From an uncultured Bacteroidales bacterium (GTDB lineage: Bacteria > Bacteroidota > Bacteroidia > Bacteroidales > Bacteroidaceae), in the NCBI GenBank assembly GCA_902779085.1, contig CACYZY010000001.1:248001-312000 (forward strand): 64,000 bases of DNA. Direction: 5' to 3'. Within the stretch, counting starts at the first letter, position 1. The number at the start of each line of letters is the position of its first letter. Under the pieces are notes generated by a model that was not told the origin of the DNA, did not search any database, and worked only from the letters and a program-made list of their open reading frames with translations. This document shows positions 1 through 64,000 of the stretch, one piece after another. The translations under genes were made by a program, and so were the position numbers.

Positions 1-582
1 ATTCCTCGCTACTATGACGTACAAGAGGGCGAGGTACTGATTGATGGTGTCAATGTCAAGGACTTGGGCATACACGACCTACGTCAGCTCATTGGCAATG
101 TGAACCAAGAGGCTATCCTCTTCAATGATACTTTCTTTAATAACATTTCCTTTGGTGTGGACGGCGCCACCCTCGAACAAGTGGAGCAAGCTGCTCGTAT
201 CGCTAATGCCCACGATTTCATTATGGCATCCGAACAAGGCTATGACACTAATATCGGAGACCGAGGTGGCAGATTGTCTGGTGGTCAACGTCAGCGCGTA
301 AGCATTGCTCGAGCTATCCTCAAGAATCCTCCTATCTTGATACTTGATGAAGCCACCTCAGCTCTTGATACAGAAAGTGAGCGTTTAGTGCAGGATGCTT
401 TGGAACGCTTGATGAAGACACGTACCACAGTGGCTATCGCCCATCGTCTTAGTACCATTCGCAATGCCGATGAAATATATGTGCTGCATGATGGACAGAT
501 TGTAGAGCAAGGAAAACATGAAGATTTGCTTCAGCAAAATGGTTATTACAAGAAACTGAATGATATGCAGTCATTAGGATAA
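1..582 (+). CDS. MsbA-type ABC exporter, C-terminal ATPase part (5' truncated)
   Basis: The frame is open from base 1, so only the last 193 residues are present; the membrane domain and Walker A lie outside the window. Visible ATPase elements, in order, are a Q-loop-like VNQEAILFNDTFFNNISFG segment, the signature LSGGQRQRVSIARA (about fragment residues 92-105), Walker B ILILDEATSALD and the H-loop AIAHRLST. The Q-loop segment and the DTFFNNI context match the lipid/multidrug exporter (MsbA-like) half-transporters of Bacteroidetes, which flip lipid A core or other lipids across the inner membrane. The convergent neighbours are an LpxL-like acyltransferase and a glycosyltransferase, which would fit an envelope-lipid role, but MsbA versus a generic multidrug exporter cannot be decided from the ATPase alone. 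Confidence 0.85.
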   Translation: MPRYYDVQEGEVLIDGVNVKDLGIHDLRQLIGNVNQEAILFNDTFFNNISFGVDGATLEQVEQAARIANAHDFIMASEQGYDTNIGDRGGRLSGGQRQRVSIARAILKNPPILILDEATSALDTESERLVQDALERLMKTRTTVAIAHRLSTIRNADEIYVLHDGQIVEQGKHEDLLQQNGYYKKLNDMQSLG

Positions 583-594
583 AGAGAAGCTGCG

Positions 595-1620
595 TTATAG
601 TTTGGCACCTAACAGTTTTGCTTTTAATTTATAGTATGAACGAGTAAATGTATAATGGAGGAGATTGCGAGGTTCGTCAGAAGAATAGCATGGTTGTATG
701 CAAACATCTTTTTTTGGAGCTTCTGGATTCAGTCGGTCACACAGACGTGCCACATATTCAAACATGTTGTATTCTTCCAAAACGCGACGTTTGCTTTCTG
801 CTAGTGCTGCAGCGGCTTGTGTCGCTCTATCTTTTGCTATCGCTTCCTCTATCAATTCAATTGCTTTTTCTGGGTGGCAGAGATTAATGGGCAGAAAACT
901 CTCAGAGGGGAAATAATCCGAAAGGTTAGTACAACCGTAGTAGAAAGGGAAGCACTCGGCCAGAAAACAATCTGAAATTTTTTCAGTCCAGTAATACTTT
1001 TGTGAAGAGTTCTCAATAGAAATGTGGTATTTGTAGGGCGCCAGCACGTCCCATTTATCATCAAAAGTACGAAAGCCACGACCAAATACATCCAGTCGGT
1101 TGCCAAAGTAATCACGTAGATAACGGACGAAGCGAATCCTATCTATATGTCCTTGTGTGAATACTTTGTCGCTGGTGATGACGGATATGAGACGTTTCTT
1201 CTGCTCTCTACACGAAGTGCCTTTCAAGTTATCGTAATCTAAACAGAAAGAGTCGACAGGTTTACCATTCTCCTTAACTCCTACGTACCAAGGCAGAATA
1301 GCTGGTCCGTAAAGTACATTGGAATGTTTTATCTTTTCTTGGCAACTGCAGACAAGCCCAAACTGGCGAAGGAATCGCTTAGGGTAAACCAATATAGACT
1401 CAGGCTCCGTAGTTAGAAAGATGGTATTCTGCGGTGCAACACGACAATGTTGCTGTGCACGAATGCCTTTTCCTTGAACCACCCAGAAATCAGCTTCCTC
1501 AGTATCATCTATAAGGAAGAGATACCTACCGTCTAATGAAACAAGGTCGTGATGTGCGGTCTGACGGTGGTAGATGGAGTTAAAAGAGGTGTCAGCAGGG
1601 GTGAATTTGACTTTATACAT
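595..1620 (-). CDS. GT10-family-like (alpha-1,3-fucosyltransferase-like) glycosyltransferase
   Basis: A 341-residue cytoplasmic-looking protein. The C-terminal half has the pattern of GT10 fucosyltransferases: a VFGRGF segment, then YKYHISIENSSQKYYWTEKISDCFLAECFPFYYG, the donor-binding block with the Y-x-F-x-I-x-x-EN-like core and the conserved TEK. It probably transfers fucose or a related deoxyhexose to a surface glycan. The reading frame can be extended upstream to 1734, but that part lies inside the acyltransferase gene. I chose ATG at 1620 (MYKVKF), which overlaps the upstream stop by 8 bases; ATG at 1626 (MTMYKV) is equally possible. The overlap with the LpxL-like gene suggests translational coupling and a joint role in lipid A/core decoration. 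The family call rests on motif memory only. Confidence 0.7.
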   Translation of the reverse strand: MYKVKFTPADTSFNSIYHRQTAHHDLVSLDGRYLFLIDDTEEADFWVVQGKGIRAQQHCRVAPQNTIFLTTEPESILVYPKRFLRQFGLVCSCQEKIKHSNVLYGPAILPWYVGVKENGKPVDSFCLDYDNLKGTSCREQKKRLISVITSDKVFTQGHIDRIRFVRYLRDYFGNRLDVFGRGFRTFDDKWDVLAPYKYHISIENSSQKYYWTEKISDCFLAECFPFYYGCTNLSDYFPSESFLPINLCHPEKAIELIEEAIAKDRATQAAAALAESKRRVLEEYNMFEYVARLCDRLNPEAPKKDVCIQPCYSSDEPRNLLHYTFTRSYYKLKAKLLGAKL

Positions 1621-2563
1621 GGTCATTAATATTAAATCGTTCTTTATAACCCTCGGGGGTTCGTTTCCAACGGTTGTGTGTCCATAGCCAGAAAGGAGGT
1701 TGGCGACGTATAGTCTCTTCAAGGAGACGAGCATACTGTTCTGTGAGTTGGTAGTCCGGAATATTTGATGGATTTCCCGTTATCAATCGATAGGTAGCCA
1801 CATAATATCCTCTGCGTTCTCTGCGCAAATCAATGTATACCATAGCACAGTTCAATTTTTTTGCAATGCGCTCGCCTCCTGTAAAAAAAGGTGTATCATG
1901 GTGGGAGAGAAAATTTATCCAGACGTGGATGGCCTCCCAAAGAGGCACTTGGTCGGCAATGAAGCCTGCCACACATGGCACGCCCCGTTGCTGAGCAGCA
2001 ATCATAGTACGCAGCGTTCTGTTCATGGTTATGTTGTTGACACCCATTCGACTACGGATTTCCAACAACAAAGTGTCCACCACGGGATTCTCTAACGGAT
2101 GATAGACCTGCATGGGATACCAATCAGGCTCATGGACATCTATATGTAAAGGAACAGACGAAAGCCACTCCCAATTACAGTAATGACCCACCATCAAAAT
2201 AACAGACTTGCCTTCGTGAACCAAATGGTTCAAAAATTCTGGGTTTTCAAAATGCATGCGTTGTTGTAATTCCTCAGGTGAGATGGAAGCGAGTTTTATG
2301 GTTTCCACCAAGCAATCAAATATCCAGTGATAGAAATCACGCGCAATACGATGACATTCAGCCTCGCTTTTTTCTGGAAAAGAGGTTGTCAAGTTTTTCT
2401 GAACGAGGTGTCGACGGTAGCGTAATATGTAATAAACAAGATAAAAAAACGTATCCGACAGTATATAGAGAATATTTAACGGCAATAGCGAAAGCCCGTA
2501 GAACAGACAGCGCAGAGCCGTAAGGAGGAAACGTTGCCAAAGATTTAGTTTGCCTGCTACCAT
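1613..2563 (-). CDS. LpxL/HtrB-family lipid A acyltransferase
   Basis: A 316-residue inner-membrane-associated acyltransferase of the lysophospholipid/lipid A late acyltransferase family, which transfers an acyl chain from acyl-ACP to lipid A precursors. A hydrophobic N-terminal anchor occupies residues about 12-45. The catalytic H-x4-E/D motif is seen as HYCNWE with His127 and Glu132, and a late conserved FWLWTHNRWK segment (about 292-301) matches the family's WxHxRW element. It lies in a minus-strand group behind purN and overlaps the following glycosyltransferase. The acp and fabF genes that make its donor are just upstream on the other strand. Substrate position and chain length are unknown. 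Confidence 0.88.
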   Translation of the reverse strand: MVAGKLNLWQRFLLTALRCLFYGLSLLPLNILYILSDTFFYLVYYILRYRRHLVQKNLTTSFPEKSEAECHRIARDFYHWIFDCLVETIKLASISPEELQQRMHFENPEFLNHLVHEGKSVILMVGHYCNWEWLSSVPLHIDVHEPDWYPMQVYHPLENPVVDTLLLEIRSRMGVNNITMNRTLRTMIAAQQRGVPCVAGFIADQVPLWEAIHVWINFLSHHDTPFFTGGERIAKKLNCAMVYIDLRRERRGYYVATYRLITGNPSNIPDYQLTEQYARLLEETIRRQPPFWLWTHNRWKRTPEGYKERFNINDHV

Positions 2564-2592
2564 TTACTATTAAACTTCAAAGTTTCTTCATT

Positions 2593-3162
2593 TTATGAAG
2601 ATAATAAACGTTCAATTACTTTTGGATAATATTCATATTCCAAAGCATGTACTCTTGTGGCAAGCGTGTCGGGTGTATCGTCGGTTTTAACCTCACAACG
2701 ATATTGCGCTATAATCTGTCCGGCATCGTACACCTCACTGGTATAATGGATGGTAATACCGCTTTCCTTATCGCCACAACGCAATACATCTTCATGAACA
2801 CGATCACCATACATGCCTTTTCCTCCATGCAGGGGCAACAATGATGGATGAATATTGATCATGCGTTGTGGATAGGCTTTCAAAATGATGTCTGGTATTC
2901 TGGCTAAGAATCCTGCCAATACAACAAAACCGATGTTATAAGATTGAAGCAGATTTAGTACAACCGTGCCATCCTGCCAAAACTCCTTTGAAAAATAAGC
3001 ACATGGAATGCCTAGATTCCTTGCTCTTTGCAGAACAAAAGCTTTTTGATTATTTGTCATTATCAATGATATCTTCACGGTGGGAATTGACATGAAATAA
3101 CGAGCTATATTTTCTGCGTTACTGCCATTACCGGAAGCTAAAATTGCTACGTTTGTAATCAT
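2593..3162 (-). CDS. purN: Phosphoribosylglycinamide formyltransferase (PurN)
   Basis: A 189-residue, folate-dependent GAR transformylase that moves a formyl group from 10-formyl-THF to GAR, the third step of de novo purine synthesis. The N-terminal phosphate-binding stretch is ASGNGSNAENI (residues 9-19). The catalytic triad is visible: Asn103 and His105 in INIHPSLLP and Asp146 in VYDAGQII, matching E. coli Asn106/His108/Asp144. Length is normal for a stand-alone PurN. It is divergent from acpP across a 214-base intergenic region and is the first gene of the minus-strand group. Confidence 0.95.
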   Translation of the reverse strand: MITNVAILASGNGSNAENIARYFMSIPTVKISLIMTNNQKAFVLQRARNLGIPCAYFSKEFWQDGTVVLNLLQSYNIGFVVLAGFLARIPDIILKAYPQRMINIHPSLLPLHGGKGMYGDRVHEDVLRCGDKESGITIHYTSEVYDAGQIIAQYRCEVKTDDTPDTLATRVHALEYEYYPKVIERLLSS

Positions 3163-3230
3163 AAAAAATCTATTTTTGTTGCACAGAATACTTAATAATG
3201 TGCAAAAAAATGCATTTAATTAGTCAAATA

Positions 3231-3262
3231 TTTGTTTCGTAAAAGAAAAATTAATTCCTTTG
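3231..3262 (+). promoter_or_regulatory. Distal acpP promoter candidate
   Basis: TTTG at 3231-3234, then a 20-base spacer and TTCCTTTG at 3255-3262 (7 of 8 to TAnnTTTG). This is the Bacteroidetes -33/-7 architecture for the primary sigma factor. It would give acpP a 5' leader of about 100 bases. Confidence 0.5.
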
Positions 3263-3326
3263 CATCGCAAAAATAGTTTAAAGTAGGAACAAATGCAAGA
3301 AACTGCATGAGTTTTTTGTTAAACGT

Positions 3327-3334
3327 TAGTTTTG
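3327..3334 (+). promoter_or_regulatory. Proximal acpP -7 box candidate
   Basis: TAGTTTTG is an exact TAnnTTTG match 42 bases before the acpP start. There is no TTTG at the expected -33 position, so it is an alternative or second start site to the distal promoter. Confidence 0.4.
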
Positions 3335-3376
3335 CCTCCGAAGAAGAATTTATTTACTAACTAAAAACTAAAAGTT

Positions 3377-3616
3377 ATGACAACAGAAGAAATTTCTGCA
3401 AAAGTTTATGCTATTATCGCAGACAAACTGGGTGTTGAACCATCTGAAATCACAAACGAAGCTAGCTTTACTAATGACCTTGGTGCCGATTCTCTTGATA
3501 CAGTTGAGTTGATCATGGAGTTTGAGAAGGTATTCGAATTGCAGATTCCTGACGAGAAAGCAGAAACTATCCAGACTGTAGGCGACGCTATTTCTTATAT
3601 TGAGGCCAACCTCTAA
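3377..3616 (+). CDS. acpP: Acyl carrier protein
   Basis: A 79-residue acidic carrier protein that holds growing fatty acyl chains on a 4'-phosphopantetheine arm. The attachment site is Ser39 in [10 protein letters not shown]. The four-helix organisation and length are typical. It is followed after 21 bases by fabF and then by rnc, a common bacterial acpP-fabF-rnc arrangement, which supports one transcript. Two promoter candidates lie upstream. Confidence 0.97.
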
Positions 3617-3637
3617 TAAATCCATTATAGCTGATAT

Positions 3638-4900
3638 ATGGAGTTAAAAAGAGTAGTAGTAACTGGTCTTGGCGCAATCACCCCACTTGGTAATACAGTT
3701 GAAGAAACTTGGAATAACCTGTTAAAAGGTGAAAGTGGAGCAGGACCAATTACTCGTTTTGATGCTTCTCTATTCAAGACACAAATTGCTTGCGAGGTAA
3801 AAAATTTCGATCCTAGTCAGTATATAGACCGTAAAGAGGCTCGCAAGATGGATATCTATACACAGTTTGCTGTGGCTGTTGCCAAGCAAGCTGTGCAAGA
3901 TGCTGCCCTAGACCTTGAGCAAGAAGATCTTAACCGCATTGGTGTAGTGTTTGGAGCTGGAATCGGAGGTATCCGTACTTTCGAAGATGAAATAGGTTAT
4001 TACTACCAGCATCAGGACTTGGGCCCCAAATTTAATCCGTTCTTCATCCCTAAGATGATTTCGGATATTGCTGCTGGTCAGATTTCTATTGTATTCGGTT
4101 TCCATGGGCCCAACTACTCTGTGGCTTCTGCCTGTGCTACTTCTTCTAATGCAATTGCCGATGCTTATAACCTGATACGTTTAGGCAAGGCCAATATTAT
4201 GGTGACAGGTGGTTCTGAAGCTGCGATCACAGCAGGTGGAGTAGGTGGCTTTAACGCCATGCACGCCTTAACTACACGTAATGATTCTCCAGAAACTGCT
4301 TCACGCCCATTTAGCGCTAGCCGCGATGGTTTCATAATGGGTGAAGGTGCTGGATGCCTTATTCTTGAGGAGTTGGAACATGCCAAGGCACGTGGGGCAA
4401 GAATCTATGCTGAAGTAATAGGCGCAGGCATGTCTGCCGATGCATATCATCTAACTGCTTCTCATCCAGAAGGTTTGGGGGCAGTATTAGTGATGCGCAA
4501 TGCATTAGAAGATGCTGGCATTCAGCCAGAAGACATTGATTACATTAATGTACATGGAACATCTACACCAGTAGGTGATATTTCTGAAGCAAAAGCTATC
4601 AAGGAAGTGTTCGGTGAACATGCTTATAAGTTGAACATCAGTTCAACTAAGTCAATGACTGGTCATATGTTGGGCGCAGCAGGCGCAGCTGAAGCTATCT
4701 TTAGTATCCTGACTGTGGTGAATAACATAGTTCCTCCAACAATAAACCACGAGGACGGTGACGAAGATGAGAGCATTGACTATAACTTGAACTTCACGTT
4801 CAATGAAGCACAGAAACGCACCGTTAATGTTGCACTATCTAATACTTTTGGCTTTGGCGGTCACAACGCGTGTCTTATTGTTAGGAAATATGCTGAGTAA
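3638..4900 (+). CDS. fabF: Beta-ketoacyl-ACP synthase II (FabF)
   Basis: A 420-residue condensing enzyme that elongates acyl-ACP with malonyl-ACP in type II fatty acid synthesis. The Cys-His-His triad of the KAS I/II family is visible: Cys166 in ASACATSS, His306 in VHGTSTPVGD and His343 in KSMTGHMLGAAG. The C-terminal NTFGFGGHN glycine-rich loop is intact. It overlaps the start of rnc by 11 bases. Confidence 0.97.
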   Translation: MELKRVVVTGLGAITPLGNTVEETWNNLLKGESGAGPITRFDASLFKTQIACEVKNFDPSQYIDRKEARKMDIYTQFAVAVAKQAVQDAALDLEQEDLNRIGVVFGAGIGGIRTFEDEIGYYYQHQDLGPKFNPFFIPKMISDIAAGQISIVFGFHGPNYSVASACATSSNAIADAYNLIRLGKANIMVTGGSEAAITAGGVGGFNAMHALTTRNDSPETASRPFSASRDGFIMGEGAGCLILEELEHAKARGARIYAEVIGAGMSADAYHLTASHPEGLGAVLVMRNALEDAGIQPEDIDYINVHGTSTPVGDISEAKAIKEVFGEHAYKLNISSTKSMTGHMLGAAGAAEAIFSILTVVNNIVPPTINHEDGDEDESIDYNLNFTFNEAQKRTVNVALSNTFGFGGHNACLIVRKYAE

Positions 4901-5639
4901 GATATCTTACTTGCTGCAGCAGACATATTGGAAGGTAAGGCTCCTGTTCAAGAATGACAGGAAGGTTTACCTTTCTTTGTATCACCATCTCGGTATTATG
5001 GCCAACAATATCAAGTTTTACCAAATTGCACTGAGCCATAAATCAATGTCTATGATTGATAAAGAAGGCCATAGATTGAATAACGAACGTTTAGAATATT
5101 TAGGCGATTCGGTTATAAGTATGGCTGTGGCAGATTATCTTTTTTCGCATTATAAGGAAGCTTCAGAAGGTATGCTTACTACGACTCGGTCCAAATTAGT
5201 AAACAGAAAATACTTGAATAATATTGCTTTCGAACAACATATCGATTGTTTCATAAGAAAGGGGAAGTCGGTAGTGTCTCCCAATAATAATGTTTACGGG
5301 AATACCATGGAAGCAATTATGGGGGCTATCTATTTAGATAGGGGGTACAGGACTAGTTGTAAGTTCGTTGAAAAATGGATTATCAAGAATCCAGAGCACA
5401 TGGATGTGATTATCTATACTGAGACTAATCCTAAAGCAAGACTTATGGAGTGGGGACAGAAGAATAAGATGCAACTATTTTTCTACTTTTTACCAGAAAC
5501 AAGAGACAAAGAACACCATCCTCATTTTGAGGTGGATGTCTTTATTAATGGCATAGTAAGCGGTCATGGATCAGGGCGAACAAAGAAAGAAGCAGAGCAA
5601 AATGCAAGTGAAGAAGCCTTGCGAAACATAAAAGCTTGA
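4890..5639 (+). CDS. rnc: Ribonuclease III
   Basis: A 249-residue double-stranded-RNA endonuclease used in rRNA and mRNA processing. The RNase III signature NERLEYLGDSV lies at residues 65-75, a second acidic catalytic site is in EAIMGAIYLD, and a C-terminal dsRNA-binding domain ends with GSGRTKKEAEQNASEEAL. The frame extends upstream into fabF. I chose ATG 4890, which overlaps the fabF stop by 11 bases, because anything earlier lies wholly within fabF coding sequence. The N-terminal extension of about 40 residues before the catalytic domain is basic and longer than in E. coli. Confidence 0.95.
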   Translation: MLSKISYLLQQTYWKVRLLFKNDRKVYLSLYHHLGIMANNIKFYQIALSHKSMSMIDKEGHRLNNERLEYLGDSVISMAVADYLFSHYKEASEGMLTTTRSKLVNRKYLNNIAFEQHIDCFIRKGKSVVSPNNNVYGNTMEAIMGAIYLDRGYRTSCKFVEKWIIKNPEHMDVIIYTETNPKARLMEWGQKNKMQLFFYFLPETRDKEHHPHFEVDVFINGIVSGHGSGRTKKEAEQNASEEALRNIKA

Positions 5640-5641
5640 TG

Positions 5642-6655
5642 TTAGCCGAAACAAACGCCAATCCTACGACCTTCTACTAACAATTCATCACGTTCTGAAA
5701 CGTATTTCTGTTTACCTGCTACATCACGAATATCAACAGAGGTGATTATTCCACCTTGAAGTGCTACCATCCTGCCAAACTGTTTATTGGCTATCAGTTC
5801 TATAGCATGTCCACCCATCCGTGTTGCTAAGTTTCTGTCAAATGAGGTAGGTGAGCCACCTCTCTGGATATAACCTAACACAGTTTGGCGTGTCTCGATG
5901 CCTGTTTCATATTCAATTTCCTCGGCAATAAACTCGCCAGCATGTTTTCGGGGGTTAGTAGTGTTGATTCCCTCTGCCACTACTACAATTGAATAAAACT
6001 TGCCCTTTTTGATTCGGTCAATCAATGCATTCCCAACATTGGTGATGTTGTATGGAATCTCTGGTAACAAAATAACGTCTCCACCTCCTGCCATACCAGA
6101 GTACAAAGCTATCCAACCAGACTTGTGTCCCATGACTTCAATAACCATTACCCGCTTGTGAGAACTAGCTGTTGAATGCAGACGGTCGATAGCTTCTGTT
6201 GCAACACTGACAGCAGAGTCAAAGCCAAAAGTAGTATCGGTACCCCATACGTCATTGTCAATAGTCTTGGGGATAGAGACTACATTGATGCCCAGTCCCA
6301 TCATTTTGGCTGCTGTGTCCATTGTGCCATTACCACCAATGCACACCACACAGTCGAGTCTCAAATCTTGCACGTTTTTCTTAATGAGCGTAGGTTTATC
6401 GGCATCTGGCATGATACCTCCTCGTTTGAAAGGCTGCTCGCGTGATGAGCCAAGAATAGTTCCGTTTTGACTCAGCAACCCTGACAATGCAGCCTCATCT
6501 AACACCTCTACTTCTTTAGTAAGTAAGCCTTCAAAGCCGCTGTGTATGCCTATTACTTCCATGCCATAATGACTCATGGCACTCTTACAAACCCCACGAA
6601 TGGCAGCATTGATGCCAGGACAATCACCTCCCGATGTTAAAACACCTATTCTCAT
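5642..6655 (-). CDS. pfkA: 6-phosphofructokinase, atypical GGNGT/PKTIDND subtype
   Basis: A 337-residue phosphofructokinase family member: LTSGGDCPGINAAIRG at the N-terminus (residues 6-21) and LGYIQRGGSPTSFDR later. The nucleotide site reads GGNGT (107-111) where classical ATP enzymes have GGDGS, and the substrate loop reads PKTIDND (129-135) where they have PGTIDND. A Gly at the position that discriminates ATP from PPi (Gly110) argues for ATP use. The Lys in the loop is shared with PPi enzymes and with the actinobacterial-type ATP-PFKs. It is therefore a mixed-signature enzyme, distinct from the second PFK at 52.9 kb. It is convergent with rnc, with 2 bases between the stops. Confidence 0.9.
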   Translation of the reverse strand: MRIGVLTSGGDCPGINAAIRGVCKSAMSHYGMEVIGIHSGFEGLLTKEVEVLDEAALSGLLSQNGTILGSSREQPFKRGGIMPDADKPTLIKKNVQDLRLDCVVCIGGNGTMDTAAKMMGLGINVVSIPKTIDNDVWGTDTTFGFDSAVSVATEAIDRLHSTASSHKRVMVIEVMGHKSGWIALYSGMAGGGDVILLPEIPYNITNVGNALIDRIKKGKFYSIVVVAEGINTTNPRKHAGEFIAEEIEYETGIETRQTVLGYIQRGGSPTSFDRNLATRMGGHAIELIANKQFGRMVALQGGIITSVDIRDVAGKQKYVSERDELLVEGRRIGVCFG

Positions 6656-6761
6656 AACATTATCCCCTTAATTTGTTTATAAACAAAACAAAAAATGTCT
6701 ATTTCGACGTGTAAAGTTAGAAAAAAAACTTAAAAAAGATAGAGAAGCCGATAGAAAAGAT

Positions 6762-6769
6762 TAATTTTG
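6762..6769 (+). promoter_or_regulatory. -7 box for the GH3-like gene
   Basis: TAATTTTG is an exact TAnnTTTG match 27 bases before the start codon. No clear TTTG is seen at -33. Confidence 0.5.
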
Positions 6770-6796
6770 CACATTATTTATGATGATTGCATATAA

Positions 6797-8311
6797 ATGG
6801 ACTTCATTACAAGAATAGCTAACAACGTTTATTTTGCTCCTCGTTATCATAGGATTGAGCGATATATCAATCATGCAACTGAGATTCAGGAGCAGGTTTT
6901 GAAGCGGCTTATTACTAAAGCTTCATACACCGAATGGGGCAAGAAATACGATTATGCATCCATTAAGGATTACACACAGTTCTGTCAGCGTGTGCCAATA
7001 CAGACTTATGAAGAGGTAAAGCAATGGGTAGAAAGAATACGCCAAGGTGAGCAAAACCTTCTTTGGCCTGGCAATACGGTATGGTTTGCCAAATCTTCTG
7101 GAACTACTAATGACAAGAGTAAGTTCATTCCTGTTACAAGTGATTCTATTCAGGATACCCACTATCGTGGCGGTAAGGATGCAGTAGCTTTATATCTTCA
7201 CATTAATCCAAAGAGTCATTTTTCAACAGGTAAAAGTCTGGTGCTGGGCGGAAGTCATGCGCCTAACCTGAATACCAACCATAGTCTGGTGGGTGATTTA
7301 AGTGCCATCCTAATAGAAAATATGCCTGCTATGGGGATGTATCTGCGTGTGCCGAGCAAGCAAACTGCTCTGATGGAACATTTTGAACCAAAGATGGAGG
7401 CTATTGCCCGTGAAACCATCGACAAGAATGTGGTTAGCTTGTCTGGTGTCCCGTCATGGATGCTGGTGCTTATCAAACATATTTTGGAGAAGACTGGAAA
7501 ACAGACTTTGGAGCAAGTGTGGCCAAATTTGGAAGTATTTTTCCATGGGGGTGTAGCATTTACTCCTTACCGAGAGCAATACAAACAGGTTATCCAGAAG
7601 TCTGATATGCTGTATGTGGAAACCTATAATGCTTCAGAAGGTTACTTCGCTACGCAGAATGATTTGACCGATCCAGCCATGTTGCTAATGATTGACTATG
7701 GTGTATTCTATGAGTTTATCCCCTTGGAAGAGTTGGGTAAAGAGAATCCTAAGATTGTTCCTTTATGGGATGTGAAGCTGAATAAAAATTATGCGATGGT
7801 TATCTCTACATCAGCAGGTCTGTGGCGTTACATGATTGGTGATACGATAAAGTTTACTACTAAGAATCCATACAAGATTGTGATTACAGGACGTACCAAG
7901 CATTTCATTAATGCTTTTGGTGAAGAGCTGATAGTCGATAATGCTGAAAAGGGATTGGCCAAAGCTTGTGTAGCTACCGGTGCAATGATAACTGACTATT
8001 CTGCAGCTCCAGTCTTCATGGACGCAAATGCAAAGTGTCGTCATCAGTGGTTGATTGAATTTGCCAAAATGCCAGATGATTTGGACCGGTTTGCCAAGAT
8101 TTTGGATGATACATTGAAAGAGATCAACTCTGATTACGAGGCGAAGCGCCAAAACAACTTGGCTTTACAGCAGCTTGAGATTATCGTGGCACGAAAAGGT
8201 TTGTTCCATGACTGGCTCGACAGAAAAGGCAAATTGGGCGGTCAGCATAAGATCCCTCGCTTAAGCAATACGCGGACATACATTGAAGATATGTTAATCT
8301 TGAACCGATAA
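6797..8311 (+). CDS. GH3-family (auxin-responsive-like) acyl-adenylating protein
   Basis: A 504-residue member of the GH3 family. The plant homologues belong to the firefly-luciferase/ANL adenylating superfamily and conjugate amino acids to jasmonate or auxin. An ATP-binding motif-1-like stretch, FAKSSGTTNDKSKFIPVT, lies at about residues 97-114, and FHGGVAFTPYREQY and ETYNASEGYFA occur mid-protein, the latter corresponding to the Y-x-x-S/T-E adenylate motif. The C-terminal cap carries VITGRTKHFINAFGEEL. Bacterial members have no established substrate, so an acyl acid-amino acid ligase role is inference. cysS follows after 6 bases, suggesting cotranscription. Confidence 0.85.
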   Translation: MDFITRIANNVYFAPRYHRIERYINHATEIQEQVLKRLITKASYTEWGKKYDYASIKDYTQFCQRVPIQTYEEVKQWVERIRQGEQNLLWPGNTVWFAKSSGTTNDKSKFIPVTSDSIQDTHYRGGKDAVALYLHINPKSHFSTGKSLVLGGSHAPNLNTNHSLVGDLSAILIENMPAMGMYLRVPSKQTALMEHFEPKMEAIARETIDKNVVSLSGVPSWMLVLIKHILEKTGKQTLEQVWPNLEVFFHGGVAFTPYREQYKQVIQKSDMLYVETYNASEGYFATQNDLTDPAMLLMIDYGVFYEFIPLEELGKENPKIVPLWDVKLNKNYAMVISTSAGLWRYMIGDTIKFTTKNPYKIVITGRTKHFINAFGEELIVDNAEKGLAKACVATGAMITDYSAAPVFMDANAKCRHQWLIEFAKMPDDLDRFAKILDDTLKEINSDYEAKRQNNLALQQLEIIVARKGLFHDWLDRKGKLGGQHKIPRLSNTRTYIEDMLILNR

Positions 8312-8317
8312 TAGATA

Positions 8318-9796
8318 ATGGTTATGAGAAATTTGGTTATTTACAACACATTAAGCAGACAAAAAGAAAGATTTACTCCGCTGCATGCACCTCATGTAGG
8401 TATGTATGTATGCGGCCCTACCGTATATGGTGACCCACATTTGGGTCATGCACGCCCTGCTATTACCTTTGACATATTGTTTAGATACCTCAAGCACATC
8501 GGTTACAAGGTGCGCTACGTAAGGAATATTACTGATGTTGGTCATCTTGAGCACGATGCTGACGAGGGTGAGGACAAGATTGCAAAAAAAGCCCGACTGG
8601 AGCAATTGGAACCGATGGAAGTGGCGCAATATTACATTAACCGTTACCACCACGCAATGGATGCGCTAAATGTTTTACCACCCAGCATAGAACCGCATGC
8701 TTCTGGTCATATAATTGAACAAATTGAATTGGTAAAACAAATTCTCGATAATGGCTTTGCCTATGTGAGCGACGGCTCTGTGTATTTTGATGTTCCAAAG
8801 TATAATCAACTCTATCATTATGGCAAACTTTCAGGACGCAACCTGACAGATGTTATCAATACGTCTCGCGAGCTGGATGGGCAGGACGAGAAACATAACC
8901 CCGTTGATTTTGCTTTGTGGAAGAAAGCGCAGCCTGAACATATTATGCGTTGGCCTTCTCCTTGGAGCGACGGTTTTCCTGGTTGGCATTGTGAATGTAC
9001 GGCCATGGGTAAGAAATATTTAGGATCTCACTTCGATATTCACGGAGGTGGTATGGATCTGGTGTTCCCACATCATGAGTGCGAGATTGCACAAAGTGTT
9101 GCATCACAAGGCGATGACATGGTACACTATTGGATGCACAACAACATGATAACCATCAACGGACAAAAGATGGGTAAAAGCCTAGGTAACTTTATTACAC
9201 TCTTTGAGTTCTTTGATGGTAGTAACAAGAACTTAGACAAGGCATACAGCCCTATGACTATCCGCTTCTTTATCTTACAAGCTCACTACCGCAGTACGGT
9301 AGATTTTAGCAATGATGCCTTACAAGCTGCAGAGAAAGGATTAGAGCGGTTGTTGGATGCTGTAAACGCTTTGGAAAAGATACAACCATCTAACGTTACT
9401 AGTGTACAGATTAGCGACTTAAGTGAGAAATGTTATGACGCAATGGATGATGATTTGAATACACCTATTGTCATTGCTCATCTATTTGACGCATCACGCA
9501 TCATCAACCAGTTAGTTGATGGTAAAGCTACAATTACTGCAGATGAATTGGCATCATTGAAGGAGACCTTCCATACATTCTGCTTTGATATCCTTGGTTT
9601 GCTGGAGGATCATGCATCTAATGCTGGCCGTGAAGAAGCTTTTGCTGGAGCGGTAAACTTGTTGCTGGCAGAGCGCCAGGAAGCCAAGGCAAACAAAGAC
9701 TGGGCTAAGTCCGACCGCATACGCAATGAGTTGGCTGCTTTGGGCTTTGAGATCAAGGATGGTAAGAACGGTGCTGAATGGAAACTCAATAAGTAA
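8318..9796 (+). CDS. cysS: Cysteinyl-tRNA synthetase
   Basis: A 492-residue class I aminoacyl-tRNA synthetase that charges tRNA-Cys. Zinc and active-site elements are visible: Cys32 in [12 protein letters not shown], the HIGH-type motif HLGH at 41-44, WHCECTAMG, the [15 protein letters not shown] zinc site and the KMSKS-type motif KMGKS at 284-288. The start may be ATG 8318 or the second ATG at 8324. Length is normal. It is followed after 6 bases by the DUF2723 gene. Confidence 0.97.
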
Positions 9797-9802
9797 ATAG
9801 GG

Positions 9803-12800
9803 ATGAAACAATATAGAACAATCAACAATATAGTGGGGTGGTTGGTATTTGCTATTGCTGCCATAGTGTATAGCATGACAATCGAACCCACCGCAAGTTT
9901 CTGGGATTGCCCAGAGTTTATCACTACAGGCTATAAGTTGGAGGTAGGACATCCACCTGGCGCACCTTTCTTCATGTTGGTGGCCAACCTCTTCTCTCAG
10001 TTTGCATCCGACACTACCCAAGTGGCGAAGATGGTGAACTATATGAGTGCCTTGATGAGTGCTGGCTGTATCCTCTTTTTATTCTGGACCATCACCCACT
10101 TGGTACGAAAGCTGGTGACCATTGAAGAGGACTCATTTACTCCTACTCAGCTTATTACCATCATGGGTAGTGGCGTGGTTGGCGCTTTGGTCTATACTTT
10201 CAGCGATACCTTTTGGTTCAGTGCAGTCGAGGGTGAGGTTTATGCCTTCTCCTCTCTGTTTACAGCAGTCGTATTCTGGCTGATATTGAAATGGGAAGAT
10301 GTGGCCGATCAACCTCATAGTGACCGTTGGCTAATATTAATTGCCTATTTGACCGGTTTGAGCATTGGAGTTCATCTATTGAATTTGCTCTGCTTGCCTG
10401 CTATCGTATTGGTATATTATTATAAGCGTGTGCCAAATGCTACTGCTAAAGGTTCCTTGTTGGCATTGTTAGCTTCTGCAGTATTGGTGGCAGTGGTATT
10501 GTATGGCATTGTACCAGGCATTGTTAAGGTAGGTGGGTGGTTCGAGTTGTTGTTTGTCAATGACTTGGGTATGCCATTCAATACAGGTGTTATCGCTTAC
10601 GTTATCATTGCTTCTGCTGCTATTATCTGGGCTGTGTATGAAAGCTACGTCAATAAGAGTGATAAGCGAATACTGTGGAGTTTCATCCTCACGGTAGGTT
10701 TGCTTGGCATTCCTTTCTATGGACATGGTACCACTTCCGTAATTATTGGTATCATCGTATTGGCCCTATTGTGGTTCTTTTTGCGTCCTGCCACACAACG
10801 CAGTTTAAGTCCTAATTGGAAAGTGTCTGCCCGTGTGTTGAATACCACCATGTTGAGCATTATGATGATTGTGATAGGTTATTCGTCATATGCGTTGATA
10901 GTCATACGTTCAACGGCCAATACTCCAATGGATCAGAACTCTCCTGAGGACATTTTTACTTTGGGTGAATATTTGGGACGTGAGCAATATGGTACACGCC
11001 CATTGTTCTATGGTCCGACCTTCTCTTCTAAAGTGGAGTTCCAGGAGAAAGATGGTTATTGTGAACCAGTTGTGGCTGAAGAACAGATGAAATGGATACG
11101 TAAGGAAAAAAATAGCGAAAACGAGCCTGATAGTTACGTACAAGTGGAAGGCCGCATAGAATATAAATATGCGCAAAATATGTTGTTCCCACGCATGTAT
11201 AGCTCTTCTTTGAATCATCCACAACTTTACAAGGCATGGATGAATATTAAGGGGCATGATGTACCTTACAACCAGTGTGGTGAGACACAGATGGTAAACA
11301 TCCCTACAATGTGGGAGAATATTCAGTTCTTTTTCTCTTACCAAGTAAATTGGATGTATTGGCGATACTTCATGTGGAATTTTGTAGGTCGCCAGAATGA
11401 TATTCAAGGCAATGGAGAATTAGAGCACGGTAACTGGATATCAGGTATTGGTTGGTTAGACAATATGATGTTAGGAAATCAAGAACTATTACCTGACGAG
11501 TTGAAAGAGAACAAGGGACACAATGTCTTTTTTGCTTTGCCTTTACTCCTAGGTTTAATCGGGTTGTTATGGCAGGCTTACAAGGGACAAAAGGGCATCC
11601 AGCAATTCTGGGTAGTATTCTTCCTGTTCTTCATGACAGGTCTTGCCATTGTATTGTATCTGAACCAAACACCAGGTCAGCCTCGTGAACGAGATTATGC
11701 ATATGCAGGTTCGTTCTACGCTTTCGCTATTTGGGTAGGTATGGGTGTAGCTGGATTGGTTAGCCTTATCAATAGCTTCTTCTCCAAGCCTGTTAAGACA
11801 ATGAAGGAAGGTAAAGAAGTTTATCTTATACCTGAGCCTCAAAATGTAGTGCTAGCCATCATTGTTTCAGTGATTTGCTTAATGGTCCCTATTCAGATGG
11901 CTTCTCAGACATGGGATGACCACGATCGTAGTGGACGCTATATGACTCGTGATTTTGGTCAGAACTACCTGATGACCCTTCCAGAAACAGGTCATCCTAT
12001 TATTTATACAAATGGTGACAACGATACATTCCCATTGTGGTATAATCAAGAAACAGAGGGCTTCCGAACTGATGCTCGTACTTGCAACTTGAGCTATCTG
12101 CAGACCGATTGGTACATTGACCAGATGAAGCGTCCTTCATATGACTCCCCTTCTCTGCCTATTACTTGGGATCGTACTGAATATGTGGAAGGAACAAATG
12201 AATATGTGGTAATTCAACCTGAGTACAAAAAGAGCATAGACGAGTTGTATGCTAAAGCCCGTAATGAGGCGTTGAATGGCAATGCAGAGTCTTTGCTTAA
12301 TGTTGAGCGTGAATTTGGTGATAATCCTTATGAACTGAAAAATATCCTCAAATACTGGGTTCGTGGGAAGCATAGTGACCTGCATGTTATCCCAACCGAC
12401 AGTATTGTTTTTAAGGTAGATAAGGAAGCAGTGCGCCGAAGTGGTATGATGATTCCTGGCGACAGTATTCCAGACTATATGCATATCTCTCTGAAGGGAC
12501 AGCGAGCCCTCTATAAGAAAGACCTTATGAAACTCGAAATGTTGGCTGAAGCCAATTGGGAACGTCCTATCTATATTGCTGTTAGTGTAGGTAGCGATGA
12601 GCACATGGGCCTTTCCGACTACTTTGTGCTGGAAGGTCTTGCCTACCGTTTCACTCCGTTTAACAAAAATAAGACGGGTGTGAGCATCGATACTGAAAAG
12701 ATGTTTGATAATATGATGCACAAGTTCAAATATGGTGGCATTGACAAACCAGGTATTTATATCGACGAGAATGCTTTGCGTATGTGTTATACCCATCGTC

Positions 12801-13204
12801 GTATGTTTGATATGCTTATCGAACAATTGCTGAAAGAAGGCAAGCGCGAGCAAGCAAAAGAGGCACTAGATTATGCTGAAAAGATGATACCTGCTTATAA
12901 TGTACCTTGGGATTACCAGAATGGAGCGGTGGGTATGGCTACTTCATATTATGAATTAGGTGAGACAGAGACAGCAGAAAAGATGATGACTACCATGGCC
13001 GAGAAAGAGATTCAGTATATGACCTATTATCTCAGTTTGGATGATATGCGTTTGGATATTTCTGCTGGTGAGTTTGAATATCATACAGCTGTTCTTGATC
13101 GTATTATCTCCATCATGGAGAAATACGAGTCAACTCGGGTGGATGACCTGAACGACACGTTAAACGAACTGTTTGGAATCTATAAACAAAGAATGGGTGA
13201 CTAA
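9803..13204 (+). CDS. DUF2723 / TMEM260-like multi-spanning membrane protein
   Basis: An 1133-residue protein. The N-terminal part has the DUF2723 hallmarks MTIEPTASFWDCPEFITTGYKLEVGHPPGAPFF (written here as segments: EPTASFWDCPEF and GHPPGAPFF), followed by about ten or more hydrophobic spans to residue about 680. A long soluble C-terminal part contains paired helices that resemble TPR-like repeats (EQAKEALDYAEKMIP, ETAEKMMTTMAEK). Animal TMEM260 is a protein O-mannosyltransferase, so a dolichol/polyprenol-sugar-dependent glycosyltransferase role at the inner membrane is plausible but inferred. The stop overlaps the start of the NodB gene by one base, indicating translational coupling. Confidence 0.85.
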   Translation: MKQYRTINNIVGWLVFAIAAIVYSMTIEPTASFWDCPEFITTGYKLEVGHPPGAPFFMLVANLFSQFASDTTQVAKMVNYMSALMSAGCILFLFWTITHLVRKLVTIEEDSFTPTQLITIMGSGVVGALVYTFSDTFWFSAVEGEVYAFSSLFTAVVFWLILKWEDVADQPHSDRWLILIAYLTGLSIGVHLLNLLCLPAIVLVYYYKRVPNATAKGSLLALLASAVLVAVVLYGIVPGIVKVGGWFELLFVNDLGMPFNTGVIAYVIIASAAIIWAVYESYVNKSDKRILWSFILTVGLLGIPFYGHGTTSVIIGIIVLALLWFFLRPATQRSLSPNWKVSARVLNTTMLSIMMIVIGYSSYALIVIRSTANTPMDQNSPEDIFTLGEYLGREQYGTRPLFYGPTFSSKVEFQEKDGYCEPVVAEEQMKWIRKEKNSENEPDSYVQVEGRIEYKYAQNMLFPRMYSSSLNHPQLYKAWMNIKGHDVPYNQCGETQMVNIPTMWENIQFFFSYQVNWMYWRYFMWNFVGRQNDIQGNGELEHGNWISGIGWLDNMMLGNQELLPDELKENKGHNVFFALPLLLGLIGLLWQAYKGQKGIQQFWVVFFLFFMTGLAIVLYLNQTPGQPRERDYAYAGSFYAFAIWVGMGVAGLVSLINSFFSKPVKTMKEGKEVYLIPEPQNVVLAIIVSVICLMVPIQMASQTWDDHDRSGRYMTRDFGQNYLMTLPETGHPIIYTNGDNDTFPLWYNQETEGFRTDARTCNLSYLQTDWYIDQMKRPSYDSPSLPITWDRTEYVEGTNEYVVIQPEYKKSIDELYAKARNEALNGNAESLLNVEREFGDNPYELKNILKYWVRGKHSDLHVIPTDSIVFKVDKEAVRRSGMMIPGDSIPDYMHISLKGQRALYKKDLMKLEMLAEANWERPIYIAVSVGSDEHMGLSDYFVLEGLAYRFTPFNKNKTGVSIDTEKMFDNMMHKFKYGGIDKPGIYIDENALRMCYTHRRMFDMLIEQLLKEGKREQAKEALDYAEKMIPAYNVPWDYQNGAVGMATSYYELGETETAEKMMTTMAEKEIQYMTYYLSLDDMRLDISAGEFEYHTAVLDRIISIMEKYESTRVDDLNDTLNELFGIYKQRMGD

Positions 13205-13893
13205 TGTTTATTGAGCAACCTAACAAAATACTTAAAAAACTCTATCCTTCTGCGCTTTGGAGGATGGATCCTGAAGAAAAAGCCATCTATCTGACTTTCG
13301 ATGATGGGCCTATCCCAGAAGTTACACCTTGGGTGCTCGATAAACTTGACCAGTTTGATGCCAAGGCCACTTTCTTTATGGTGGGCGACAATGTTCGGAA
13401 GCATCCTGATGTCTTCCGCATGGTGGTAGAACGTGGTCATGGCATTGGTAACCATACTATGCACCATATCAAGATATTCGACCGTAATTCATTACGGTAT
13501 ATGGATGATGTTCGGGAAGCAGAAAGCATCATCATTGAGAATATGACATTACCCTCTTCAGATAGTAGATATGATATTTTCAATCCTCAATTGTCAATTT
13601 TCAATTCAAAGAAGCTCTTTCGCCCTCCTCATGGTTTCTTGAACCACTATCAATACAAAAGGTTGCAATGGGCAGGCTATAAGATAGTGATGTGGGACCT
13701 TGTTACACGCGATTACAGCTATAAGCTAAGTCCACCCCAAGTGTTGTCAAATGTCTTGAGATACACCCGTAATGGTAGTATCATCACATTCCACGATAGT
13801 TTACGCTCATGGAAGGGTGGGAACCTGCAATATGCCCTCTCCCATGCCCTCTGGTTTTTCAAGGAAGAGGGCTATCAGTTCAAATTATTGTGA
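13204..13893 (+). CDS. Polysaccharide deacetylase (NodB domain)
   Basis: A 229-residue carbohydrate esterase 4-type protein. NodB motif 1 is TFDDGP with Asp33/Asp34, motif 2 is NHTMHH with zinc-binding His84 and His88, motif 3 is RPPHG, and a late IITFHDS holds the general acid His. Such enzymes remove N- or O-acetyl groups from surface or cell-wall glycans. No clear signal peptide is present, so a cytoplasmic location or an anchored partner is possible. The start ATG shares one base with the stop of the DUF2723 gene, suggesting the two act on the same glycan. Residues about 118-138 hold a low-complexity insertion (FNPQLSIFNSKK). Confidence 0.9.
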   Translation: MFIEQPNKILKKLYPSALWRMDPEEKAIYLTFDDGPIPEVTPWVLDKLDQFDAKATFFMVGDNVRKHPDVFRMVVERGHGIGNHTMHHIKIFDRNSLRYMDDVREAESIIIENMTLPSSDSRYDIFNPQLSIFNSKKLFRPPHGFLNHYQYKRLQWAGYKIVMWDLVTRDYSYKLSPPQVLSNVLRYTRNGSIITFHDSLRSWKGGNLQYALSHALWFFKEEGYQFKLL

Positions 13894-13991
13894 TTTTTAT
13901 CACCAAAACTTTCTTCTTTTGCATACTTCCGCGTTCTAGACGTAGTAAACCATCTTTTTGAATGTAGTTCAATATGAGTTCTCTTCTTTAC

Positions 13992-14023
13992 AACGCTAAA
14001 ATTCTCATGAGAATTTTAGCGTT
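13992..14023. repeat. Perfect 32-bp palindrome
   Basis: The 32 bases centred between 14007 and 14008 are fully self-complementary, with core AATTCTCATGAGAATT flanked by AACGCTA-type arms. The 16-bp core recurs at 14065-14080. It lies in the 267-base spacer between the convergent deacetylase and MFS genes. It could form a strong hairpin on either strand, acting as a bidirectional terminator or REP-like element, or bind a dimeric protein. Confidence 0.8.
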
Positions 14024-14105
14024 TACCCGTAGTAAACGATTCGTCAGCTACGACCTCGTAAAAGAATTCTCATGAGAATTTCAACGGTAGACAATAGCTG
14101 ACGAA
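14021..14105. repeat. Nested inverted-repeat cluster
   Basis: Three dyads follow the 32-bp palindrome. GTTTAC-5 bases-GTAAAC lies at 14021-14037. A perfect 11-bp inverted repeat has arms TTCGTCAGCTA at 14040-14050 and TAGCTGACGAA at 14095-14105. Inside that pair sits the 16-bp palindrome AATTCTCATGAGAATT at 14065-14080. No ORF explains this stretch. Confidence 0.75.
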
Positions 14106-14123
14106 CTGAATACTAGTAACTTA

Positions 14124-14152
14124 TTGACGGCCAGGACGTAACTGGCCGCCAA
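14124..14152 (-). terminator. Hairpin downstream of the MFS gene
   Basis: Stem CGGCCAG (14128-14134) / CTGGCCG (14142-14148), extended by TTG/CAA after one mismatch, 9 bases past the MFS stop codon. A T-tract is weak, so termination efficiency is uncertain. Confidence 0.5.
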
Positions 14153-14160
14153 TCTAAATG

Positions 14161-15519
14161 CTATTCTTTTTCCTTAATGATGAATACGGCACATGCACCA
14201 AGAATAAGCATGATTCCTGCAATGACCATCATGTTGACTTCTGGTGAAAGGCCTCCAGCTGGTGTCATCAGACTTAATATGGTGCCACCCAATGCTGCTG
14301 CTACAATTTGCGGTACACAAATGGTTCCATTGAATAATCCCAAGTAGGTACCCATATGACCTCCTGTAAGGGCGTTAGTCAGGATGGTGAACGGCAAAGC
14401 CAACATGGCTGCCCATGCGCATCCGATAAGCAGGAAGCTCAAGAACAATGCATACTGGTTATGTACGAAGTAAATGGAGATGAAGCCAATACCACCCAGC
14501 ACAAGACTCAGGGCATAAATCAACTTGCGGTTTTTGAACATTGGAATCACTACTGCCCACAATACTGAGCCAATAGCTTGTACGGCAAAGATGACACCTA
14601 CCCAGTTGGCTGCTTCCTGATATTGGGTACTAGTGGTGTCGAGCACCAACTTCTGCACACCATCCACCACGTTAGTAACGGTAGGAGCATCAAACACATT
14701 AGCAGCTATAGAACCATTGGTGTAGGTCCACATGAACATGAAGGCAAACCAACAGAAGAACTGTACTAAACCCACTGTCCAGAAAGCCTTTGGTGCTTTG
14801 ACTAACAATTTCAACATGTTGGTCTTCTCTTTCTTGGTCTCTTCGGTAATGCCGTGATATTCTGCATATTCCTTTGGCGGATACTCCTTTACCTTAACAG
14901 TGGTATAAATAACGCAGAGTATGAGGATAAGGGCACCTATATAGAAAGAGTATATTACTGAGTCAGGAATAACACCTTGAGCTGCAACATTCTGAATACC
15001 TATCCATGCAAAGATGTATGGGAACAGATAACCTACCAGGCTACCGGCATTGCAGAGGAAACTCTGGATAGAGTAGGCAAGTCCTTTCTGTTTAGTATTC
15101 ACCATATCGCCCACCATCATCTTAAATGGTTGCATTGCCATGTTAATGCTTGTATCGAGGAACATCAGTGAGAACAAGCCGAATATCATAGCAGTTCCTA
15201 CTGCCATTCCGAAACTGCCAGCATTAGGTAACAGACACATCACGATGACGGCTATGAGTGATCCAATAAATAAATAGGGTATGCGACGTCCCCAACGAGT
15301 CCAGGTACGGTCGCTCCATGAGCCGACGAATGGTTGTACGATGATGCCTGCCAAAGGAGGCAACAACCAGAAATAACTCAAGTTATGTGGGTCTGCACCC
15401 AAAGTGGAGAAGATACGACTGATGTTGGCACTTTGCAGGGCATATGCAATCTGTACGCCGAAGAAGCCGAAGCTGATATTCCAAAGCTGCCAAAAACTTT
15501 TGTCAGGAATCTGTTTCAT
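14161..15519 (-). CDS. MFS sugar transporter (SLC45/sucrose-H+ symporter-like)
   Basis: A 452-residue inner-membrane transporter with about 12 hydrophobic spans. The loop 2-3 motif GSWSDRTWTRWGRRIPY (about residues 66-82) has the RWGRR signature typical of plant sucrose symporters and bacterial glycoside/maltose relatives. The annotated frame runs further upstream, but ATG 15519 (MKQIPDKSFWQLW) gives the normal family N-terminus, and a -7 box lies 44 bases before it. The divergent neighbour is a NagX/DUF5009-like protein, consistent with import of a di- or oligosaccharide. The actual substrate is unknown. Confidence 0.88.
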   Translation of the reverse strand: MKQIPDKSFWQLWNISFGFFGVQIAYALQSANISRIFSTLGADPHNLSYFWLLPPLAGIIVQPFVGSWSDRTWTRWGRRIPYLFIGSLIAVIVMCLLPNAGSFGMAVGTAMIFGLFSLMFLDTSINMAMQPFKMMVGDMVNTKQKGLAYSIQSFLCNAGSLVGYLFPYIFAWIGIQNVAAQGVIPDSVIYSFYIGALILILCVIYTTVKVKEYPPKEYAEYHGITEETKKEKTNMLKLLVKAPKAFWTVGLVQFFCWFAFMFMWTYTNGSIAANVFDAPTVTNVVDGVQKLVLDTTSTQYQEAANWVGVIFAVQAIGSVLWAVVIPMFKNRKLIYALSLVLGGIGFISIYFVHNQYALFLSFLLIGCAWAAMLALPFTILTNALTGGHMGTYLGLFNGTICVPQIVAAALGGTILSLMTPAGGLSPEVNMMVIAGIMLILGACAVFIIKEKE

Positions 15520-15562
15520 GGTATTTAAAGTTTTAAAATCCAATTTTAAGGTTATTACATGA

Positions 15563-15570
15563 CAAAGATA
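15563..15570 (-). promoter_or_regulatory. -7 box for the MFS gene
   Basis: On the minus strand this reads TATCTTTG, an exact TAnnTTTG match, 44 bases upstream of the MFS start. It lies only 12 bases from the divergent -7 box for the DUF5009-like gene. Confidence 0.55.
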
Positions 15571-15582
15571 GTGTTTTTTTAG

Positions 15583-15590
15583 TATCTTTG
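15583..15590 (+). promoter_or_regulatory. -7 box for the DUF5009-like gene
   Basis: TATCTTTG, an exact TAnnTTTG match, 29 bases before the start codon at 15619 and directly opposed to the minus-strand box at 15563-15570. Confidence 0.55.
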
Positions 15591-15618
15591 CCAACATAAC
15601 AATAAAAAATAAATTATT

Positions 15619-16737
15619 ATGGAAAAACAGAAAACGCCTCAACGTTTGCAATCACTCGATGCACTTAGAGGCTTCGATATGTTCTTCATTATGGGAGGGG
15701 CCACCTTGATTGCCGCCATAGCTACTTTTTGGCCTAATGATTTTACTCAATGGCTGGCTACACAGATGGATCATGTGAAATGGGACGGACTGGCTCATCA
15801 TGACACCATCTTCCCTTTGTTCCTCTTCATTGCAGGTATCTCGTTTCCCTTCTCGCTGGAAAAGCAACGTTTCCAGGGCAAGACCGAGGGGCAGATTTAC
15901 AAGAAGATTATTCGTAGAGGCTTGACATTGGTATTGTTAGGTATCATTTACAATGGTTTTTTAGGACATTGGGACTTCGCTAATGCCCGCTATGCCAGTG
16001 TGTTGGCACGCATCGGCTTGGCTTGGATGTTTGGTGCCCTTATCTTCATGAATACCAAGTGGAAAACAAGAGCCATCATCGTGGCAGTGATATTAGTGGG
16101 CTACTGGATAGTTTCTGCTTTTGTAGGCGCTCCTGATCATCCGGGAGCTGATCCATTGACACGTGAGGGGTGCTTGGCTGGTTATATCGACCGCATCCTG
16201 TTGCCAGGCAAAATTTACTATGGCGACTATGACCCAGAAGGAATCTTCAGTACCATCCCTGCTATTGCTACTGCCTTGTTGGGTATGTTTACTGGTGAAT
16301 GGATAAAATACGATAAAGAAGGACTTACGCCTGCAAAGAAAACGTTGTATATGGTATATGCTGGTATTGCTTTTTTGGTGATAGGTCTGATATGGAATAC
16401 TTTCTACCCAGCTAATAAAATGTTGTGGTCAAGTACTTTCGTAGTACTGGTTGCAGCCTATTCTGTGCTGATGTTCGCTTTGTTTTACTACATCATAGAT
16501 GTTAAAAACCATCGAGGATGGATTCTTTTCTTCGTGGTTATCGGCATGAACTCCATCACCATCTACCTCGCACAGCATTTCATAAACTTCCAATACATTT
16601 CCAATCGCGTGTTTGGCGGATTGATAGGTATGACGCCTGAAACGGTACAGCCTTTCCTCAATGCAGCAGGTTATGTGGCTATGTGTTGGCTGTTCCTTTA
16701 CTTCCTCTATAAGAAGAAGGTATTCTTGAAGGTATAG
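15619..16737 (+). CDS. DUF5009 / heparan-alpha-glucosaminide N-acetyltransferase-like membrane protein
   Basis: A 372-residue multi-spanning inner-membrane protein. The N-terminal [19 protein letters not shown] (residues 9-27) is the signature of the COG4299/NagX-like acyltransferases, which are related to lysosomal HGSNAT. A conserved [20 protein letters not shown] segment follows at about 59-78. These proteins are thought to move acetyl groups from cytoplasmic acetyl-CoA to sugars on the far side of the membrane; in bacteria this is largely inferred. Location next to a divergent sugar transporter suggests handling of amino sugars or other oligosaccharides. A terminator hairpin starts 13 bases after the stop. 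Confidence 0.87.
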
Positions 16738-16748
16738 TTATAGATTAT

Positions 16749-16779
16749 TTTGAGGTTGCAAGAAAAAGTATTAATTTTG
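16749..16779 (+). promoter_or_regulatory. prfC promoter
   Basis: TTTG at 16749-16752, a 19-base spacer, and TAATTTTG at 16772-16779 match the Bacteroidetes consensus exactly. The predicted start is near 16786. The element is embedded in the hairpin at 16750-16788. Confidence 0.65.
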
Positions 16780-16793
16780 CAACCTCAATTTTT
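16750..16793 (+). terminator. Terminator hairpin overlapping the prfC promoter
   Basis: Perfect 12-bp arms TTGAGGTTGCAA (16750-16761) and TTGCAACCTCAA (16777-16788), a 15-base loop and five T residues at 16789-16793. The position just after the DUF5009-like gene fits a Rho-independent terminator. Both prfC promoter elements lie within the stem-loop sequence. Confidence 0.65.
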
Positions 16794-16805
16794 ATAGACG
16801 CATTT

Positions 16806-18374
16806 ATGAACAACGAGATAGCAAGAAGACGTACGTTTGCGATTGTGGCACATCCTGATGCTGGTAAGACTTCATTAACAGAGAAACTATTACTCTTTGG
16901 TGGACAGATTCAAGTGGCTGGCGCCGTTAAAAGTAACAAAATAAGGAAGACTGCTACTTCTGACTGGATGGACATAGAGAAGCAACGTGGAATCTCGGTC
17001 ACTACCTCAGTGCTGGAATTCGATTACCACGACTATAAAATTAACATCCTCGATACGCCAGGACACCAAGACTTTGCCGAAGATACATATCGCACGCTTA
17101 CAGCAGTAGATAGCGTAATTATCGTGATTGATGCCGCTAAAGGTGTGGAGAGCCAGACGCTGAAGTTGATGGATGTGTGCCGCATGAGGAATACGCCTGT
17201 AATTATTTTCGTCAATAAAATGGACCGTGAGGGTAAGGACCCCTTTGACCTTTTGGATGAGTTGGAAGAACAATTGGAGATCAGCGTACGTCCATTGTCT
17301 TGGCCCATTGATATGGGACAGCGTTTCAAAGGTGTATATAATATTTATGAGCAGAAACTCAACCTGTTCCAACCATCGAAACAGGTGGTGACAGAAAAAG
17401 TAGAGGTGGACATTAACACCCAGGAGTTGGAGCAGCATATAGGTGACAAACTGGCGGAACAATTGCGTAACGATCTGGAGTTGATTTCTGGGGTTTATCC
17501 TGATTTCGACAGGGAGCAGTATTTGGCAGGAAAATTGGCGCCTGTGTTCTTTGGTTCAGCATTGAACAATTTCGGTGTGCAGGAATTGCTAAACTGCTTT
17601 GTAGAGATAGCACCTTGTCCACGTCCAGTTGTGGCCACTGAGCGAGAGGTAAATCCTGAGGAACCAAAGTTCACTGGCTTTGTGTTCAAGATTACTGCAA
17701 ATATCGACCCTAACCACCGTTCGTGTATCGCTTTCTGCAAGGTATGTTCTGGTAAGTTTGAACGCAATACTCCTTACTATCATGTGCGTCATGATAAGAC
17801 TATGCGTTTTACTTCGCCCGTACAGTTCATGGCACAACGCAAGAGTACGGTGGATGAGGCTTGGGCAGGTGATATCATAGGTTTACCTGATAATGGCATT
17901 TTCAAGATAGGTGACACATTGACAGAGGGAGAAAAACTGCATTTCCGTGGTTTACCCAGTTTCTCTCCTGAAATGTTTAAGTATATCGAGAATGCTGATC
18001 CAATGAAGCAGAAGCAGTTGGCAAAAGGCATTGACCAACTGATGGACGAGGGTGTAGCCCAGTTGTTTGTTAACCAGTTTAATGGGCGCAAGATTATTGG
18101 TACGGTGGGTCAGTTGCAGTTTGAAGTCATTCAATATCGTTTGCTCAACGAGTACAATGCCAGTTGCCGTTGGGAGCCTGTACATTTGTACAAGGCTTGT
18201 TGGATTGAGAGTGATGATGAGGCTGAATTGCAAGACTTTATGAAGCGCAAGTATCAGTATATGGCGAAAGATCGTGAGGGTAGGGATGTCTATCTGGCAG
18301 ACAGCTCATATGTATTGTCTATGGCGCAACAGGACTTCAAGCATATACGTTTCCATTTCACTTCTGAGTTTTGA
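16806..18374 (+). CDS. prfC: Peptide chain release factor 3
   Basis: A 522-residue translational GTPase that recycles RF1/RF2 from the ribosome. G1 is [13 protein letters not shown] (residues 15-27), the switch region contains [11 protein letters not shown]3 is DTPGHQDF, and G4 is NKMDR. Domain order and length match E. coli RF3. It has its own promoter, which overlaps the upstream terminator. It is convergent with the FemAB-like gene, and an AT-only 8-bp hairpin (18384-18402) lies between the two stops. Confidence 0.97.
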
Positions 18375-18418
18375 AAGGAATTGATTATAAATGGTTTATA
18401 ATAAACGCAAGGTTAGAT

Positions 18419-19426
18419 TCACTTGTAAAAGTAGAGGCATATTCTATTTAACCATCTCCATCTAAATTTGAACCAACGACGGGTACTGATTTGTTCACCT
18501 CCAAAACGTAGAACGAAATCGCGGTAACCATGTTTGCGGAATGGTGTACCTACATCCATGAACTCCAAGTGCTTGTAACCCATATTGTTGGCTTCTGTTA
18601 AGGCTTGCCATACCGCCATTACACTGGGATATTGACGTAAGTAAGTTTTGTTCATGCCACCCGAGAACCATAGGTAGGCTGTGTCGCCAGAGTAAATACA
18701 AACGCTTCCTCCAATAATCTTTTCTTGGTACTTTACAATAAATATCTTGAAACGTTGCCAAGAATCACCGATATGTACGTCTTTGAAACCTTTCTGCATT
18801 TGCTGGAAGAACTCGATGGCTGGAAAATGTTTCCTGATTTTTGATAGGTAGTTGCGCTTGAGCATGATGGAAAACTCTTTGATTTCAGCCTCATTTTGTG
18901 CAGTTCCCATTTCAGCTCCGTTTTTGATAGCACTTTTTATCTGTCTTTTGCGTGACTGACTAAGCGACTGAATTATATTATTTCCATCGCTAGTAAAGGT
19001 GTTGCGTACCCTTAGCCAATTGACCGGAAAAAAACTGTTCCGACGGAAAGAAGCGAAGCCATTGAGTGGTGTGGGCAAATTTCTCACTTCAATGATAAAA
19101 CAATTCAAGCGACGGGCATAGTTGGTTACTTCCTTCAGCATTTCATTGAAGAACGCTTCGCGCTGGTCTTCAGAACAAAAATATTCACCAGTGCCATAAG
19201 AAACGCACCTTCGTATATTATAAAAAGGGACAAAGCGTGCGATACGTTGAACTACTACCAAAATCTTTGCCAACACGTTCCCATTTTCACTGACGGTCAG
19301 CAAAAGGGGGTTGCACCCTCGTGTTCCTTCAAAAATGTGGAACAGGGCAGTGGAGTGGAAAGTGTTCATCCCTGGCAGTTCGGGCACATGGCTCCCACGG
19401 TAATATGATGTCAGTTTTATTGCCAT
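18419..19426 (-). CDS. FemAB/GNAT-type peptidoglycan or lipid aminoacyl/acyl transferase-like protein
   Basis: A 335-residue protein with the FemAB-like double GNAT organisation: a central LSQSRKRQIKSAIKNG segment (about residues 153-168) and a late IGGSVCIYSGDTAYLWFSGGM motif followed by YKHLEFMDVG. Family members transfer aminoacyl or other acyl groups, or help synthesise exopolysaccharides; the substrate here is unknown. I chose ATG 19426 (MAIKLTSYYRG), which matches the family N-terminus. The minus-strand -7 box begins 7 bases upstream, so the mRNA would be leaderless or nearly so. It is divergent from the TPR gene, 48 bases away. Confidence 0.72.
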   Translation of the reverse strand: MAIKLTSYYRGSHVPELPGMNTFHSTALFHIFEGTRGCNPLLLTVSENGNVLAKILVVVQRIARFVPFYNIRRCVSYGTGEYFCSEDQREAFFNEMLKEVTNYARRLNCFIIEVRNLPTPLNGFASFRRNSFFPVNWLRVRNTFTSDGNNIIQSLSQSRKRQIKSAIKNGAEMGTAQNEAEIKEFSIMLKRNYLSKIRKHFPAIEFFQQMQKGFKDVHIGDSWQRFKIFIVKYQEKIIGGSVCIYSGDTAYLWFSGGMNKTYLRQYPSVMAVWQALTEANNMGYKHLEFMDVGTPFRKHGYRDFVLRFGGEQISTRRWFKFRWRWLNRICLYFYK

Positions 19427-19432
19427 ACGTGG

Positions 19433-19440
19433 CAAAAATA
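19433..19440 (-). promoter_or_regulatory. -7 box for the FemAB-like gene
   Basis: Minus-strand TATTTTTG, an exact TAnnTTTG match ending only 6 bases before the ATG, which would place the transcript start at or next to the start codon. Confidence 0.5.
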
Positions 19441-19453
19441 AGAAAAATAATTG

Positions 19454-19461
19454 TATTTTTG
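19454..19461 (+). promoter_or_regulatory. -7 box for the TPR gene
   Basis: TATTTTTG, an exact TAnnTTTG match 13 bases before ATG 19475. It rules out the upstream TTG start at 19451, which would lie before the transcript start. Confidence 0.5.
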
Positions 19462-19474
19462 CATAAAAAGTGAG

Positions 19475-21661
19475 ATGATGGATGTAAATAGTATAGAACA
19501 TCAGCACAAAGAGGTTAATGCTTTGTTAGCGAATCACAGGCTGAAGGAGGCATTGCTGTTGCTGGATGCCATGTCACTATCATGTGGCGATTATTTGCTA
19601 CAGCAAGAGTTGAACGGCATTCAGACTTCATATAACTATATGCTTCAATATATGGAGCAAGGTATGGATGATCCTGAACGTGACAGCATGTATCATAGCT
19701 TGCTGGTAAAAGCCTACAGCGTAGCTGACCAACTGTACATTTGTCTATTAGACGAAGTATCTTCTCACTTGTACCATAGGCTGAGAAAGCAGCAGAAATT
19801 GCATCCACTGCAAGACAATCTTTCATCTATTCTCGCTACTTTAGAATCGTTTAATGACAGTATCAATTTGTTTCAGTTACTCCATGATGAGGAACAGTTG
19901 AAACAGGACTTGCATGCCCATGAGTTGGCATTGAAGAATATGTTTGTATTGGTCTGGCTCAATGCCCGGTGGGTTTCATCAGACAAAAACATTGCCTATA
20001 AGTATCTATCCTCCGAACTTATAACTTCCAACGATTTATCATTGTTTGTCAGCGCCGTTACAATGAGTCTTCTGTGCTGTTTTGACGAAGAAAAGCTATT
20101 TTGGCTGTTGGAAGCTTTATATCATCAGGATAATCAGGTTAAAGCCAGAGCACAAGTTGGTTTCGTCTTGGTTCTTCACGAACATGCCAACCGCATCAGC
20201 CTTTACCCTGGAATTGTCACACGCATCAGTATAATACAGGAAGAAATACCTGATTTTGCTGACGATATCAATAATATCTACTTACAACTTTTGAGGAGTC
20301 AAGATACTGAGCGCATCAACAAGACCATGAATGAGGAGATTGTCCCTGAAGTGATGAAGAATATCCAGCAAAGACAACAGAAACCTTTCGCCGATGAGAG
20401 CGAAGAGCAGGACATGAATCCGGAATGGATGTTTGATCTGGGACCGAAACTTAACAATAAGATGCGCAAGATAGGCAAACTACAATTAGAAGGAGGCGAT
20501 ATTAACATGGCAACGTTCTCGCGCATGAAAGGCTTTGTTTTTTTTAATGAAATACACAACTGGTTTTATCCGTTTGAGCCTATGCACTCAGAGGTGGTAA
20601 AAGTGTTGGGCACAGTAGATGATGGCAAGAGTAATAAAGAAATGGGACTATTGAAAATGGGCATGTTCTGCAGTAGTGACTGTTATTCATTGATATTCAT
20701 GATGCAGCAGTTACCAGCTGATCAGCGACGGCTTGCATTTGGAGGTTTGTCTGAAGAGAATATGGAGGAACTCTTTCAAGATGCTGAAGTGGAAAAACAT
20801 ACCTTGAAAGCCAATACTCTAGAAGTATTAAGTAGGTTCTATATACAAGATCTATACCGCTTTTTCAAGTTGAGTCAGATAAGGGGTGAGTTTCACAGTA
20901 TCTTCGATGATGATTTACAGTTGCAGGATAACATATTGTTGAAACCTTTGCTATATCGGACAGTTTTTCTCAGAAAGGTAGCCGACCTCTATTTTAAGAC
21001 CGAACGTTTTAGCAAGGCTCTTAGCCTTTATGAATGTTTAGATGCTCTTCATGTGGCAGATAAAGATATTTTCCAGCGTATGGGCTACTGTCATGAAGTG
21101 GTTTGCCATGATATCGTTAAAGCCATCCATTATTACAACCAAGCCATTCTGATAAGTCCTGGCAACGAGTGGACCCTTAAGCACTTGGCTTTTTGCTATC
21201 GTCGTAATGGCTCTTTCGATAAAGCGCAAACTTGTTTTGAAGAGCTCTTGCAGATGGACCCAGATAATCTAAATTATTCCTATGGCTTAGGACACTGCCT
21301 GATGGAACAGAGTAAATACCATGAAGCGTTGCAGTGTTTTTTCAAAATGGACTTGGCAGAAGATAATAATGTAAAGGCATGGCGGGGCATTGCTTGGTGC
21401 AACTTTATGCTTAACAAACTGGAACGGGCTCAAAGTTATTATGACAAACTATTGTCGCTCCAGCCAAATAATAACGATTGGCTGAATGCAGGACATGTTG
21501 CCTGGTGCGGCGGTCGCCTATCTTTGGCGATTGAATATTATAGGAAAGCTGCTGGAGATGATTTCCAACAGTTTCGTTCTCTTTATCTAAAAGACCAAGA
21601 GCTGATGCAACGAAAAGGCATCAGCCAAACCGACTATCTGTTGATGCTGGACCTGATATAA
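19475..21661 (+). CDS. Large TPR-repeat protein of unknown function
   Basis: A 728-residue soluble protein with no signal peptide. The N-terminal ~380 residues are helical and match no family I recognise. The C-terminal ~230 residues contain clear tetratricopeptide repeats (KALSLYECLDALHVADKDIFQRMG, written in part: SKALSLYECLDA; then GNEWTLKHLAFCYRRNGSFD, DPDNLNYSYGLGHCLME, and LERAQSYYDKLLSLQPNNND in successive ~34-residue units). It is probably a protein-protein scaffold. I took the first ATG after the -7 box; ATG 19478 is equally possible. Confidence 0.8.
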   Translation: MMDVNSIEHQHKEVNALLANHRLKEALLLLDAMSLSCGDYLLQQELNGIQTSYNYMLQYMEQGMDDPERDSMYHSLLVKAYSVADQLYICLLDEVSSHLYHRLRKQQKLHPLQDNLSSILATLESFNDSINLFQLLHDEEQLKQDLHAHELALKNMFVLVWLNARWVSSDKNIAYKYLSSELITSNDLSLFVSAVTMSLLCCFDEEKLFWLLEALYHQDNQVKARAQVGFVLVLHEHANRISLYPGIVTRISIIQEEIPDFADDINNIYLQLLRSQDTERINKTMNEEIVPEVMKNIQQRQQKPFADESEEQDMNPEWMFDLGPKLNNKMRKIGKLQLEGGDINMATFSRMKGFVFFNEIHNWFYPFEPMHSEVVKVLGTVDDGKSNKEMGLLKMGMFCSSDCYSLIFMMQQLPADQRRLAFGGLSEENMEELFQDAEVEKHTLKANTLEVLSRFYIQDLYRFFKLSQIRGEFHSIFDDDLQLQDNILLKPLLYRTVFLRKVADLYFKTERFSKALSLYECLDALHVADKDIFQRMGYCHEVVCHDIVKAIHYYNQAILISPGNEWTLKHLAFCYRRNGSFDKAQTCFEELLQMDPDNLNYSYGLGHCLMEQSKYHEALQCFFKMDLAEDNNVKAWRGIAWCNFMLNKLERAQSYYDKLLSLQPNNNDWLNAGHVAWCGGRLSLAIEYYRKAAGDDFQQFRSLYLKDQELMQRKGISQTDYLLMLDLI

Positions 21662-21693
21662 AGGGATAACTATAGTTATAAAGTTGCTTTTGG

Positions 21694-22275
21694 CTATTTA
21701 GCTAAAAATGTCTTCAGTTCTTTGTAGAGGCGTTGTACAGGCAATCCCATCACATTGAAATAACTGCCCTCAATGCGTTCCACTCCTATATAGCCAATCC
21801 ATTCTTGTACGCCATATGCGCCGGCTTTATCGTAAGGATGGTACTTATCCACATAATGGGTGATTTCTTCCTCGTTTAGCTGGGCGAAGGTCACTCGCGT
21901 TTCTGCGAAGAAACTTCGTTGCTTTTCTATAGTAGTGAGCGACACGCCTGTAAATACTTCATGGGTATGTCCTGATAATTTGTGGAGCATGGTGATGGCA
22001 CCTTCTCTGTCATGAGGCTTGCCAAGTACCTCGCCGTTAAGCCAAACGATGGTGTCGGCCGTAATAATGAGTTCGCCAGGCAATAACAATCCCTTGTAAG
22101 CGTCGGCCTTCTCCTTAGATATATATAAAGGTATGTCACCTCCTTGCAAGTGGTCAGGATATGACTCATCTATGTCGGGCAATGTGCGTACCTCATAGTC
22201 AATGTCTAAGCCTGATAACAATTCTCTTCTCCTCGGCGATTTGCTTGCTAGTATGATGTGATATTGTTGGTTCAT
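21694..22275 (-). CDS. maf: Maf-family nucleotide pyrophosphatase
   Basis: A 193-residue house-cleaning nucleoside triphosphate pyrophosphatase. The Maf signature ILASKSPRRRELL occupies residues 8-20, and ITADTIVWLNGEVLGKPHD (70-88) and YGVQEWIGYIGVERIEGSYFNVMGLP (about 154-179) carry the catalytic and base-contact residues. The family hydrolyses dTTP/UTP or modified pyrimidine nucleotides. It lies downstream of pgk beyond a strong terminator, and no clear own -7 box is seen. Confidence 0.93.
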   Translation of the reverse strand: MNQQYHIILASKSPRRRELLSGLDIDYEVRTLPDIDESYPDHLQGGDIPLYISKEKADAYKGLLLPGELIITADTIVWLNGEVLGKPHDREGAITMLHKLSGHTHEVFTGVSLTTIEKQRSFFAETRVTFAQLNEEEITHYVDKYHPYDKAGAYGVQEWIGYIGVERIEGSYFNVMGLPVQRLYKELKTFLAK

Positions 22276-22344
22276 TAAATCTTCTTTTGATTGTATGATA
22301 GCTATTCTTATCCTCCTTAGTCAAGATGGTTGGTAGTTAAGAAA

Positions 22345-22377
22345 GCGGCTCAACTATTGATAGAATAATTGAGCCGC
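22345..22377 (-). terminator. Terminator after pgk
   Basis: Arms GCGGCTCAA (22345-22353) and TTGAGCCGC (22369-22377) with an inner TATT/AATA pairing. On the minus strand the stem is followed by TTTCTT. It lies 28 bases past the pgk stop. Confidence 0.75.
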
Positions 22378-22404
22378 CTGTTTGATATGTAGGCAATTAT
22401 TTAA

Positions 22405-23676
22405 TTACTCACCCTTGATAGCTGCTACACCAGGCAGGACTTTGCCTTCGATAGCCTCCAGCAGAGCGCCACCACCAGTTGAGATGTAGCTTACCTTATC
22501 GGCCAAACCAAACTTGTTGACACAAGCTACAGAGTCACCACCACCTATCAGTGAGAAAGCACCCTCAGCGGTTGCCTCAGCAATAGCTTCACCGATAGCA
22601 CGGCTACCAGCTGTGAAAGCATCGCACTCGAATACACCAGCAGGACCATTCCACAAGATAGTCTTTGCACCCTTGATAGCCTTGCGGAAGTCTTCCTGGC
22701 TGTCAGGACCAGCATCCACACCCTCAAAACCTGCAGGAACCTTGTTAGCTGGACAGGTAATAATCTTTGAACCTGGCTTTACAGTCATTGTGCTGAAATC
22801 CAGACCATCGGTAGCATTACAGTCAGAGCCAAGCACTAACTCAACGCCGTTCTTCTTTGCCAATTCCTCTACGCCCAGTGCTACATCCAACTTGTCGAGC
22901 TCAACAATAGAGTTACCAATCTCACCGTCATGAGCCTTAGCAAATGTATAAGTCATACCACCACAAAGGATGAGTTTGTCAACCTTACCCAACAGGTTCT
23001 CGATGATACCGATCTTAGAAGATACCTTTGAACCACCCATGATAGCAACGAACGGACGCTTGATGTTAGACAGTACGTTGTCAACAGCTTGTACTTCCTT
23101 CTCCATCAGGTAGCCCAGCATGCGGTGATCAGCATCGAAAAACTCATCGATGACAGCTGTTGAAGCGTGCTTGCGGTGGGCGGTACCGAATGCATCCATC
23201 ACGTATGCGTCAGCATAAGAAGCCAACTTCTTGGCAAACTCTTTCTGGCTCTTCTTCATAGCCTTCTTTGCCTCGTCATACTCAGGAGTACCTTTCTCGA
23301 CACCTACTGGTTTGCCTTCCTCCTCAGGATAAAAGCGGAGGTTCTCTAGCAACAAAGCTTCACCTGGCTTCAGAGCCTCTGCCTCAGCAGTAGCATTAGC
23401 GCAGTCAGGAGCAAACTTAACAGCCACGCCTAAAGCCTCAGATACAGGCTTAACAATTTGGCTCAGAGACATCTTAGGGTTCACCTTGCCTTTTGGCTTG
23501 CCCATGTGGCTCATCATGATGACAGCACCACCGTCTGCCAAAACTTTCTTTAGGGTTGGCAGTGCACCCATGATACGGGTCTTGTCAGTTACATTACCAT
23601 TCTCATCGAGTGGCACATTGAAGTCCACGCGAACGATTGCCTTTTTACCAGCAAAATTAAATTGATCAATTGTCAT
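22405..23676 (-). CDS. pgk: Phosphoglycerate kinase
   Basis: A 423-residue glycolytic kinase that makes ATP from 1,3-bisphosphoglycerate. The N-terminal VRVDFNVPL signature is at about residues 16-24, the substrate residues are in SHMGKPKG, and the nucleotide-binding C-lobe has [17 protein letters not shown] and the late [13 protein letters not shown] and STGGGALLE loops. Length is slightly longer than the usual 390-400 because of an insertion near residues 125-145, as is common in Bacteroidetes. It appears monocistronic, with a -7 box at 23722-23729 and a terminator downstream. Confidence 0.97.
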
Positions 23677-23721
23677 AGTTCTTTTTATATAAAAAGTTTG
23701 AAATTCTCTTGTTCAAGACGC

Positions 23722-23729
23722 CAAAGTTA
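23722..23729 (-). promoter_or_regulatory. -7 box for pgk
   Basis: Minus-strand TAACTTTG, an exact TAnnTTTG match 46 bases before the pgk ATG. No convincing -33 TTTG. Confidence 0.45.
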
Positions 23730-23754
23730 CGAATTATTTCTTTAATGTCCATGC

Positions 23755-24393
23755 TTATTTCTCCAAAAAGTGCTTACACCAAGGTTGCAAACCGCACTTT
23801 TCGCAATGCGGTGTCCTCGACTGGCAGATATACCTGCCGTGCAGCAGCAGCCAGTGGTGGGCCTTGGGGATGTCTTCATCGGCAATGTGCTTCACCAGTT
23901 CCAACTCAACTTTCAGAGGGGTGTTGCAGCTTTCTGGCACCAAACCTAAACGATGGCTTACTCTGAATACATGGGTATCTACCGCCATGGTGGCCTTGCC
24001 CCATACCACACTCTGCATCACATTGGCAGTCTTTCTGCCCACACCAGGCAGCTTCAGCAAATCATCCATCTCGCTGGGCACCTCACCGCCAAAATCCTTG
24101 ACCAAAATCTGTGACATCTCTACAAGGTGTTTCGCCTTGTTGTTGGGGTAAGATACACTCTTCACATATTCATATACTGCCTCGGGGGTTGATACAGCCA
24201 TTACCTCGGGAGTCGGATATGCCTCAAACAGGGCAGGTGATATTTGATTAACTCGCTTGTCGGTACATTGTGCACTCAGAATTACTGCCATCAGCAGTTG
24301 GTAGGGGTTTTCATAGTGCAGTTCGGTCTCTGCAATCTTCATGTTCTCGCGGAACCATTCGATGATTCCTTTATATCTTTCTTTTTTGGTCAT
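23755..24393 (-). CDS. nth: Endonuclease III
   Basis: A 212-residue base-excision repair glycosylase/AP lyase acting on oxidised pyrimidines. The helix-hairpin-helix LPGVGRKTANVM carries catalytic Lys121, and catalytic Asp139 is in MAVDTHVFRV. The C-terminal [4Fe-4S] ligands follow the C-x6-C-x2-C-x5-C pattern: Cys190, Cys197, Cys200 and Cys206. Length matches E. coli Nth. Its -7 box is at 24411-24418, divergent from the ilv promoter. Confidence 0.97.
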   Translation of the reverse strand: MTKKERYKGIIEWFRENMKIAETELHYENPYQLLMAVILSAQCTDKRVNQISPALFEAYPTPEVMAVSTPEAVYEYVKSVSYPNNKAKHLVEMSQILVKDFGGEVPSEMDDLLKLPGVGRKTANVMQSVVWGKATMAVDTHVFRVSHRLGLVPESCNTPLKVELELVKHIADEDIPKAHHWLLLHGRYICQSRTPHCEKCGLQPWCKHFLEK

Positions 24394-24410
24394 TTTTTAC
24401 GTTTTTCTTG

Positions 24411-24418
24411 CAAAGATA
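24411..24418 (-). promoter_or_regulatory. -7 box for nth
   Basis: Minus-strand TATCTTTG, an exact TAnnTTTG match 18 bases before the nth ATG. Confidence 0.5.
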
Positions 24419-24469
24419 CAACTTCCGGCTATAAATGATTACTTCAAAGGCAATATTTTCTTCAATTTG

Positions 24470-24501
24470 TTTGGCAAATAGGGAAAAAAGAAGTTACTTT
24501 G
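24470..24501 (+). promoter_or_regulatory. ilv operon promoter
   Basis: TTTG at 24470-24473, a 20-base spacer, and TTACTTTG at 24494-24501 (7 of 8 to TAnnTTTG). The predicted start is near 24508, about 19 bases before the leader-peptide ATG. Confidence 0.55.
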
Positions 24502-24526
24502 CAGTCGAAACAAAAATGGAATAGAT

Positions 24527-24604
24527 ATGTTGCAGATTTTTACAAGCGTCAGCCTATCAGTATTGGATATTATTCGCGTCGTGGTCGTGGAGCCAATGGC
24601 GTGA
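24527..24604 (+). CDS. ilv leader peptide (branched-chain amino acid sensor)
   Basis: A 25-codon ORF too short for ordinary gene calling: ATG 24527, TGA 24602-24604. The product starts MLQIF and holds six Val, three Ile and three Leu (12 of 25). Residues 15-21 form the run IIRVVVV, encoded at 24569-24589. This is the composition expected of an attenuation control peptide for the ilv genes that follow. The stop codon lies at the edge of the antiterminator arm (24603-24611), so a ribosome reaching the stop would cover that arm, while one stalled on the Ile/Val codons would leave it free. The peptide itself is probably not functional after synthesis. Confidence 0.85.
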   Translation: MLQIFTSVSLSVLDIIRVVVVEPMA

Positions 24605-24682
24605 GAAAGGCGGCTTGTTCTTTTTGCAAGTAGATTAAATATAACTTTTACAGCCTTTCTCAATTTAGGGAAGGGCTTTTTT
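24603..24682 (+). promoter_or_regulatory. Transcription attenuator of the ilv operon
   Basis: Two mutually exclusive structures share one arm. Antiterminator: GAGAAAGGC (24603-24611) pairs perfectly with GCCTTTCTC (24653-24661). Terminator: AGCCTTTCTC (24652-24661) pairs with GGGAAGGGCT (24668-24677), a 10-bp stem with two G-U pairs and a 6-base loop, followed by six T residues (24677-24682). The terminator ends 14 bases before the ilvD start. With the leader peptide this gives classical ribosome-mediated attenuation: shortage of charged Ile/Val/Leu tRNA leads to read-through. Confidence 0.82.
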
Positions 24683-24695
24683 AATAAAAAGAGAA

Positions 24696-26498
24696 ATGAA
24701 ACATCAGTTTAGAAGTTCGTTCAGCACGCAAGGCAGACGTATGGCAGGTGCCAGAGCCCTTTGGGTGGCTAATGGCATGAAAAAAGAGCAGTTGGGTAAG
24801 CCTATCATTGCCATTGTCAACTCTTTCACTCAGTTTGTACCAGGACATGTGCACTTGCATGAGGCTGGCCAATTGGTGAAGCAGGAGATTGAGAAATTAG
24901 GTTGTTTTGCTGCTGAGTTCAATACCATTGCCATTGATGATGGCATCGCTATGGGGCATGACGGCATGCTCTATTCATTGCCTTCAAGAGATATTATCGC
25001 CGACAGTGTAGAGTATATGGTGAATGCACACAAAGCTGATGCTATGGTGTGTATCAGCAACTGCGACAAGATTACTCCGGGTATGCTGATGGCAGCAATG
25101 AGACTGAACATCCCGGCCGTATTTGTTTCGGGTGGCCCTATGGAAGCTGGTAACTACCGTGGTGAACAAGTGGATTTAATAGACTTGATGGTACGTGGTG
25201 CCGATAAGAGCGTTAGCGATGCTGATTTGGCAGAGATTGAGCAAGTGGGTTGCCCTGGCTGTGGTTGTTGCTCGGGTATGTTTACTGCCAACTCGATGAA
25301 TTGTCTGAACGAGGCCATTGGTTTGGCTTTGCCAGGCAATGGCACTGTGTTGGCTACCCATGTTAACAGAAAACTGCTGATGAAACAGGCTGCCAAACTA
25401 ATTGTAGAGAATACCTATAAATATTATGAGGATGGTGATGAGAGTGTGTTGCCTCGCAGCATTGCTACCCGTCAGGCTTTCCTCAACGCCATGAGTTTGG
25501 ACATTGCAATGGGTGGATCAACAAACACGGTGCTTCATTTGTTGGCTGTTGCTCATGAAGCAGGAGCAGATTTCAAAATGGATGACATCGACATGCTGAG
25601 CCGTAGGGTGCCTTGCCTTTGCAAGGTGGCTCCTAACACCAACAAGTATCATGTGCAGGATGTAAACCGTGCAGGAGGTATCGTGGCTATTATGCAGCAG
25701 TTGGCGAAAGGTGGACTGATAGACACTTCTTTGAGGCGTGTGGATGGCATGACATTGGCGGAGGAAATCAGTAAATACACTATTGAAACTTCACAAGTAA
25801 GCGATGAGGCTAAAAATATCTATCTCAGTGCTCCAGCCAACCGATTCAGCAATGTGATGGGCTCACAAGAAACTTACTATAAGGAGTTTGATGCAGATCG
25901 TGTTAATGGTTGTATCCGTGATTTGGAACATGCCTATACTAAGGATGGTGGTTTGGCTGTATTGAAAGGTAATATTGCTCAAGATGGCTGTGTTATCAAG
26001 ACTGCAGGAGTGGATGAAAGTCTTTTCCACTTCAGTGGTCCTGCTCGTGTATTTGACTCACAGGATACGGCATGCGAAGGCATTCTCGATGAAAACCGTG
26101 TGAAAGCTGGTGATGTGGTGGTCATCACTCACGAGGGGCCTAAAGGCGGACCTGGCATGCAAGAGATGCTGTATCCTACCTCCTATATTAAGAGCCGTCA
26201 TTTGGGCAAGGCTTGTGCATTGATTACCGACGGGCGCTTCAGCGGTGGTACGTCTGGTCTGAGCATCGGCCATATCTCACCTGAGGCAGCGGCTGGTGGT
26301 AATATCGGCAAGATTAAGGATGGTGATATCATTGAGATTGATATTCCTAAACGTAGTATTAACGTCTTGTTGAGCGATGAGGAACTAGCAGCAAGGCCTA
26401 TGCAACCTTTGACTCGCGACCGAAATGTGCCAAAGAGTTTGCAGGCATATGCCTCTATGGTAAGCTCGGCAGATAAAGGTGCTGTGAGATTGATTTGA
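24696..26498 (+). CDS. ilvD: Dihydroxyacid dehydratase
   Basis: A 600-residue Fe-S enzyme that dehydrates dihydroxyisovalerate and dihydroxymethylvalerate to the keto acids of valine and isoleucine. Cluster and metal-site segments are visible: [10 protein letters not shown] (about 119-128) and [18 protein letters not shown] (about 186-203), plus the C-terminal [21 protein letters not shown] active-site loop (given in part: [10 protein letters not shown]). It resembles the longer E. coli-type IlvD. It is the first structural gene after the attenuator, and ilvB follows after 21 bases. Confidence 0.97.
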
Positions 26499-26519
26499 TG
26501 AATTAAGTATTATAGAATT

Positions 26520-28208
26520 ATGATATCAGGTTCAGAAGCTTTGATGCGTGCTTTAGAGCACCAAGGTGTGAAGACAATTTTTGGCTATCCAGGAGGTAGC
26601 ATTATGCCTGTGTATGATGCCTTATATGACCATACAGATAAGTTGCATCACGTGCTGGTGAGACATGAGCAAGGAGCAGCCCATGCGGCTGAAGGATTTG
26701 CACGCGTGTCAGGCGAAGTGGGTGTATGCCTTGTGACTAGTGGCCCAGGTGCCACAAATACTGTTACAGGCATTGCCGATGCTATGATTGACAGTACCCC
26801 AATCGTGGTAATTGCCGGCCAGGTGGGTGTGAGCGCTTTGGGTACAGATGCTTTTCAGGAGGTTGATTGGGTAGGTTTAACACAGCCAATCTCCAAGTGG
26901 AGTTACATGATTCGCGATGCCAACGACATTGCCCAGGCAGTGGCACGGGCTTTCTATATAGCTAAGAGTGGTCGTCCTGGTCCTGTGGTACTCGATTTCC
27001 CCAAGAGTGCTCAAACCCAAATGATAGACTATCAACCTGCCGAAGCAAAATATATACGTAGCTATGATCCTGTACCCGACACTGATATGTTAGCGGTAGA
27101 GCAGGCTGCTGAGCTGATAAATAATGCCAAACGTCCATTTATGTTGGTAGGACAGGGAGTCGAATTGGGCAATGCTCATCAGGAACTGCTTGACTTCATT
27201 GAGAAGGCAGATATCCCATGTGGTACAACTATGTTGGGACTCTCAGCACTTCCATATAACCACCCTTTGAACAAGGGTATGCTGGGCATGCATGGCAATA
27301 TCGGACCTAATGTGAATACTAATAAATGTGATGTACTGATAGCTGTGGGTATGCGATTTAGTGACCGCGTAACAGGCTATCTGCCTAACTATGCAAAGCA
27401 AGCAAAGATTATCCATTTTGATATAGATCCAGCTGAAATAAATAAGAATGTAAAGGTAGATGTGGCTGTCTTAGGCGATTGCAAGAACACTTTGCGTGTA
27501 GTGGGTGAGAAGTTGAATCCTGCTAAACATGAAAAATGGTCGGATAGTTTCACTACCTATGAAAAACTGGAATATGATAAAGTTATATATAACGAACTGA
27601 ACCCTAAGACAAAGACGCTAAGTTATGGTGAAGTGGTGCATGCCGTTGCAGAAGCCACAAAGCATGAGGGTATCCTGGTAACTGATGTAGGTCAGAACCA
27701 GTTGACTTCAGCCCGCTATTTCCATCTGTTGAACAAACGTAGTATAGTAACATCAGGAGGTTTGGGTACCATGGGATTCGGCTTACCAGCAGCTATCGGC
27801 GCTACCTTTGGAGCTCCTGACAGAACAGTATGCCTTTTCGTTGGTGATGGTGGCATCCAGATGACTATTGAGGAGTTTGGCACTATCATGGAATATGGAT
27901 GTCCTGTAAAAGTGATTATCCTGAATAATCATTTTCTGGGCAATGTGCGTCAGTGGCAGGAATTGTTCTTCAATCGGCGTTACTCGTTTACGCACATGAT
28001 GAATCCTGACTATATGAAAATTGCTGAGGCTTACAATATCCCAGCCTTGCGGGTGATGGAACGTGAAGACTTGTCAGTAGCTGTCAACAAGATGTTGACC
28101 ACCGATGGTCCATTTATCTTGGAGGCAGTGGTTACTGAAGAAGAGAACGTGCTGCCGATGACACCTCCTGGAAGTGCCATTAGTGAAATAATGCTTGAAA
28201 CGGAATAA
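26520..28208 (+). CDS. ilvB: Acetolactate synthase, large subunit
   Basis: A 562-residue ThDP-dependent catalytic subunit of acetohydroxyacid synthase, the committed step of branched-chain amino acid synthesis. Catalytic Glu50 is in RHEQGAAHAAEGFAR, the FAD-binding middle domain carries VGMRFSDRVTGY, and the ThDP/Mg motif GDG...NN is GDGGIQMTIEEF to ILNNHFLGN. ilvN follows after 3 bases, matching the two-subunit enzyme. Confidence 0.97.
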   Translation: MISGSEALMRALEHQGVKTIFGYPGGSIMPVYDALYDHTDKLHHVLVRHEQGAAHAAEGFARVSGEVGVCLVTSGPGATNTVTGIADAMIDSTPIVVIAGQVGVSALGTDAFQEVDWVGLTQPISKWSYMIRDANDIAQAVARAFYIAKSGRPGPVVLDFPKSAQTQMIDYQPAEAKYIRSYDPVPDTDMLAVEQAAELINNAKRPFMLVGQGVELGNAHQELLDFIEKADIPCGTTMLGLSALPYNHPLNKGMLGMHGNIGPNVNTNKCDVLIAVGMRFSDRVTGYLPNYAKQAKIIHFDIDPAEINKNVKVDVAVLGDCKNTLRVVGEKLNPAKHEKWSDSFTTYEKLEYDKVIYNELNPKTKTLSYGEVVHAVAEATKHEGILVTDVGQNQLTSARYFHLLNKRSIVTSGGLGTMGFGLPAAIGATFGAPDRTVCLFVGDGGIQMTIEEFGTIMEYGCPVKVIILNNHFLGNVRQWQELFFNRRYSFTHMMNPDYMKIAEAYNIPALRVMEREDLSVAVNKMLTTDGPFILEAVVTEEENVLPMTPPGSAISEIMLETE

Positions 28209-28211
28209 GTT

Positions 28212-28763
28212 ATGGAACAAAAACTATATACGATTATCGTACATTCAGAGAATGTGGCAGGTGTACTGAACCAGGTGACAGCCGTTTTTACACGTAGGCA
28301 GATTAATATTGAGAGTCTGAACGTGTCCGCATCCTCTATCCCTGGTGTACATAAATACACTATCACAGCATTGACCGATCCTGATACGATGGAGAAGGTG
28401 GCGAAACAAATCAGTAAGAAGATTGATGTGGTACAAACGCAGTATTATACAGACGACGAGGTGTTCCAGCACGAGATTGCTTTGTATAAACTAAAGACGC
28501 ACATTTTAGAGGCCAATCGCGAAGTGGGTCGCGTGATTCGTAGGTTCAATGCCCGTATTGTGGAGGTAAATGCTACCTATTCAATTGTGGTTCATGATGG
28601 CATGAGTTCTGAACTGACTGCCATGAATGAGCAATTGATGCAACTAGGTTGCGTACTGCAGTTTGTGAGGACTGGTCGTGTTGTAGTTACTAAGAGCAGT
28701 TTTGAAAGAGTGGACGAGTACCTCGAGAAACGTGGTAAGAAATACGAACAGAGGGGAATATGA
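28212..28763 (+). CDS. ilvN: Acetolactate synthase, regulatory small subunit
   Basis: A 183-residue ACT-domain subunit that confers feedback control by valine. The N-terminal ACT domain covers YTIIVHSENVAGVLNQVTAVF and the INIESLNVSAS strand (about residues 6-45). A second, C-terminal ALS_ss domain follows from about residue 85. The four-base overlap with the downstream thioesterase gene (ATGA) indicates translational coupling. Confidence 0.95.
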   Translation: MEQKLYTIIVHSENVAGVLNQVTAVFTRRQINIESLNVSASSIPGVHKYTITALTDPDTMEKVAKQISKKIDVVQTQYYTDDEVFQHEIALYKLKTHILEANREVGRVIRRFNARIVEVNATYSIVVHDGMSSELTAMNEQLMQLGCVLQFVRTGRVVVTKSSFERVDEYLEKRGKKYEQRGI

Positions 28764-29512
28764 GCGAATTAGGTAAGATAGGTACTTATCAGTTTGTGGC
28801 CGAGCCGTTTCATGTGGATTATACAGGGCACCTGACCATCGGTGTACTGGGTAACCACCTGTTGAATGTGGCGGGTTTTCATTCTCATGATAGAGGTTTT
28901 GGCATCGACCGACTAAACAAGGAGCATTATACTTGGGTTCTTTCAAGATTGGCGCTGGAGATGCTTTCCGATCTGCCTTACCAGTATGAACCTTTTACCA
29001 TCGAAACATGGGTAGAAAATGTGTATCGCTTGTTTACTGACCGTAATTTTGCCGTGCTCGACAAAGACGCAAAACCAGTGGCATATGCTCGTTCGGTTTG
29101 GGCGATGATTGATACAGAAACTCGCAAACCTGTTGACTTGATGGCGATACATGATGGTGATATTGCTGGATATATCTGTGACAGAGAATGTCCTATTGAT
29201 AAGCCGTCACGTATCAAGGTGAACAATCAGGAACCTGCCGAGGTATTACCAGTGCGTTATAGCGATATGGACATCAATGGTCATGTGAACAGCATCCGTT
29301 ATATAGAACATATCCTCGACCTGTTTCCTGTTGATGCTTTTAAGGTAAAGAAAGTACACAGGTTTGAGATGGCATACGTTGCGGAGACGATGGCTACAGA
29401 CAGCATGGCTTTTTATGTTGACAAGTTGAACGATGACAATTTTGATATTGAAGTGAAAAAGAACCAGGCCGATGTGGTCTGCCGTTCAAAAGTGATATTT
29501 GAAAATAGGTAA
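28760..29512 (+). CDS. Acyl-ACP thioesterase (double hotdog)
   Basis: A 250-residue cytoplasmic protein of the FatA/FatB-like acyl-ACP thioesterase family (PF01643), which releases fatty acids from acyl carrier protein. Two hotdog folds are apparent. The second carries the catalytic Asn/His segment DMDINGHVNSIRY (about residues 170-182), and an N-terminal IDRLNKEHYTWVLSRLALEM corresponds to the family's substrate-facing helix. Its position between ilvN and ilvC is unusual for a fatty-acid enzyme. One inference is a link with branched-chain acyl groups made from the same keto acids. Confidence 0.88.
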   Translation: MSELGKIGTYQFVAEPFHVDYTGHLTIGVLGNHLLNVAGFHSHDRGFGIDRLNKEHYTWVLSRLALEMLSDLPYQYEPFTIETWVENVYRLFTDRNFAVLDKDAKPVAYARSVWAMIDTETRKPVDLMAIHDGDIAGYICDRECPIDKPSRIKVNNQEPAEVLPVRYSDMDINGHVNSIRYIEHILDLFPVDAFKVKKVHRFEMAYVAETMATDSMAFYVDKLNDDNFDIEVKKNQADVVCRSKVIFENR

Positions 29513-29533
29513 AACTAAATAACTAAATTAAGT

Positions 29534-30577
29534 ATGGCAAAAATGAATTTTGGTGGTGTCATCGAGGAAGTGATGACACGTGAAGAGTTTCCTTTGGAGA
29601 AGGCTCGTGAGGTATTGAAAGATGAAACTATTGCTGTTATTGGCTATGGCGTTCAGGGTCCTGGTCAGGCATGCAACCTGCGTGACAATGGCTTTAACGT
29701 CATCGTTGGTCAGCGTCAGGGCAAGACTTTTGAGAAGGCTATTGCTGATGGTTGGGTACCAGGTAAGACGCTCTTCTCTATCGAGGAGGCTGCGACTAAA
29801 GGTACTATCGTAATGTGTTTGCTCTCTGATGCAGCTGTTATGTCTGTTTGGCCTACACTGAAGAAGTGCTTGCAGCCAGGTAACGCCCTCTATTTCTCTC
29901 ATGGTTTCGCAATTACTTGGAACGACCGCACAGGTTGTGTCCCTCAGAAAGATATCGATGTGATCATGGTGGCTCCTAAGGGTTCAGGTACTTCACTGCG
30001 TACCATGTTCCTTGAAGGTCGTGGTTTGAACTCATCATACGCAGTATATCAGGATGCTACAGGAAAGGCACTTGACCGTACACTGGCATTAGGTATCGGT
30101 ATCGGTTCCGGCTATCTGTTTGAGACAACCTTCCAGCGCGAAGCTACTTCTGACCTTACTGGTGAGCGTGGCTCACTGATGGGTGCTATCCAGGGCTTGC
30201 TGCTGGCCCAGTATGAAGTGTTGCGTGAGAACGGTCACTCTCCTTCAGAGGCTTTCAACGAGACCGTTGAGGAACTGACTCAATCATTGATGCCTTTGTT
30301 TGCTCAGAAGGGTATGGACTGGATGTATGCCAACTGCTCAACTACCGCACAGCGTGGCGCTTTGGACTGGATGGGCCCGTTCCACGATGCTATCAAACCA
30401 GTAGTTGAGAAGTTGTATGCTAGTGTGAAATGTGGTAACGAGGCTCAGATCTCAATCGATGCCAACTCAAAACCAGACTACCGTGTAGGTCTCGAGAAGG
30501 AGCTTGCTGCATTGCACGATTCAGAGATGTGGCGTACAGCTGAGGTGGTTCGTCAGCTTCGTCCTGAGAACAATTAA
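29534..30577 (+). CDS. ilvC: Ketol-acid reductoisomerase (class I)
   Basis: A 347-residue enzyme that isomerises and reduces acetolactate and acetohydroxybutyrate. The Rossmann motif is VIGYGVQGPGQACNLRDNG (about residues 36-54), and the cofactor loop reads VGQRQGKTFEKA. A catalytic metal/substrate helix region is found in DLTGERGSLMGAIQG and ETVEELTQSLMPLFAQKGMD. Length fits the short class I form. It is the last ilv gene, and a strong terminator follows 24 bases later. No leu genes are present in the window. Confidence 0.95.
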   Translation: MAKMNFGGVIEEVMTREEFPLEKAREVLKDETIAVIGYGVQGPGQACNLRDNGFNVIVGQRQGKTFEKAIADGWVPGKTLFSIEEAATKGTIVMCLLSDAAVMSVWPTLKKCLQPGNALYFSHGFAITWNDRTGCVPQKDIDVIMVAPKGSGTSLRTMFLEGRGLNSSYAVYQDATGKALDRTLALGIGIGSGYLFETTFQREATSDLTGERGSLMGAIQGLLLAQYEVLRENGHSPSEAFNETVEELTQSLMPLFAQKGMDWMYANCSTTAQRGALDWMGPFHDAIKPVVEKLYASVKCGNEAQISIDANSKPDYRVGLEKELAALHDSEMWRTAEVVRQLRPENN

Positions 30578-30601
30578 TCAGTTTTATTAGATGATAAAAG
30601 T

Positions 30602-30633
30602 AGGGGAGTCTTCTCGTAAAGACTCCCCTTTTT
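30602..30633 (+). terminator. ilv operon terminator
   Basis: Perfect 11-bp stem AGGGGAGTCTT (30602-30612) / AAGACTCCCCT (30619-30629), a 6-base loop and a T5 tail at 30629-30633. Confidence 0.9.
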
Positions 30634-30668
30634 CTCTATTTCGTAAAGCTAACAGGGGACATATAGAA

Positions 30669-30752
30669 AGTAAACCTTATGTTTACTAATTAGTAAACCT
30701 ATAGCTTGAAGGAAGCAAACCTATGGTTTTATAGTAGCAAATAATAGGTTTG
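30669..30752. repeat. Palindromic and phased AAACC repeats
   Basis: This lies in the 306-base gap between ilvC and the esterase gene. It contains an 18-bp perfect palindrome GTTTACTAATTAGTAAAC (30681-30698). Three direct AAACC(T)TAT copies start at 30672, 30695 and 30717 (22-23 bases apart), and an inverted 9-bp pair CAAACCTAT (30716-30724) / ATAGGTTTG (30744-30752) follows. It shares the GTTTAC/GTAAAC dyad with the element at 14021-14037. Nothing else is recognised in this gap. Confidence 0.65.
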
Positions 30753-30883
30753 AAAGAAATACCCCCCCACAATCTTCAAGAGTGTTTTCATACGAAAAGG
30801 CAGGGAAATTATAAGGAAAACTCTTGGTTGAGAATGAAATTATTGCTATTATTGTGCAGTCAATCTTTAAAACTAATAGCAAT

Positions 30884-32518
30884 ATGAAAAAACTTTCTTT
30901 CTTAACGCTGTGTGCAAGTGCCCTGCTGATGGGACTTTCTGCTTGCACAGGCAATCAGAACAACAATGCTGCTACCAATGAGGCTGATGAGCAGCAGGTG
31001 TTTATCGGTGACGACATCGCTATTGCACAGACCCAATACGGTAAGGTGCAGGGCTTCATGTCAAGGGATGTTTACACATTCTTGGGTGTGCGCTATGGTG
31101 CCAGCACAGAGGGTGCCAACCGCTTTATGCCTCCACAGGAGCCGGAACCTTGGGAGGGTGTTGTTCCTGCTATGGTGTATGGCTATTGTGCTCCTCAGAA
31201 TGAGCCTAACTATGCCAACAATCCTGGTGTGTGGCGTGACCATTGGAACTATAGCAACCTGAGCGAGGATTGCTTGTTTGTGAATGTATGGACAAAGGGT
31301 CTGAATGATGGTAAGAAGCGTCCTGTTATGGTGTGGTTCCATGGTGGCGGCTATGCTGCTGGTAACGGCATTGAGCAGGATGGCTATCATGGTGAAAACC
31401 TGGCTCGCTATGGCGATATCGTATTCGTATCTGTCAACCATCGTTTGAATGCTTTCGGCTTCAGTGATTTCTCTGGCGTCAATGCTAAGTATGAGGATTC
31501 TGGCAATGCTGGTACGCTGGATATGGTTGCTGCTTTGAAGTGGGTGAACAAGAACATCGAGAATTTTGGTGGTGATCCTAATAACGTGACTATCATGGGC
31601 CAATCAGGTGGTGGCGCTAAGGTCTGCACACTGGTAGCTATGCCTGAGACCAAGGGTTTGGTACACAAGGCTGTGGCACTGAGTGGTAACTCAAACAACG
31701 CTCTGTCACAAAATTATAGCCGTGAGTTGGGTAAGTTTATCGTGAAATATAGCAAGAAGACTGTAGAGCAGCTCCAGCAAATGCCTTGGAAGGAATACTT
31801 GGCAATGGCTAATGCAGCTGTTCAGGAGTTCAATAAGACTCAGAACCAGGGTGGTGGCATGATGCGTGGTGGCTTCCAGCCTGTAGCTGACGGCAAGCAC
31901 ATTCCTGCTGCTGGTTATTTTGATGACCTGAACGCTCCTTCTTCACAAGTGCCTATGATTTATTGCTCAACTATGGCTGAGTTCAGTCCTGCACAGGCTA
32001 ATCCTGAACTGGAGAACCTGGATGCAGAAGGCTTGGGTAAATACTTAGACCAGCGTTATCCTGGTAAGGGTGCCGCTGTAGCAGCTGCTTATCAGAAGGC
32101 ATTCCCACAGGCTAATGCAGGTGACATCATCGGTATGGCTACAAGTCCTCGTACGGGCATTGTCAACAATGTCAGCCTGAAGGCAAAGCAGGGTGCTCCT
32201 GTTTATCTGGCATGGTTTGGCTTCAATCCTCCTACGTTTGGTGGCCGTGCACGTGCTTTCCACTGCATCGATATCTGCTTCTGGTATCGTAACACTGACC
32301 GTATGGTGACCCACTCAGGTGGTGGCAAGCGTCCTCGCGACCTGTCTAATAAGATGTCTGACGCATTACTGTCATTCATGCGTACTGGCAATCCTAATTG
32401 TGGTGCATTACCTGAATGGCCTGCTTTCAATGATACTGACAAGCCGACCATGATCCTGAACGATGTTTGCGAAGTTCGTAACAATCCTGATGGAGAGGCT
32501 TTGGCAGCAATGCAATGA
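30884..32518 (+). CDS. Lipoprotein type-B carboxylesterase
   Basis: A 544-residue alpha/beta-hydrolase of the carboxylesterase B family, probably cleaving ester bonds of acylated sugars or aromatic esters. An SPII signal peptide ends in LSAC with lipidated Cys21, so it is anchored in an envelope membrane. The nucleophile Ser241 lies in MGQSGGGAKV, the oxyanion-hole region is FHGGGYAAGNG, and ENLDAEGLG and RAFHCIDICFWY hold candidate acidic and His members of the triad. I chose ATG 30884 because upstream codons do not form a signal peptide. It is closely related to the esterase at 35533-37200 (GDDIAIA-TQYGKVQG and NRFMPPQ-PEPW blocks shared). Confidence 0.9.
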   Translation: MKKLSFLTLCASALLMGLSACTGNQNNNAATNEADEQQVFIGDDIAIAQTQYGKVQGFMSRDVYTFLGVRYGASTEGANRFMPPQEPEPWEGVVPAMVYGYCAPQNEPNYANNPGVWRDHWNYSNLSEDCLFVNVWTKGLNDGKKRPVMVWFHGGGYAAGNGIEQDGYHGENLARYGDIVFVSVNHRLNAFGFSDFSGVNAKYEDSGNAGTLDMVAALKWVNKNIENFGGDPNNVTIMGQSGGGAKVCTLVAMPETKGLVHKAVALSGNSNNALSQNYSRELGKFIVKYSKKTVEQLQQMPWKEYLAMANAAVQEFNKTQNQGGGMMRGGFQPVADGKHIPAAGYFDDLNAPSSQVPMIYCSTMAEFSPAQANPELENLDAEGLGKYLDQRYPGKGAAVAAAYQKAFPQANAGDIIGMATSPRTGIVNNVSLKAKQGAPVYLAWFGFNPPTFGGRARAFHCIDICFWYRNTDRMVTHSGGGKRPRDLSNKMSDALLSFMRTGNPNCGALPEWPAFNDTDKPTMILNDVCEVRNNPDGEALAAMQ

Positions 32519-32540
32519 TTGATGCAGAGCAAAGATAAAA

Positions 32541-32572
32541 AGAAATCCCTCGCCAACGTGCGGGGGATTTCT
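32541..32572 (+). terminator. Terminator after the carboxylesterase
   Basis: Arms at 32541-32553 and 32560-32572 pair at 12 of 13 positions (one T-G) around a 6-base loop. The inner part, CTCGCCAACGTGCGGGGGATTT, nearly repeats at 48605-48626. Confidence 0.75.
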
Positions 32573-32640
32573 TATATTCCAGACTTATACCTGTCTTCCC
32601 TATTCTGGCTTAAGACTGTTTAATAAAAAAAGATAGTAAC

Positions 32641-32961
32641 AGTAAAGAGCGTAGAGTATATGCAGGTGACAGGAAGAAGACAGGTTTTACCATACCACTA
32701 TTATAGCCTGTCCTGGGGATACTGGACAAGTATGGAGGCAAGCTCCCAATAATAAGTAATGTCAAGTATAATGAATATCTGAAAGTAGTGGCTCAGGCAG
32801 CAGGAATAGACGATAAGCCTGTAAGTTCTCACTGGGCAATGCATACTGCTGCTACGTTGCAGCTTAATGAGGGGATTGATATACAGGTCGTATTAAAGAT
32901 ATGTGGGTACTCATCTACAGGGATTACTGAAAGGATGTATGTCAAGCTGCTTGACGTGTAA
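32641..32961 (+). pseudogene. Tyrosine recombinase C-terminal remnant
   Basis: In frame 1 modulo 3 the translation reads GDRKKTGFTIPLL, a TAG at 32704-32706, then PVLGILDKYGGKLPIISNVKYNEYL (in part) and SSHWAMHTAATLQLNEGID, then ICGYSSTGITERMYVKL before TAA 32959-32961. This matches the catalytic domain of Bacteroidetes phage/transposon integrases: IPLLP...ILDKY, the H-x-x-R-H box and the final Tyr. The box Arg is replaced by Met (HWAMHT), the N-terminal and core-binding domains are gone, and there is an in-frame stop, so it cannot be functional. It sits between the two terminators of the flanking transcripts, at the edge of the PUL. Confidence 0.85.
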
Positions 32962-32989
32962 ATGTGTTTAGATAGGAAATTTTTTGTAG

Positions 32990-33019
32990 AAAAAATAGAG
33001 GGTGTGATATCACACCCTC
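32990..33019 (-). terminator. Terminator of the PUL operon
   Basis: A perfect 22-bp palindrome (32998-33019; arms GAGGGTGTGAT / ATCACACCCTC) followed on the minus strand by TA and six T residues. It lies 80 bases past the stop of the last PUL gene. Confidence 0.85.
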
Positions 33020-33098
33020 AAAGAATTCATCATTTTTATTAGAAAAATACAAGAAGAGCAACTTCTTGGTGCTTATAGTATTAATAAATATATGTACT

Positions 33099-34415
33099 CT
33101 ATTTCCAAAGGAAGTTCTCAGAAATATGTGCCAAAACTTCACGCCAGAATACCCATTGGTGCCCGAAAGGTTCTTCTGCTTGAGTCTTAAATGGAACACC
33201 TGCGTCATTCATGCCGAATATAAAAGAATAAAAACTCCCTTCGCCACCTTTGGCTTGTCGTGATTCTGGATTAAGAACAGCCTCAACTTTGACAAAGTCA
33301 TATAAACCTGCAGTAACAAAGATTTTCTTTTGCTTCAAAATGGGATTGGAAAAATCAAGAGTGATGTCTTTGGTCCAAGGTGCGCTCATAGCTGTATAGT
33401 AGTTGAACAATTCTGGCCGGTTAATGAGGGTATACATTACAGTAGCTCCTCCCATTGAGAGACCTGCCATGGCTCGACGATTGACATCCTTAGAGACGTT
33501 ATAATGATTTGTTGCATAAGGAAGTATCTCGTTTTCAATAGAATTTACGATATTATCGCGTTTCCACGAGAAATTACTTCCGTTGGGCATGATAACAACA
33601 GTAGGTTCCATCTTTCCTTCCGCTATTACATTGTCAAGAATATTTGCTGCACCATTATTGAGCCAACTGGATTCTGTGCCACCACCACCATGAAGAAGGA
33701 ACAATAGGGGATAAGCTTCAGCCCGATTGGGGTCATAGCCTTTTGGCAAGTATACAGCCATGTGTACGGGTATGTCGAGAACATTTGAAGGAACTTCTAC
33801 GAATGACACAGTACCACGATCTTCTGGCTTGGCAGGAGCTTCGATACTTGAGTCGCGGCTCAGATTCTGCTTGAAAGAATCATAAGGTACATATACTTTG
33901 CTATAAGTATCCTCTCCTTTCAAATCACTTAGTGGGGCATCGCGGTGATAGGGCGGATTGACGGGATCTGAAGCTTCGATGGCTCCAGTTAGATCGTTTA
34001 CATCTGTCTGGTCGCCATCAATGTAGTACTTATATTTATAGGTCCCGCTGGGTAATGGAAATGTAATGGACCAGATTCCTGTGGTTTGGTCCTTGCTCAT
34101 TTCATAAACAGGCCAATCTTTGGTACCCCATAGGGTGTAACCATTTTGCCATTCATATGGAGTGGCATTGGTGCTGGTACGCATAGTACCATCGGCCAAA
34201 GAAGAGAAAAGCCATTCACCTTTGATACGCATGCGCTTTGCATCAGGATTCTGATAGCAGAATTTCACCTCATAACCAGTTGGTGATGAGGAAGATTTTA
34301 TCACAGTGGTCTGCTGTATTGACGATAGATCAGCTTCCTTGTTATCTTGCTGCTTGCTACAGCCACTTATGATTATAATTATCGCAATGAATAATATTCG
34401 AGTAGTCATATTCAT
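33099..34415 (-). CDS. CE1-like esterase lipoprotein with N-terminal E-set domain
   Basis: A 438-residue secreted lipoprotein: the hydrophobic leader ends in ISGC (Cys19). Residues about 45-150 form an E-set/CBM48-like domain (GEWLFSS ... WSITFPLPSGTYKYKYYIDG), as in esterases of the ferulate/acetyl-xylan type. The C-terminal alpha/beta-hydrolase has the oxyanion segment LLFLLHGGGGTESSW, nucleophile Ser320 in MAGLSMGGATV and a final GHQWVFWRE with the His. It probably removes acyl or feruloyl groups from a glycan or glycoside. It is the last gene of the seven-gene minus-strand operon. Confidence 0.85.
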   Translation of the reverse strand: MNMTTRILFIAIIIIISGCSKQQDNKEADLSSIQQTTVIKSSSSPTGYEVKFCYQNPDAKRMRIKGEWLFSSLADGTMRTSTNATPYEWQNGYTLWGTKDWPVYEMSKDQTTGIWSITFPLPSGTYKYKYYIDGDQTDVNDLTGAIEASDPVNPPYHRDAPLSDLKGEDTYSKVYVPYDSFKQNLSRDSSIEAPAKPEDRGTVSFVEVPSNVLDIPVHMAVYLPKGYDPNRAEAYPLLFLLHGGGGTESSWLNNGAANILDNVIAEGKMEPTVVIMPNGSNFSWKRDNIVNSIENEILPYATNHYNVSKDVNRRAMAGLSMGGATVMYTLINRPELFNYYTAMSAPWTKDITLDFSNPILKQKKIFVTAGLYDFVKVEAVLNPESRQAKGGEGSFYSFIFGMNDAGVPFKTQAEEPFGHQWVFWREVLAHISENFLWK

Positions 34416-34441
34416 ACCATTTTTTTGATTAATAGTTTTTT

Positions 34442-35419
34442 TTATACAGTAATACTGTGGTCTATTACAGCTTTTACCTTTTGATAACTAGTCTTTAGTA
34501 TTTCTCTTACATCCATTTGTTCCCAGTATCCTTTGTTGAAGATTTCAATAGAAAGTGCCCCTTTAAAACCTTGTTCACGCAATTTAGGAATTACGGATTG
34601 GAAAGGACAAATACCATCTCCGGGAAAGATACGGTCGGAATCACGCAAATCTGAAATATGGATATTTGCTGGATAATCATTAATATGGAAAACTGGCAGC
34701 ATGGCGCCATTAAGTAAGTTCAGACTCTCAAAGCTGCCACCTCCTCTGTAGATGTGGTAAAAATCAAGTAGTAAAGAAGCTTTAGGATGCCCTGTACCCA
34801 TAGCCATGGCTGTAGCCTTGTCAAGGGTATTGATGACTCCTGCCCCCCATAACTCAAGCAGAGGGGTAACCCCATATTCGTCACCCATCTCTAAAATCCG
34901 AAGGAAACGGTTACTATATTCAGGCATCATTTCGGGAATAAACTGGTCTATCCCTTGTATTGGTGCTGCCACGAACTGACTTCCTAAGGATGCACTGACC
35001 TCCATGTTGTGACGCATGGTCTTAATGCCATCTTCACGTTTTATAGGGTCATCTGCTGCCCAAGTTGAGAAGGCAATCATGTTCTCAAGTTTCAAGTTAG
35101 AATCATCTATAATCTTACGCAAAGTCGCATAGTCCCCACCTTTCTCAATATATGCATCCACTTCACTTACCCATAGTTCTATGCCATCAAATCCTGCTTC
35201 TGCACACAATTTGACCTGTTCGTCGACAGGCAGAGAATAGGCTCTAATGGTTGATGTATTGAGGCAGATCCGAAAAGGTTTCGATAAGAAGTTTTTCCCA
35301 CGTTGAACATCCTCACTTTTTTGAGGGGAAAAACATGAGTAATTTAGACCAATCATGCTTCCTGCGATAGCCATGCCTACCGCTTTAAGCATTTCTCTAC
35401 GTGAAATTTCATTGTTCAT
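34442..35419 (-). CDS. Sugar phosphate isomerase/epimerase-like TIM-barrel protein (exported)
   Basis: A 325-residue xylose-isomerase-like TIM barrel (AP endonuclease 2 superfamily). The N-terminus SRREMLKAVGMAIAGSMIG is a twin-arginine-type signal, with a possible lipobox Cys (NYSC). Metal-ligand-like segments include GFDGIELWVSEVDAY (Glu), LLELWGAG, LLLDFYHIYRGG, VFHINDYPA and ALSIEIFNKGYWEQ. Related proteins isomerise or epimerise keto-sugars and are often encoded beside Gfo/Idh/MocA and DUF1080 proteins. A periplasmic role acting on an oxidised sugar is inferred. Confidence 0.82.
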   Translation of the reverse strand: MNNEISRREMLKAVGMAIAGSMIGLNYSCFSPQKSEDVQRGKNFLSKPFRICLNTSTIRAYSLPVDEQVKLCAEAGFDGIELWVSEVDAYIEKGGDYATLRKIIDDSNLKLENMIAFSTWAADDPIKREDGIKTMRHNMEVSASLGSQFVAAPIQGIDQFIPEMMPEYSNRFLRILEMGDEYGVTPLLELWGAGVINTLDKATAMAMGTGHPKASLLLDFYHIYRGGGSFESLNLLNGAMLPVFHINDYPANIHISDLRDSDRIFPGDGICPFQSVIPKLREQGFKGALSIEIFNKGYWEQMDVREILKTSYQKVKAVIDHSITV

Positions 35420-35445
35420 CTTCTTGTTCCGTTTAATGGTTTGTT

Positions 35446-35491
35446 CAATATTATAGCAGGTATCTGGTGAACAAGTCCTGCTTAACTATTG
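35446..35491 (-). other. Imperfect intercistronic hairpin
   Basis: Between the type-B esterase and the TIM-barrel gene, 15-base arms at 35446-35460 and 35477-35491 pair at 12 positions, with AGCAGG/CCTGCT as the perfect core. No T-tract follows. It may mark an RNA processing or stability element. Confidence 0.4.
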
Positions 35492-35532
35492 AGACCTATT
35501 TTTTTATTAAACAATGTAAATAGCAGGCGTGT

Positions 35533-37200
35533 TTAGCTGCCCAATGCTTCACGGGCCTCCTTATCAGGATTATTCTGTACTTCGCAGATATTGTTCAGAA
35601 TCATAGTCTCACCATTTTCAACCGTATATTGAGGCCAGTGAGGAAGCCCACCACCATTCGGATCTCCTGTCCGCATGAACTTAAGTAAAGCTCCCGACAT
35701 CTTTTCTGAAAGTTGGCGAGGTATCTTTCCTCCGCCTGTATGAGTGAACATCCGGTCCGTATTCTTGAACCAGAAGCATATATCAGAGCAATGGAAAGAA
35801 CGCATTCTGTTATTAAACAAGGGAGGACACCACCCAAACCATGACACATAAACGGGCTGGCCTTGTTGTATCTTAGCATTTGCAGCTGCAATCACACGCT
35901 CTCTGGTAGAACGTATCATCGCCCATAGTTCGATAGGCTTCTTGTCAGGGAAGTTATGTGCAAATGCTTGTACAATCTTCTCCGACTTGTCTCCGTACTG
36001 ACTTTTTATTTTTTCAACTACTCCTTCCAAGGTGATACTTTCAAGTGAGGCATCGCCACGATCGGGGTTCTGCTCATGGAAAGTTGTTGAAAGAATCATG
36101 GGCACAGATGGAGAGGCCAACTTGCTTTCACCTGTGAAGAAAATACCCGATGGCACGTTGCGGTCGTCAGCAACAGGACCAAAGGTGCGACGAATATTAA
36201 TGCCATTGTCTTTCCAGCATTTCTGGCAGGCACGGTCAGCAATGTCGAGATATTCTCTCCAGGGGATATCTTGTAGCTTGTCAACCTGGTTACGCGTGAG
36301 GCCAGCTTCTTTCAAGATATATTCTCCTACTTTGCGAGTAATACTTTGAGGGGAGGCATCTATAGTTGATCCACTTAAAGCTACTGCTTTGTGGATTAAA
36401 CCAACAGCTGCAGGCATGGAGGCTACTGTGCAAACTTTGGAACCTCCTCCTGACTGTCCCATGATAGTTACATTGTTCGGGTCACCGCCAAAGTTCTCAA
36501 TGTTGTTGTGTACCCATTCCAATGCAGCAATTAAATCCAGCACGCCTACATTACCTGAATCCTTATATTTTTCCCCGCCTACAGCAGACAAATCAGAGAA
36601 ACCAATAGGGCCTAACCTGTGATTGATGGAAACAAAAACAATATCACCTTCACGGCTAATGTTCTCACCATGATAGCCATCCTGCTCAATGCCACTGCCA
36701 TTAGTGAAGCCACCACCATGCATCCACACAAGAACAGGACGCTTTTTGCTGTCTGCTAGCCCTGGAGTCCACACGTTCAGATGTAAGCAATCTTCTCCAA
36801 CATCCCAGTAATTCCAGTGGTCTGCAAAAGTTGTGTAATCATTGGGCCAACGTTCTTCCATACGCTGAGGTGCGGTTTTACCATAGAAGACAGCAGGCAG
36901 TATACCTGTCCAAGGCTCTGGCTTTTGAGGAGGCATGAATCGGTTCTTACCGCCCGTGTCAGCGCCATAAGGGATTCCGAGAAATGTATATACTTTATTC
37001 AGGATATAACCTTGAACCTTTCCATACTGGGTGTCAGCAATGGCTATATCGTCTCCAATATACAGGATTTGGTCGTCATCCTGAGCTTCTTTGCCTTTGG
37101 AATCATTTGTTTCACAAGCAGAAAGAACAACTGGAAGAGAGCCAAAACTTAGGGTAGTAGCGCCTAACCCCAAATTTTTCATAAAATCTCTTCTTTTCAT
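35533..37200 (-). CDS. Tat-exported lipoprotein type-B carboxylesterase
   Basis: A 555-residue carboxylesterase B. The N-terminus has a twin-arginine-type signal MKRRDFMKNLGLG followed by LSAC (Cys29), so it is a candidate Tat lipoprotein. The nucleophile Ser250 is in MGQSGGGSKV, the oxyanion-hole region is WMHGGGFTNGSG, and the late RSFHCSDICFWF carries a likely His. It is a paralogue of the esterase at 30884-32518. As a PUL member it probably strips acyl groups from the imported substrate in the periplasm. Confidence 0.9.
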   Translation of the reverse strand: MKRRDFMKNLGLGATTLSFGSLPVVLSACETNDSKGKEAQDDDQILYIGDDIAIADTQYGKVQGYILNKVYTFLGIPYGADTGGKNRFMPPQKPEPWTGILPAVFYGKTAPQRMEERWPNDYTTFADHWNYWDVGEDCLHLNVWTPGLADSKKRPVLVWMHGGGFTNGSGIEQDGYHGENISREGDIVFVSINHRLGPIGFSDLSAVGGEKYKDSGNVGVLDLIAALEWVHNNIENFGGDPNNVTIMGQSGGGSKVCTVASMPAAVGLIHKAVALSGSTIDASPQSITRKVGEYILKEAGLTRNQVDKLQDIPWREYLDIADRACQKCWKDNGINIRRTFGPVADDRNVPSGIFFTGESKLASPSVPMILSTTFHEQNPDRGDASLESITLEGVVEKIKSQYGDKSEKIVQAFAHNFPDKKPIELWAMIRSTRERVIAAANAKIQQGQPVYVSWFGWCPPLFNNRMRSFHCSDICFWFKNTDRMFTHTGGGKIPRQLSEKMSGALLKFMRTGDPNGGGLPHWPQYTVENGETMILNNICEVQNNPDKEAREALGS

Positions 37201-37233
37201 ACTTCAGTATTATTTAGAAAAAATATATTGAGA

Positions 37234-37270
37234 ATAGAAGTAAGAAACAACTTTGGTTTCTTACTTCTAT
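37234..37270 (-). other. Perfect 15-bp hairpin between susD and esterase
   Basis: Arms 37234-37248 and 37256-37270 are exact complements (ATAGAAGTAAGAAAC / GTTTCTTACTTCTAT) around a 7-base loop, in the 102-base gap after susD. On the minus strand a weak TATATTTTTTC tract follows about 15 bases later. Such a stem can protect the upstream susCD message or partly terminate it. Confidence 0.7.
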
Positions 37271-37302
37271 CCATTTAGATAATCATTTAGTCACAAAAAT
37301 TA

Positions 37303-38862
37303 TTAATAGCCAGGATTCTGAGTCCAAGATGGGTTCTTTGTAATTTGCTCGTATGGAATGGGGAAAATGTCGCGATGGTTGTCAGCAAATGCCTCCTTGA
37401 AATCCCATGAGCCCTTGGAGAATTTGTCAAAGCGAACCAAATCATTACGCCGCCAGCCTTCCCAAGCAAGTTCACGTCCACGCTCAATTATCAGTTCGTC
37501 CAGAGTTAGTGTGGAAGTAGTGTATACTGGCTGTTCGGCACGTTCACGTATCAACTGGAATTGTGGGTCAGCAAGCAAGCTTGCAAGTGAACCGTTACCA
37601 CCGCGAAGAATGGCTTCTGCCTTCATGTAGTAAACATCTGCAAGACGGAACAATACGAAGTCATTGTTCATATTACCGCTCATACCAACTTCATATTCAT
37701 ATTTCTGAATGCGAGCACCTGCCCATTTCGTTGCTGCTTCTATGCTACCTACTTCCTGAGTAAATTCGAGGGGCAAACCGTCGTTGGCGTTGTTAGGAAT
37801 TGTCTGGTCTGTCCCGTATACATGCTGAATACCCCAGTTAAATGTTGCACGCTTGCGGATATCACTGTCATCATACAAATCAAGGAAATACTTGGTTGCA
37901 CAACCACCATTCCATCCACCAGTATTCAAACCATATATTTGGCGGAAATTGGTGTGACCAGAGAACTTGTGGAAGTGGAACTGATAGTCTCCATTTTTGC
38001 TAATACCATTTTGGAAAGGAATGACAAAGATATTTTCATGGCAATTTTCATTTTTAACCTTGAAAGGTTCAGAGAAATTTGACACTATCTCATAATCACC
38101 AGAATTAATAACCTTATCTGTATACTCAATGACCTTATTCATATCTGAAGCATTGAAAGAAGACTCTCCTTTGTAAACTTTGGCATTCAGATAGAGCTTA
38201 GCAAGCAGAACATTAGCCATCGGCTGTGTGCAACGGCCATAGTTTTCAGAATTCGGACTAGCATCCAGATATGATATATTTTCCTCTATAGCCTTAACAA
38301 TATGGTCGAACAATTCAGAACGAGTGATTTGCGGATAGGTAGTTACGTCATCTGTATATGTATCCACATATGGTACGTTTCCAAAAAGGTCGAGCACTAG
38401 GAAATAGTAAAAACTTCGTAGAGTAATAACTTCTGCACGGAATTTGTTATATGTGTCGATTTCCATCTCATCTTTGAAACTATCCAGATCGTTGACTACT
38501 CGGTTACAAGTAGTAATACCTGAGAAAAGAGGAATCCATACATTTGAATTCAGTGCATCCAAGCGAGGTGACCAGTTCTGGCGATGAAAAGCTTGCCAGT
38601 TACCGTTGTCATACCAATCGTTTCCAGGCACACGAGTAGGTACAACGCATTCATCAGAAGACACGGTATTCAGTCCCCATACACCCCAGTGGTTCTGGTA
38701 AGACTGTAACTCACTATAAGCAGCACCTACAGCCTTTGAGATCAAAGAAGCATCAGAATAGAAATCGCTTGATACCATCTGACCAGTGGTATCCTCGTCC
38801 ATGTCTGTACATGAAAATGTTAACATGGAGAGACATATCAATGAAAATAAATACTTTTTCAT
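37303..38862 (-). CDS. SusD-like nutrient-binding outer-membrane lipoprotein
   Basis: A 519-residue RagB/SusD protein, the lid subunit that binds glycan on the cell surface and pairs with SusC. The signal peptide ends in LTFSC with lipidated Cys18. The N-terminal helical SusD domain contains YSELQSYQNHWGVWGLN and YYFLVLDLFGNVPYV, and the C-terminal RagB domain contains LADVYYMKAEAILRGG and ERGRELAWEGWRRNDLVRF. It follows susC after 25 bases. Confidence 0.95.
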   Translation of the reverse strand: MKKYLFSLICLSMLTFSCTDMDEDTTGQMVSSDFYSDASLISKAVGAAYSELQSYQNHWGVWGLNTVSSDECVVPTRVPGNDWYDNGNWQAFHRQNWSPRLDALNSNVWIPLFSGITTCNRVVNDLDSFKDEMEIDTYNKFRAEVITLRSFYYFLVLDLFGNVPYVDTYTDDVTTYPQITRSELFDHIVKAIEENISYLDASPNSENYGRCTQPMANVLLAKLYLNAKVYKGESSFNASDMNKVIEYTDKVINSGDYEIVSNFSEPFKVKNENCHENIFVIPFQNGISKNGDYQFHFHKFSGHTNFRQIYGLNTGGWNGGCATKYFLDLYDDSDIRKRATFNWGIQHVYGTDQTIPNNANDGLPLEFTQEVGSIEAATKWAGARIQKYEYEVGMSGNMNNDFVLFRLADVYYMKAEAILRGGNGSLASLLADPQFQLIRERAEQPVYTTSTLTLDELIIERGRELAWEGWRRNDLVRFDKFSKGSWDFKEAFADNHRDIFPIPYEQITKNPSWTQNPGY

Positions 38863-38887
38863 ATCTCTTGTGTTGTTAATATTCTAT

Positions 38888-41863
38888 TTAAAATGTAACG
38901 TTTACGCCAAAGATGAATGAGCGGCTGGTAGGATAGAAACGAGAACGCTCAATACCCATATTGTCCAACCCCACCATGTCTACTTCAGGATCAACGCCCT
39001 TATAGCCAGTAATAGTCAACAGATTCTGGCCTGTCAGATAGAGACGGAGGCTTTGGATGCCCCTAATGTTTTTGGTAGGCATGTTATAACCCAGCGTCAC
39101 ATTGTCCAGTTTCACGAACGAACCGTCTTCAAGATAGTATGTAGATGGCTGTGCAGAGTCATTCAGCGGAGTGTTGCGTACAGACTTCAGCATATTCTTC
39201 TCATCACCACCTTGACCAGGATTTTCCAGAGCCAAACGACCCACATTGAATACATCGTTGCCCACGACAGCACGGAATGTAAACGAGAGGTCAAAGTCGC
39301 GATACTTCAGTTCGTTAGTCCAACCAGCAATGAAGTCAGGTTGTGCGTTTCCGACCACTTTCTTGTCATCGGCTTCTTTGTAAACTCCATCGCCGTTTAT
39401 ATCTTCGAAAATCCATTTACCATCAGAGTCGAATCCCTTAAACACAGGCAAGAAGAAGTCTCCGACTTTGCCACCGGGAACCATGCGCAGCAACGCAATA
39501 CCATTCAGACCACCAAGGTCACCATCGGTCAAATATCCGCTTTCCAGCCAATCGGTATGGAAAGTCTCATTGCTTAACTTGTCTAGACGGTTGGTGTTGA
39601 ACGAGAAGTTAACAGAACTAGTCCATGATAAGTTTTTGTTTTTTACAGGTGTAGCTGAAATGGAGATTTCAAGACCCTTTGAAGTTGCGTCACCCACGTT
39701 TGCCAACATTGTAGAATATTGATAAGGAGGTGTTGGTACACGATAATTATACAGCAAATCGGTTACCTTTCTCTTATATAAGTCCAATGTTAAATTCAGT
39801 CTGCCTTTGAAGGTTGAAACATCCAGGCCAAGGTTCCATTCACTTTTTTTCTCCCATTTCAGGTTATTATTTTGATTTTGTGTAGGTCCATAGGCATTCA
39901 GCCATCTACCCGATGTGTTGTCATAGAATTTCCCGACCACTCCCATCATCGGCAGGGATAAATAGTTGCCCGTAGGCATGTTGCCTGTCACACCAAAACC
40001 AAAGCGAAGTTTGAGATCGTCAAGCCAAGTTAAACTTTGCATGAATGCTTCGTTCTTAATTGACCAGCCTAAGCTGATGGCAGGGAAAGTACCCCATTTA
40101 TAGTCTTTACCCAGACGAGTTGAACCTTCGCGACGAACAGAAGCCGATAACAGGTAGCGATTTGAGTAGTTATAATTGACACGACCGAAGAATGATACCA
40201 GGTTATCTTGTGAAACAGAGCCACTCATCATATCTTGAGTAGGATCATTAACCAAATTACTACCAGCACCTAAGTTATACCACTTAAATACGTCAGAGTC
40301 AAAGTTGCTATTATTAAAACCGGCATCTTCACGATAGTTCTTTTCATATGCGTAGCCACCCAGTAATACAATATTATGTTCCCCGAAGGTCTTTACCCAA
40401 TCGATAGTAGTTTCAAGTGTCTTATTGTTGCGAGATCCGTAACTTCTGCTAGCACTACCAAAGTTGGAAGAATTATAGGTATTTCTGGAAGTATATGAGC
40501 CTCTGTTGTAATTAGTGTATTTTAAAGAGCCGAATACTTGTGCGCGTAAACCATTAATAATATTCCAAGTGATGCGTGCAGATCCTTGAAGAGTTGAATT
40601 GGTGGTCTGGCGATCTCGTTGCATAAGATAAGCAACAGGCTGCGTATAACCTTGCAAATCGAGCTGATAGTAGCCATCTGCATCTCTGTCAACATTTACA
40701 GTTCCATTGAGATTCCAAACGGGTGCCGTTGGGTTATAGTATGCCGCATGGCGGAATGCAGCGTAGTCGCCAAGGCTTTGGTTCTCACCCTCGCGATCGA
40801 CATGGCGATAGGTTGCATCGTAGGCAATCTGAATCTTACTGTCAAATAGGTTTTGATTGGCAGAGAAGCGGCCTATAACTTCTTCAAATCCTGACTTCTT
40901 TGCAATACCTTTTGAATCTCGGTAAGATACTGAACCACGATAGTTAAAAGCACTTGTTCCACCTGTGATTGCCACATTGTGAGAATGTGATATAGGAGTA
41001 CGGGTGATTTCGTCAAGCCAGTCTGTATTTGAGCCTCGGTCATTACCGCCGTTGGCTAAGAATTCTTCACGGTTCATTACATCGGGCTTACGAGAAATAG
41101 AAGACAGTGAGATGTAGCCATTGTACTGAACACTAGTCTTGCCTGCTAAACCTCTTTTGGTAGTTACCAAAATAACACCATTTGTTCCACGTGTACCGTA
41201 GATAGCTGCTGCTGAACCATCTTTCAACACATCGATACTCTCGATATCATCTTGTGGAATAGCAGAAATATCAGCTTGTGGGATACCATCTACAACAATC
41301 AGAGGAGAAGTGTTTCCTGTCAAAGAAGAGGTTCCTCGAAGTTGGAATTTATAATCTCCATTGGGGTCACCTGCATTGGGCTTAGAAATGTTTAGACCAG
41401 CTACCTTGCCTTGCAACATACCCATAGGATCTGATTGAACCCCCTTTATAAGGTCGTTTTCCTTTAGACCTGCGACAGAACCAGTAATTTCCTTCTTTCT
41501 CTGAGATCCATAACCAACAGCAACAACCTCCTGCAATCCTATGGAACTCTCTTCAAGAGATACATCAATTGATGTACGCCCATTGATTTGTACTTCTTGA
41601 GAGTCATAGCCAAGATAAGAAAAAACCAGAGTACCATTGGATGGAACATTTGAGAGTTGGAAGTCGCCATCAAGACCAGTAATAGTACCATTGGTAGTCC
41701 CTTTAACAAGAACATTAGCACCAATGATAGGATCACCAGTCAATGCCTCCGTTACTATACCCCTAACACTGATTGTCTGAGCCATCATGGAGAATGAAAG
41801 TAAAGAGCAAATCATAAAAAGGGGAAGTACCTTAAACCAGACATGTTTTTCAAGTTGTTTCAT
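38888..41863 (-). CDS. SusC-like TonB-dependent outer-membrane transporter
   Basis: A 991-residue TonB-linked porin. A signal peptide ends near AQ (SMMAQ), then comes a carboxypeptidase-D regulatory-like domain (VRGIVTEALTGDPIIGANVLVKG, in part), a TonB-box region LQEVVAVGYG (about residues 112-121), a plug (RGTNGVILVTTKRG) and a C-terminal 22-strand barrel ending in FIFGVNVTF. It imports oligosaccharides or glycosides with the energy of TonB-ExbBD. It has no STN domain, so it is not an anti-sigma/ECF-coupled type, consistent with control by the HTCS. Confidence 0.96.
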   Translation of the reverse strand: MKQLEKHVWFKVLPLFMICSLLSFSMMAQTISVRGIVTEALTGDPIIGANVLVKGTTNGTITGLDGDFQLSNVPSNGTLVFSYLGYDSQEVQINGRTSIDVSLEESSIGLQEVVAVGYGSQRKKEITGSVAGLKENDLIKGVQSDPMGMLQGKVAGLNISKPNAGDPNGDYKFQLRGTSSLTGNTSPLIVVDGIPQADISAIPQDDIESIDVLKDGSAAAIYGTRGTNGVILVTTKRGLAGKTSVQYNGYISLSSISRKPDVMNREEFLANGGNDRGSNTDWLDEITRTPISHSHNVAITGGTSAFNYRGSVSYRDSKGIAKKSGFEEVIGRFSANQNLFDSKIQIAYDATYRHVDREGENQSLGDYAAFRHAAYYNPTAPVWNLNGTVNVDRDADGYYQLDLQGYTQPVAYLMQRDRQTTNSTLQGSARITWNIINGLRAQVFGSLKYTNYNRGSYTSRNTYNSSNFGSASRSYGSRNNKTLETTIDWVKTFGEHNIVLLGGYAYEKNYREDAGFNNSNFDSDVFKWYNLGAGSNLVNDPTQDMMSGSVSQDNLVSFFGRVNYNYSNRYLLSASVRREGSTRLGKDYKWGTFPAISLGWSIKNEAFMQSLTWLDDLKLRFGFGVTGNMPTGNYLSLPMMGVVGKFYDNTSGRWLNAYGPTQNQNNNLKWEKKSEWNLGLDVSTFKGRLNLTLDLYKRKVTDLLYNYRVPTPPYQYSTMLANVGDATSKGLEISISATPVKNKNLSWTSSVNFSFNTNRLDKLSNETFHTDWLESGYLTDGDLGGLNGIALLRMVPGGKVGDFFLPVFKGFDSDGKWIFEDINGDGVYKEADDKKVVGNAQPDFIAGWTNELKYRDFDLSFTFRAVVGNDVFNVGRLALENPGQGGDEKNMLKSVRNTPLNDSAQPSTYYLEDGSFVKLDNVTLGYNMPTKNIRGIQSLRLYLTGQNLLTITGYKGVDPEVDMVGLDNMGIERSRFYPTSRSFIFGVNVTF

Positions 41864-41903
41864 GATACATATTTATTTAAGATTAATAAAAGATTTCATA
41901 AAA

Positions 41904-42019
41904 GCATACGGTCAGTCCCTTTGACATTAAAAATTGTTTATTTGATATTTATGCAATAGAAGAATAATCACTTTATAGTTTCTCGATAGAAAAGGATATA
42001 AGGGGAACTAACCGTATGC
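41904..42019. repeat. Long-range inverted repeat between the Gfo/Idh gene and susC
   Basis: GCATACGGT (41904-41912) and ACCGTATGC (42011-42019) are exact inverted copies. With flanking bases they extend to a 16-bp continuous stem on the minus-strand RNA, with two G-U pairs and a loop of about 84 bases. TTTT follows directly on the minus strand. It could be an attenuator, a processed stable RNA, a paired operator or a small inverted-repeat element. Confidence 0.6.
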
Positions 42020-42030
42020 AAGTTTATTTA

Positions 42031-43371
42031 TTATACTGTGGGAAATTTCCATGGACTTCTATAAGTCTTGCTTAGATATGCATCAGCCTTAGGATTATCC
42101 ACAAATTTCCGAGTATTAGGATCATACACAACGCGTGTGCCTGTACGGAATGAGATGTTGGCCATGTGAGCTAAGATAGTAGCGAATGCACCTTTCTCAA
42201 TAGGACAGTGTGTATCAGATGACTTGTTAAGAATGCACTTGCACCAATCTGTGGTATGAGCAGGTATACCTCCATCTTCAAACTTGCCCACCAACTGAGC
42301 ACGGTCAGTCATCAACTCTCCATTACGGTTCTTTTCTGGTATCAGTTCATATCCTTCACGGTTGCAAACCAGAGTAGCTTTATCACCAATCCATGCTACT
42401 CCTTGGTTGCGGTTGTAAAGATATGCTACCTGCTGTGCCCACTCAATGTGGAAATTCTTGTACTGGAAAATTGTTGTTTGGCAGCTTGGTGTTTCATTAA
42501 ATGATTTTGGATCTTTGTAAGCAGTTGAGAATACAGCTTCTGGATATTCTCTGTTAGAAAGGCCTAAAATTTTCAAGCCGTCAAAAGCTGAATCAATCCA
42601 ATGTACGCCCCAATCTGTCTGCTGACCACCTCCATAGTCCCAAAAACCACGCCAACCACGGAAACGATTCTGATTGAACGGGCGTTCTGGAGCTGGGCCA
42701 AGCCACATATCATAATCAAGTGTTGCAGGAGGATTTGAATCTGGTGCACCTGCTCGAGGCATGGTGCTTTGGCAAAGCCAAATCTGTACTTTATATACAT
42801 CACCTAAGACTCCAGTTTTCAAGATTTCCTTAGCTTGCTCGAAATAACGCTGGCTTGTCTGCCACAAACCACAAGTAACGACACCTTTATATTTTTTCTG
42901 TGCATCCATCATGGCATTACACTCTGCGATAGAGTTGCCCACAGGTTTCTCCACATAAATAGCCTTTCCAGCTTTCAACGCTTCAAGGAAGATATAAGGA
43001 TGCCAATGGTCTGGCGTGGCAATAATGACACCATCCACTTCTTTACTCTTCAGCACTTCGCGAAAGTCTGTATAGGCCTTTATCTCCTTTGTCTGATCAG
43101 GAAAGTCCTTTTTGAAAGCTTCTATCTGCTGGTTAAGTCTTTCCTTGTTGACATCGCATAAGCCTACGCAGTGTACCCACGGATTGGTCAGTGCTCCTCG
43201 AAGGTCTGCACATCCCATACCGACACCGATTACTGCCAGATTTACCCGACCGTTAATCTGTTCTTTCTGCTCAGTTCCCTTAGTGACAGATGCTTGAGCC
43301 AGCGATGAAAAGCCTAAGCCTGCTGCCATTAGGGATGTACTCTTTAAAAAATTTCTTCTTGTAAGATTCAT
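42031..43371 (-). CDS. Gfo/Idh/MocA-family oxidoreductase with Tat signal
   Basis: A 446-residue NAD(P)-dependent sugar dehydrogenase. The N-terminus NLTRRNFLKSTSLMAAGLG is a twin-arginine signal for folded, cofactor-loaded export. The Rossmann motif NLAVIGVGMGCAD is at about 45-57, and catalytic Lys142 is in YVEKPVGNS, followed by a DWGVHWIDSAFDGL substrate segment. Members of this family oxidise a sugar hydroxyl, often at C3, and can work in tandem with DUF1080 hydrolases. I chose ATG 43371 rather than the longer frame because it places the twin-arginine motif at the N-terminus. Confidence 0.92.
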   Translation of the reverse strand: MNLTRRNFLKSTSLMAAGLGFSSLAQASVTKGTEQKEQINGRVNLAVIGVGMGCADLRGALTNPWVHCVGLCDVNKERLNQQIEAFKKDFPDQTKEIKAYTDFREVLKSKEVDGVIIATPDHWHPYIFLEALKAGKAIYVEKPVGNSIAECNAMMDAQKKYKGVVTCGLWQTSQRYFEQAKEILKTGVLGDVYKVQIWLCQSTMPRAGAPDSNPPATLDYDMWLGPAPERPFNQNRFRGWRGFWDYGGGQQTDWGVHWIDSAFDGLKILGLSNREYPEAVFSTAYKDPKSFNETPSCQTTIFQYKNFHIEWAQQVAYLYNRNQGVAWIGDKATLVCNREGYELIPEKNRNGELMTDRAQLVGKFEDGGIPAHTTDWCKCILNKSSDTHCPIEKGAFATILAHMANISFRTGTRVVYDPNTRKFVDNPKADAYLSKTYRSPWKFPTV

Positions 43372-43419
43372 GGTAATATAATTTAATGGTAATAGAAAAT
43401 TCATGGAATTAAAAAAGTA

Positions 43420-44193
43420 TCAAAGATTGCGAATCCAGATATTGCGGAATGCTACTTTAACACCATGGTCTTGCAGGGTCAGAGGCATTCTACCATGAGC
43501 TACATATTTTGGAAGGCCTGTATAGGGAGTATTACCTTTTAAAATATAGTTATTTTGAACAACTACACCATTTAGGACTACAGTAATCATTGCCGGTGAT
43601 TCCAACTGGTCATCAGTGCCAAATACAGGAGCTTTCCAATAAATGTCATAAACCTGCCATTGATTAGTCCCGGTAAATGGGTTTGCAAGAGGAGCACTTT
43701 GTTTGTAAACACTTCCAACATATCCATTTACATAAGTTGGGTTGTTGTCGCAATCAAGAATCTGCACTTCATAGCGGCTCTGTAGCATAATACCACTGTT
43801 GCCTTTCATCTGCAACGTGTTTTCTGGCCCAGGAGTTGGAGTCTTGAATTCAATATGAAGCTGGCAACTACCAAAATAATCTTTAGTCTGTATAGTCCCT
43901 GCTCCAGGAGCTACTATCAATTCCCCATTTTGGACTGTCCATCCAGCAGGAGAGCCATCCCGAGACTGCCATTTAGACAGGTCTTTCCCATCAAATAGAA
44001 TAATAGCATCAGATGGAGCTGAACCATTTGAGCCAGGGGTCACTTTTGCAGGAACCGGCGTGTACCATTCTGTACTTTCAGGTTTCCACTCATTCCTTCT
44101 TTGTTGTTGATTTTGTTGCACATTTTGTTGTTGTGCATAAACAGATGAGAGAGCCCATGCTGCTAAACCAATTAAAACTAAAGTTTTTTTCAT
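43420..44193 (-). CDS. DUF1080 (3-keto-glycoside hydrolase-like) secreted protein
   Basis: A 257-residue protein with a cleavable signal (VYA/QQ near residue 20) and a Gln/Asn-rich linker, followed by a LamG-like beta-jelly-roll of the PF06439 family. Family segments visible are ILFDGKDLSKWQSRDG, WTVQNGELIVAPG, KGNSGIMLQSRYEVQILD and YKQSAPLANP. Some PF06439 proteins cleave 3-keto-glycosides formed by Gfo/Idh/MocA oxidoreductases, so this is the best candidate for glycosidic bond cleavage here. It is the first gene of the operon, divergent from the HTCS gene. Confidence 0.9.
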   Translation of the reverse strand: MKKTLVLIGLAAWALSSVYAQQQNVQQNQQQRRNEWKPESTEWYTPVPAKVTPGSNGSAPSDAIILFDGKDLSKWQSRDGSPAGWTVQNGELIVAPGAGTIQTKDYFGSCQLHIEFKTPTPGPENTLQMKGNSGIMLQSRYEVQILDCDNNPTYVNGYVGSVYKQSAPLANPFTGTNQWQVYDIYWKAPVFGTDDQLESPAMITVVLNGVVVQNNYILKGNTPYTGLPKYVAHGRMPLTLQDHGVKVAFRNIWIRNL

Positions 44194-44409
44194 AATAATA
44201 AATTTTAAAAATTAAGAATATTCTGTCTAAAAATATTAACACTTAAATATGAGCAGTATTTGTATCGTTTTTGTTACTATCGACCAAATTCCTGCTTGTA
44301 AAATTAGATTAAGACATATTAAAATTATTAACATTATTGTCTCATTTTTTTTATTATTTTACTCAATGTAATTCAAAAAATCGTTAATTTGCATAACATA
44401 TTTTTTAAT

Positions 44410-44437
44410 GAGACAAAATGAAACAATCAAGAGACAA
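44410..44437. promoter_or_regulatory. Candidate HTCS/AraC-type operator repeats
   Basis: GAGACAA at 44410, GAAACAA at 44420 and GAGACAA at 44431 are 10-11 bases apart, so they are helically phased, and they end 30 bases before the HTCS -7 box. An inverted copy TTGTCTCATT (44337-44346) pairs with AATGAGACAA (44407-44416). They lie in the 304-base gap between the DUF1080 and HTCS genes; nothing else is recognised there apart from the promoter. Confidence 0.45.
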
Positions 44438-44466
44438 TTATACAAACTTTAATCGTATGTATATTT

Positions 44467-44474
44467 TATCTTTG
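44467..44474 (+). promoter_or_regulatory. -7 box for the HTCS gene
   Basis: TATCTTTG, an exact TAnnTTTG match. The predicted start near 44481 leaves only 5 bases before ATG 44486, favouring ATG 44498 as the true start. Confidence 0.5.
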
Positions 44475-44497
44475 CAATAAATAAAATGATTACCGAT

Positions 44498-47400
44498 ATG
44501 AAAAAACACATTATATTGATATTAGTTATCACTCTGATGTCTATACACATAAGTGCGATACCTCACTACTTTACCTCTTTTGATATGAAGAGCGGTTTGA
44601 GCAATAATTATGCTTCCTCAATTATTCAGGATAAGTATGGGATGATATGGATAGGTACTCGTAATGGTTTAAATCGTTATGATGGCAATTCTTTTATTTC
44701 ATACTTTAGCTCTAATGAAGAAGGAAATCTAATCAATAGCCAAGTCAACGCTCTTACTTTAAGCCCTGATAATGAACTATATATCAGTACTCATCAAGGT
44801 CTGGAACGCTATGACTATGAAAACGACATGTTCGTTTGTCTGGATTTTACGAGAGGAGTTCGGGTTAATAATGCGCTATTTGATAATAAAAAGAACATTT
44901 GGACTACTATCAATGGTTATTCTTTAGTAAAATATAATACAGAAACAGGTTTATCAATAACTTATCAGCTTAATGGAGAGGATATAACCCGAATCTATAT
45001 AACTTCAAAAGGTAAGGTTTGGGCTTGCAGTAGGAGAAATATTGCATGTTTTGACGAAGAAAATAATACCTTTGTTCCAATAGAAATGCCTGCATGGAAC
45101 GACTTAAATATTATGGATATTACTGCCATATGGGTCTCTGACAATGAATCTACCATTATAGTAGGTACAACAATGGACGGTATCAAACGTATTGATTTAG
45201 ATACTGGCATTGTACAAGATATAGTTTATAAAAGCGAGAATACACCAACTTATGCACGCTCTTTGTATCGTCATGGGAATAAAATTTACTGTGCTACAAG
45301 TAATGGTATATACATATATAATTTAGAGACTAATCTTGTAGAAGAAATAATAAAAAAGAATCGTAACGATATATACTCCTTGTCGAGTAATTTTATCGGT
45401 GCCATTCTTATTGATGATGAAGATGGGTTATGGGTATGTACTGATAATGGCGGTATAAACTATGCCCCAGCTTATTCTGCTTTCAATCGATATTATGAAA
45501 TCTCTCATAGTAATACAATTCATGGTGAAATCATTCATGATATTTGTCAAGATGAATATGGTAATATATGGATCGGGACCGAAGATTCAGGTGTGAACCA
45601 GTATAATATTGCGTCTGGTGAATATAAATACTTTGATGACTCAAATGGATTGTCGCAAGACTGCATTCACGGTTTGGTTCCCATTGGCAGAATGTTGTGG
45701 GTAGGTACACATTTGAATGGCATTGATTTGTTAGACATTCGTTCTGGGCGTATTGTCAATCATTATAACCTTACGAGAGGCCAGAGAAACAATAGCATTA
45801 TTGTATATATGTATAAGACGATGAAAGATGAATTGCTCGTGGCAACAACATCAGGTTTGTACAAATATAATCCGCAAAAAGATGCTTTTGAAATACAAGA
45901 CCTAACTTTCACAGAGAGGGCACAAACAATCTGCGAAGATCATGAAGGAACTTTGTGGGTTGGTTCAACAACAGGAAATCTAAACAGGAAAAGAAGAGGT
46001 GAAGAAGTTTTTCAATCGTTTTTCGTTGATAGCCTGATTATAAATTCACAAGCATCTATTAATCATATTATAGAAGATCATAATCATAATTTGTGGCTTG
46101 CGACTTCTATAGGTCTTTATATGCTAGACAATAAGACAACAGAGACAAAAGCATACAGACTAAATAGAGAGGGAACGGGTAAAATTACATATCGCATAGA
46201 AGAGGACAGTCAAAATAGCCTATGGGTCAGTACTGCTGACGGACTCGTCAAGTTTAATACGAAAACTAATACTTACGAAACATTCAGACAAGAGCACGGT
46301 TTACCTACTAACCAGTTCAATTATAATTCTTCACTTACGATGTCTGATGGGAAGATGTATTTTGGGACATTGAGGGGAATGATAGGCTTTTACCCAGAAG
46401 ACATAAGTATGATTATTGGCCAGTCTAAACAGTACATAACAGCACTGCACATCTTGAATGAAGGAAATAATGAAGAAACGGTAATTAATTTACTTAATCA
46501 AGAACATATTACACTAAAGAATAAGAATTCAACTTTTTATATTGAATTCGTGACTCCTGAATATAGAAAAATGGGGCGATTAACCTATTCATACAATATG
46601 CAAGGCAGTTCAGAGCAGTGGATAACAACTAATAGCAACAAGGCATACTATAGTGGGCTGCATTCTGGTAAATATATTTTTCAGTTAAAGGCTTCAAATC
46701 TTTCCGGTGATTGGAACAATCAGCCTAAAATATTGGAAATTATTATTCTTCCACCATGGTTTCATACCACTTTAGCACATATCGTTTACTCTATTCTCGG
46801 TATTCTTGCCATAATTTTGTTCATCTTAAGTTTAAAATGGCAGAATCGCAAAAAAATGAAGATGCTGATAGATGGTTTTGAAAATGAAAAAGAGAAAGAA
46901 ATATATCGATCAAAGATAGATTTCTTTATCAATGTAGCACATGAGATACGTACGCCTTTAACACTTATCAAGTTGCCATTAGAAAAAGTGATAAATGATA
47001 TTGAACTACCCAAGGAGGCAGAAAAATATCTAACTGTAATTCAAAAAAACACAAACAGGCTTAATAACTTGATAGATCAATTGCTTGACTTCAGAAAGAC
47101 CGAAACCGATGGCTATAAACTTAACTTCGTGAATCATGATATTATAGCCATAATTGACGAAATGTTTGCAAGATTTTATACTACTGGTGAGGCTCGATCA
47201 ATTACAATGCTCTTTACTCCTCCTGTCAAAGAGTTTTATGCATATATAGATAAAGAAGCATTTACAAAAATCATTAGTAATCTGCTTAACAATGCTATCA
47301 AGTATGCTGACAAGAAAGTTGTTATCAAGTTCTTTATCCCAAGCGACAATCATTTTGCAATTGATATTATGAATGATGGAGAACCTATCAAAAGTGGAGT

Positions 47401-48424
47401 AAGAGAGTTGATATTCAAACCTTTCTATCGAGCGGAGAATGCCGAAAGTCGCCAAGGCACAGGTCTGGGGCTGCCATTGGCTGCTTCATTAGCTAAGATG
47501 CATGGTGGGACATTAACTTTGGAAGATATTGACAATGGTATGACACTATTCCGCTTATTGCTCCCAACAAATCATCCCGAAGCAATAAGTTTCAAAATTA
47601 AGGAAGAAGAGCTCCCTGCTATTCAAGAGTCAGAAATCACATACCCCATATTACAATCCAGGGAAACTATCCTTATTGTTGAAGACAATGAGGAAATGCG
47701 AATCTTTGTGGCTGACATGCTGAAAGAAAACTATAATATTGTGCTTGCATCTCAAGGGAAAGAAGCCTTACAATATTTGAGGCAACAGGTTATTAACCTA
47801 ATCATTACTGATGTAATGATGCCCGTGATGGATGGTTTTGAATTACTAAAGGAAGTGAAAACCCATATTGAATTCAGCCATATTCCAGTCGTTGTACTGA
47901 CTGCAAGAAGCACTTTTGAAGCACGAATAGACGGCCTTTCATTAGGAGCCGATGCATATATTGACAAACCGTTCTCAATTGACTTATTAAAGACTCAAAT
48001 TAAAAACCTGCTAGACAATCGCAATAACATTCGGATGTATTATCTCAATACCCCAATGGCTAATGTGAAGACAATGGCATACTCTAAGACTGATGAAGAG
48101 TTTCTGATTCAACTTGACAATATCATTAACGAACACATAGACGACGTGGATCTTAATGTAGAGAAAATTGCTGACATGATGAATCTAAGCCGTCCGACTT
48201 TATATAGGAAGATTAGTGCAATTTCACAAGTTACCCCTAATAAGTTCATTAATATCATTCGTCTGAAAAAAGCAGCAGAGCTGTTGCAAAAAGGCGAAAT
48301 GAAAGTATATGAAGTCTCCGAGGCTGTAGGCTTTAGCTCTCAGTCCTATTTCAGCCGTGCATTCTTGGAACAGTTCGGTATTACACCTTCACAGTATATT
48401 AAAACTTGTCAAACTAATGATTAA
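44498..48424 (+). CDS. Hybrid two-component system regulator (HTCS) of the PUL
   Basis: A 1308-residue single-chain sensor-regulator. A signal peptide (MKKHIILILVITLMSIHISA) precedes a periplasmic double beta-propeller of Reg_prop repeats (DKYGMIWIGTRNGLNRYDG, DEYGNIWIGTEDSGVN) and a Y_Y_Y domain. A membrane span lies at about 755-780, then HisKA with His815 (NVAHEIRTPL), HATPase (NLLNNAIKYA; GTGLGLPLA), a receiver with Asp1105 (ITDVMMPVMDG) and a C-terminal AraC-type HTH (RPTLYRKISAISQVTP; EAVGFSSQSYFSRAF). It senses a periplasmic sugar signal and activates the PUL. Its codons look more AT-rich than those of the flanking housekeeping genes. Confidence 0.97.
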   Translation: MKKHIILILVITLMSIHISAIPHYFTSFDMKSGLSNNYASSIIQDKYGMIWIGTRNGLNRYDGNSFISYFSSNEEGNLINSQVNALTLSPDNELYISTHQGLERYDYENDMFVCLDFTRGVRVNNALFDNKKNIWTTINGYSLVKYNTETGLSITYQLNGEDITRIYITSKGKVWACSRRNIACFDEENNTFVPIEMPAWNDLNIMDITAIWVSDNESTIIVGTTMDGIKRIDLDTGIVQDIVYKSENTPTYARSLYRHGNKIYCATSNGIYIYNLETNLVEEIIKKNRNDIYSLSSNFIGAILIDDEDGLWVCTDNGGINYAPAYSAFNRYYEISHSNTIHGEIIHDICQDEYGNIWIGTEDSGVNQYNIASGEYKYFDDSNGLSQDCIHGLVPIGRMLWVGTHLNGIDLLDIRSGRIVNHYNLTRGQRNNSIIVYMYKTMKDELLVATTSGLYKYNPQKDAFEIQDLTFTERAQTICEDHEGTLWVGSTTGNLNRKRRGEEVFQSFFVDSLIINSQASINHIIEDHNHNLWLATSIGLYMLDNKTTETKAYRLNREGTGKITYRIEEDSQNSLWVSTADGLVKFNTKTNTYETFRQEHGLPTNQFNYNSSLTMSDGKMYFGTLRGMIGFYPEDISMIIGQSKQYITALHILNEGNNEETVINLLNQEHITLKNKNSTFYIEFVTPEYRKMGRLTYSYNMQGSSEQWITTNSNKAYYSGLHSGKYIFQLKASNLSGDWNNQPKILEIIILPPWFHTTLAHIVYSILGILAIILFILSLKWQNRKKMKMLIDGFENEKEKEIYRSKIDFFINVAHEIRTPLTLIKLPLEKVINDIELPKEAEKYLTVIQKNTNRLNNLIDQLLDFRKTETDGYKLNFVNHDIIAIIDEMFARFYTTGEARSITMLFTPPVKEFYAYIDKEAFTKIISNLLNNAIKYADKKVVIKFFIPSDNHFAIDIMNDGEPIKSGVRELIFKPFYRAENAESRQGTGLGLPLAASLAKMHGGTLTLEDIDNGMTLFRLLLPTNHPEAISFKIKEEELPAIQESEITYPILQSRETILIVEDNEEMRIFVADMLKENYNIVLASQGKEALQYLRQQVINLIITDVMMPVMDGFELLKEVKTHIEFSHIPVVVLTARSTFEARIDGLSLGADAYIDKPFSIDLLKTQIKNLLDNRNNIRMYYLNTPMANVKTMAYSKTDEEFLIQLDNIINEHIDDVDLNVEKIADMMNLSRPTLYRKISAISQVTPNKFINIIRLKKAAELLQKGEMKVYEVSEAVGFSSQSYFSRAFLEQFGITPSQYIKTCQTND

Positions 48425-48562
48425 GACATAGGTTATCACAAAAAAAGAACAAGTTTAAAGATTTAATTAATACAATCAAGTTCACTATCATCCCCGTTTT
48501 TTCTGTTCAACTGTTCGTTGTTCGTATTTGCCATACTATTTTATCATATTGAAGCTGCCCAT

Positions 48563-48630
48563 GAGATGAACCCCGAAAGTTTTTTTCTAACTTTTGGGGT
48601 TCATCTCGCCAACCTGCGAGGGATTTTCTT
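48563..48630. terminator. Composite bidirectional terminator
   Basis: A 19-bp near-perfect stem with arms 48563-48581 and 48589-48607 (one G-T pair, 7-base loop) is followed directly by a second hairpin CTCGC (48605-48609) / GCGAG (48616-48620) and a T-rich tract. It lies between the convergent HTCS and TonB-receptor genes. The second hairpin nearly repeats the terminator core at 32549-32570. Confidence 0.8.
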
Positions 48631-48648
48631 TTTAAATATAAGTGAAGG

Positions 48649-50904
48649 TTAGAAACTCAGTTTGGTAGTTAGCTCCAAAGTGAATGGGCGAATGAAGGTG
48701 CCTGCCATAACGTAATTCTTATAAGGTGTAGGGTCTGTTACCAAGTCGGCAGAGGCGATAGATCCGCTTGCACCTTTCTGGTTCAGGATGTTCACTACAC
48801 TGGCAGAGAAGCTTACATGGTTGTTCAGTTTGTAGTCAACGCCCCCGAAGGTTTCCCAACGCCCATTGAAGTAGAGTGAGTTGGTCTTGTTGATGTACTG
48901 CTTACTGAAATAGCGGGCACTTGCCCAAATGCGCCAGTCGCCGAAAGTGTAAGAAGGCTCAACCTCCAGTTCTACCTTAGAGAGTGCTGTGATGTTCTTG
49001 TTTGAGAAATCATATTCCTCTGTCACGCCATCACTGAAGGTATGTGATAGGTTGAAATTCTTGTATTTAGGATTACGGATGGTAAACATCAGATGCACGT
49101 TGAAACCCTTGAATGGCGTTAGTACAGCATCTGTTACCCAACCCAGCGTAGCCAGGTCGTAGGCAATCTGAGTAGTTACAGTCTCACGCATGCCAGCCTT
49201 GAGGTCGCCGGCGTCACGTACCAACACATGCTCAAAGTTGGGACGCTCTTGTCTGTTACTCATGGTGATGTTGGTGATCTGTGAAGTCAGGTCAATCCAC
49301 TTGTTTTTCCAATAGATACCACCACGCAGATAATGAACTGTTGAGGGCTTCAAAGTGGGATAATAAGCTGTTCCATAGTGGAAAAGCTGTGAGTGGATGG
49401 TGGCTGTAGAATACTCAGCCTGCAAACCGAAGCCAGGGAGCAGGGCAAGACGGCCACTGAAAATATATGAAGGGTTGATATGACCGTCGTCAAACTTTGT
49501 CCTCTTTGCCACGCCGTCATTCAGGTAGAATCCAGCATGACGTTTGTTGCCTGGCTCTTTATCCGCATGGGCTGCGGTGCCATGTTCTTTAATGTATTCC
49601 AGACGCACACCTCCATACAACCAAAGGCGGTTGCTCACATTCCACTCGTCAGATATCAAGCCGAATACCTTATGCTCATGACCATTGTAATACTCAATGT
49701 AGGTGTTGTAGTTATAACCCTTGTTGCCATTGAGCAGTAGTAGTTTCGGGTCTTTCTTCGCCTCATGGGCAAACATATACATAGAGGTATTGGTTCCTCC
49801 GTGGTTGAGCCAGTAGTCAACTTCAGCGCGCCATTTGTGACGCTGGTCTTTAGACTTGCCTGACAGCTCGGCATTGACCATCCAGAAATGATCAAAAGCA
49901 TCGAAATGCAACATGCGTCGTGCTTGTACTTTGCCTAAATAATCACGACCATCCTCATAGGTGTATCCGCTTCCTACAATAGCCTCGCTTACACCCATCA
50001 CTGTACTATTGGAACGGTAAGAATGACCACGTTTGTATTTGCTATGGACTGAGAGCTTCGTACCATTGTCCCACTGATAGTCGAGTACGAAGTTTACATT
50101 GTGTATCTTGTCTGTATTGGCCTTGTCAATGTGCTGTTCCATCATCTGGCCAGTCTCCATATCCATGAAAGTCACAATATTATTGGCAGGCAGATATTGG
50201 TCGGTTCCCAGCTTGAAGCCGTCATATTCCTTCACGCTACCGTCGCCTACAAAAATGAACGGTCCGAAGTTTTCGACGATACCTTTATATTGTGAAAACT
50301 GATAAATTAAGCCTGCTTTGCCTCGGCCCTCATCCCAAGTTTTAGAAATGCTGCCTTTGTAGAATTGAACACGGTCTTGCAGGGAGGTCATGTCCAAATG
50401 GTTGCTTCCTGGGTCGAAATTCTGATAGGTGCCCACGCTGAAGCCCCAACCTTTTCCTATAGGGGATGATAAGTTGGCATCAATGGCTTGACGTCCAAAA
50501 TGGTTGAGGGTGTAATTTACCTTTCCCTCAAATTTGTCACTTGCCAGTTTCGACTTACTGTCAACGCCGTATGCAATGGTGCCGTATTTCAATACCATAT
50601 CCTGAGGAGTCATGGTGCCGGCAGACTCGTGACTCACGCCACTATGCCATGATTTATAGGGGTATATTTGCAACATGTAGTGAGAAACAGGGAGACCATC
50701 TTCATATATGGTGGCCCAGTTGGCAGTAGGTAAACCCAGGGAGATCTGTCTGGGTTGCGAAGCAGATGCTGCATTCATCAGCATGTTTCTGTTACTACCC
50801 TCGCTGGAGGAGGTCCTTACACTGTCTTTCACCGCTTCTTGTGCGGATAAGCCTGTTACGAAAACAATAAGAACAGTTGTTAGAATAGTTCTTGGAAAGT
50901 TCAT
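48649..50904 (-). CDS. TonB-dependent outer-membrane receptor
   Basis: A 751-residue outer-membrane beta-barrel with a signal peptide (cleavage near LSAQ). It has no carboxypeptidase-D domain, a short plug-like N-terminal portion and many barrel strands ending in RPFTLELTTKLSF with a terminal Phe. It is shorter than a SusC and not paired with a SusD, so a metal, siderophore or other small-ligand receptor is more likely. The ligand cannot be predicted. It does not look like part of the PUL because a composite terminator separates it. Confidence 0.8.
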   Translation of the reverse strand: MNFPRTILTTVLIVFVTGLSAQEAVKDSVRTSSSEGSNRNMLMNAASASQPRQISLGLPTANWATIYEDGLPVSHYMLQIYPYKSWHSGVSHESAGTMTPQDMVLKYGTIAYGVDSKSKLASDKFEGKVNYTLNHFGRQAIDANLSSPIGKGWGFSVGTYQNFDPGSNHLDMTSLQDRVQFYKGSISKTWDEGRGKAGLIYQFSQYKGIVENFGPFIFVGDGSVKEYDGFKLGTDQYLPANNIVTFMDMETGQMMEQHIDKANTDKIHNVNFVLDYQWDNGTKLSVHSKYKRGHSYRSNSTVMGVSEAIVGSGYTYEDGRDYLGKVQARRMLHFDAFDHFWMVNAELSGKSKDQRHKWRAEVDYWLNHGGTNTSMYMFAHEAKKDPKLLLLNGNKGYNYNTYIEYYNGHEHKVFGLISDEWNVSNRLWLYGGVRLEYIKEHGTAAHADKEPGNKRHAGFYLNDGVAKRTKFDDGHINPSYIFSGRLALLPGFGLQAEYSTATIHSQLFHYGTAYYPTLKPSTVHYLRGGIYWKNKWIDLTSQITNITMSNRQERPNFEHVLVRDAGDLKAGMRETVTTQIAYDLATLGWVTDAVLTPFKGFNVHLMFTIRNPKYKNFNLSHTFSDGVTEEYDFSNKNITALSKVELEVEPSYTFGDWRIWASARYFSKQYINKTNSLYFNGRWETFGGVDYKLNNHVSFSASVVNILNQKGASGSIASADLVTDPTPYKNYVMAGTFIRPFTLELTTKLSF

Positions 50905-51028
50905 ATTTAAAAGGTATTATTATTCAATTTGCAAAATTAATGATAATAATTGGTGTAGACATAACCATTTTTCCCGTAGTATTTACCTATATTACGGATT
51001 ATAGATGGGGAAACGCTATCACTAAGTA

Positions 51029-52912
51029 CTATTCTGTAGTCAAACACGTGATGCTATCTAAAAGTTTGTGATAGAAAGGGTGTTTGCCGAGGGTGGAGGC
51101 ATCACCTAATATGACCAACTTCATGCGGGCACGGGTAATTGCCACATTCATGCGGCGCAGGTCACGCAGGAAACCAATCTGGCCATCTTCGTTTGCTCGC
51201 ACCAGACTGATGAATATCACATCCCGTTCCTGTCCTTGGAAGCCGTCTACTGTATTCACCGTAAACAAGTGGCGATAGGGGTGAAGGGCTTCGCTGCCTT
51301 TTATCTTTCCTCGTAAGTATTGCACTTGTGCCTTGTAGGGGGAAATAATGCCGAAATCGATGCGCTCATCCAATATACGTTCCCCGCCAATTTTATTGAT
51401 GTAGGCTTCCAAGTGCTGGAGCAGCAGGTTTGCTTCGTCTTTGTTAATACGTCCGAAGGTTTCTCCTACAAACTGTTCCTTAAAATCCATCGCGGAAGTA
51501 TCTATCCAGGAGATAGGCGTATCGAGGTCGAGGATGCTACGATGGCGCACCTCTGGAGCTGCCTCCAGCTCACCGTTGTAGAACCATTCAGAGGAGAACT
51601 TCATGATGTCCTCATGCATGCGATATTGCACTTTCAGCAAGGAAACTGTTTCGGGTTTGTTGGCAACAATCGTTTCCATCAAGGTCTTTTCTAATCCGCC
51701 TTTGGCAGCTTCGTAGCACTTGATGGTGGGAGGTAACTGACAATGATCGCCTGCAAGGATGACTCTGTCGGCTTTGCGAATAGCTATCCAACATGCAGCT
51801 TCGAGTGCTTGTGCGGCCTCATCAATAAACAATGTGCCGAAGTGCATGCCTCCTAAAAGGCGGTGGTTGCTACTTACCAGTGTGGAAGCAATTACATGGG
51901 CAGAGTCAAACAATTCTGCATTAATTTGCACTTCCAATGCCACTGCTCTGTCTTTCAGGCGGCTAATGCGGCTGCGGATGCCATCCCGTTCTTCACGGCT
52001 AACTTTGCGGCGCTTGCCTTGCAACTGACGTAACTCTTTGCGGATGCTCCATAGTTCAGTGTAGGAAGGGTGGTTCTCAAAACGCCGCTCATAGGTAAAT
52101 GACAGCATCTTGTCATTCACACGCGATGGGTTACCTATTCGCAAAACGTTTACGCCACGATCTACAAGTTTCTCCGATATCCAATCTACGGCCATATTGC
52201 TTTGCGCGCATACCAAAACTTGTGGTTCACGATGCAGCGTCTCATAAATGGCTTCTACCAGTGTGGTGGTTTTGCCTGTGCCAGGAGGGCCATGTACCAC
52301 AGCCACATCTCTGGTGCAAAGAACTTTGTTTACAGCAGTTTCTTGAGTAGGGTTCAACCAGGGGAAGCCTATGGGGTAGAGTTCACGAAAACCTGCTTTA
52401 GTAGTACCTAAGATGATATCTTTTAGCTCGGCTAATCGGGTACCTTTGGCTTTTAATACATCTGCCAAAGCCTCAAACATTGTCTGGTAGCTGGTCTCGT
52501 CAAAATAGAGCTGAACTCCCAAGTTGTCAGCATTCTGTAGCTCCATGACTGCATTGCCACCAGGCATCACTATCACCATGCGTGCCTCATCGGCATAGCT
52601 TACTGACCCGAGGAATGTATAATAAGAAAGATTGCCCGTCGCGCTTTGTTTGAAAAAGCAGACGGGCTTACCATATTCAAATCCGTGTTCTATATCAGTA
52701 TCTTCGCTGCGGGTAATTTCAATTACCAGTTGGTTCAGCGAATTATAGAAACTACGCCCTGCAGTGCAAGGATACCAGCACATACCTCGTTTCACCTTGC
52801 GCGTCACTCCCATAGTTTCAGTTTGCCGCTGAAACTCCTGCTTCTCATATTCGTATTCCATGCGAAGCAGTAGTTGTTGTCGCTGGAGGTGCAGTATTGG
52901 GCTATCGGCCAT
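51029..52912 (-). CDS. SF1B helicase (IGHMBP2/UPF1-like)
   Basis: A 627-residue superfamily 1 DNA/RNA helicase. Motif I is GPPGTGKTT with Lys214, motif II is FIDEAAQALE, motif III is GDHCQLPPT, motif IV is QYRMHEDIMKF, and motifs V-VI are TVDGFQGQERDVIFISLVR and MNVAITRARMKL. The N-terminal part resembles the oligonucleotide-binding domain of the SMUBP-2 group. The biological role in Bacteroidetes is unknown, probably nucleic acid repair or RNA metabolism. It is followed on the same strand by unrelated housekeeping genes upstream (pfkA at 52914), with only 1 base between. Confidence 0.92.
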   Translation of the reverse strand: MADSPILHLQRQQLLLRMEYEYEKQEFQRQTETMGVTRKVKRGMCWYPCTAGRSFYNSLNQLVIEITRSEDTDIEHGFEYGKPVCFFKQSATGNLSYYTFLGSVSYADEARMVIVMPGGNAVMELQNADNLGVQLYFDETSYQTMFEALADVLKAKGTRLAELKDIILGTTKAGFRELYPIGFPWLNPTQETAVNKVLCTRDVAVVHGPPGTGKTTTLVEAIYETLHREPQVLVCAQSNMAVDWISEKLVDRGVNVLRIGNPSRVNDKMLSFTYERRFENHPSYTELWSIRKELRQLQGKRRKVSREERDGIRSRISRLKDRAVALEVQINAELFDSAHVIASTLVSSNHRLLGGMHFGTLFIDEAAQALEAACWIAIRKADRVILAGDHCQLPPTIKCYEAAKGGLEKTLMETIVANKPETVSLLKVQYRMHEDIMKFSSEWFYNGELEAAPEVRHRSILDLDTPISWIDTSAMDFKEQFVGETFGRINKDEANLLLQHLEAYINKIGGERILDERIDFGIISPYKAQVQYLRGKIKGSEALHPYRHLFTVNTVDGFQGQERDVIFISLVRANEDGQIGFLRDLRRMNVAITRARMKLVILGDASTLGKHPFYHKLLDSITCLTTE

Positions 52913-52913
52913 T

Positions 52914-53894
52914 TCAGATAGAGAGAGTTCTCAACACTTCTACCAACTGACGATCAATGGTCTTGTCGAACTTGATGGCACGGCTAAATGGTACGTACAC
53001 CACTTGATCATTCTTCAGACCGCACATCACATTTCGCTGCCCTTCCATCAAAGCATCAATAGCTGCAGCTCCCAAACGACTGGCCAAAATACGGTCATGT
53101 GCCGTTGGACTGCCGCCTCGTTGCAGGTGGCCCAAGATGGTAACACGTACATCATATTGTGGGTACTCGTTTTTTACACGTTCGGCATAATGCATCGCAC
53201 CACCTGTGAGTTCACTCTCAGCCACAATTACGATACTACTGTTCTTAGACTTGCGAAAACCATTTTTGATGAATTCTTCCAACTGGTCAACCTCGGTGGC
53301 AAATTCAGGAATAATGGCAGCTTCGCACCCAGCAGCTATAGCACTATTTAAAGCTAGGAAACCGGCATCGCGCCCCATTACTTCTACAAAGAACAGGCGC
53401 TCGTGGCTGGTTGCAGTATCGCGGATTTTGTCGACACATTCCAAAATGGTATTCAACGCTGTATCATAGCCTATGGTGGAGTCGGTACCATAAAGGTCGT
53501 TGTCGATGGTCCCAGGTAAACCGATGCAAGGCACATCGAACTCCTTAGCAAATTGTAATGCACCTGTCAGAGAACCGTCACCGCCTATCACTACTAAGGC
53601 ATCAATGCCCTCCTTTTTCATGTTTTCATAGGCAATCTGACGACCTTCTGGTGTGCGGAATTCCTGACAGCGAGCAGTCTTCAGAATGGTACCACCCAAT
53701 TGGATGATGTTGCTAACATTTTGACTTTTAAACTCAACGATTTCGCCTGTTACCAAACCTTTGTAACCTCTATAGATACCCTTTACTTTCAGGCCGTGAT
53801 AGATGGCACAACGTGTCACCGCACGAATGGCTGCATTCATGCCAGGAGCATCACCACCTGATGTCAAGATACCGATACATTTGATTTCTGCCAT
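52914..53894 (-). CDS. pfkA: ATP-dependent 6-phosphofructokinase (classical)
   Basis: A 326-residue phosphofructokinase with classical ATP-type signatures: GGDGSLTGA at 104-112 and PGTIDND at 127-133, with [17 protein letters not shown] at the N-terminus and [12 protein letters not shown] later. It is the canonical glycolytic isoform, in contrast to the GGNGT/PKTIDND enzyme at 5642-6655. The helicase gene follows after one base, so the two may be cotranscribed. Confidence 0.97.
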
Positions 53895-53962
53895 ACTACT
53901 ATGTTGTTAAATTGTACATTCTTTTTGCAAAGATACGATTATCGAGAATAAAAACAAAAAAA

Positions 53963-54841
53963 TTACCTTCCTTCTGAATCACCTAATTTGTCGATAATGG
54001 CCTTTTGGATGGATTCCATGAGCCATTTTGGAGTAGATGTGGCACCGCAGATACCTATTGATTGAACGTCTTTCAATAGATTCCAGTCTATTTCACGTGC
54101 ACTGTCGATGAAACAAGTGTTGGGATTGACAGTTTGGCACTCGTGGAAGAATATTCTTCCATTAGAACTTTTTTTGCCGCTCACGAAGAACACAAGGTCG
54201 TGTGCTGCCGCAAACTTACGGATATTAGGAATACGGTTGGCGACCTGTCGGCAAATGGTGTCGGCATATTCAAACGTAGCTCCATTCGAAATGTGCTGCT
54301 TGATGTATTCCACAATCTTTCTAAATTCCTCAAGTGACTTGGTGGTTTGTGAAAACAGAAATATGCTTTTGCTCATATCAAGCTGCTTTGCCTCTTCCAA
54401 ACTTTCTATCACAATGGCCTTGCCTTGTGTTTGCCCCACAAGACCCAACACCTCAGCATGACCGTTCTTCCCGAATATTACAATTTGCGCTTCAGGATCT
54501 GGTTTGGTGTTATAAGCCTCGTTAATACGTTGCTGCAATTTCAGTACCACAGGACAAGTAGCATCAATGATTTCTATATTGTTACGTCGTGCAGTTTCGT
54601 AGGTCGATGGTGGCTCTCCATGAGCACGTAACAATACTTTTGCATCGTGCAACTGATTGAATTGTTCATGGTCAATAGTTATAAGTCCCAATTCACAGAG
54701 TCTATCTACCTCTCGATTGTTGTGCACAATGTCTCCTAAACAGTAGAGTGGCCCACCTTTTGCAAGTTCTTCCTCCGCTTTATGGATGGCTGTCACCACT
54801 CCATGACAAAAGCCTGATCCGTTGTCAATCTCGATTTTCAA
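53963..54841 (-). CDS. ispH: 4-hydroxy-3-methylbut-2-enyl diphosphate reductase (IspH)
   Basis: A 292-residue [4Fe-4S] enzyme, last step of the MEP isoprenoid pathway. All three cluster cysteines fall at the E. coli positions: Cys12 (SGFCHGV), Cys96 (DATCPVV) and Cys197 (DTICRQV). His40, His74 and the STPKW C-terminal segment also match. The start is TTG at 54841: an in-frame stop lies a few codons upstream with no ATG between. The gene overlaps the cmk 3' end by 17 bases, so expression is probably coupled to cmk. Confidence 0.95.
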
Positions 54842-55520
54842 TAGCTTCTTGGTATTTAGTCATCAGCCATTCATTTTGCTGATCTATGGTCATGAAACTG
54901 TTGTCTAATAAAATGGCGTCTTCTGCCTGTACCAACGGGCTCACCTCACGGTGCTGGTCAATGTAATCACGCTCTTTTACGTTATCCAATATTTCTTCTA
55001 AACTAGCATCTTGTCCTTTGGCTTTCAGCTCGTCATATCTGCGCTGTGCACGTATTTCGGGTGAAGCGGTGAGGAAAATCTTCAGTTCTGCATCAGGAAA
55101 TACTGTTGTGCCAATATCTCGGCCATCCATGACCACGCCTTTCTCCTTGCCAAAATCCTGTTGCTGTGCTACCATTTCTGAACGTACAAAATCTAGTGCC
55201 GCCACATAACTCACTCGCTCTGATACCTTCATTGAGCGAATCAGTTTTTCTACCTTTATATTATTTAAATAGGTATCTGGCTTGCCAGTTTCTGGGTTGA
55301 ACTGAAAAGAGATATGAATATCTTTCATCATTGAACGCAGCTTCTCTTCATCTAGTTGCTCACCATTAAAGCAACCGTGCTCCATGGCGTAAAGTGTTAC
55401 GGCGCGGTACATGGCACCGCTATCTACATACACATATCCTATTCTTTTTGCAAGGTCTTTAGCCATAGTACTCTTGCCGCAAGAAGAGAATCCGTCTATT
55501 GCGATTGTTATTTTTTTCAT
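54825..55520 (-). CDS. cmk: Cytidylate kinase
   Basis: A 231-residue nucleoside monophosphate kinase that phosphorylates CMP and dCMP. The P-loop GFSSCGKST occupies residues 10-18, a [15 protein letters not shown] segment binds substrate, and [23 protein letters not shown] is the family's nucleotide region. I chose ATG 55520 ([10 protein letters not shown]), which puts the P-loop at its normal position. The 3' end overlaps ispH. Confidence 0.96.
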
Positions 55521-55620
55521 CACTTTATTGTTATTATTTTTCGTGGGTGTAAAGGTAGCAAATCCGAATGATTTTAACAAAAAAAAATAGTCAAAAGGCT
55601 TGTATGTAAAAAAACTTCAT

Positions 55621-55628
55621 TATATTTG
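55621..55628 (+). promoter_or_regulatory. -7 box for the tonB-like gene
   Basis: TATATTTG, an exact TAnnTTTG match 50 bases before the start codon, with a weak CTTG at 55599-55602. Confidence 0.5.
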
Positions 55629-55677
55629 CAACGTGATAAAAAAGTGAAACACCATTAATTTTTAAATAATAGTATTT

Positions 55678-56379
55678 ATGGAAATTAAAAAATCACCGAA
55701 AGCAGACCTTGAAGGTAAGAAAACCACTTGGCTGCTGGCTGGCTATGTATTGGTGATGGCAGTCTTGTTCCTCGGCTTCGAATGGACGCAGCGCGATGTG
55801 AAGATTGACACCAGCAATCAGGTAGTCGAGACCGTTTTTGAAGAGGAAATTGAAATTCCTATTACCGAACAGCCCGAGCAGGTGCAAGCTCCACCTCCAG
55901 AGGCTCCGTCAATTGCTGAAACATTGACCATCGTTGACGATGATTCCGATATTCAGGAGTCTACTATCCAGTCTTCTGAGGAAACTGGTCAGGCTGTGGA
56001 AATTAAGTACACCGCTCCTGTTGCCGTTCAGGAAGAGGAAGAAGAAGAACCTGAAGAACAGGAAATTTTCCAAGTTGTAGAACAGATGCCTGAATATCCT
56101 GATGGTGGTATGGCTGGTTTGATGAAGTACCTGAGTGGTGCTATCAGATACCCGGCTATTGCTGCAGAGAATGGCGTTCAGGGTCGTGTAACCGTTCAGT
56201 TCGTTGTAAACCGTGACGGTTCTATAGTTGATGCTCAGGTGTTGCGTGGTGTAGACCCATATCTTGATAAGGAAGCACTCCGCGTGATTAACTCAATGCC
56301 TAAGTGGAAACCAGGTATGCAGCGTGGTAAACCAGTGCGCGTGCGCTATACAGTACCTGTGAACTTCCGCCTGCAGTAA
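55678..56379 (+). CDS. TonB family energy transducer
   Basis: A 233-residue inner-membrane protein. One N-terminal span (about residues 18-36) is followed by a Glu/Pro-rich periplasmic linker (about 55-130) and a C-terminal TonB_C domain from about residue 140 (FQVVEQMPEYPDGGMAGLMKYL in part; GRVTVQFVVNRDGS; INSMPKWKPG). It couples the ExbB-ExbD proton motor to outer-membrane TonB-dependent transporters such as SusC. The exb genes lie 2.2 kb downstream. A strong terminator closes the gene. Confidence 0.93.
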   Translation: MEIKKSPKADLEGKKTTWLLAGYVLVMAVLFLGFEWTQRDVKIDTSNQVVETVFEEEIEIPITEQPEQVQAPPPEAPSIAETLTIVDDDSDIQESTIQSSEETGQAVEIKYTAPVAVQEEEEEEPEEQEIFQVVEQMPEYPDGGMAGLMKYLSGAIRYPAIAAENGVQGRVTVQFVVNRDGSIVDAQVLRGVDPYLDKEALRVINSMPKWKPGMQRGKPVRVRYTVPVNFRLQ

Positions 56380-56401
56380 TTTGACTGTTTGGACAAATAA
56401 T

Positions 56402-56433
56402 AAAAAGGCTGCTTTTTGTAGCAGCCTTTTTTT
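56402..56433 (+). terminator. Terminator after the tonB-like gene
   Basis: Perfect 12-bp stem AAAAAGGCTGCT (56402-56413) / AGCAGCCTTTTT (56420-56431) with a 6-base loop and further T residues. Confidence 0.9.
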
Positions 56434-56467
56434 ATAAACTTTCAGATCTAACTCCATTAAAAACTAC

Positions 56468-57451
56468 ATGTCTTTTATGTTTACCGATTCCCAGCTCCTG
56501 GAAAAAGTAAATATTTTTATTTCCCATCTAACATATGGTAAACAACCCATTGGGTTGTATGATCCCATTCAGTATGTAATGTCTTTAGGAGGCAAACGCA
56601 TACGGCCTGTACTGCTGATGATGGCTTATAATCTTTATCGTGACGATGTAGATTGTATTCTCGCTCAGGCTGCTGGCATTGAAATTTACCACAATTTTAC
56701 TTTGTTGCACGATGACTTGATGGATAATGCCGATTTACGTCGTGGCAAGCCTACTGTACATTCAAAGTGGAGTGAAAATACTGCGATTCTTTCAGGAGAT
56801 GCCATGATGTTGGTTGCCTATAGGCTCATGACAGACAAAGGAAGAAGGTATGTTCCATCTGTGATGAGTGCTTTTTCTCAAGCAGCTTTGGAAGTTTGTG
56901 AAGGGCAACAGTATGATATGGATTTTGAAACGCGCATGAATGTCTCTGAATACGAATACTTGGAGATGATTCGTCTGAAGACATCTGTGTTGCTGGCTGC
57001 CAGCTTAAAGATTGGTGCTCTTTTAGCCGATGCTCCTACCCATGATGCAAACTCTCTCTATGATTTTGGAGTTAATTTGGGTATGGCATTCCAGCTGAGA
57101 GATGATTTGTTGGATGTGTATGGTGATTCGAAAGTGTTTGGCAAGAAGATTGGTGGTGATATTTTGTGTAACAAGAAAACCTACTTGTTGATACAGGCAC
57201 TACACAATAGTGATCCAGCTCAGTTGAAAGAACTGATGAACTGGATCAATGCAAAGGATTTTAATCCACAGGAAAAGATCAAGGCTGTTACCGCACTTTA
57301 TGATGCATTGGATGTACGTTCGTCGTGCGAAGAAAGAATCTCTCATTACTCGCAGTTGGCTGAGGTCAACCTTGATATGGTTAAGGTGCCGAAGGAGAAG
57401 AAGCAGCCGTTGTTGGATGAGATGAATAAACTAATGTTTAGGGAGGTGTGA
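56468..57451 (+). CDS. Polyprenyl (isoprenyl) diphosphate synthase
   Basis: A 327-residue trans-prenyl synthase that condenses isopentenyl diphosphate with an allylic diphosphate. The first Asp-rich motif is HDDLMD (Asp82, Asp83, Asp86), the second is LRDDLLD (Asp212-Asp216), and GGKRIRPVL provides the basic IPP-binding residues. The first motif is DDxxD without the two-residue insertion of E. coli IspA-type farnesyl synthases, and Phe77 is at the -5 position; product chain length cannot be assigned. The stop overlaps the TatD start by one base. Confidence 0.93.
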   Translation: MSFMFTDSQLLEKVNIFISHLTYGKQPIGLYDPIQYVMSLGGKRIRPVLLMMAYNLYRDDVDCILAQAAGIEIYHNFTLLHDDLMDNADLRRGKPTVHSKWSENTAILSGDAMMLVAYRLMTDKGRRYVPSVMSAFSQAALEVCEGQQYDMDFETRMNVSEYEYLEMIRLKTSVLLAASLKIGALLADAPTHDANSLYDFGVNLGMAFQLRDDLLDVYGDSKVFGKKIGGDILCNKKTYLLIQALHNSDPAQLKELMNWINAKDFNPQEKIKAVTALYDALDVRSSCEERISHYSQLAEVNLDMVKVPKEKKQPLLDEMNKLMFREV

Positions 57452-58233
57452 TGTGGCCAATTATAGACACTCATTCGCACCTATTTACAGAGGAATTTGA
57501 CACTGATCGAACAGAAGTGTTGCAGAGGGCAAAAAAGCAGGGGGTGACCCGCATCTACATGCCCAATATTGATGAAACAACTATTGACAGGTTGTTGCAA
57601 GTATGTGAAGATAACAGTGGTTATTGTTTCCCGATGATGGGCTTGCATCCCACTTCGGTGAATGAGAACTTTGAAATAGCGTTGCAGCAAGTTTTCCAGT
57701 GCTTGGTAACACATCGCAATTTGTTTGTGGCCGTGGGTGAGATAGGTATTGACCTCTATTGGGATAATACCTTTTTACAACAACAGATAGAGGTCTTTGA
57801 TCGGCAGGTCAGGTGGGCATTGGAATTAGATTTGCCCATTGTGGTGCATTGTAGGAATGCTATACAATATATATATAAGGTGTTGCTTCCTTACAAAGAT
57901 ACTACTTTACGTGGCATCTTCCACAGTTTTACTGGTGATTCAGAAGAAGCTGAGTTGATGTTGAAATTCAACCGGTTTATGATAGGTGTGAATGGCATTG
58001 TTACGTTCAAGAAGTCAGTCATCCCTACCATTCTCCCACAGTTACCTCTAGAACGACTGGTACTAGAAACTGATTCTCCTTATCTGACACCTGTACCTCA
58101 TAGAGGAGAACGCAATGAAAGTTCATACATCTGTTATACCTTGATGAAGGTAGCTCAGGTGTTGGGGCTCACACCAGAGGAGTTGGCTGCACAAACTTCC
58201 GCCAATGCGTTGCGTATGTTTGGAGCTCTATAA
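57451..58233 (+). CDS. TatD-family metal-dependent hydrolase
   Basis: A 260-residue TIM-barrel nuclease/hydrolase. The metal motif DTHSHLF (residues 5-11), GEIGIDLYWD, VVHCRNA, IFHSFTG and LETDSPYLTP are all TatD signatures. The family includes 3'-5' DNases and D-aminoacyl-tRNA deacylases; the cellular role is uncertain. A GTG at 57448 is possible, but ATG 57451 overlaps the upstream stop in a TGATG junction, the usual coupling arrangement. Confidence 0.93.
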   Translation: MWPIIDTHSHLFTEEFDTDRTEVLQRAKKQGVTRIYMPNIDETTIDRLLQVCEDNSGYCFPMMGLHPTSVNENFEIALQQVFQCLVTHRNLFVAVGEIGIDLYWDNTFLQQQIEVFDRQVRWALELDLPIVVHCRNAIQYIYKVLLPYKDTTLRGIFHSFTGDSEEAELMLKFNRFMIGVNGIVTFKKSVIPTILPQLPLERLVLETDSPYLTPVPHRGERNESSYICYTLMKVAQVLGLTPEELAAQTSANALRMFGAL

Positions 58234-58395
58234 ATGAGGTCAATGTTTAATTTTTCTTAATTTTTCCACTGTTTCCGACAGAAAAAGTCGAGAAAAGGCG
58301 GAAAGAGAAAAAAAAAAGAAACATTTGTAGCCGAAAAGATGGTGGGTTCAGATTTTTTTTGTAATTTTAGCCCGATTTCAGAATGGTGCCGTGAG

Positions 58396-58483
58396 GGAGA
58401 GATGCTCGAGTGGTTGAAGAGGCACGCCTGGAAAGCGTGTAAACGCCAAAAGCGTTTCGGGGGTTCGAATCCCCCTCTCTCCG
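58396..58483 (+). tRNA. tRNA-Ser (anticodon GGA)
   Basis: An 88-base cloverleaf with acceptor GGAGAGA/TCTCTCC, an anticodon loop CTGGAAA giving GGA, a long variable arm (AAACGCC-AAA-AGCGTTT region) typical of serine tRNAs, and a T-arm GGGGGTTCGAATCCCCC. The 3' CCA is not encoded. It lies in the 335-base gap between tatD and exbB. The rest of that gap is AT-rich with no other recognised feature; a weak TAATTTTA box at 58362-58369 could be its promoter. Confidence 0.96.
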
Positions 58484-58568
58484 CAGGAGACTTATGAGTA
58501 AAAATTATTTTAAGAAATAAATAAACAATAATAGTAATTTAATTAATTAATCAAAAAACAGTTAGACA

Positions 58569-59306
58569 ATGAAAAAGTTATTTGCAATTGTTGCTATGTT
58601 AGGAGTCTTCTCATTTGGCTCTACAGCTATGGCTCAGGAAGCTGAAGTTGCTTCAGTTGAAGGTCAGAGTATTCACAAGACATTGAAGCGTTACTTCATC
58701 GAAGGTTCTGCTTCTTTCATGAGCTTGGTAGCCATCGCATTGGTTATCGGTTTGGCATTCTGCGTTGAGCGTATCATTTATTTGAGCTTGGCAGAGATCA
58801 ATACCAAGAAGTTCATCGGTAAGGTAGAGGAAGCTCTGGAGAAGGGTGATGTTGAGGCTGCTAAGGATATCGCTCGCAATACTCGCGGTCCTATCGCTTC
58901 AATCTACTATCAGGGTTTGGCAAGAATCGATCAGGGTCTGGATCAGGTTGAGCGTTCAGTAGTTTCTTACGGTGGCGTTCAGGCAGGTTACCTGGAGAAA
59001 GGTTGCTCTTGGATTACATTGTTCATTGCAATGGCTCCTTCACTCGGATTCTTGGGAACTGTGATTGGTATGGTGCAGGCATTTGATACTATCCAGCAGG
59101 TTGGTGATATCAGCCCAACAGTCGTTGCAGGTGGTATGAAGGTCGCTTTGATTACTACTATCTTCGGTATCGTTGTTGCTTTGATTCTGCAGTTGTTCTA
59201 CAACTACGTGCTGACTAAGATCGAGTCTATTAATAGTGATATGGAGGATTCTTCAGTTACTCTGCTCGACCTCATTTCAAAGTATAACCTGAAGTTTAAG
59301 AAGTAA
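58569..59306 (+). CDS. exbB: ExbB/TolQ-type proton channel
   Basis: A 245-residue inner-membrane protein with an N-terminal cleavable-looking segment (MAQ near residue 22) and three membrane spans. The last two carry the MotA/TolQ/ExbB core SLGFLGTVIGMVQAFDTI and VAGGMKVALITTIFGIVVAL. It forms the proton channel with the two ExbD proteins downstream and energises TonB-dependent transport. It is the first gene of a four-gene run. Confidence 0.96.
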   Translation: MKKLFAIVAMLGVFSFGSTAMAQEAEVASVEGQSIHKTLKRYFIEGSASFMSLVAIALVIGLAFCVERIIYLSLAEINTKKFIGKVEEALEKGDVEAAKDIARNTRGPIASIYYQGLARIDQGLDQVERSVVSYGGVQAGYLEKGCSWITLFIAMAPSLGFLGTVIGMVQAFDTIQQVGDISPTVVAGGMKVALITTIFGIVVALILQLFYNYVLTKIESINSDMEDSSVTLLDLISKYNLKFKK

Positions 59307-59330
59307 TTAATTTCAAGGAGATTAAATGTT

Positions 59331-59819
59331 ATGAAGAAATTTAGGATACAAAACGTATCTGGCGGCATTCTGTGGTGCTTGTTCATCATCACGATTGTTG
59401 TGTTCGCTGCTTTCTTCTTCGGAGGTGAAGCCGATCCAGCTAATCGTTTGGTTGCCGATACATCATATTCAGAGCCTGCACAGACAGACACTCTGCTTTA
59501 TTGGGTTTATTTCCTGATTATAGCTGCTATTGTAGTAACCGTGCTGGCTTTCGTTATCAGATTCTTTGCTGATCTGAAAGATAGTCCTAAGGCTGCGCTC
59601 GAATCATTGGTAGGCGTTATTGCTTTAGTAGTGCTGATGGTTGTTACTTACTCAATGGGTAGCAACGAACCTCTTCAATTGGTAGGTTATACTGGCGATG
59701 AGAATACTGCTCCTTGGCTAGCTGTAGCCGACATGTTCATCTACACTATCGGTTTCTTGGTAGCTGTGATGATCATCCTGATGATTGGTTCAGGTATCAA
59801 GAAGAGAATTGGAATGTAA
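59331..59819 (+). CDS. Four-span membrane protein of the Exb cluster
   Basis: A 162-residue protein with about four hydrophobic spans (11-32, 53-80, 90-112 and 128-157) and basic ends. I recognise no domain. It lies between exbB and exbD with 24 and 21 bases on either side and is therefore probably cotranscribed. It may be an accessory subunit of the Bacteroidetes TonB motor; this is inference from location only. Confidence 0.8.
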   Translation: MKKFRIQNVSGGILWCLFIITIVVFAAFFFGGEADPANRLVADTSYSEPAQTDTLLYWVYFLIIAAIVVTVLAFVIRFFADLKDSPKAALESLVGVIALVVLMVVTYSMGSNEPLQLVGYTGDENTAPWLAVADMFIYTIGFLVAVMIILMIGSGIKKRIGM

Positions 59820-59840
59820 TTTAAATAGGAGATATAAAAA

Positions 59841-60428
59841 ATGGCAAAAGGCAAAAAGGAAGTTCCTGAACTAAACTCAAGCTCTACTGCGGATATCTCC
59901 TTCCTGTTGTTGATCTTCTTCTTGCTGACAACTTCTATGGATACTGACCAGGGTCTGGCACGTCGTTTGCCACCACCACCTGAGCAGAACCAGAAGAATG
60001 ATGATATCAAGCTGAAGGAGCGTAACGTATTGCAGGTATTCCTTAACTTCCAAGACCAGTTACTGTGTGGCGGTGAGTATATAGGAGTAAACGATCTTCG
60101 CAAGAAAGCTAAAGAGTTTATTGCTAATGAGGCCAACGAAGCTAACAAGCCAGAGAAGCACGTGGTTCATACCAACCTATTGGGTGATATGGAGGCAACA
60201 ACCAATCACGTTATTTCTCTGCGATGCGACCGTGGTACCTCTTACAATTCATACATTGCTGTCCAAAATGAATTGGTAGCAGCATATAATGAGTTGCGTG
60301 ATGAGATGGCAACAGCCAGATTCGGTAAGGCGTATGCCGATTGTGATGAAATCCAGCAAGAAGATATCCGTACGGTTTATCCGCAGAATATCTCTGAGGC
60401 TGAACCTAAAAAGTATGGAGACAAGTAA
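59841..60428 (+). CDS. exbD: ExbD/TolR-type protein (1)
   Basis: A 195-residue bitopic protein. The N-terminal span TADISFLLLIFFLLTTS contains the essential Asp18 that takes part in proton movement. A periplasmic domain follows with a PPPP hinge and a long loop. It is longer than typical 130-140-residue ExbD because of an extended C-terminal half. It pairs with the second ExbD 2 bases downstream. Confidence 0.93.
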   Translation: MAKGKKEVPELNSSSTADISFLLLIFFLLTTSMDTDQGLARRLPPPPEQNQKNDDIKLKERNVLQVFLNFQDQLLCGGEYIGVNDLRKKAKEFIANEANEANKPEKHVVHTNLLGDMEATTNHVISLRCDRGTSYNSYIAVQNELVAAYNELRDEMATARFGKAYADCDEIQQEDIRTVYPQNISEAEPKKYGDK

Positions 60429-60430
60429 TT

Positions 60431-60895
60431 ATGGGAAAATTTAGTAAGACCGGTAAGCGTGGTATGCCACGTATGAACACCTCTTCTCTTCCTGACTTGA
60501 TTTTTACTCTGTTGTTCTTCTTCATGATGGTAACAACCATGCGTGAAGTAACTTTGAAGGTTGAGTTTAGAGCTCCTCAGGGAACTGAGCTGGAGAAACT
60601 GGAAAAGAAGTCTTTAGTGACCTTCATCTATGTAGGTAAACCTACTCAGGAGTTCCGTAAGACTTTGGGTGATGAAACACGTATCCAGTTGAACGATTCA
60701 TTCGCTGAAACCGCAGAGATCCAAGACTACATTATTGGTGAACGTGCTAGTATGAAGGAAGAGGATCAGCCGCAGATGACCGTTTCTTTGAAGGTTGACC
60801 GCGATACCAAGATGGGTATTGTGACAGATATCAAGGAAGCACTTCGTAGGGCTTATGCATTGAAGATTAACTATTCTGCCGCTAAGCGTCAGTAA
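60431..60895 (+). CDS. exbD: ExbD/TolR-type protein (2)
   Basis: A 154-residue bitopic protein with the conserved Asp22 at the start of its span (SLPDLIFTLLFFFMMV) and a periplasmic domain ending KIDKEALRRAYALKINYSAAK-like (seen: IKEALRRAYALKINYSA). Two different ExbD copies in series are usual in Bacteroidetes and suggest a heteromeric motor. A strong terminator follows. Confidence 0.93.
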   Translation: MGKFSKTGKRGMPRMNTSSLPDLIFTLLFFFMMVTTMREVTLKVEFRAPQGTELEKLEKKSLVTFIYVGKPTQEFRKTLGDETRIQLNDSFAETAEIQDYIIGERASMKEEDQPQMTVSLKVDRDTKMGIVTDIKEALRRAYALKINYSAAKRQ

Positions 60896-60911
60896 TCAGT
60901 TAAGGGCATTT

Positions 60912-60948
60912 AAAAAGAAGCCGTCGGGATCCCCGACGGCTTCTTTTT
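60912..60948 (+). terminator. Terminator of the exb run
   Basis: A perfect 14-bp stem AAGAAGCCGTCGGG (60915-60928) / CCCGACGGCTTCTT (60932-60945) with a 3-base loop and a T-tract to 60948. It may also serve the opposing M64 peptidase gene. Confidence 0.9.
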
Positions 60949-61020
60949 CTTCAATATAGAAACAACCTTTCGCTGTATACTTTTTGAATAATATTTTCTA
61001 AAGGAGAGAAGTTTTATATT

Positions 61021-62289
61021 TTATTCCGTGTAGAAGCTAATAATGCGGCGTATCGCTCTGTCACAGACAGGGCAGAACACAGGACTACTATTTGTCCGCA
61101 TGCGACAGTCATAAGCCGGGCGATAGACACCCTTTGACGAATAGCCACCTCCTTCAAACACTCCTATCGAAGCACTTGGGTCGTTGGTAGGAATAGGTGT
61201 GCCTTCTTTTATCATGTCTTTCCATTTACTGTTGAAGTCTATCAGTGTGGTAATATTAGGTTCCCATGGTTCAATGTCCAGTGGATAGCTACCAGACATT
61301 ACGTCATCATCGTAAAAATATTCATCGGCGAGCCCTGCAAAGCTATGCCCAAACTCATGCACCACTACGGGGCGGAACGTACTGTGATGAGCCGCTGTTA
61401 GCATCAGGGAGTTATAGATGCCACCACCACCATATTCCTCTGTATTAGCTAAAATGACAATGTGTTCGTATGGGATACCAGCCAATGCATCGTGTACGGC
61501 TTTCAACTTAGAGGTAGTGAGATAACGGTCGGAATAAAAGGTACTATAGTTTGAACTGAAAGCTGTTTGTTTCCATTCCCCTCTCTTAGGAACACTTACA
61601 CCGCTGTCCTCAGAGGTACTGGCTACAGCTATGAAATTGAACTTATGCTGTAACGATTTGAACGGTTCATAACTGAACAGAAAATCGCTTACCTTTGATG
61701 CGTCCTCGTAAAAAAGTTCCATTTCATCTTGCTTGTATCCTTCTGCTAGTATGGCAATATCGATACACTCTTCAGGAGTACCATTTTGCACTATATATTT
61801 ATAAGGTGTTACATGTTCCTTGCCTTTTTGATGAATTAATATGTCGCTTGGATTAATAGTATGCTTTAGAGAGGCAACTACCTCATGGCGATAGCTCATG
61901 AGTGTAATTTCTACTTCTGACTCTTTTTTAGGGAAAGGGACTAAAAAACAGTTCTCATAGCATTTAGTTAATTCCTTCGCCTCATCAGTTGCAGTCCATT
62001 CCTGAAAGAGCGATGAGAACGAAGTCGTATAGATGACTTGTCCTGTCCCCTTATCACGCATTACTAATTGTCCATGACTTTTCAAAGGCATATCAGCTAA
62101 GTGATGCCTACGCCCAGCCCACCCTGCTATAGCCGACAATTCGTCGAGCGCTATCTGTTGTTCGTGGTCATTGCCCGTAAAGACATAGTCTATTCGCAGT
62201 GTTTGCTCTGTGAAGAAGTCCTCGAATTGCTGAGCATGTATGGCTGTGTTCGTCAGGATAAGCCATGCCGCAATAATTATTTTTCTCAT
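61021..62289 (-). CDS. M64-family (IgA peptidase-like) secreted metallopeptidase
   Basis: A 422-residue zinc peptidase. A signal peptide MRKIIIAAWLILTNTAIHA precedes the mature chain. The catalytic block VVHEFGHSFAGLADEY carries His311, Glu312 and His315, with Asp322 as a likely third ligand or family marker. Clostridial M64 enzymes cleave IgA; specificity here is unknown, and host-protein or dietary-protein substrates are both possible. ATG 62289 was chosen to give the signal peptide; its -7 box is at 62319-62326. Confidence 0.9.
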   Translation of the reverse strand: MRKIIIAAWLILTNTAIHAQQFEDFFTEQTLRIDYVFTGNDHEQQIALDELSAIAGWAGRRHHLADMPLKSHGQLVMRDKGTGQVIYTTSFSSLFQEWTATDEAKELTKCYENCFLVPFPKKESEVEITLMSYRHEVVASLKHTINPSDILIHQKGKEHVTPYKYIVQNGTPEECIDIAILAEGYKQDEMELFYEDASKVSDFLFSYEPFKSLQHKFNFIAVASTSEDSGVSVPKRGEWKQTAFSSNYSTFYSDRYLTTSKLKAVHDALAGIPYEHIVILANTEEYGGGGIYNSLMLTAAHHSTFRPVVVHEFGHSFAGLADEYFYDDDVMSGSYPLDIEPWEPNITTLIDFNSKWKDMIKEGTPIPTNDPSASIGVFEGGGYSSKGVYRPAYDCRMRTNSSPVFCPVCDRAIRRIISFYTE

Positions 62290-62314
62290 AATAGTATATA
62301 ATTGTTCAGTTTCA

Positions 62315-62346
62315 CTTGCAAATATAGTCAATTATCTTTACCTTTG
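62315..62346 (+). promoter_or_regulatory. Promoter of the Lrp-type gene
   Basis: CTTG at 62315-62318 (3 of 4), a 20-base spacer and an exact TACCTTTG at 62339-62346. It is divergent from and interleaved with the peptidase promoter. Confidence 0.5.
62319..62326 (-). promoter_or_regulatory. -7 box for the M64 peptidase gene
   Basis: Minus-strand TATATTTG, an exact TAnnTTTG match 30 bases before the start codon, overlapping the spacer of the divergent lrp promoter. Confidence 0.5.
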
Positions 62347-62385
62347 CGTATTATCTAAATAATAAACTATTAAATTGTAATAAAC

Positions 62386-62862
62386 ATGGCACGTCATCAA
62401 TTAGACGCCCTCGACAAGAAAATTCTGAAAATGATTGCGGCAGATGCTCGCGTTCCTTTTTTGGAAGTTGCCAGGGCATGCAACGTATCTGGAGCGGCTA
62501 TCCACCAGAGAGTACAGAAACTTTTTGCTCTTGGAGTGCTGAAAGGCTCTCAGTTTATTGTGGATCCTGAAAGTGTAGGATTTGAGACTTGTGCATACGT
62601 TGGCCTATACCTTAAAGATCCTTCTTCCTTTGAAGAAGTAACTTTAGCTTTGAAAAAGATTCCTGAGGTAGTAGAATGCCACTACACCACTGGGCAGTAT
62701 GATATGTTTATCAAACTATATGCTCGTAACAATCATCATTTGCTGAGCATTATTCACGATAAACTGCAACCTCTGAATCTGGCACGCACCGAAACGATTA
62801 TCTCGTTTAACGAGGCAATCCAACGTCAATTGCCAGTAGAATCAATTATCAGCGATAAGTAA
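62386..62862 (+). CDS. Lrp/AsnC-family transcriptional regulator
   Basis: A 158-residue feast/famine regulator. The N-terminal winged helix-turn-helix covers LDALDKKILKMIAADARVPFLEVARACNVSGAAIHQRVQKL (described in part; recognition helix near SGAAIHQRV, residues about 47-55). The C-terminal RAM ligand-binding domain spans about 65-150 with GQYDMFIKLYARN. It probably senses an amino acid. Its 3' end overlaps folA convergently by 21 bases. Confidence 0.94.
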   Translation: MARHQLDALDKKILKMIAADARVPFLEVARACNVSGAAIHQRVQKLFALGVLKGSQFIVDPESVGFETCAYVGLYLKDPSSFEEVTLALKKIPEVVECHYTTGQYDMFIKLYARNNHHLLSIIHDKLQPLNLARTETIISFNEAIQRQLPVESIISDK

Positions 62863-63351
62863 AGTTTCTTTCTCGTAATCTACAAATGAATAATTATAGG
62901 GATGCCTGTCGTCTGCACGATGGTTATCCCTTTTTATTTCGTGCCATAACACGTGGTCGATGGCTGGGAAATATACATCAGCCTCAGTTGCTTCTGCATC
63001 AATCTCCGTAATAAAGAGCTTGTCGGCCAAAGGGATCGCCTGCTTATACACGCTGGCACCACCAATGATGAACACTTGTTCGTCGGATGCACAATGCTTC
63101 AGTGCTTCTTCCAGTGAAGAAAAAACTTCAGCACCGGGTATTACCAGTTTGGTGCTACGGCTCAGAACGATGTTACGGCGGTTAGGTAATGCCCCTTTGG
63201 GAAGCGAGTCAAAAGTTTTTCTGCCCATCACTATAGTATGGCTTGTAGTCAAAGCCTTGAAACGCTTCATATCATCGGGCAGGTAATATAACAGTTTGTT
63301 CTTGTAACCTAAGGCGTTGTTCTTATCTATTGCAGCTATAATGGCTATCAT
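62842..63351 (-). CDS. folA: Dihydrofolate reductase
   Basis: A 169-residue NADPH-dependent enzyme that regenerates tetrahydrofolate. The catalytic acid is in YLPDDMKRFKALT (Asp27 region), and VMGRKTFDSLP and FIIGGASVYKQAI are the cofactor-binding segments. The active-site loop starts IAAIDKNNALGYKNKL. It follows thyA after 3 bases, the usual thyA-folA pair, and overlaps lrp convergently by 21 bases. Confidence 0.96.
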   Translation of the reverse strand: MIAIIAAIDKNNALGYKNKLLYYLPDDMKRFKALTTSHTIVMGRKTFDSLPKGALPNRRNIVLSRSTKLVIPGAEVFSSLEEALKHCASDEQVFIIGGASVYKQAIPLADKLFITEIDAEATEADVYFPAIDHVLWHEIKRDNHRADDRHPYNYSFVDYEKETLLIADN

Positions 63352-63354
63352 ATA

Positions 63355-64000
63355 TTATACAGATACTTTTCCGGCTATGTGTGGCCAGGGGTTATAGTCA
63401 ACTAGTTCAAAATCCTCGTATTTGAAGTCGAAAATATCTTTTACATCAGGATTGATGTGCATTTTGGGTAGTGGCCTTGGCTCACGCGTCAGTTGTAAAT
63501 CCACTTGCTCCAAATGGTTAAGGTAAATATGGGCATCACCAAAAGTGTGTACAAAATCACCAGCCTTTAGTCCTGTTACTTGTGCCATCATCTGCAGCAG
63601 CAGGGCATATGAGGCGATGTTGAAAGGCACGCCCAAAAAGATATCGGCACTTCGTTGGTATAGTTGCAGACTCAATGTTCCGTTGGCGACATAGAACTGG
63701 AATAGGCAATGGCAGGGTGGGAGAGCCATATGAGGCAGGTCGCCCACGTTCCATGAGCACACCATGATACGGCGGGAGTCAGGATTGTGCTTAATAGTTT
63801 CTACAACTTCACTAATCTGGTCAACTACCTTGCCGTCTGTCGTCTCCCATGAGCGCCATTGATGACCATAAACAGGTCCTAAATTGCCATTGGCATCGGC
63901 CCATTCGTTCCAGATGCGCACCCCATTCTCTTGCAGAAAATGCACGTTGGTGTCACCCTTGAGGAACCACAGTAATTCGTAGATAATCGACTTTAAATGG
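63355..64000 (-). CDS. thyA: Thymidylate synthase (5' truncated by the window end)
   Basis: The frame is open through base 64000, so the N-terminal part is missing. The remaining ~214 residues include [25 protein letters not shown]-like [11 protein letters not shown], the catalytic Cys in [27 protein letters not shown] and [12 protein letters not shown]. It methylates dUMP to dTMP using methylene-THF, producing the DHF that FolA reduces, which explains the pairing. Confidence 0.96.

What the first reader, a model, noticed from the sequence alone, without database searches (positions are those of the whole stretch)
24470..24695. Complete leader-peptide attenuator in front of ilvDBNC
Seen directly: a 25-codon ORF (24527-24604) rich in Ile/Val/Leu with an IIRVVVV run, an antiterminator pairing GAGAAAGGC (24603-24611) with GCCTTTCTC (24653-24661), and a mutually exclusive terminator (24652-24682) ending 14 bases before ilvD. 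Ribosome position on the leader would decide which stem forms. Such control is classic in enteric bacteria; I recall predictions in Bacteroidetes but no detailed characterisation. The use of both valine and isoleucine codons in one run suggests sensing of several charged tRNAs.
Basis: partly seen in the sequence, partly recalled or inferred. Interest (0 to 1): 0.82.

Follow-up and report, generated by a model that had tools for sequence, protein, structure and literature searches.

The report
Valine/isoleucine attenuator before Bacteroidales ilvD
A short coding stretch rich in valine and isoleucine codons sits before the branched-chain amino-acid operon of a gut-type bacterium and very probably lets a stalled ribosome switch transcription of the operon on when those amino acids run short, a classic control device that looks widespread in this little-studied phylum.

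Summary
The window (unnamed Bacteroidales genome; IlvD N-terminus up to 94% identical to Bacteroides) holds leader ORF 24527-24604 (MLQIFTSVSLSVLDIIRVVVVEPMA), a perfect 10-bp antiterminator (24602-24611 x 24653-24662) and an overlapping intrinsic terminator (24652-24682) before ilvD-ilvB-ilvN-thioesterase-ilvC. A strict ORF + terminator + antiterminator test is passed by 25 of 79 ilvD relatives chosen without reference to the leader, and by 0 of 1600 shuffles. In 63 ilvD leaders the antiterminator starts a median 11 nt after the last branched-chain run (MAD 1), where a stalled ribosome's front edge should end. I add a probable third stem (1:2, formed by the Val codons), codon choice unlike the structural genes (GTC 44% vs 14%, CTA 23% vs 2%), and the same architecture before leuA and hisG in this genome. 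Rfam has no matching family; none of 10 loci titled Prevotella passes. Leader-peptide attenuation is classic, and 'strong clues' for it were already printed for a flavobacterium, so this is a new member of a known kind, not a new mechanism. Ribosome dependence is inferred; no expression data were seen.

The parts
24470..24501 (+). putative promoter: -33 TTTG (24470-24473) and -7 TTACTTTG (24494-24501), 20 nt apart
   Evidence: read from sequence; imperfect match to the TAnnTTTG -7 box named in PMC9723704 (the -33 box is recalled); the exact -7 motif lies upstream of 55 of 63 ilvD leader ATGs
24527..24604 (+). leader peptide ORF MLQIFTSVSLSVLDIIRVVVVEPMA*
   Evidence: translation; conserved in relatives
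24569..24589 (+). control codons Ile-Ile-Arg-Val-Val-Val-Val (ATT ATT CGC GTC GTG GTC GTG)
   Evidence: spacing to antiterminator conserved
24574..24604 (+). probable 1:2 stem: 24574-24585 (control codons) with 24592-24594 and 24596-24604 (post-run codons and stop)
   Evidence: fold -14.9 kcal/mol; pair counts on relatives and synonymous recoding; RNAalifold does not call it
24602..24611 (+). antiterminator 5' arm (segment 2), overlapping the stop codon
24653..24662 (+). antiterminator 3' arm, shared with the terminator 5' arm (segment 3)
24652..24682 (+). intrinsic terminator: 10-bp stem (3:4) and T run
24696..26498 (+). ilvD, dihydroxy-acid dehydratase
   Evidence: Pfam and NCBIfam
26520..28208 (+). 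ilvB, acetolactate synthase large subunit
28212..28763 (+). ilvN-type regulatory subunit (ACT + ALS_ss_C)
28760..29512 (+). acyl-ACP thioesterase gene inside the operon
29534..30577 (+). ilvC, ketol-acid reductoisomerase

Best explanation
It is a ribosome-mediated transcription attenuator controlling ilvD-ilvB-ilvN-(thioesterase)-ilvC. Transcription starts near 24506 (inferred from the motif) and a ribosome enters the leader ORF. With enough Ile-tRNA and Val-tRNA it runs to the stop codon at 24602-24604 and covers the antiterminator 5' arm (24602-24611), so segment 3 (24653-24662) pairs with segment 4 and RNA polymerase stops at 24677-24682. When Ile- or Val-tRNA is short the ribosome stalls on ATT-ATT or on the Val run; it then sits on segment 1 (24574-24585), which frees segment 2, and its front edge ends just before 24602, so 2:3 forms first and blocks the terminator. 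With no ribosome, 1:2 forms and termination is the default. Shown here by computation: anatomy, conservation, spacing, base pairing, promoter motif in relatives. Inferred: ribosome dependence, starvation response, start site. A prediction from the geometry: Ile and Val starvation should relieve termination; Leu starvation, with stalling at codon 13 (24563), should not, because segment 1 stays free.
For: Conserved leader with I/V run, antiterminator and terminator: strict joint test passed by 26 of 80 testable ilvD upstream regions including the window (25 of 79 relatives), 0 of 1600 shuffles. Antiterminator scores at p<=0.05 in 60 of 63 ilvD and 14 of 15 leuA leaders. Control-run-to-antiterminator spacing median 11 nt, 56 of 63 within 8-15 (ilvD), and median 12, 12 of 15 (leuA); median 13 in 16 his leaders, by a slightly different definition. 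Stop-to-antiterminator spacing differs between operons (medians -4 and -21). Run identity fits the operon: I/V before ilvD, Ile then Leu before leuA, His before hisG. Terminator covariation. Promoter motif in 55 of 63. With the 5' part masked and segment 4 not completed the antiterminator folds; with the stop region masked the terminator folds.
Against: No expression, start-site or termination data for this genome were available. With the terminator fully transcribed, the terminator fold is slightly more stable than the antiterminator even when the arm is free (-20.9 vs -18.8), so the switch must be kinetic. Antiterminator covariation within ilvD leaders is modest (4 of 12 pairs with double changes, reached by 105/500 shuffles; covariation score 8/500). 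RNAalifold finds no consensus structure for the 1:2 region, its doubly changed pairs (2 of 12) are reached by 271/500 shuffles, and the recoding effect is individually significant in only 15 of 63 loci. 54 of 79 testable relatives fail the strict test; some of these carry a leader that the cut-offs miss, others, including all 10 titled Prevotella, show none. The model R1 was built from 22 of these sequences, so conservation seen through it is partly circular; searches are not selected by it.
Confidence: 0.92

Rival explanations
1. The terminator is controlled by a ligand or an RNA-binding protein (riboswitch-like), and the ORF is incidental.
For: The alternative stems alone would allow it; the control-codon stretch is conserved at nucleotide level (CGTCGTGGT).
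Against: Run residues match the operon product before ilvD, leuA and hisG; spacing from run to antiterminator is nearly constant and ribosome-sized; no Rfam family matches the region even at permissive E-values, apart from two irrelevant snoRNA hits. The nucleotide conservation can be accounted for by the 1:2 stem and codon choice.
Confidence: 0.04
2. The hairpin before ilvD acts on translation initiation (translational attenuation) rather than on transcription.
For: It ends 13 nt before the ilvD start.
Against: Stem followed by a T run is the intrinsic-terminator form in the window and in relatives; in L068 and L076 it lies roughly 135-200 nt upstream of ilvD, too far to hide a start site.
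Confidence: 0.03
3. The leader encodes a small protein acting in trans, or serves translational reinitiation at ilvD.
For: The ORF is conserved; leader-gene reinitiation has been proposed in general (PMC4833913, abstract and passages).
Against: Outside the I/V run the peptide varies in sequence and length; its stop is about 90 nt from ilvD, not at the 11-14 nt peak that paper reports for Bacteroidetes.
Confidence: 0.01

Closest known systems
E. coli/Salmonella ilvGMEDA and ilvBN leader-peptide attenuators (details recalled; listed as known cases in PMC1183508, passages)
   Same: Short ORF with branched-chain codons, alternative stems, terminator before the first structural gene.
   Different: Other gene order (ilvDBN-thioesterase-C) and a Bacteroidota promoter motif; no Rfam match, and no direct alignment with the enteric leaders was made.
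Salmonella leu attenuator with CUA control codons (PMC1183508, passages)
   Same: Rare CUA is enriched in leaders: 31% of Leu codons in 15 leuA leaders against 6% in the gene.
   Different: Here Ile codons precede the Leu codons in the run, in 13 of 15 leuA peptides by my reading.
[quoted passage not shown] PMC9723704, passages)
   Same: Same phylum, same proposed mechanism, with mapped start sites.
   Different: Another class; the passage names no gene, stem or codon; its supplement was not read.
Corynebacterium ilvBNC leader / ilvB-II motif (PMC10272879 and PMC11857589: search listing and start of abstract only)
   Same: Control of an ilv operon by a leader ORF and hairpins.
   Different: Actinobacteria; no alignment made.

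Membership tests
Ribosome-mediated (leader-peptide) transcription attenuator | Short ORF before the operon with a run of codons for the amino acid(s) made by the operon | tested here: met
Ribosome-mediated (leader-peptide) transcription attenuator | Intrinsic terminator between leader ORF and first gene | tested here: met
Ribosome-mediated (leader-peptide) transcription attenuator | Mutually exclusive antiterminator sharing the terminator's 5' arm | tested here: met
Ribosome-mediated (leader-peptide) transcription attenuator | Geometry: arm free when the ribosome sits on the control codons, covered when it is at or past the stop | tested here: met
   (distances only; footprint size is recalled)
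Ribosome-mediated (leader-peptide) transcription attenuator | 1:2 stem giving termination without translation | tested here: inconclusive
   for: (cells paired); against: and the double-change count
Ribosome-mediated (leader-peptide) transcription attenuator | Promoter upstream of the leader ORF | tested here: met
   motif only, 55 of 63 relatives; the window's own -7 box is imperfect
Ribosome-mediated (leader-peptide) transcription attenuator | Read-through rises when the cognate charged tRNA falls, dependent on translation | not testable with these tools
   no expression data
T-box leader | Match to an Rfam T-box family | tested here: not met
   cmscan of the window gives one hit, a tRNA; permissive scan of 24400-24800 gives two irrelevant snoRNA hits
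Rfam amino-acid leader families (names recalled) | Score above gathering threshold | tested here: not met

The most novel reading that the evidence does not exclude
Bacteroidales, which by recollection lack T-boxes and rarely use Shine-Dalgarno initiation, use a uniform and so far uncurated set of ribosome-stalling attenuators as main sensors for branched-chain amino acids and histidine. In them the control codons do double duty: they set which tRNA is sensed, and as RNA they form the 1:2 stem that makes termination the default. Position along the run sorts the signals (Ile and Val sensed by ilv, Leu ignored; Ile and Leu by leuA), and codons poorly served by the tRNA set (GTC, with no tRNA-Val(GAC) found in this incomplete assembly) are preferred.
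Probability: 0.45. Interest if true: 0.6.

Novelty: new member of a known kind. Interest (0 to 1): 0.4.

Why it matters
It gives gut-type Bacteroidales a concrete, testable switch for valine/isoleucine supply, with exact bases to mutate, and shows the same architecture before leuA and hisG in one genome. It makes coupling between ribosome and RNA polymerase testable in a phylum where it is little studied, and supplies aligned material for families that Rfam lacks. The mechanism itself is textbook, which limits surprise.

Tried and rejected
A hairpin inside the antiterminator loop (24613-24618 x 24626-24631 in the window) looked conserved by eye; across 63 leaders it is no better than shuffles (mean z -0.29, 13 of 63 below -1), so it is not claimed. 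RNAalifold on the 1:2 region predicts nothing, so 1:2 rests on named-pair counts and the recoding test. The codon-position test of coding evolution is weak: mean diversity 0.32, 0.13, 0.35 at positions 1, 2, 3 in 27 sequences. My run-end definition was crude; one search replaces it. In one search I read minus-strand hits in the wrong orientation; one search repeats them turned round. Of the 26 loci L132-L157, 17 have a fitting leader before an amino-acid gene and 9 look like ordinary terminators, by my reading. Among the 17, the simple helix finder gave no significant antiterminator for L134, L135, L138, L139, L141, L149 and L152. In the own genome no leader was seen by eye directly before thrA or before the one class-IV aminotransferase hit; trpE lies right behind another ORF and the start of that operon was not examined. 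Left out of the 63-leader counts: near-duplicates L083, L088, L089, L093 and L100; L099 (the window itself); L041 (terminator without leader); L044 and L048 (leader visible, missed by the model or the terminator finder); L071 (E 0.011). Alignment A3 still holds six partial reverse-strand matches, which have almost no letters in the antiterminator 5' arm. Alignment A4 holds 38 leaders that I picked because they align without large gaps. Loci are related by descent, so p-values over loci overstate independence. Papers: ten searches showed me no detailed account of ilv attenuation in Bacteroidota in the held library; Lopatovskaya et al. 2010, seen only as a reference in PMC4833913, is not held and may include Bacteroidetes.

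Full report
What is there. Upstream of ilvD lie, in order, a Bacteroidota-type promoter candidate (TTTG 24470-24473, TTACTTTG 24494-24501), the ORF 24527-24604 (MLQIFTSVSLSVLDIIRVVVVEPMA*), and alternative stems. The antiterminator is 24602-24611 with 24653-24662, a perfect 10 bp; the terminator is 24652-24661 with 24668-24677 and a T run to 24682. The operon reads ilvD, ilvB, ilvN, acyl-ACP thioesterase, ilvC; the gene upstream is divergent.

Chance. An ATG ORF with six Ile/Val in seven codons occurs in 0 of 2000 shuffles of the region and once in the whole window, here. A joint test (ATG ORF with at least 5 I/L/V in 6 codons, strong terminator, antiterminator helix starting up to 30 nt after the run) was applied to the upstream regions of the window and of the 80 relatives, which had been picked by the IlvD N-terminus alone; one relative was too short. 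It passes in 26 of 80, window included, against 0 of 1600 shuffled regions. The 54 that fail include loci with a visible leader missed by the cut-offs (for example L022, L035, L044, L048, L064, L068, L071, L076) and loci without any that I could see. None of the 10 records titled Prevotella passes and 3 of 11 titled Prevotellaceae do.

Relatives. A covariance model of the leader (22 sequences, terminator pairs only) matches 71 of 151 family genomes in 20 of 29 genera at E<=0.001 (not all these matches were inspected) and 41 of 394 genomes drawn from the phylum. Of the 26 newly fetched loci of that search, L132-L157, 17 show a fitting leader by my reading. Downstream genes were checked with Pfam or NCBIfam for L112, L113, L133-L136, L138, L141, L142, L147, L149 and L154: leuA, ilvD, ilvE, the ALS small subunit, an amino-acid kinase with ACT domains (aspartate kinase type), trpE and hisG; the rest are named from their translated starts only. 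The other 9 look like ordinary terminators, so weak model matches are not evidence on their own.

Second and third copies in this genome. A weaker hit (G000:C14:99060-99175, minus strand) lies before leuA: MIFNNTYILLCGIIILLAGVSGSEICA, with its own antiterminator (-23.0) and terminator (-16.9). hisG, found by its protein family and not by the model, is preceded by MNYTGSHHHHHHPSE* with antiterminator (-20.9) and terminator (-17.8). A HisG search of 31 family genomes gave 28 loci: 16 of 28 have a leader with at least 4 His in 7 codons plus a terminator, and 13 of these 16 have an antiterminator at p<=0.05; four of the 12 others have leaders with three His in seven codons. The his antiterminator (TCGGTAGGC type) and the ilv one (GAGAAAGG type) differ in sequence but share the architecture.

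Geometry. From the end of the last branched-chain run to the start of the antiterminator 5' arm the median is 11 nt in 63 ilvD leaders (MAD 1; 56 within 8-15) and 12 in 15 leuA leaders (12 within 8-15), while the arm's position relative to the stop codon differs between the two sets (medians -4 and -21). In some ilvD leaders (L009, L010, L018, L019) the ORF does not stop at the arm but reads through it. In 16 his leaders the run-to-arm median is 13 (range 8-18). This is what a ribosome stalled on the run would need if its front edge lies about 12 nt beyond the first base of the A-site codon (recalled value).

Stems. On 68 distinct aligned rows the terminator pairs in 95.0% of cells, with double changes in 7 of 12 pairs (0/500 shuffles). 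The antiterminator pairs in 87.9% of cells against 42-60% when slid by 1-3 columns, but covariation is modest (8/500 shuffles reach the covariation score, 105/500 the number of doubly changed pairs), perhaps because segment 3 serves two helices. A 1:2 stem formed by the Arg-Val codons and the post-run codons up to the stop folds at -14.9 kcal/mol in the window and pairs in 87.3% of cells of 38 chosen leaders, window included, against 36-49% when slid; its covariation score is reached by 7/500 shuffles but its two doubly changed pairs by 271/500, and RNAalifold predicts no consensus. Random synonymous recoding of the leader lowers the predicted upstream pairing of the antiterminator arm from 0.66 to 0.49 (54 of 63 loci, Wilcoxon p 9e-10; individually p<0.05 in 15 of 63; leuA p 0.055). 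Codon choice thus seems to serve RNA structure as well as peptide.

Codons. In 63 ilvD leaders Val is GTC 44% (14% in the following gene) and GTG 42% (41%), Leu is CTA 23% (2%), Ile is ATT 79% (43%); GTC+GTG exceeds the gene in 57 of 63 loci (p 4e-11). In 15 leuA leaders CTA is 31% against 6%. Loci are related, so p-values are optimistic. All 47 tRNA matches of the own genome were typed by ARAGORN: Val has TAC twice and CAC once and GAC was not found; Ile and Ala are also missing, so the assembly is incomplete there. A partial look at a one-contig genome of the genus shows Val-TAC twice. Bias towards CUA and towards starvation-sensitive codons in attenuators is known (PMC1183508, passages). 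For GTC I cannot separate that cause from the 1:2 stem.

Mechanism. Three folding states computed for the window fit the classic scheme: full leader, 1:2-like pairing plus terminator; ribosome on the last Val codon and segment 4 not completed, antiterminator (-18.8); ribosome at the stop, terminator. Once segment 4 exists the terminator is slightly favoured even with the arm free (-20.9), so order of synthesis matters. By geometry a ribosome stalled on Ile15/Ile16 or Val18-21 covers segment 1 wholly or mostly and leaves the antiterminator arm free, whereas one stalled on Leu13 leaves segment 1 free; hence the prediction that Ile and Val, not Leu, are sensed here. In leuA leaders the run goes from Ile to Leu (13 of 15 by my reading).

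Known or new. Leader-peptide attenuation is classic. For Bacteroidota I saw one passage reporting 'strong clues' for it in a flavobacterium (PMC9723704) and one noting sORFs reminiscent of leader peptides in B. thetaiotaomicron (PMC7366714, passages). Ten paper searches showed me no detailed account for ilv, leu or his in Bacteroidales in the held library, which lacks most subscription journals, including Lopatovskaya et al. 2010. Rfam has no match. I file it as a new member of a known kind.

Noticed in passing
L112 (G000:C14:99060-99175, minus strand): Second attenuator of the same genome, before leuA, with an Ile-Leu run and a different antiterminator sequence.
   Followed up: yes
L208 (G000:C14:17500-18700, reverse complement, leader at about position 799): His leader MNYTGSHHHHHHPSE* with antiterminator and terminator before hisG; 16 of 28 family hisG loci have such a leader plus terminator.
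   Followed up: yes
window 28760-29512: Acyl-ACP thioesterase gene inside the ilv operon between ilvN and ilvC (Pfam); no NCBIfam match at E<=0.001.
   Followed up: no
window 24516-24524: Two-codon mini-ORF (ATG GAA TAG) ends 2 nt before the leader ATG; it might affect entry to the leader.
   Followed up: no
L041 (Tannerella sp. MAG): Keeps the terminator hairpin before ilvD, but a promoter-like TATCTTTG sits just upstream and no leader was found; decayed attenuator or assembly fault.
   Followed up: partly
L021, L027, L029, L033, L042, L055, L056, L062, L067, L069: All 10 records titled Prevotella fail the attenuator test before ilvD; lineage loss or other control.
   Followed up: partly
L048: Record titled Pseudoflavonifractor carries a Bacteroidales-like ilvD (85% identity to the window's N-terminus) with a Val-run leader (MLTTSVVVVSVIA): probably a mis-binned contig.
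   Followed up: no
L009, L010, L018, L019, L085, L098, L101: One base fewer before the antiterminator arm shifts its frame; the leader ORF reads through the arm and ends about 20 nt later, while run-to-arm spacing is roughly kept.
   Followed up: partly
L135, L149, L152: Leaders with Trp codons (L135 also Tyr) before trpE-type genes in other Bacteroidota; terminator present, but no significant antiterminator found by the simple helix finder.
   Followed up: partly
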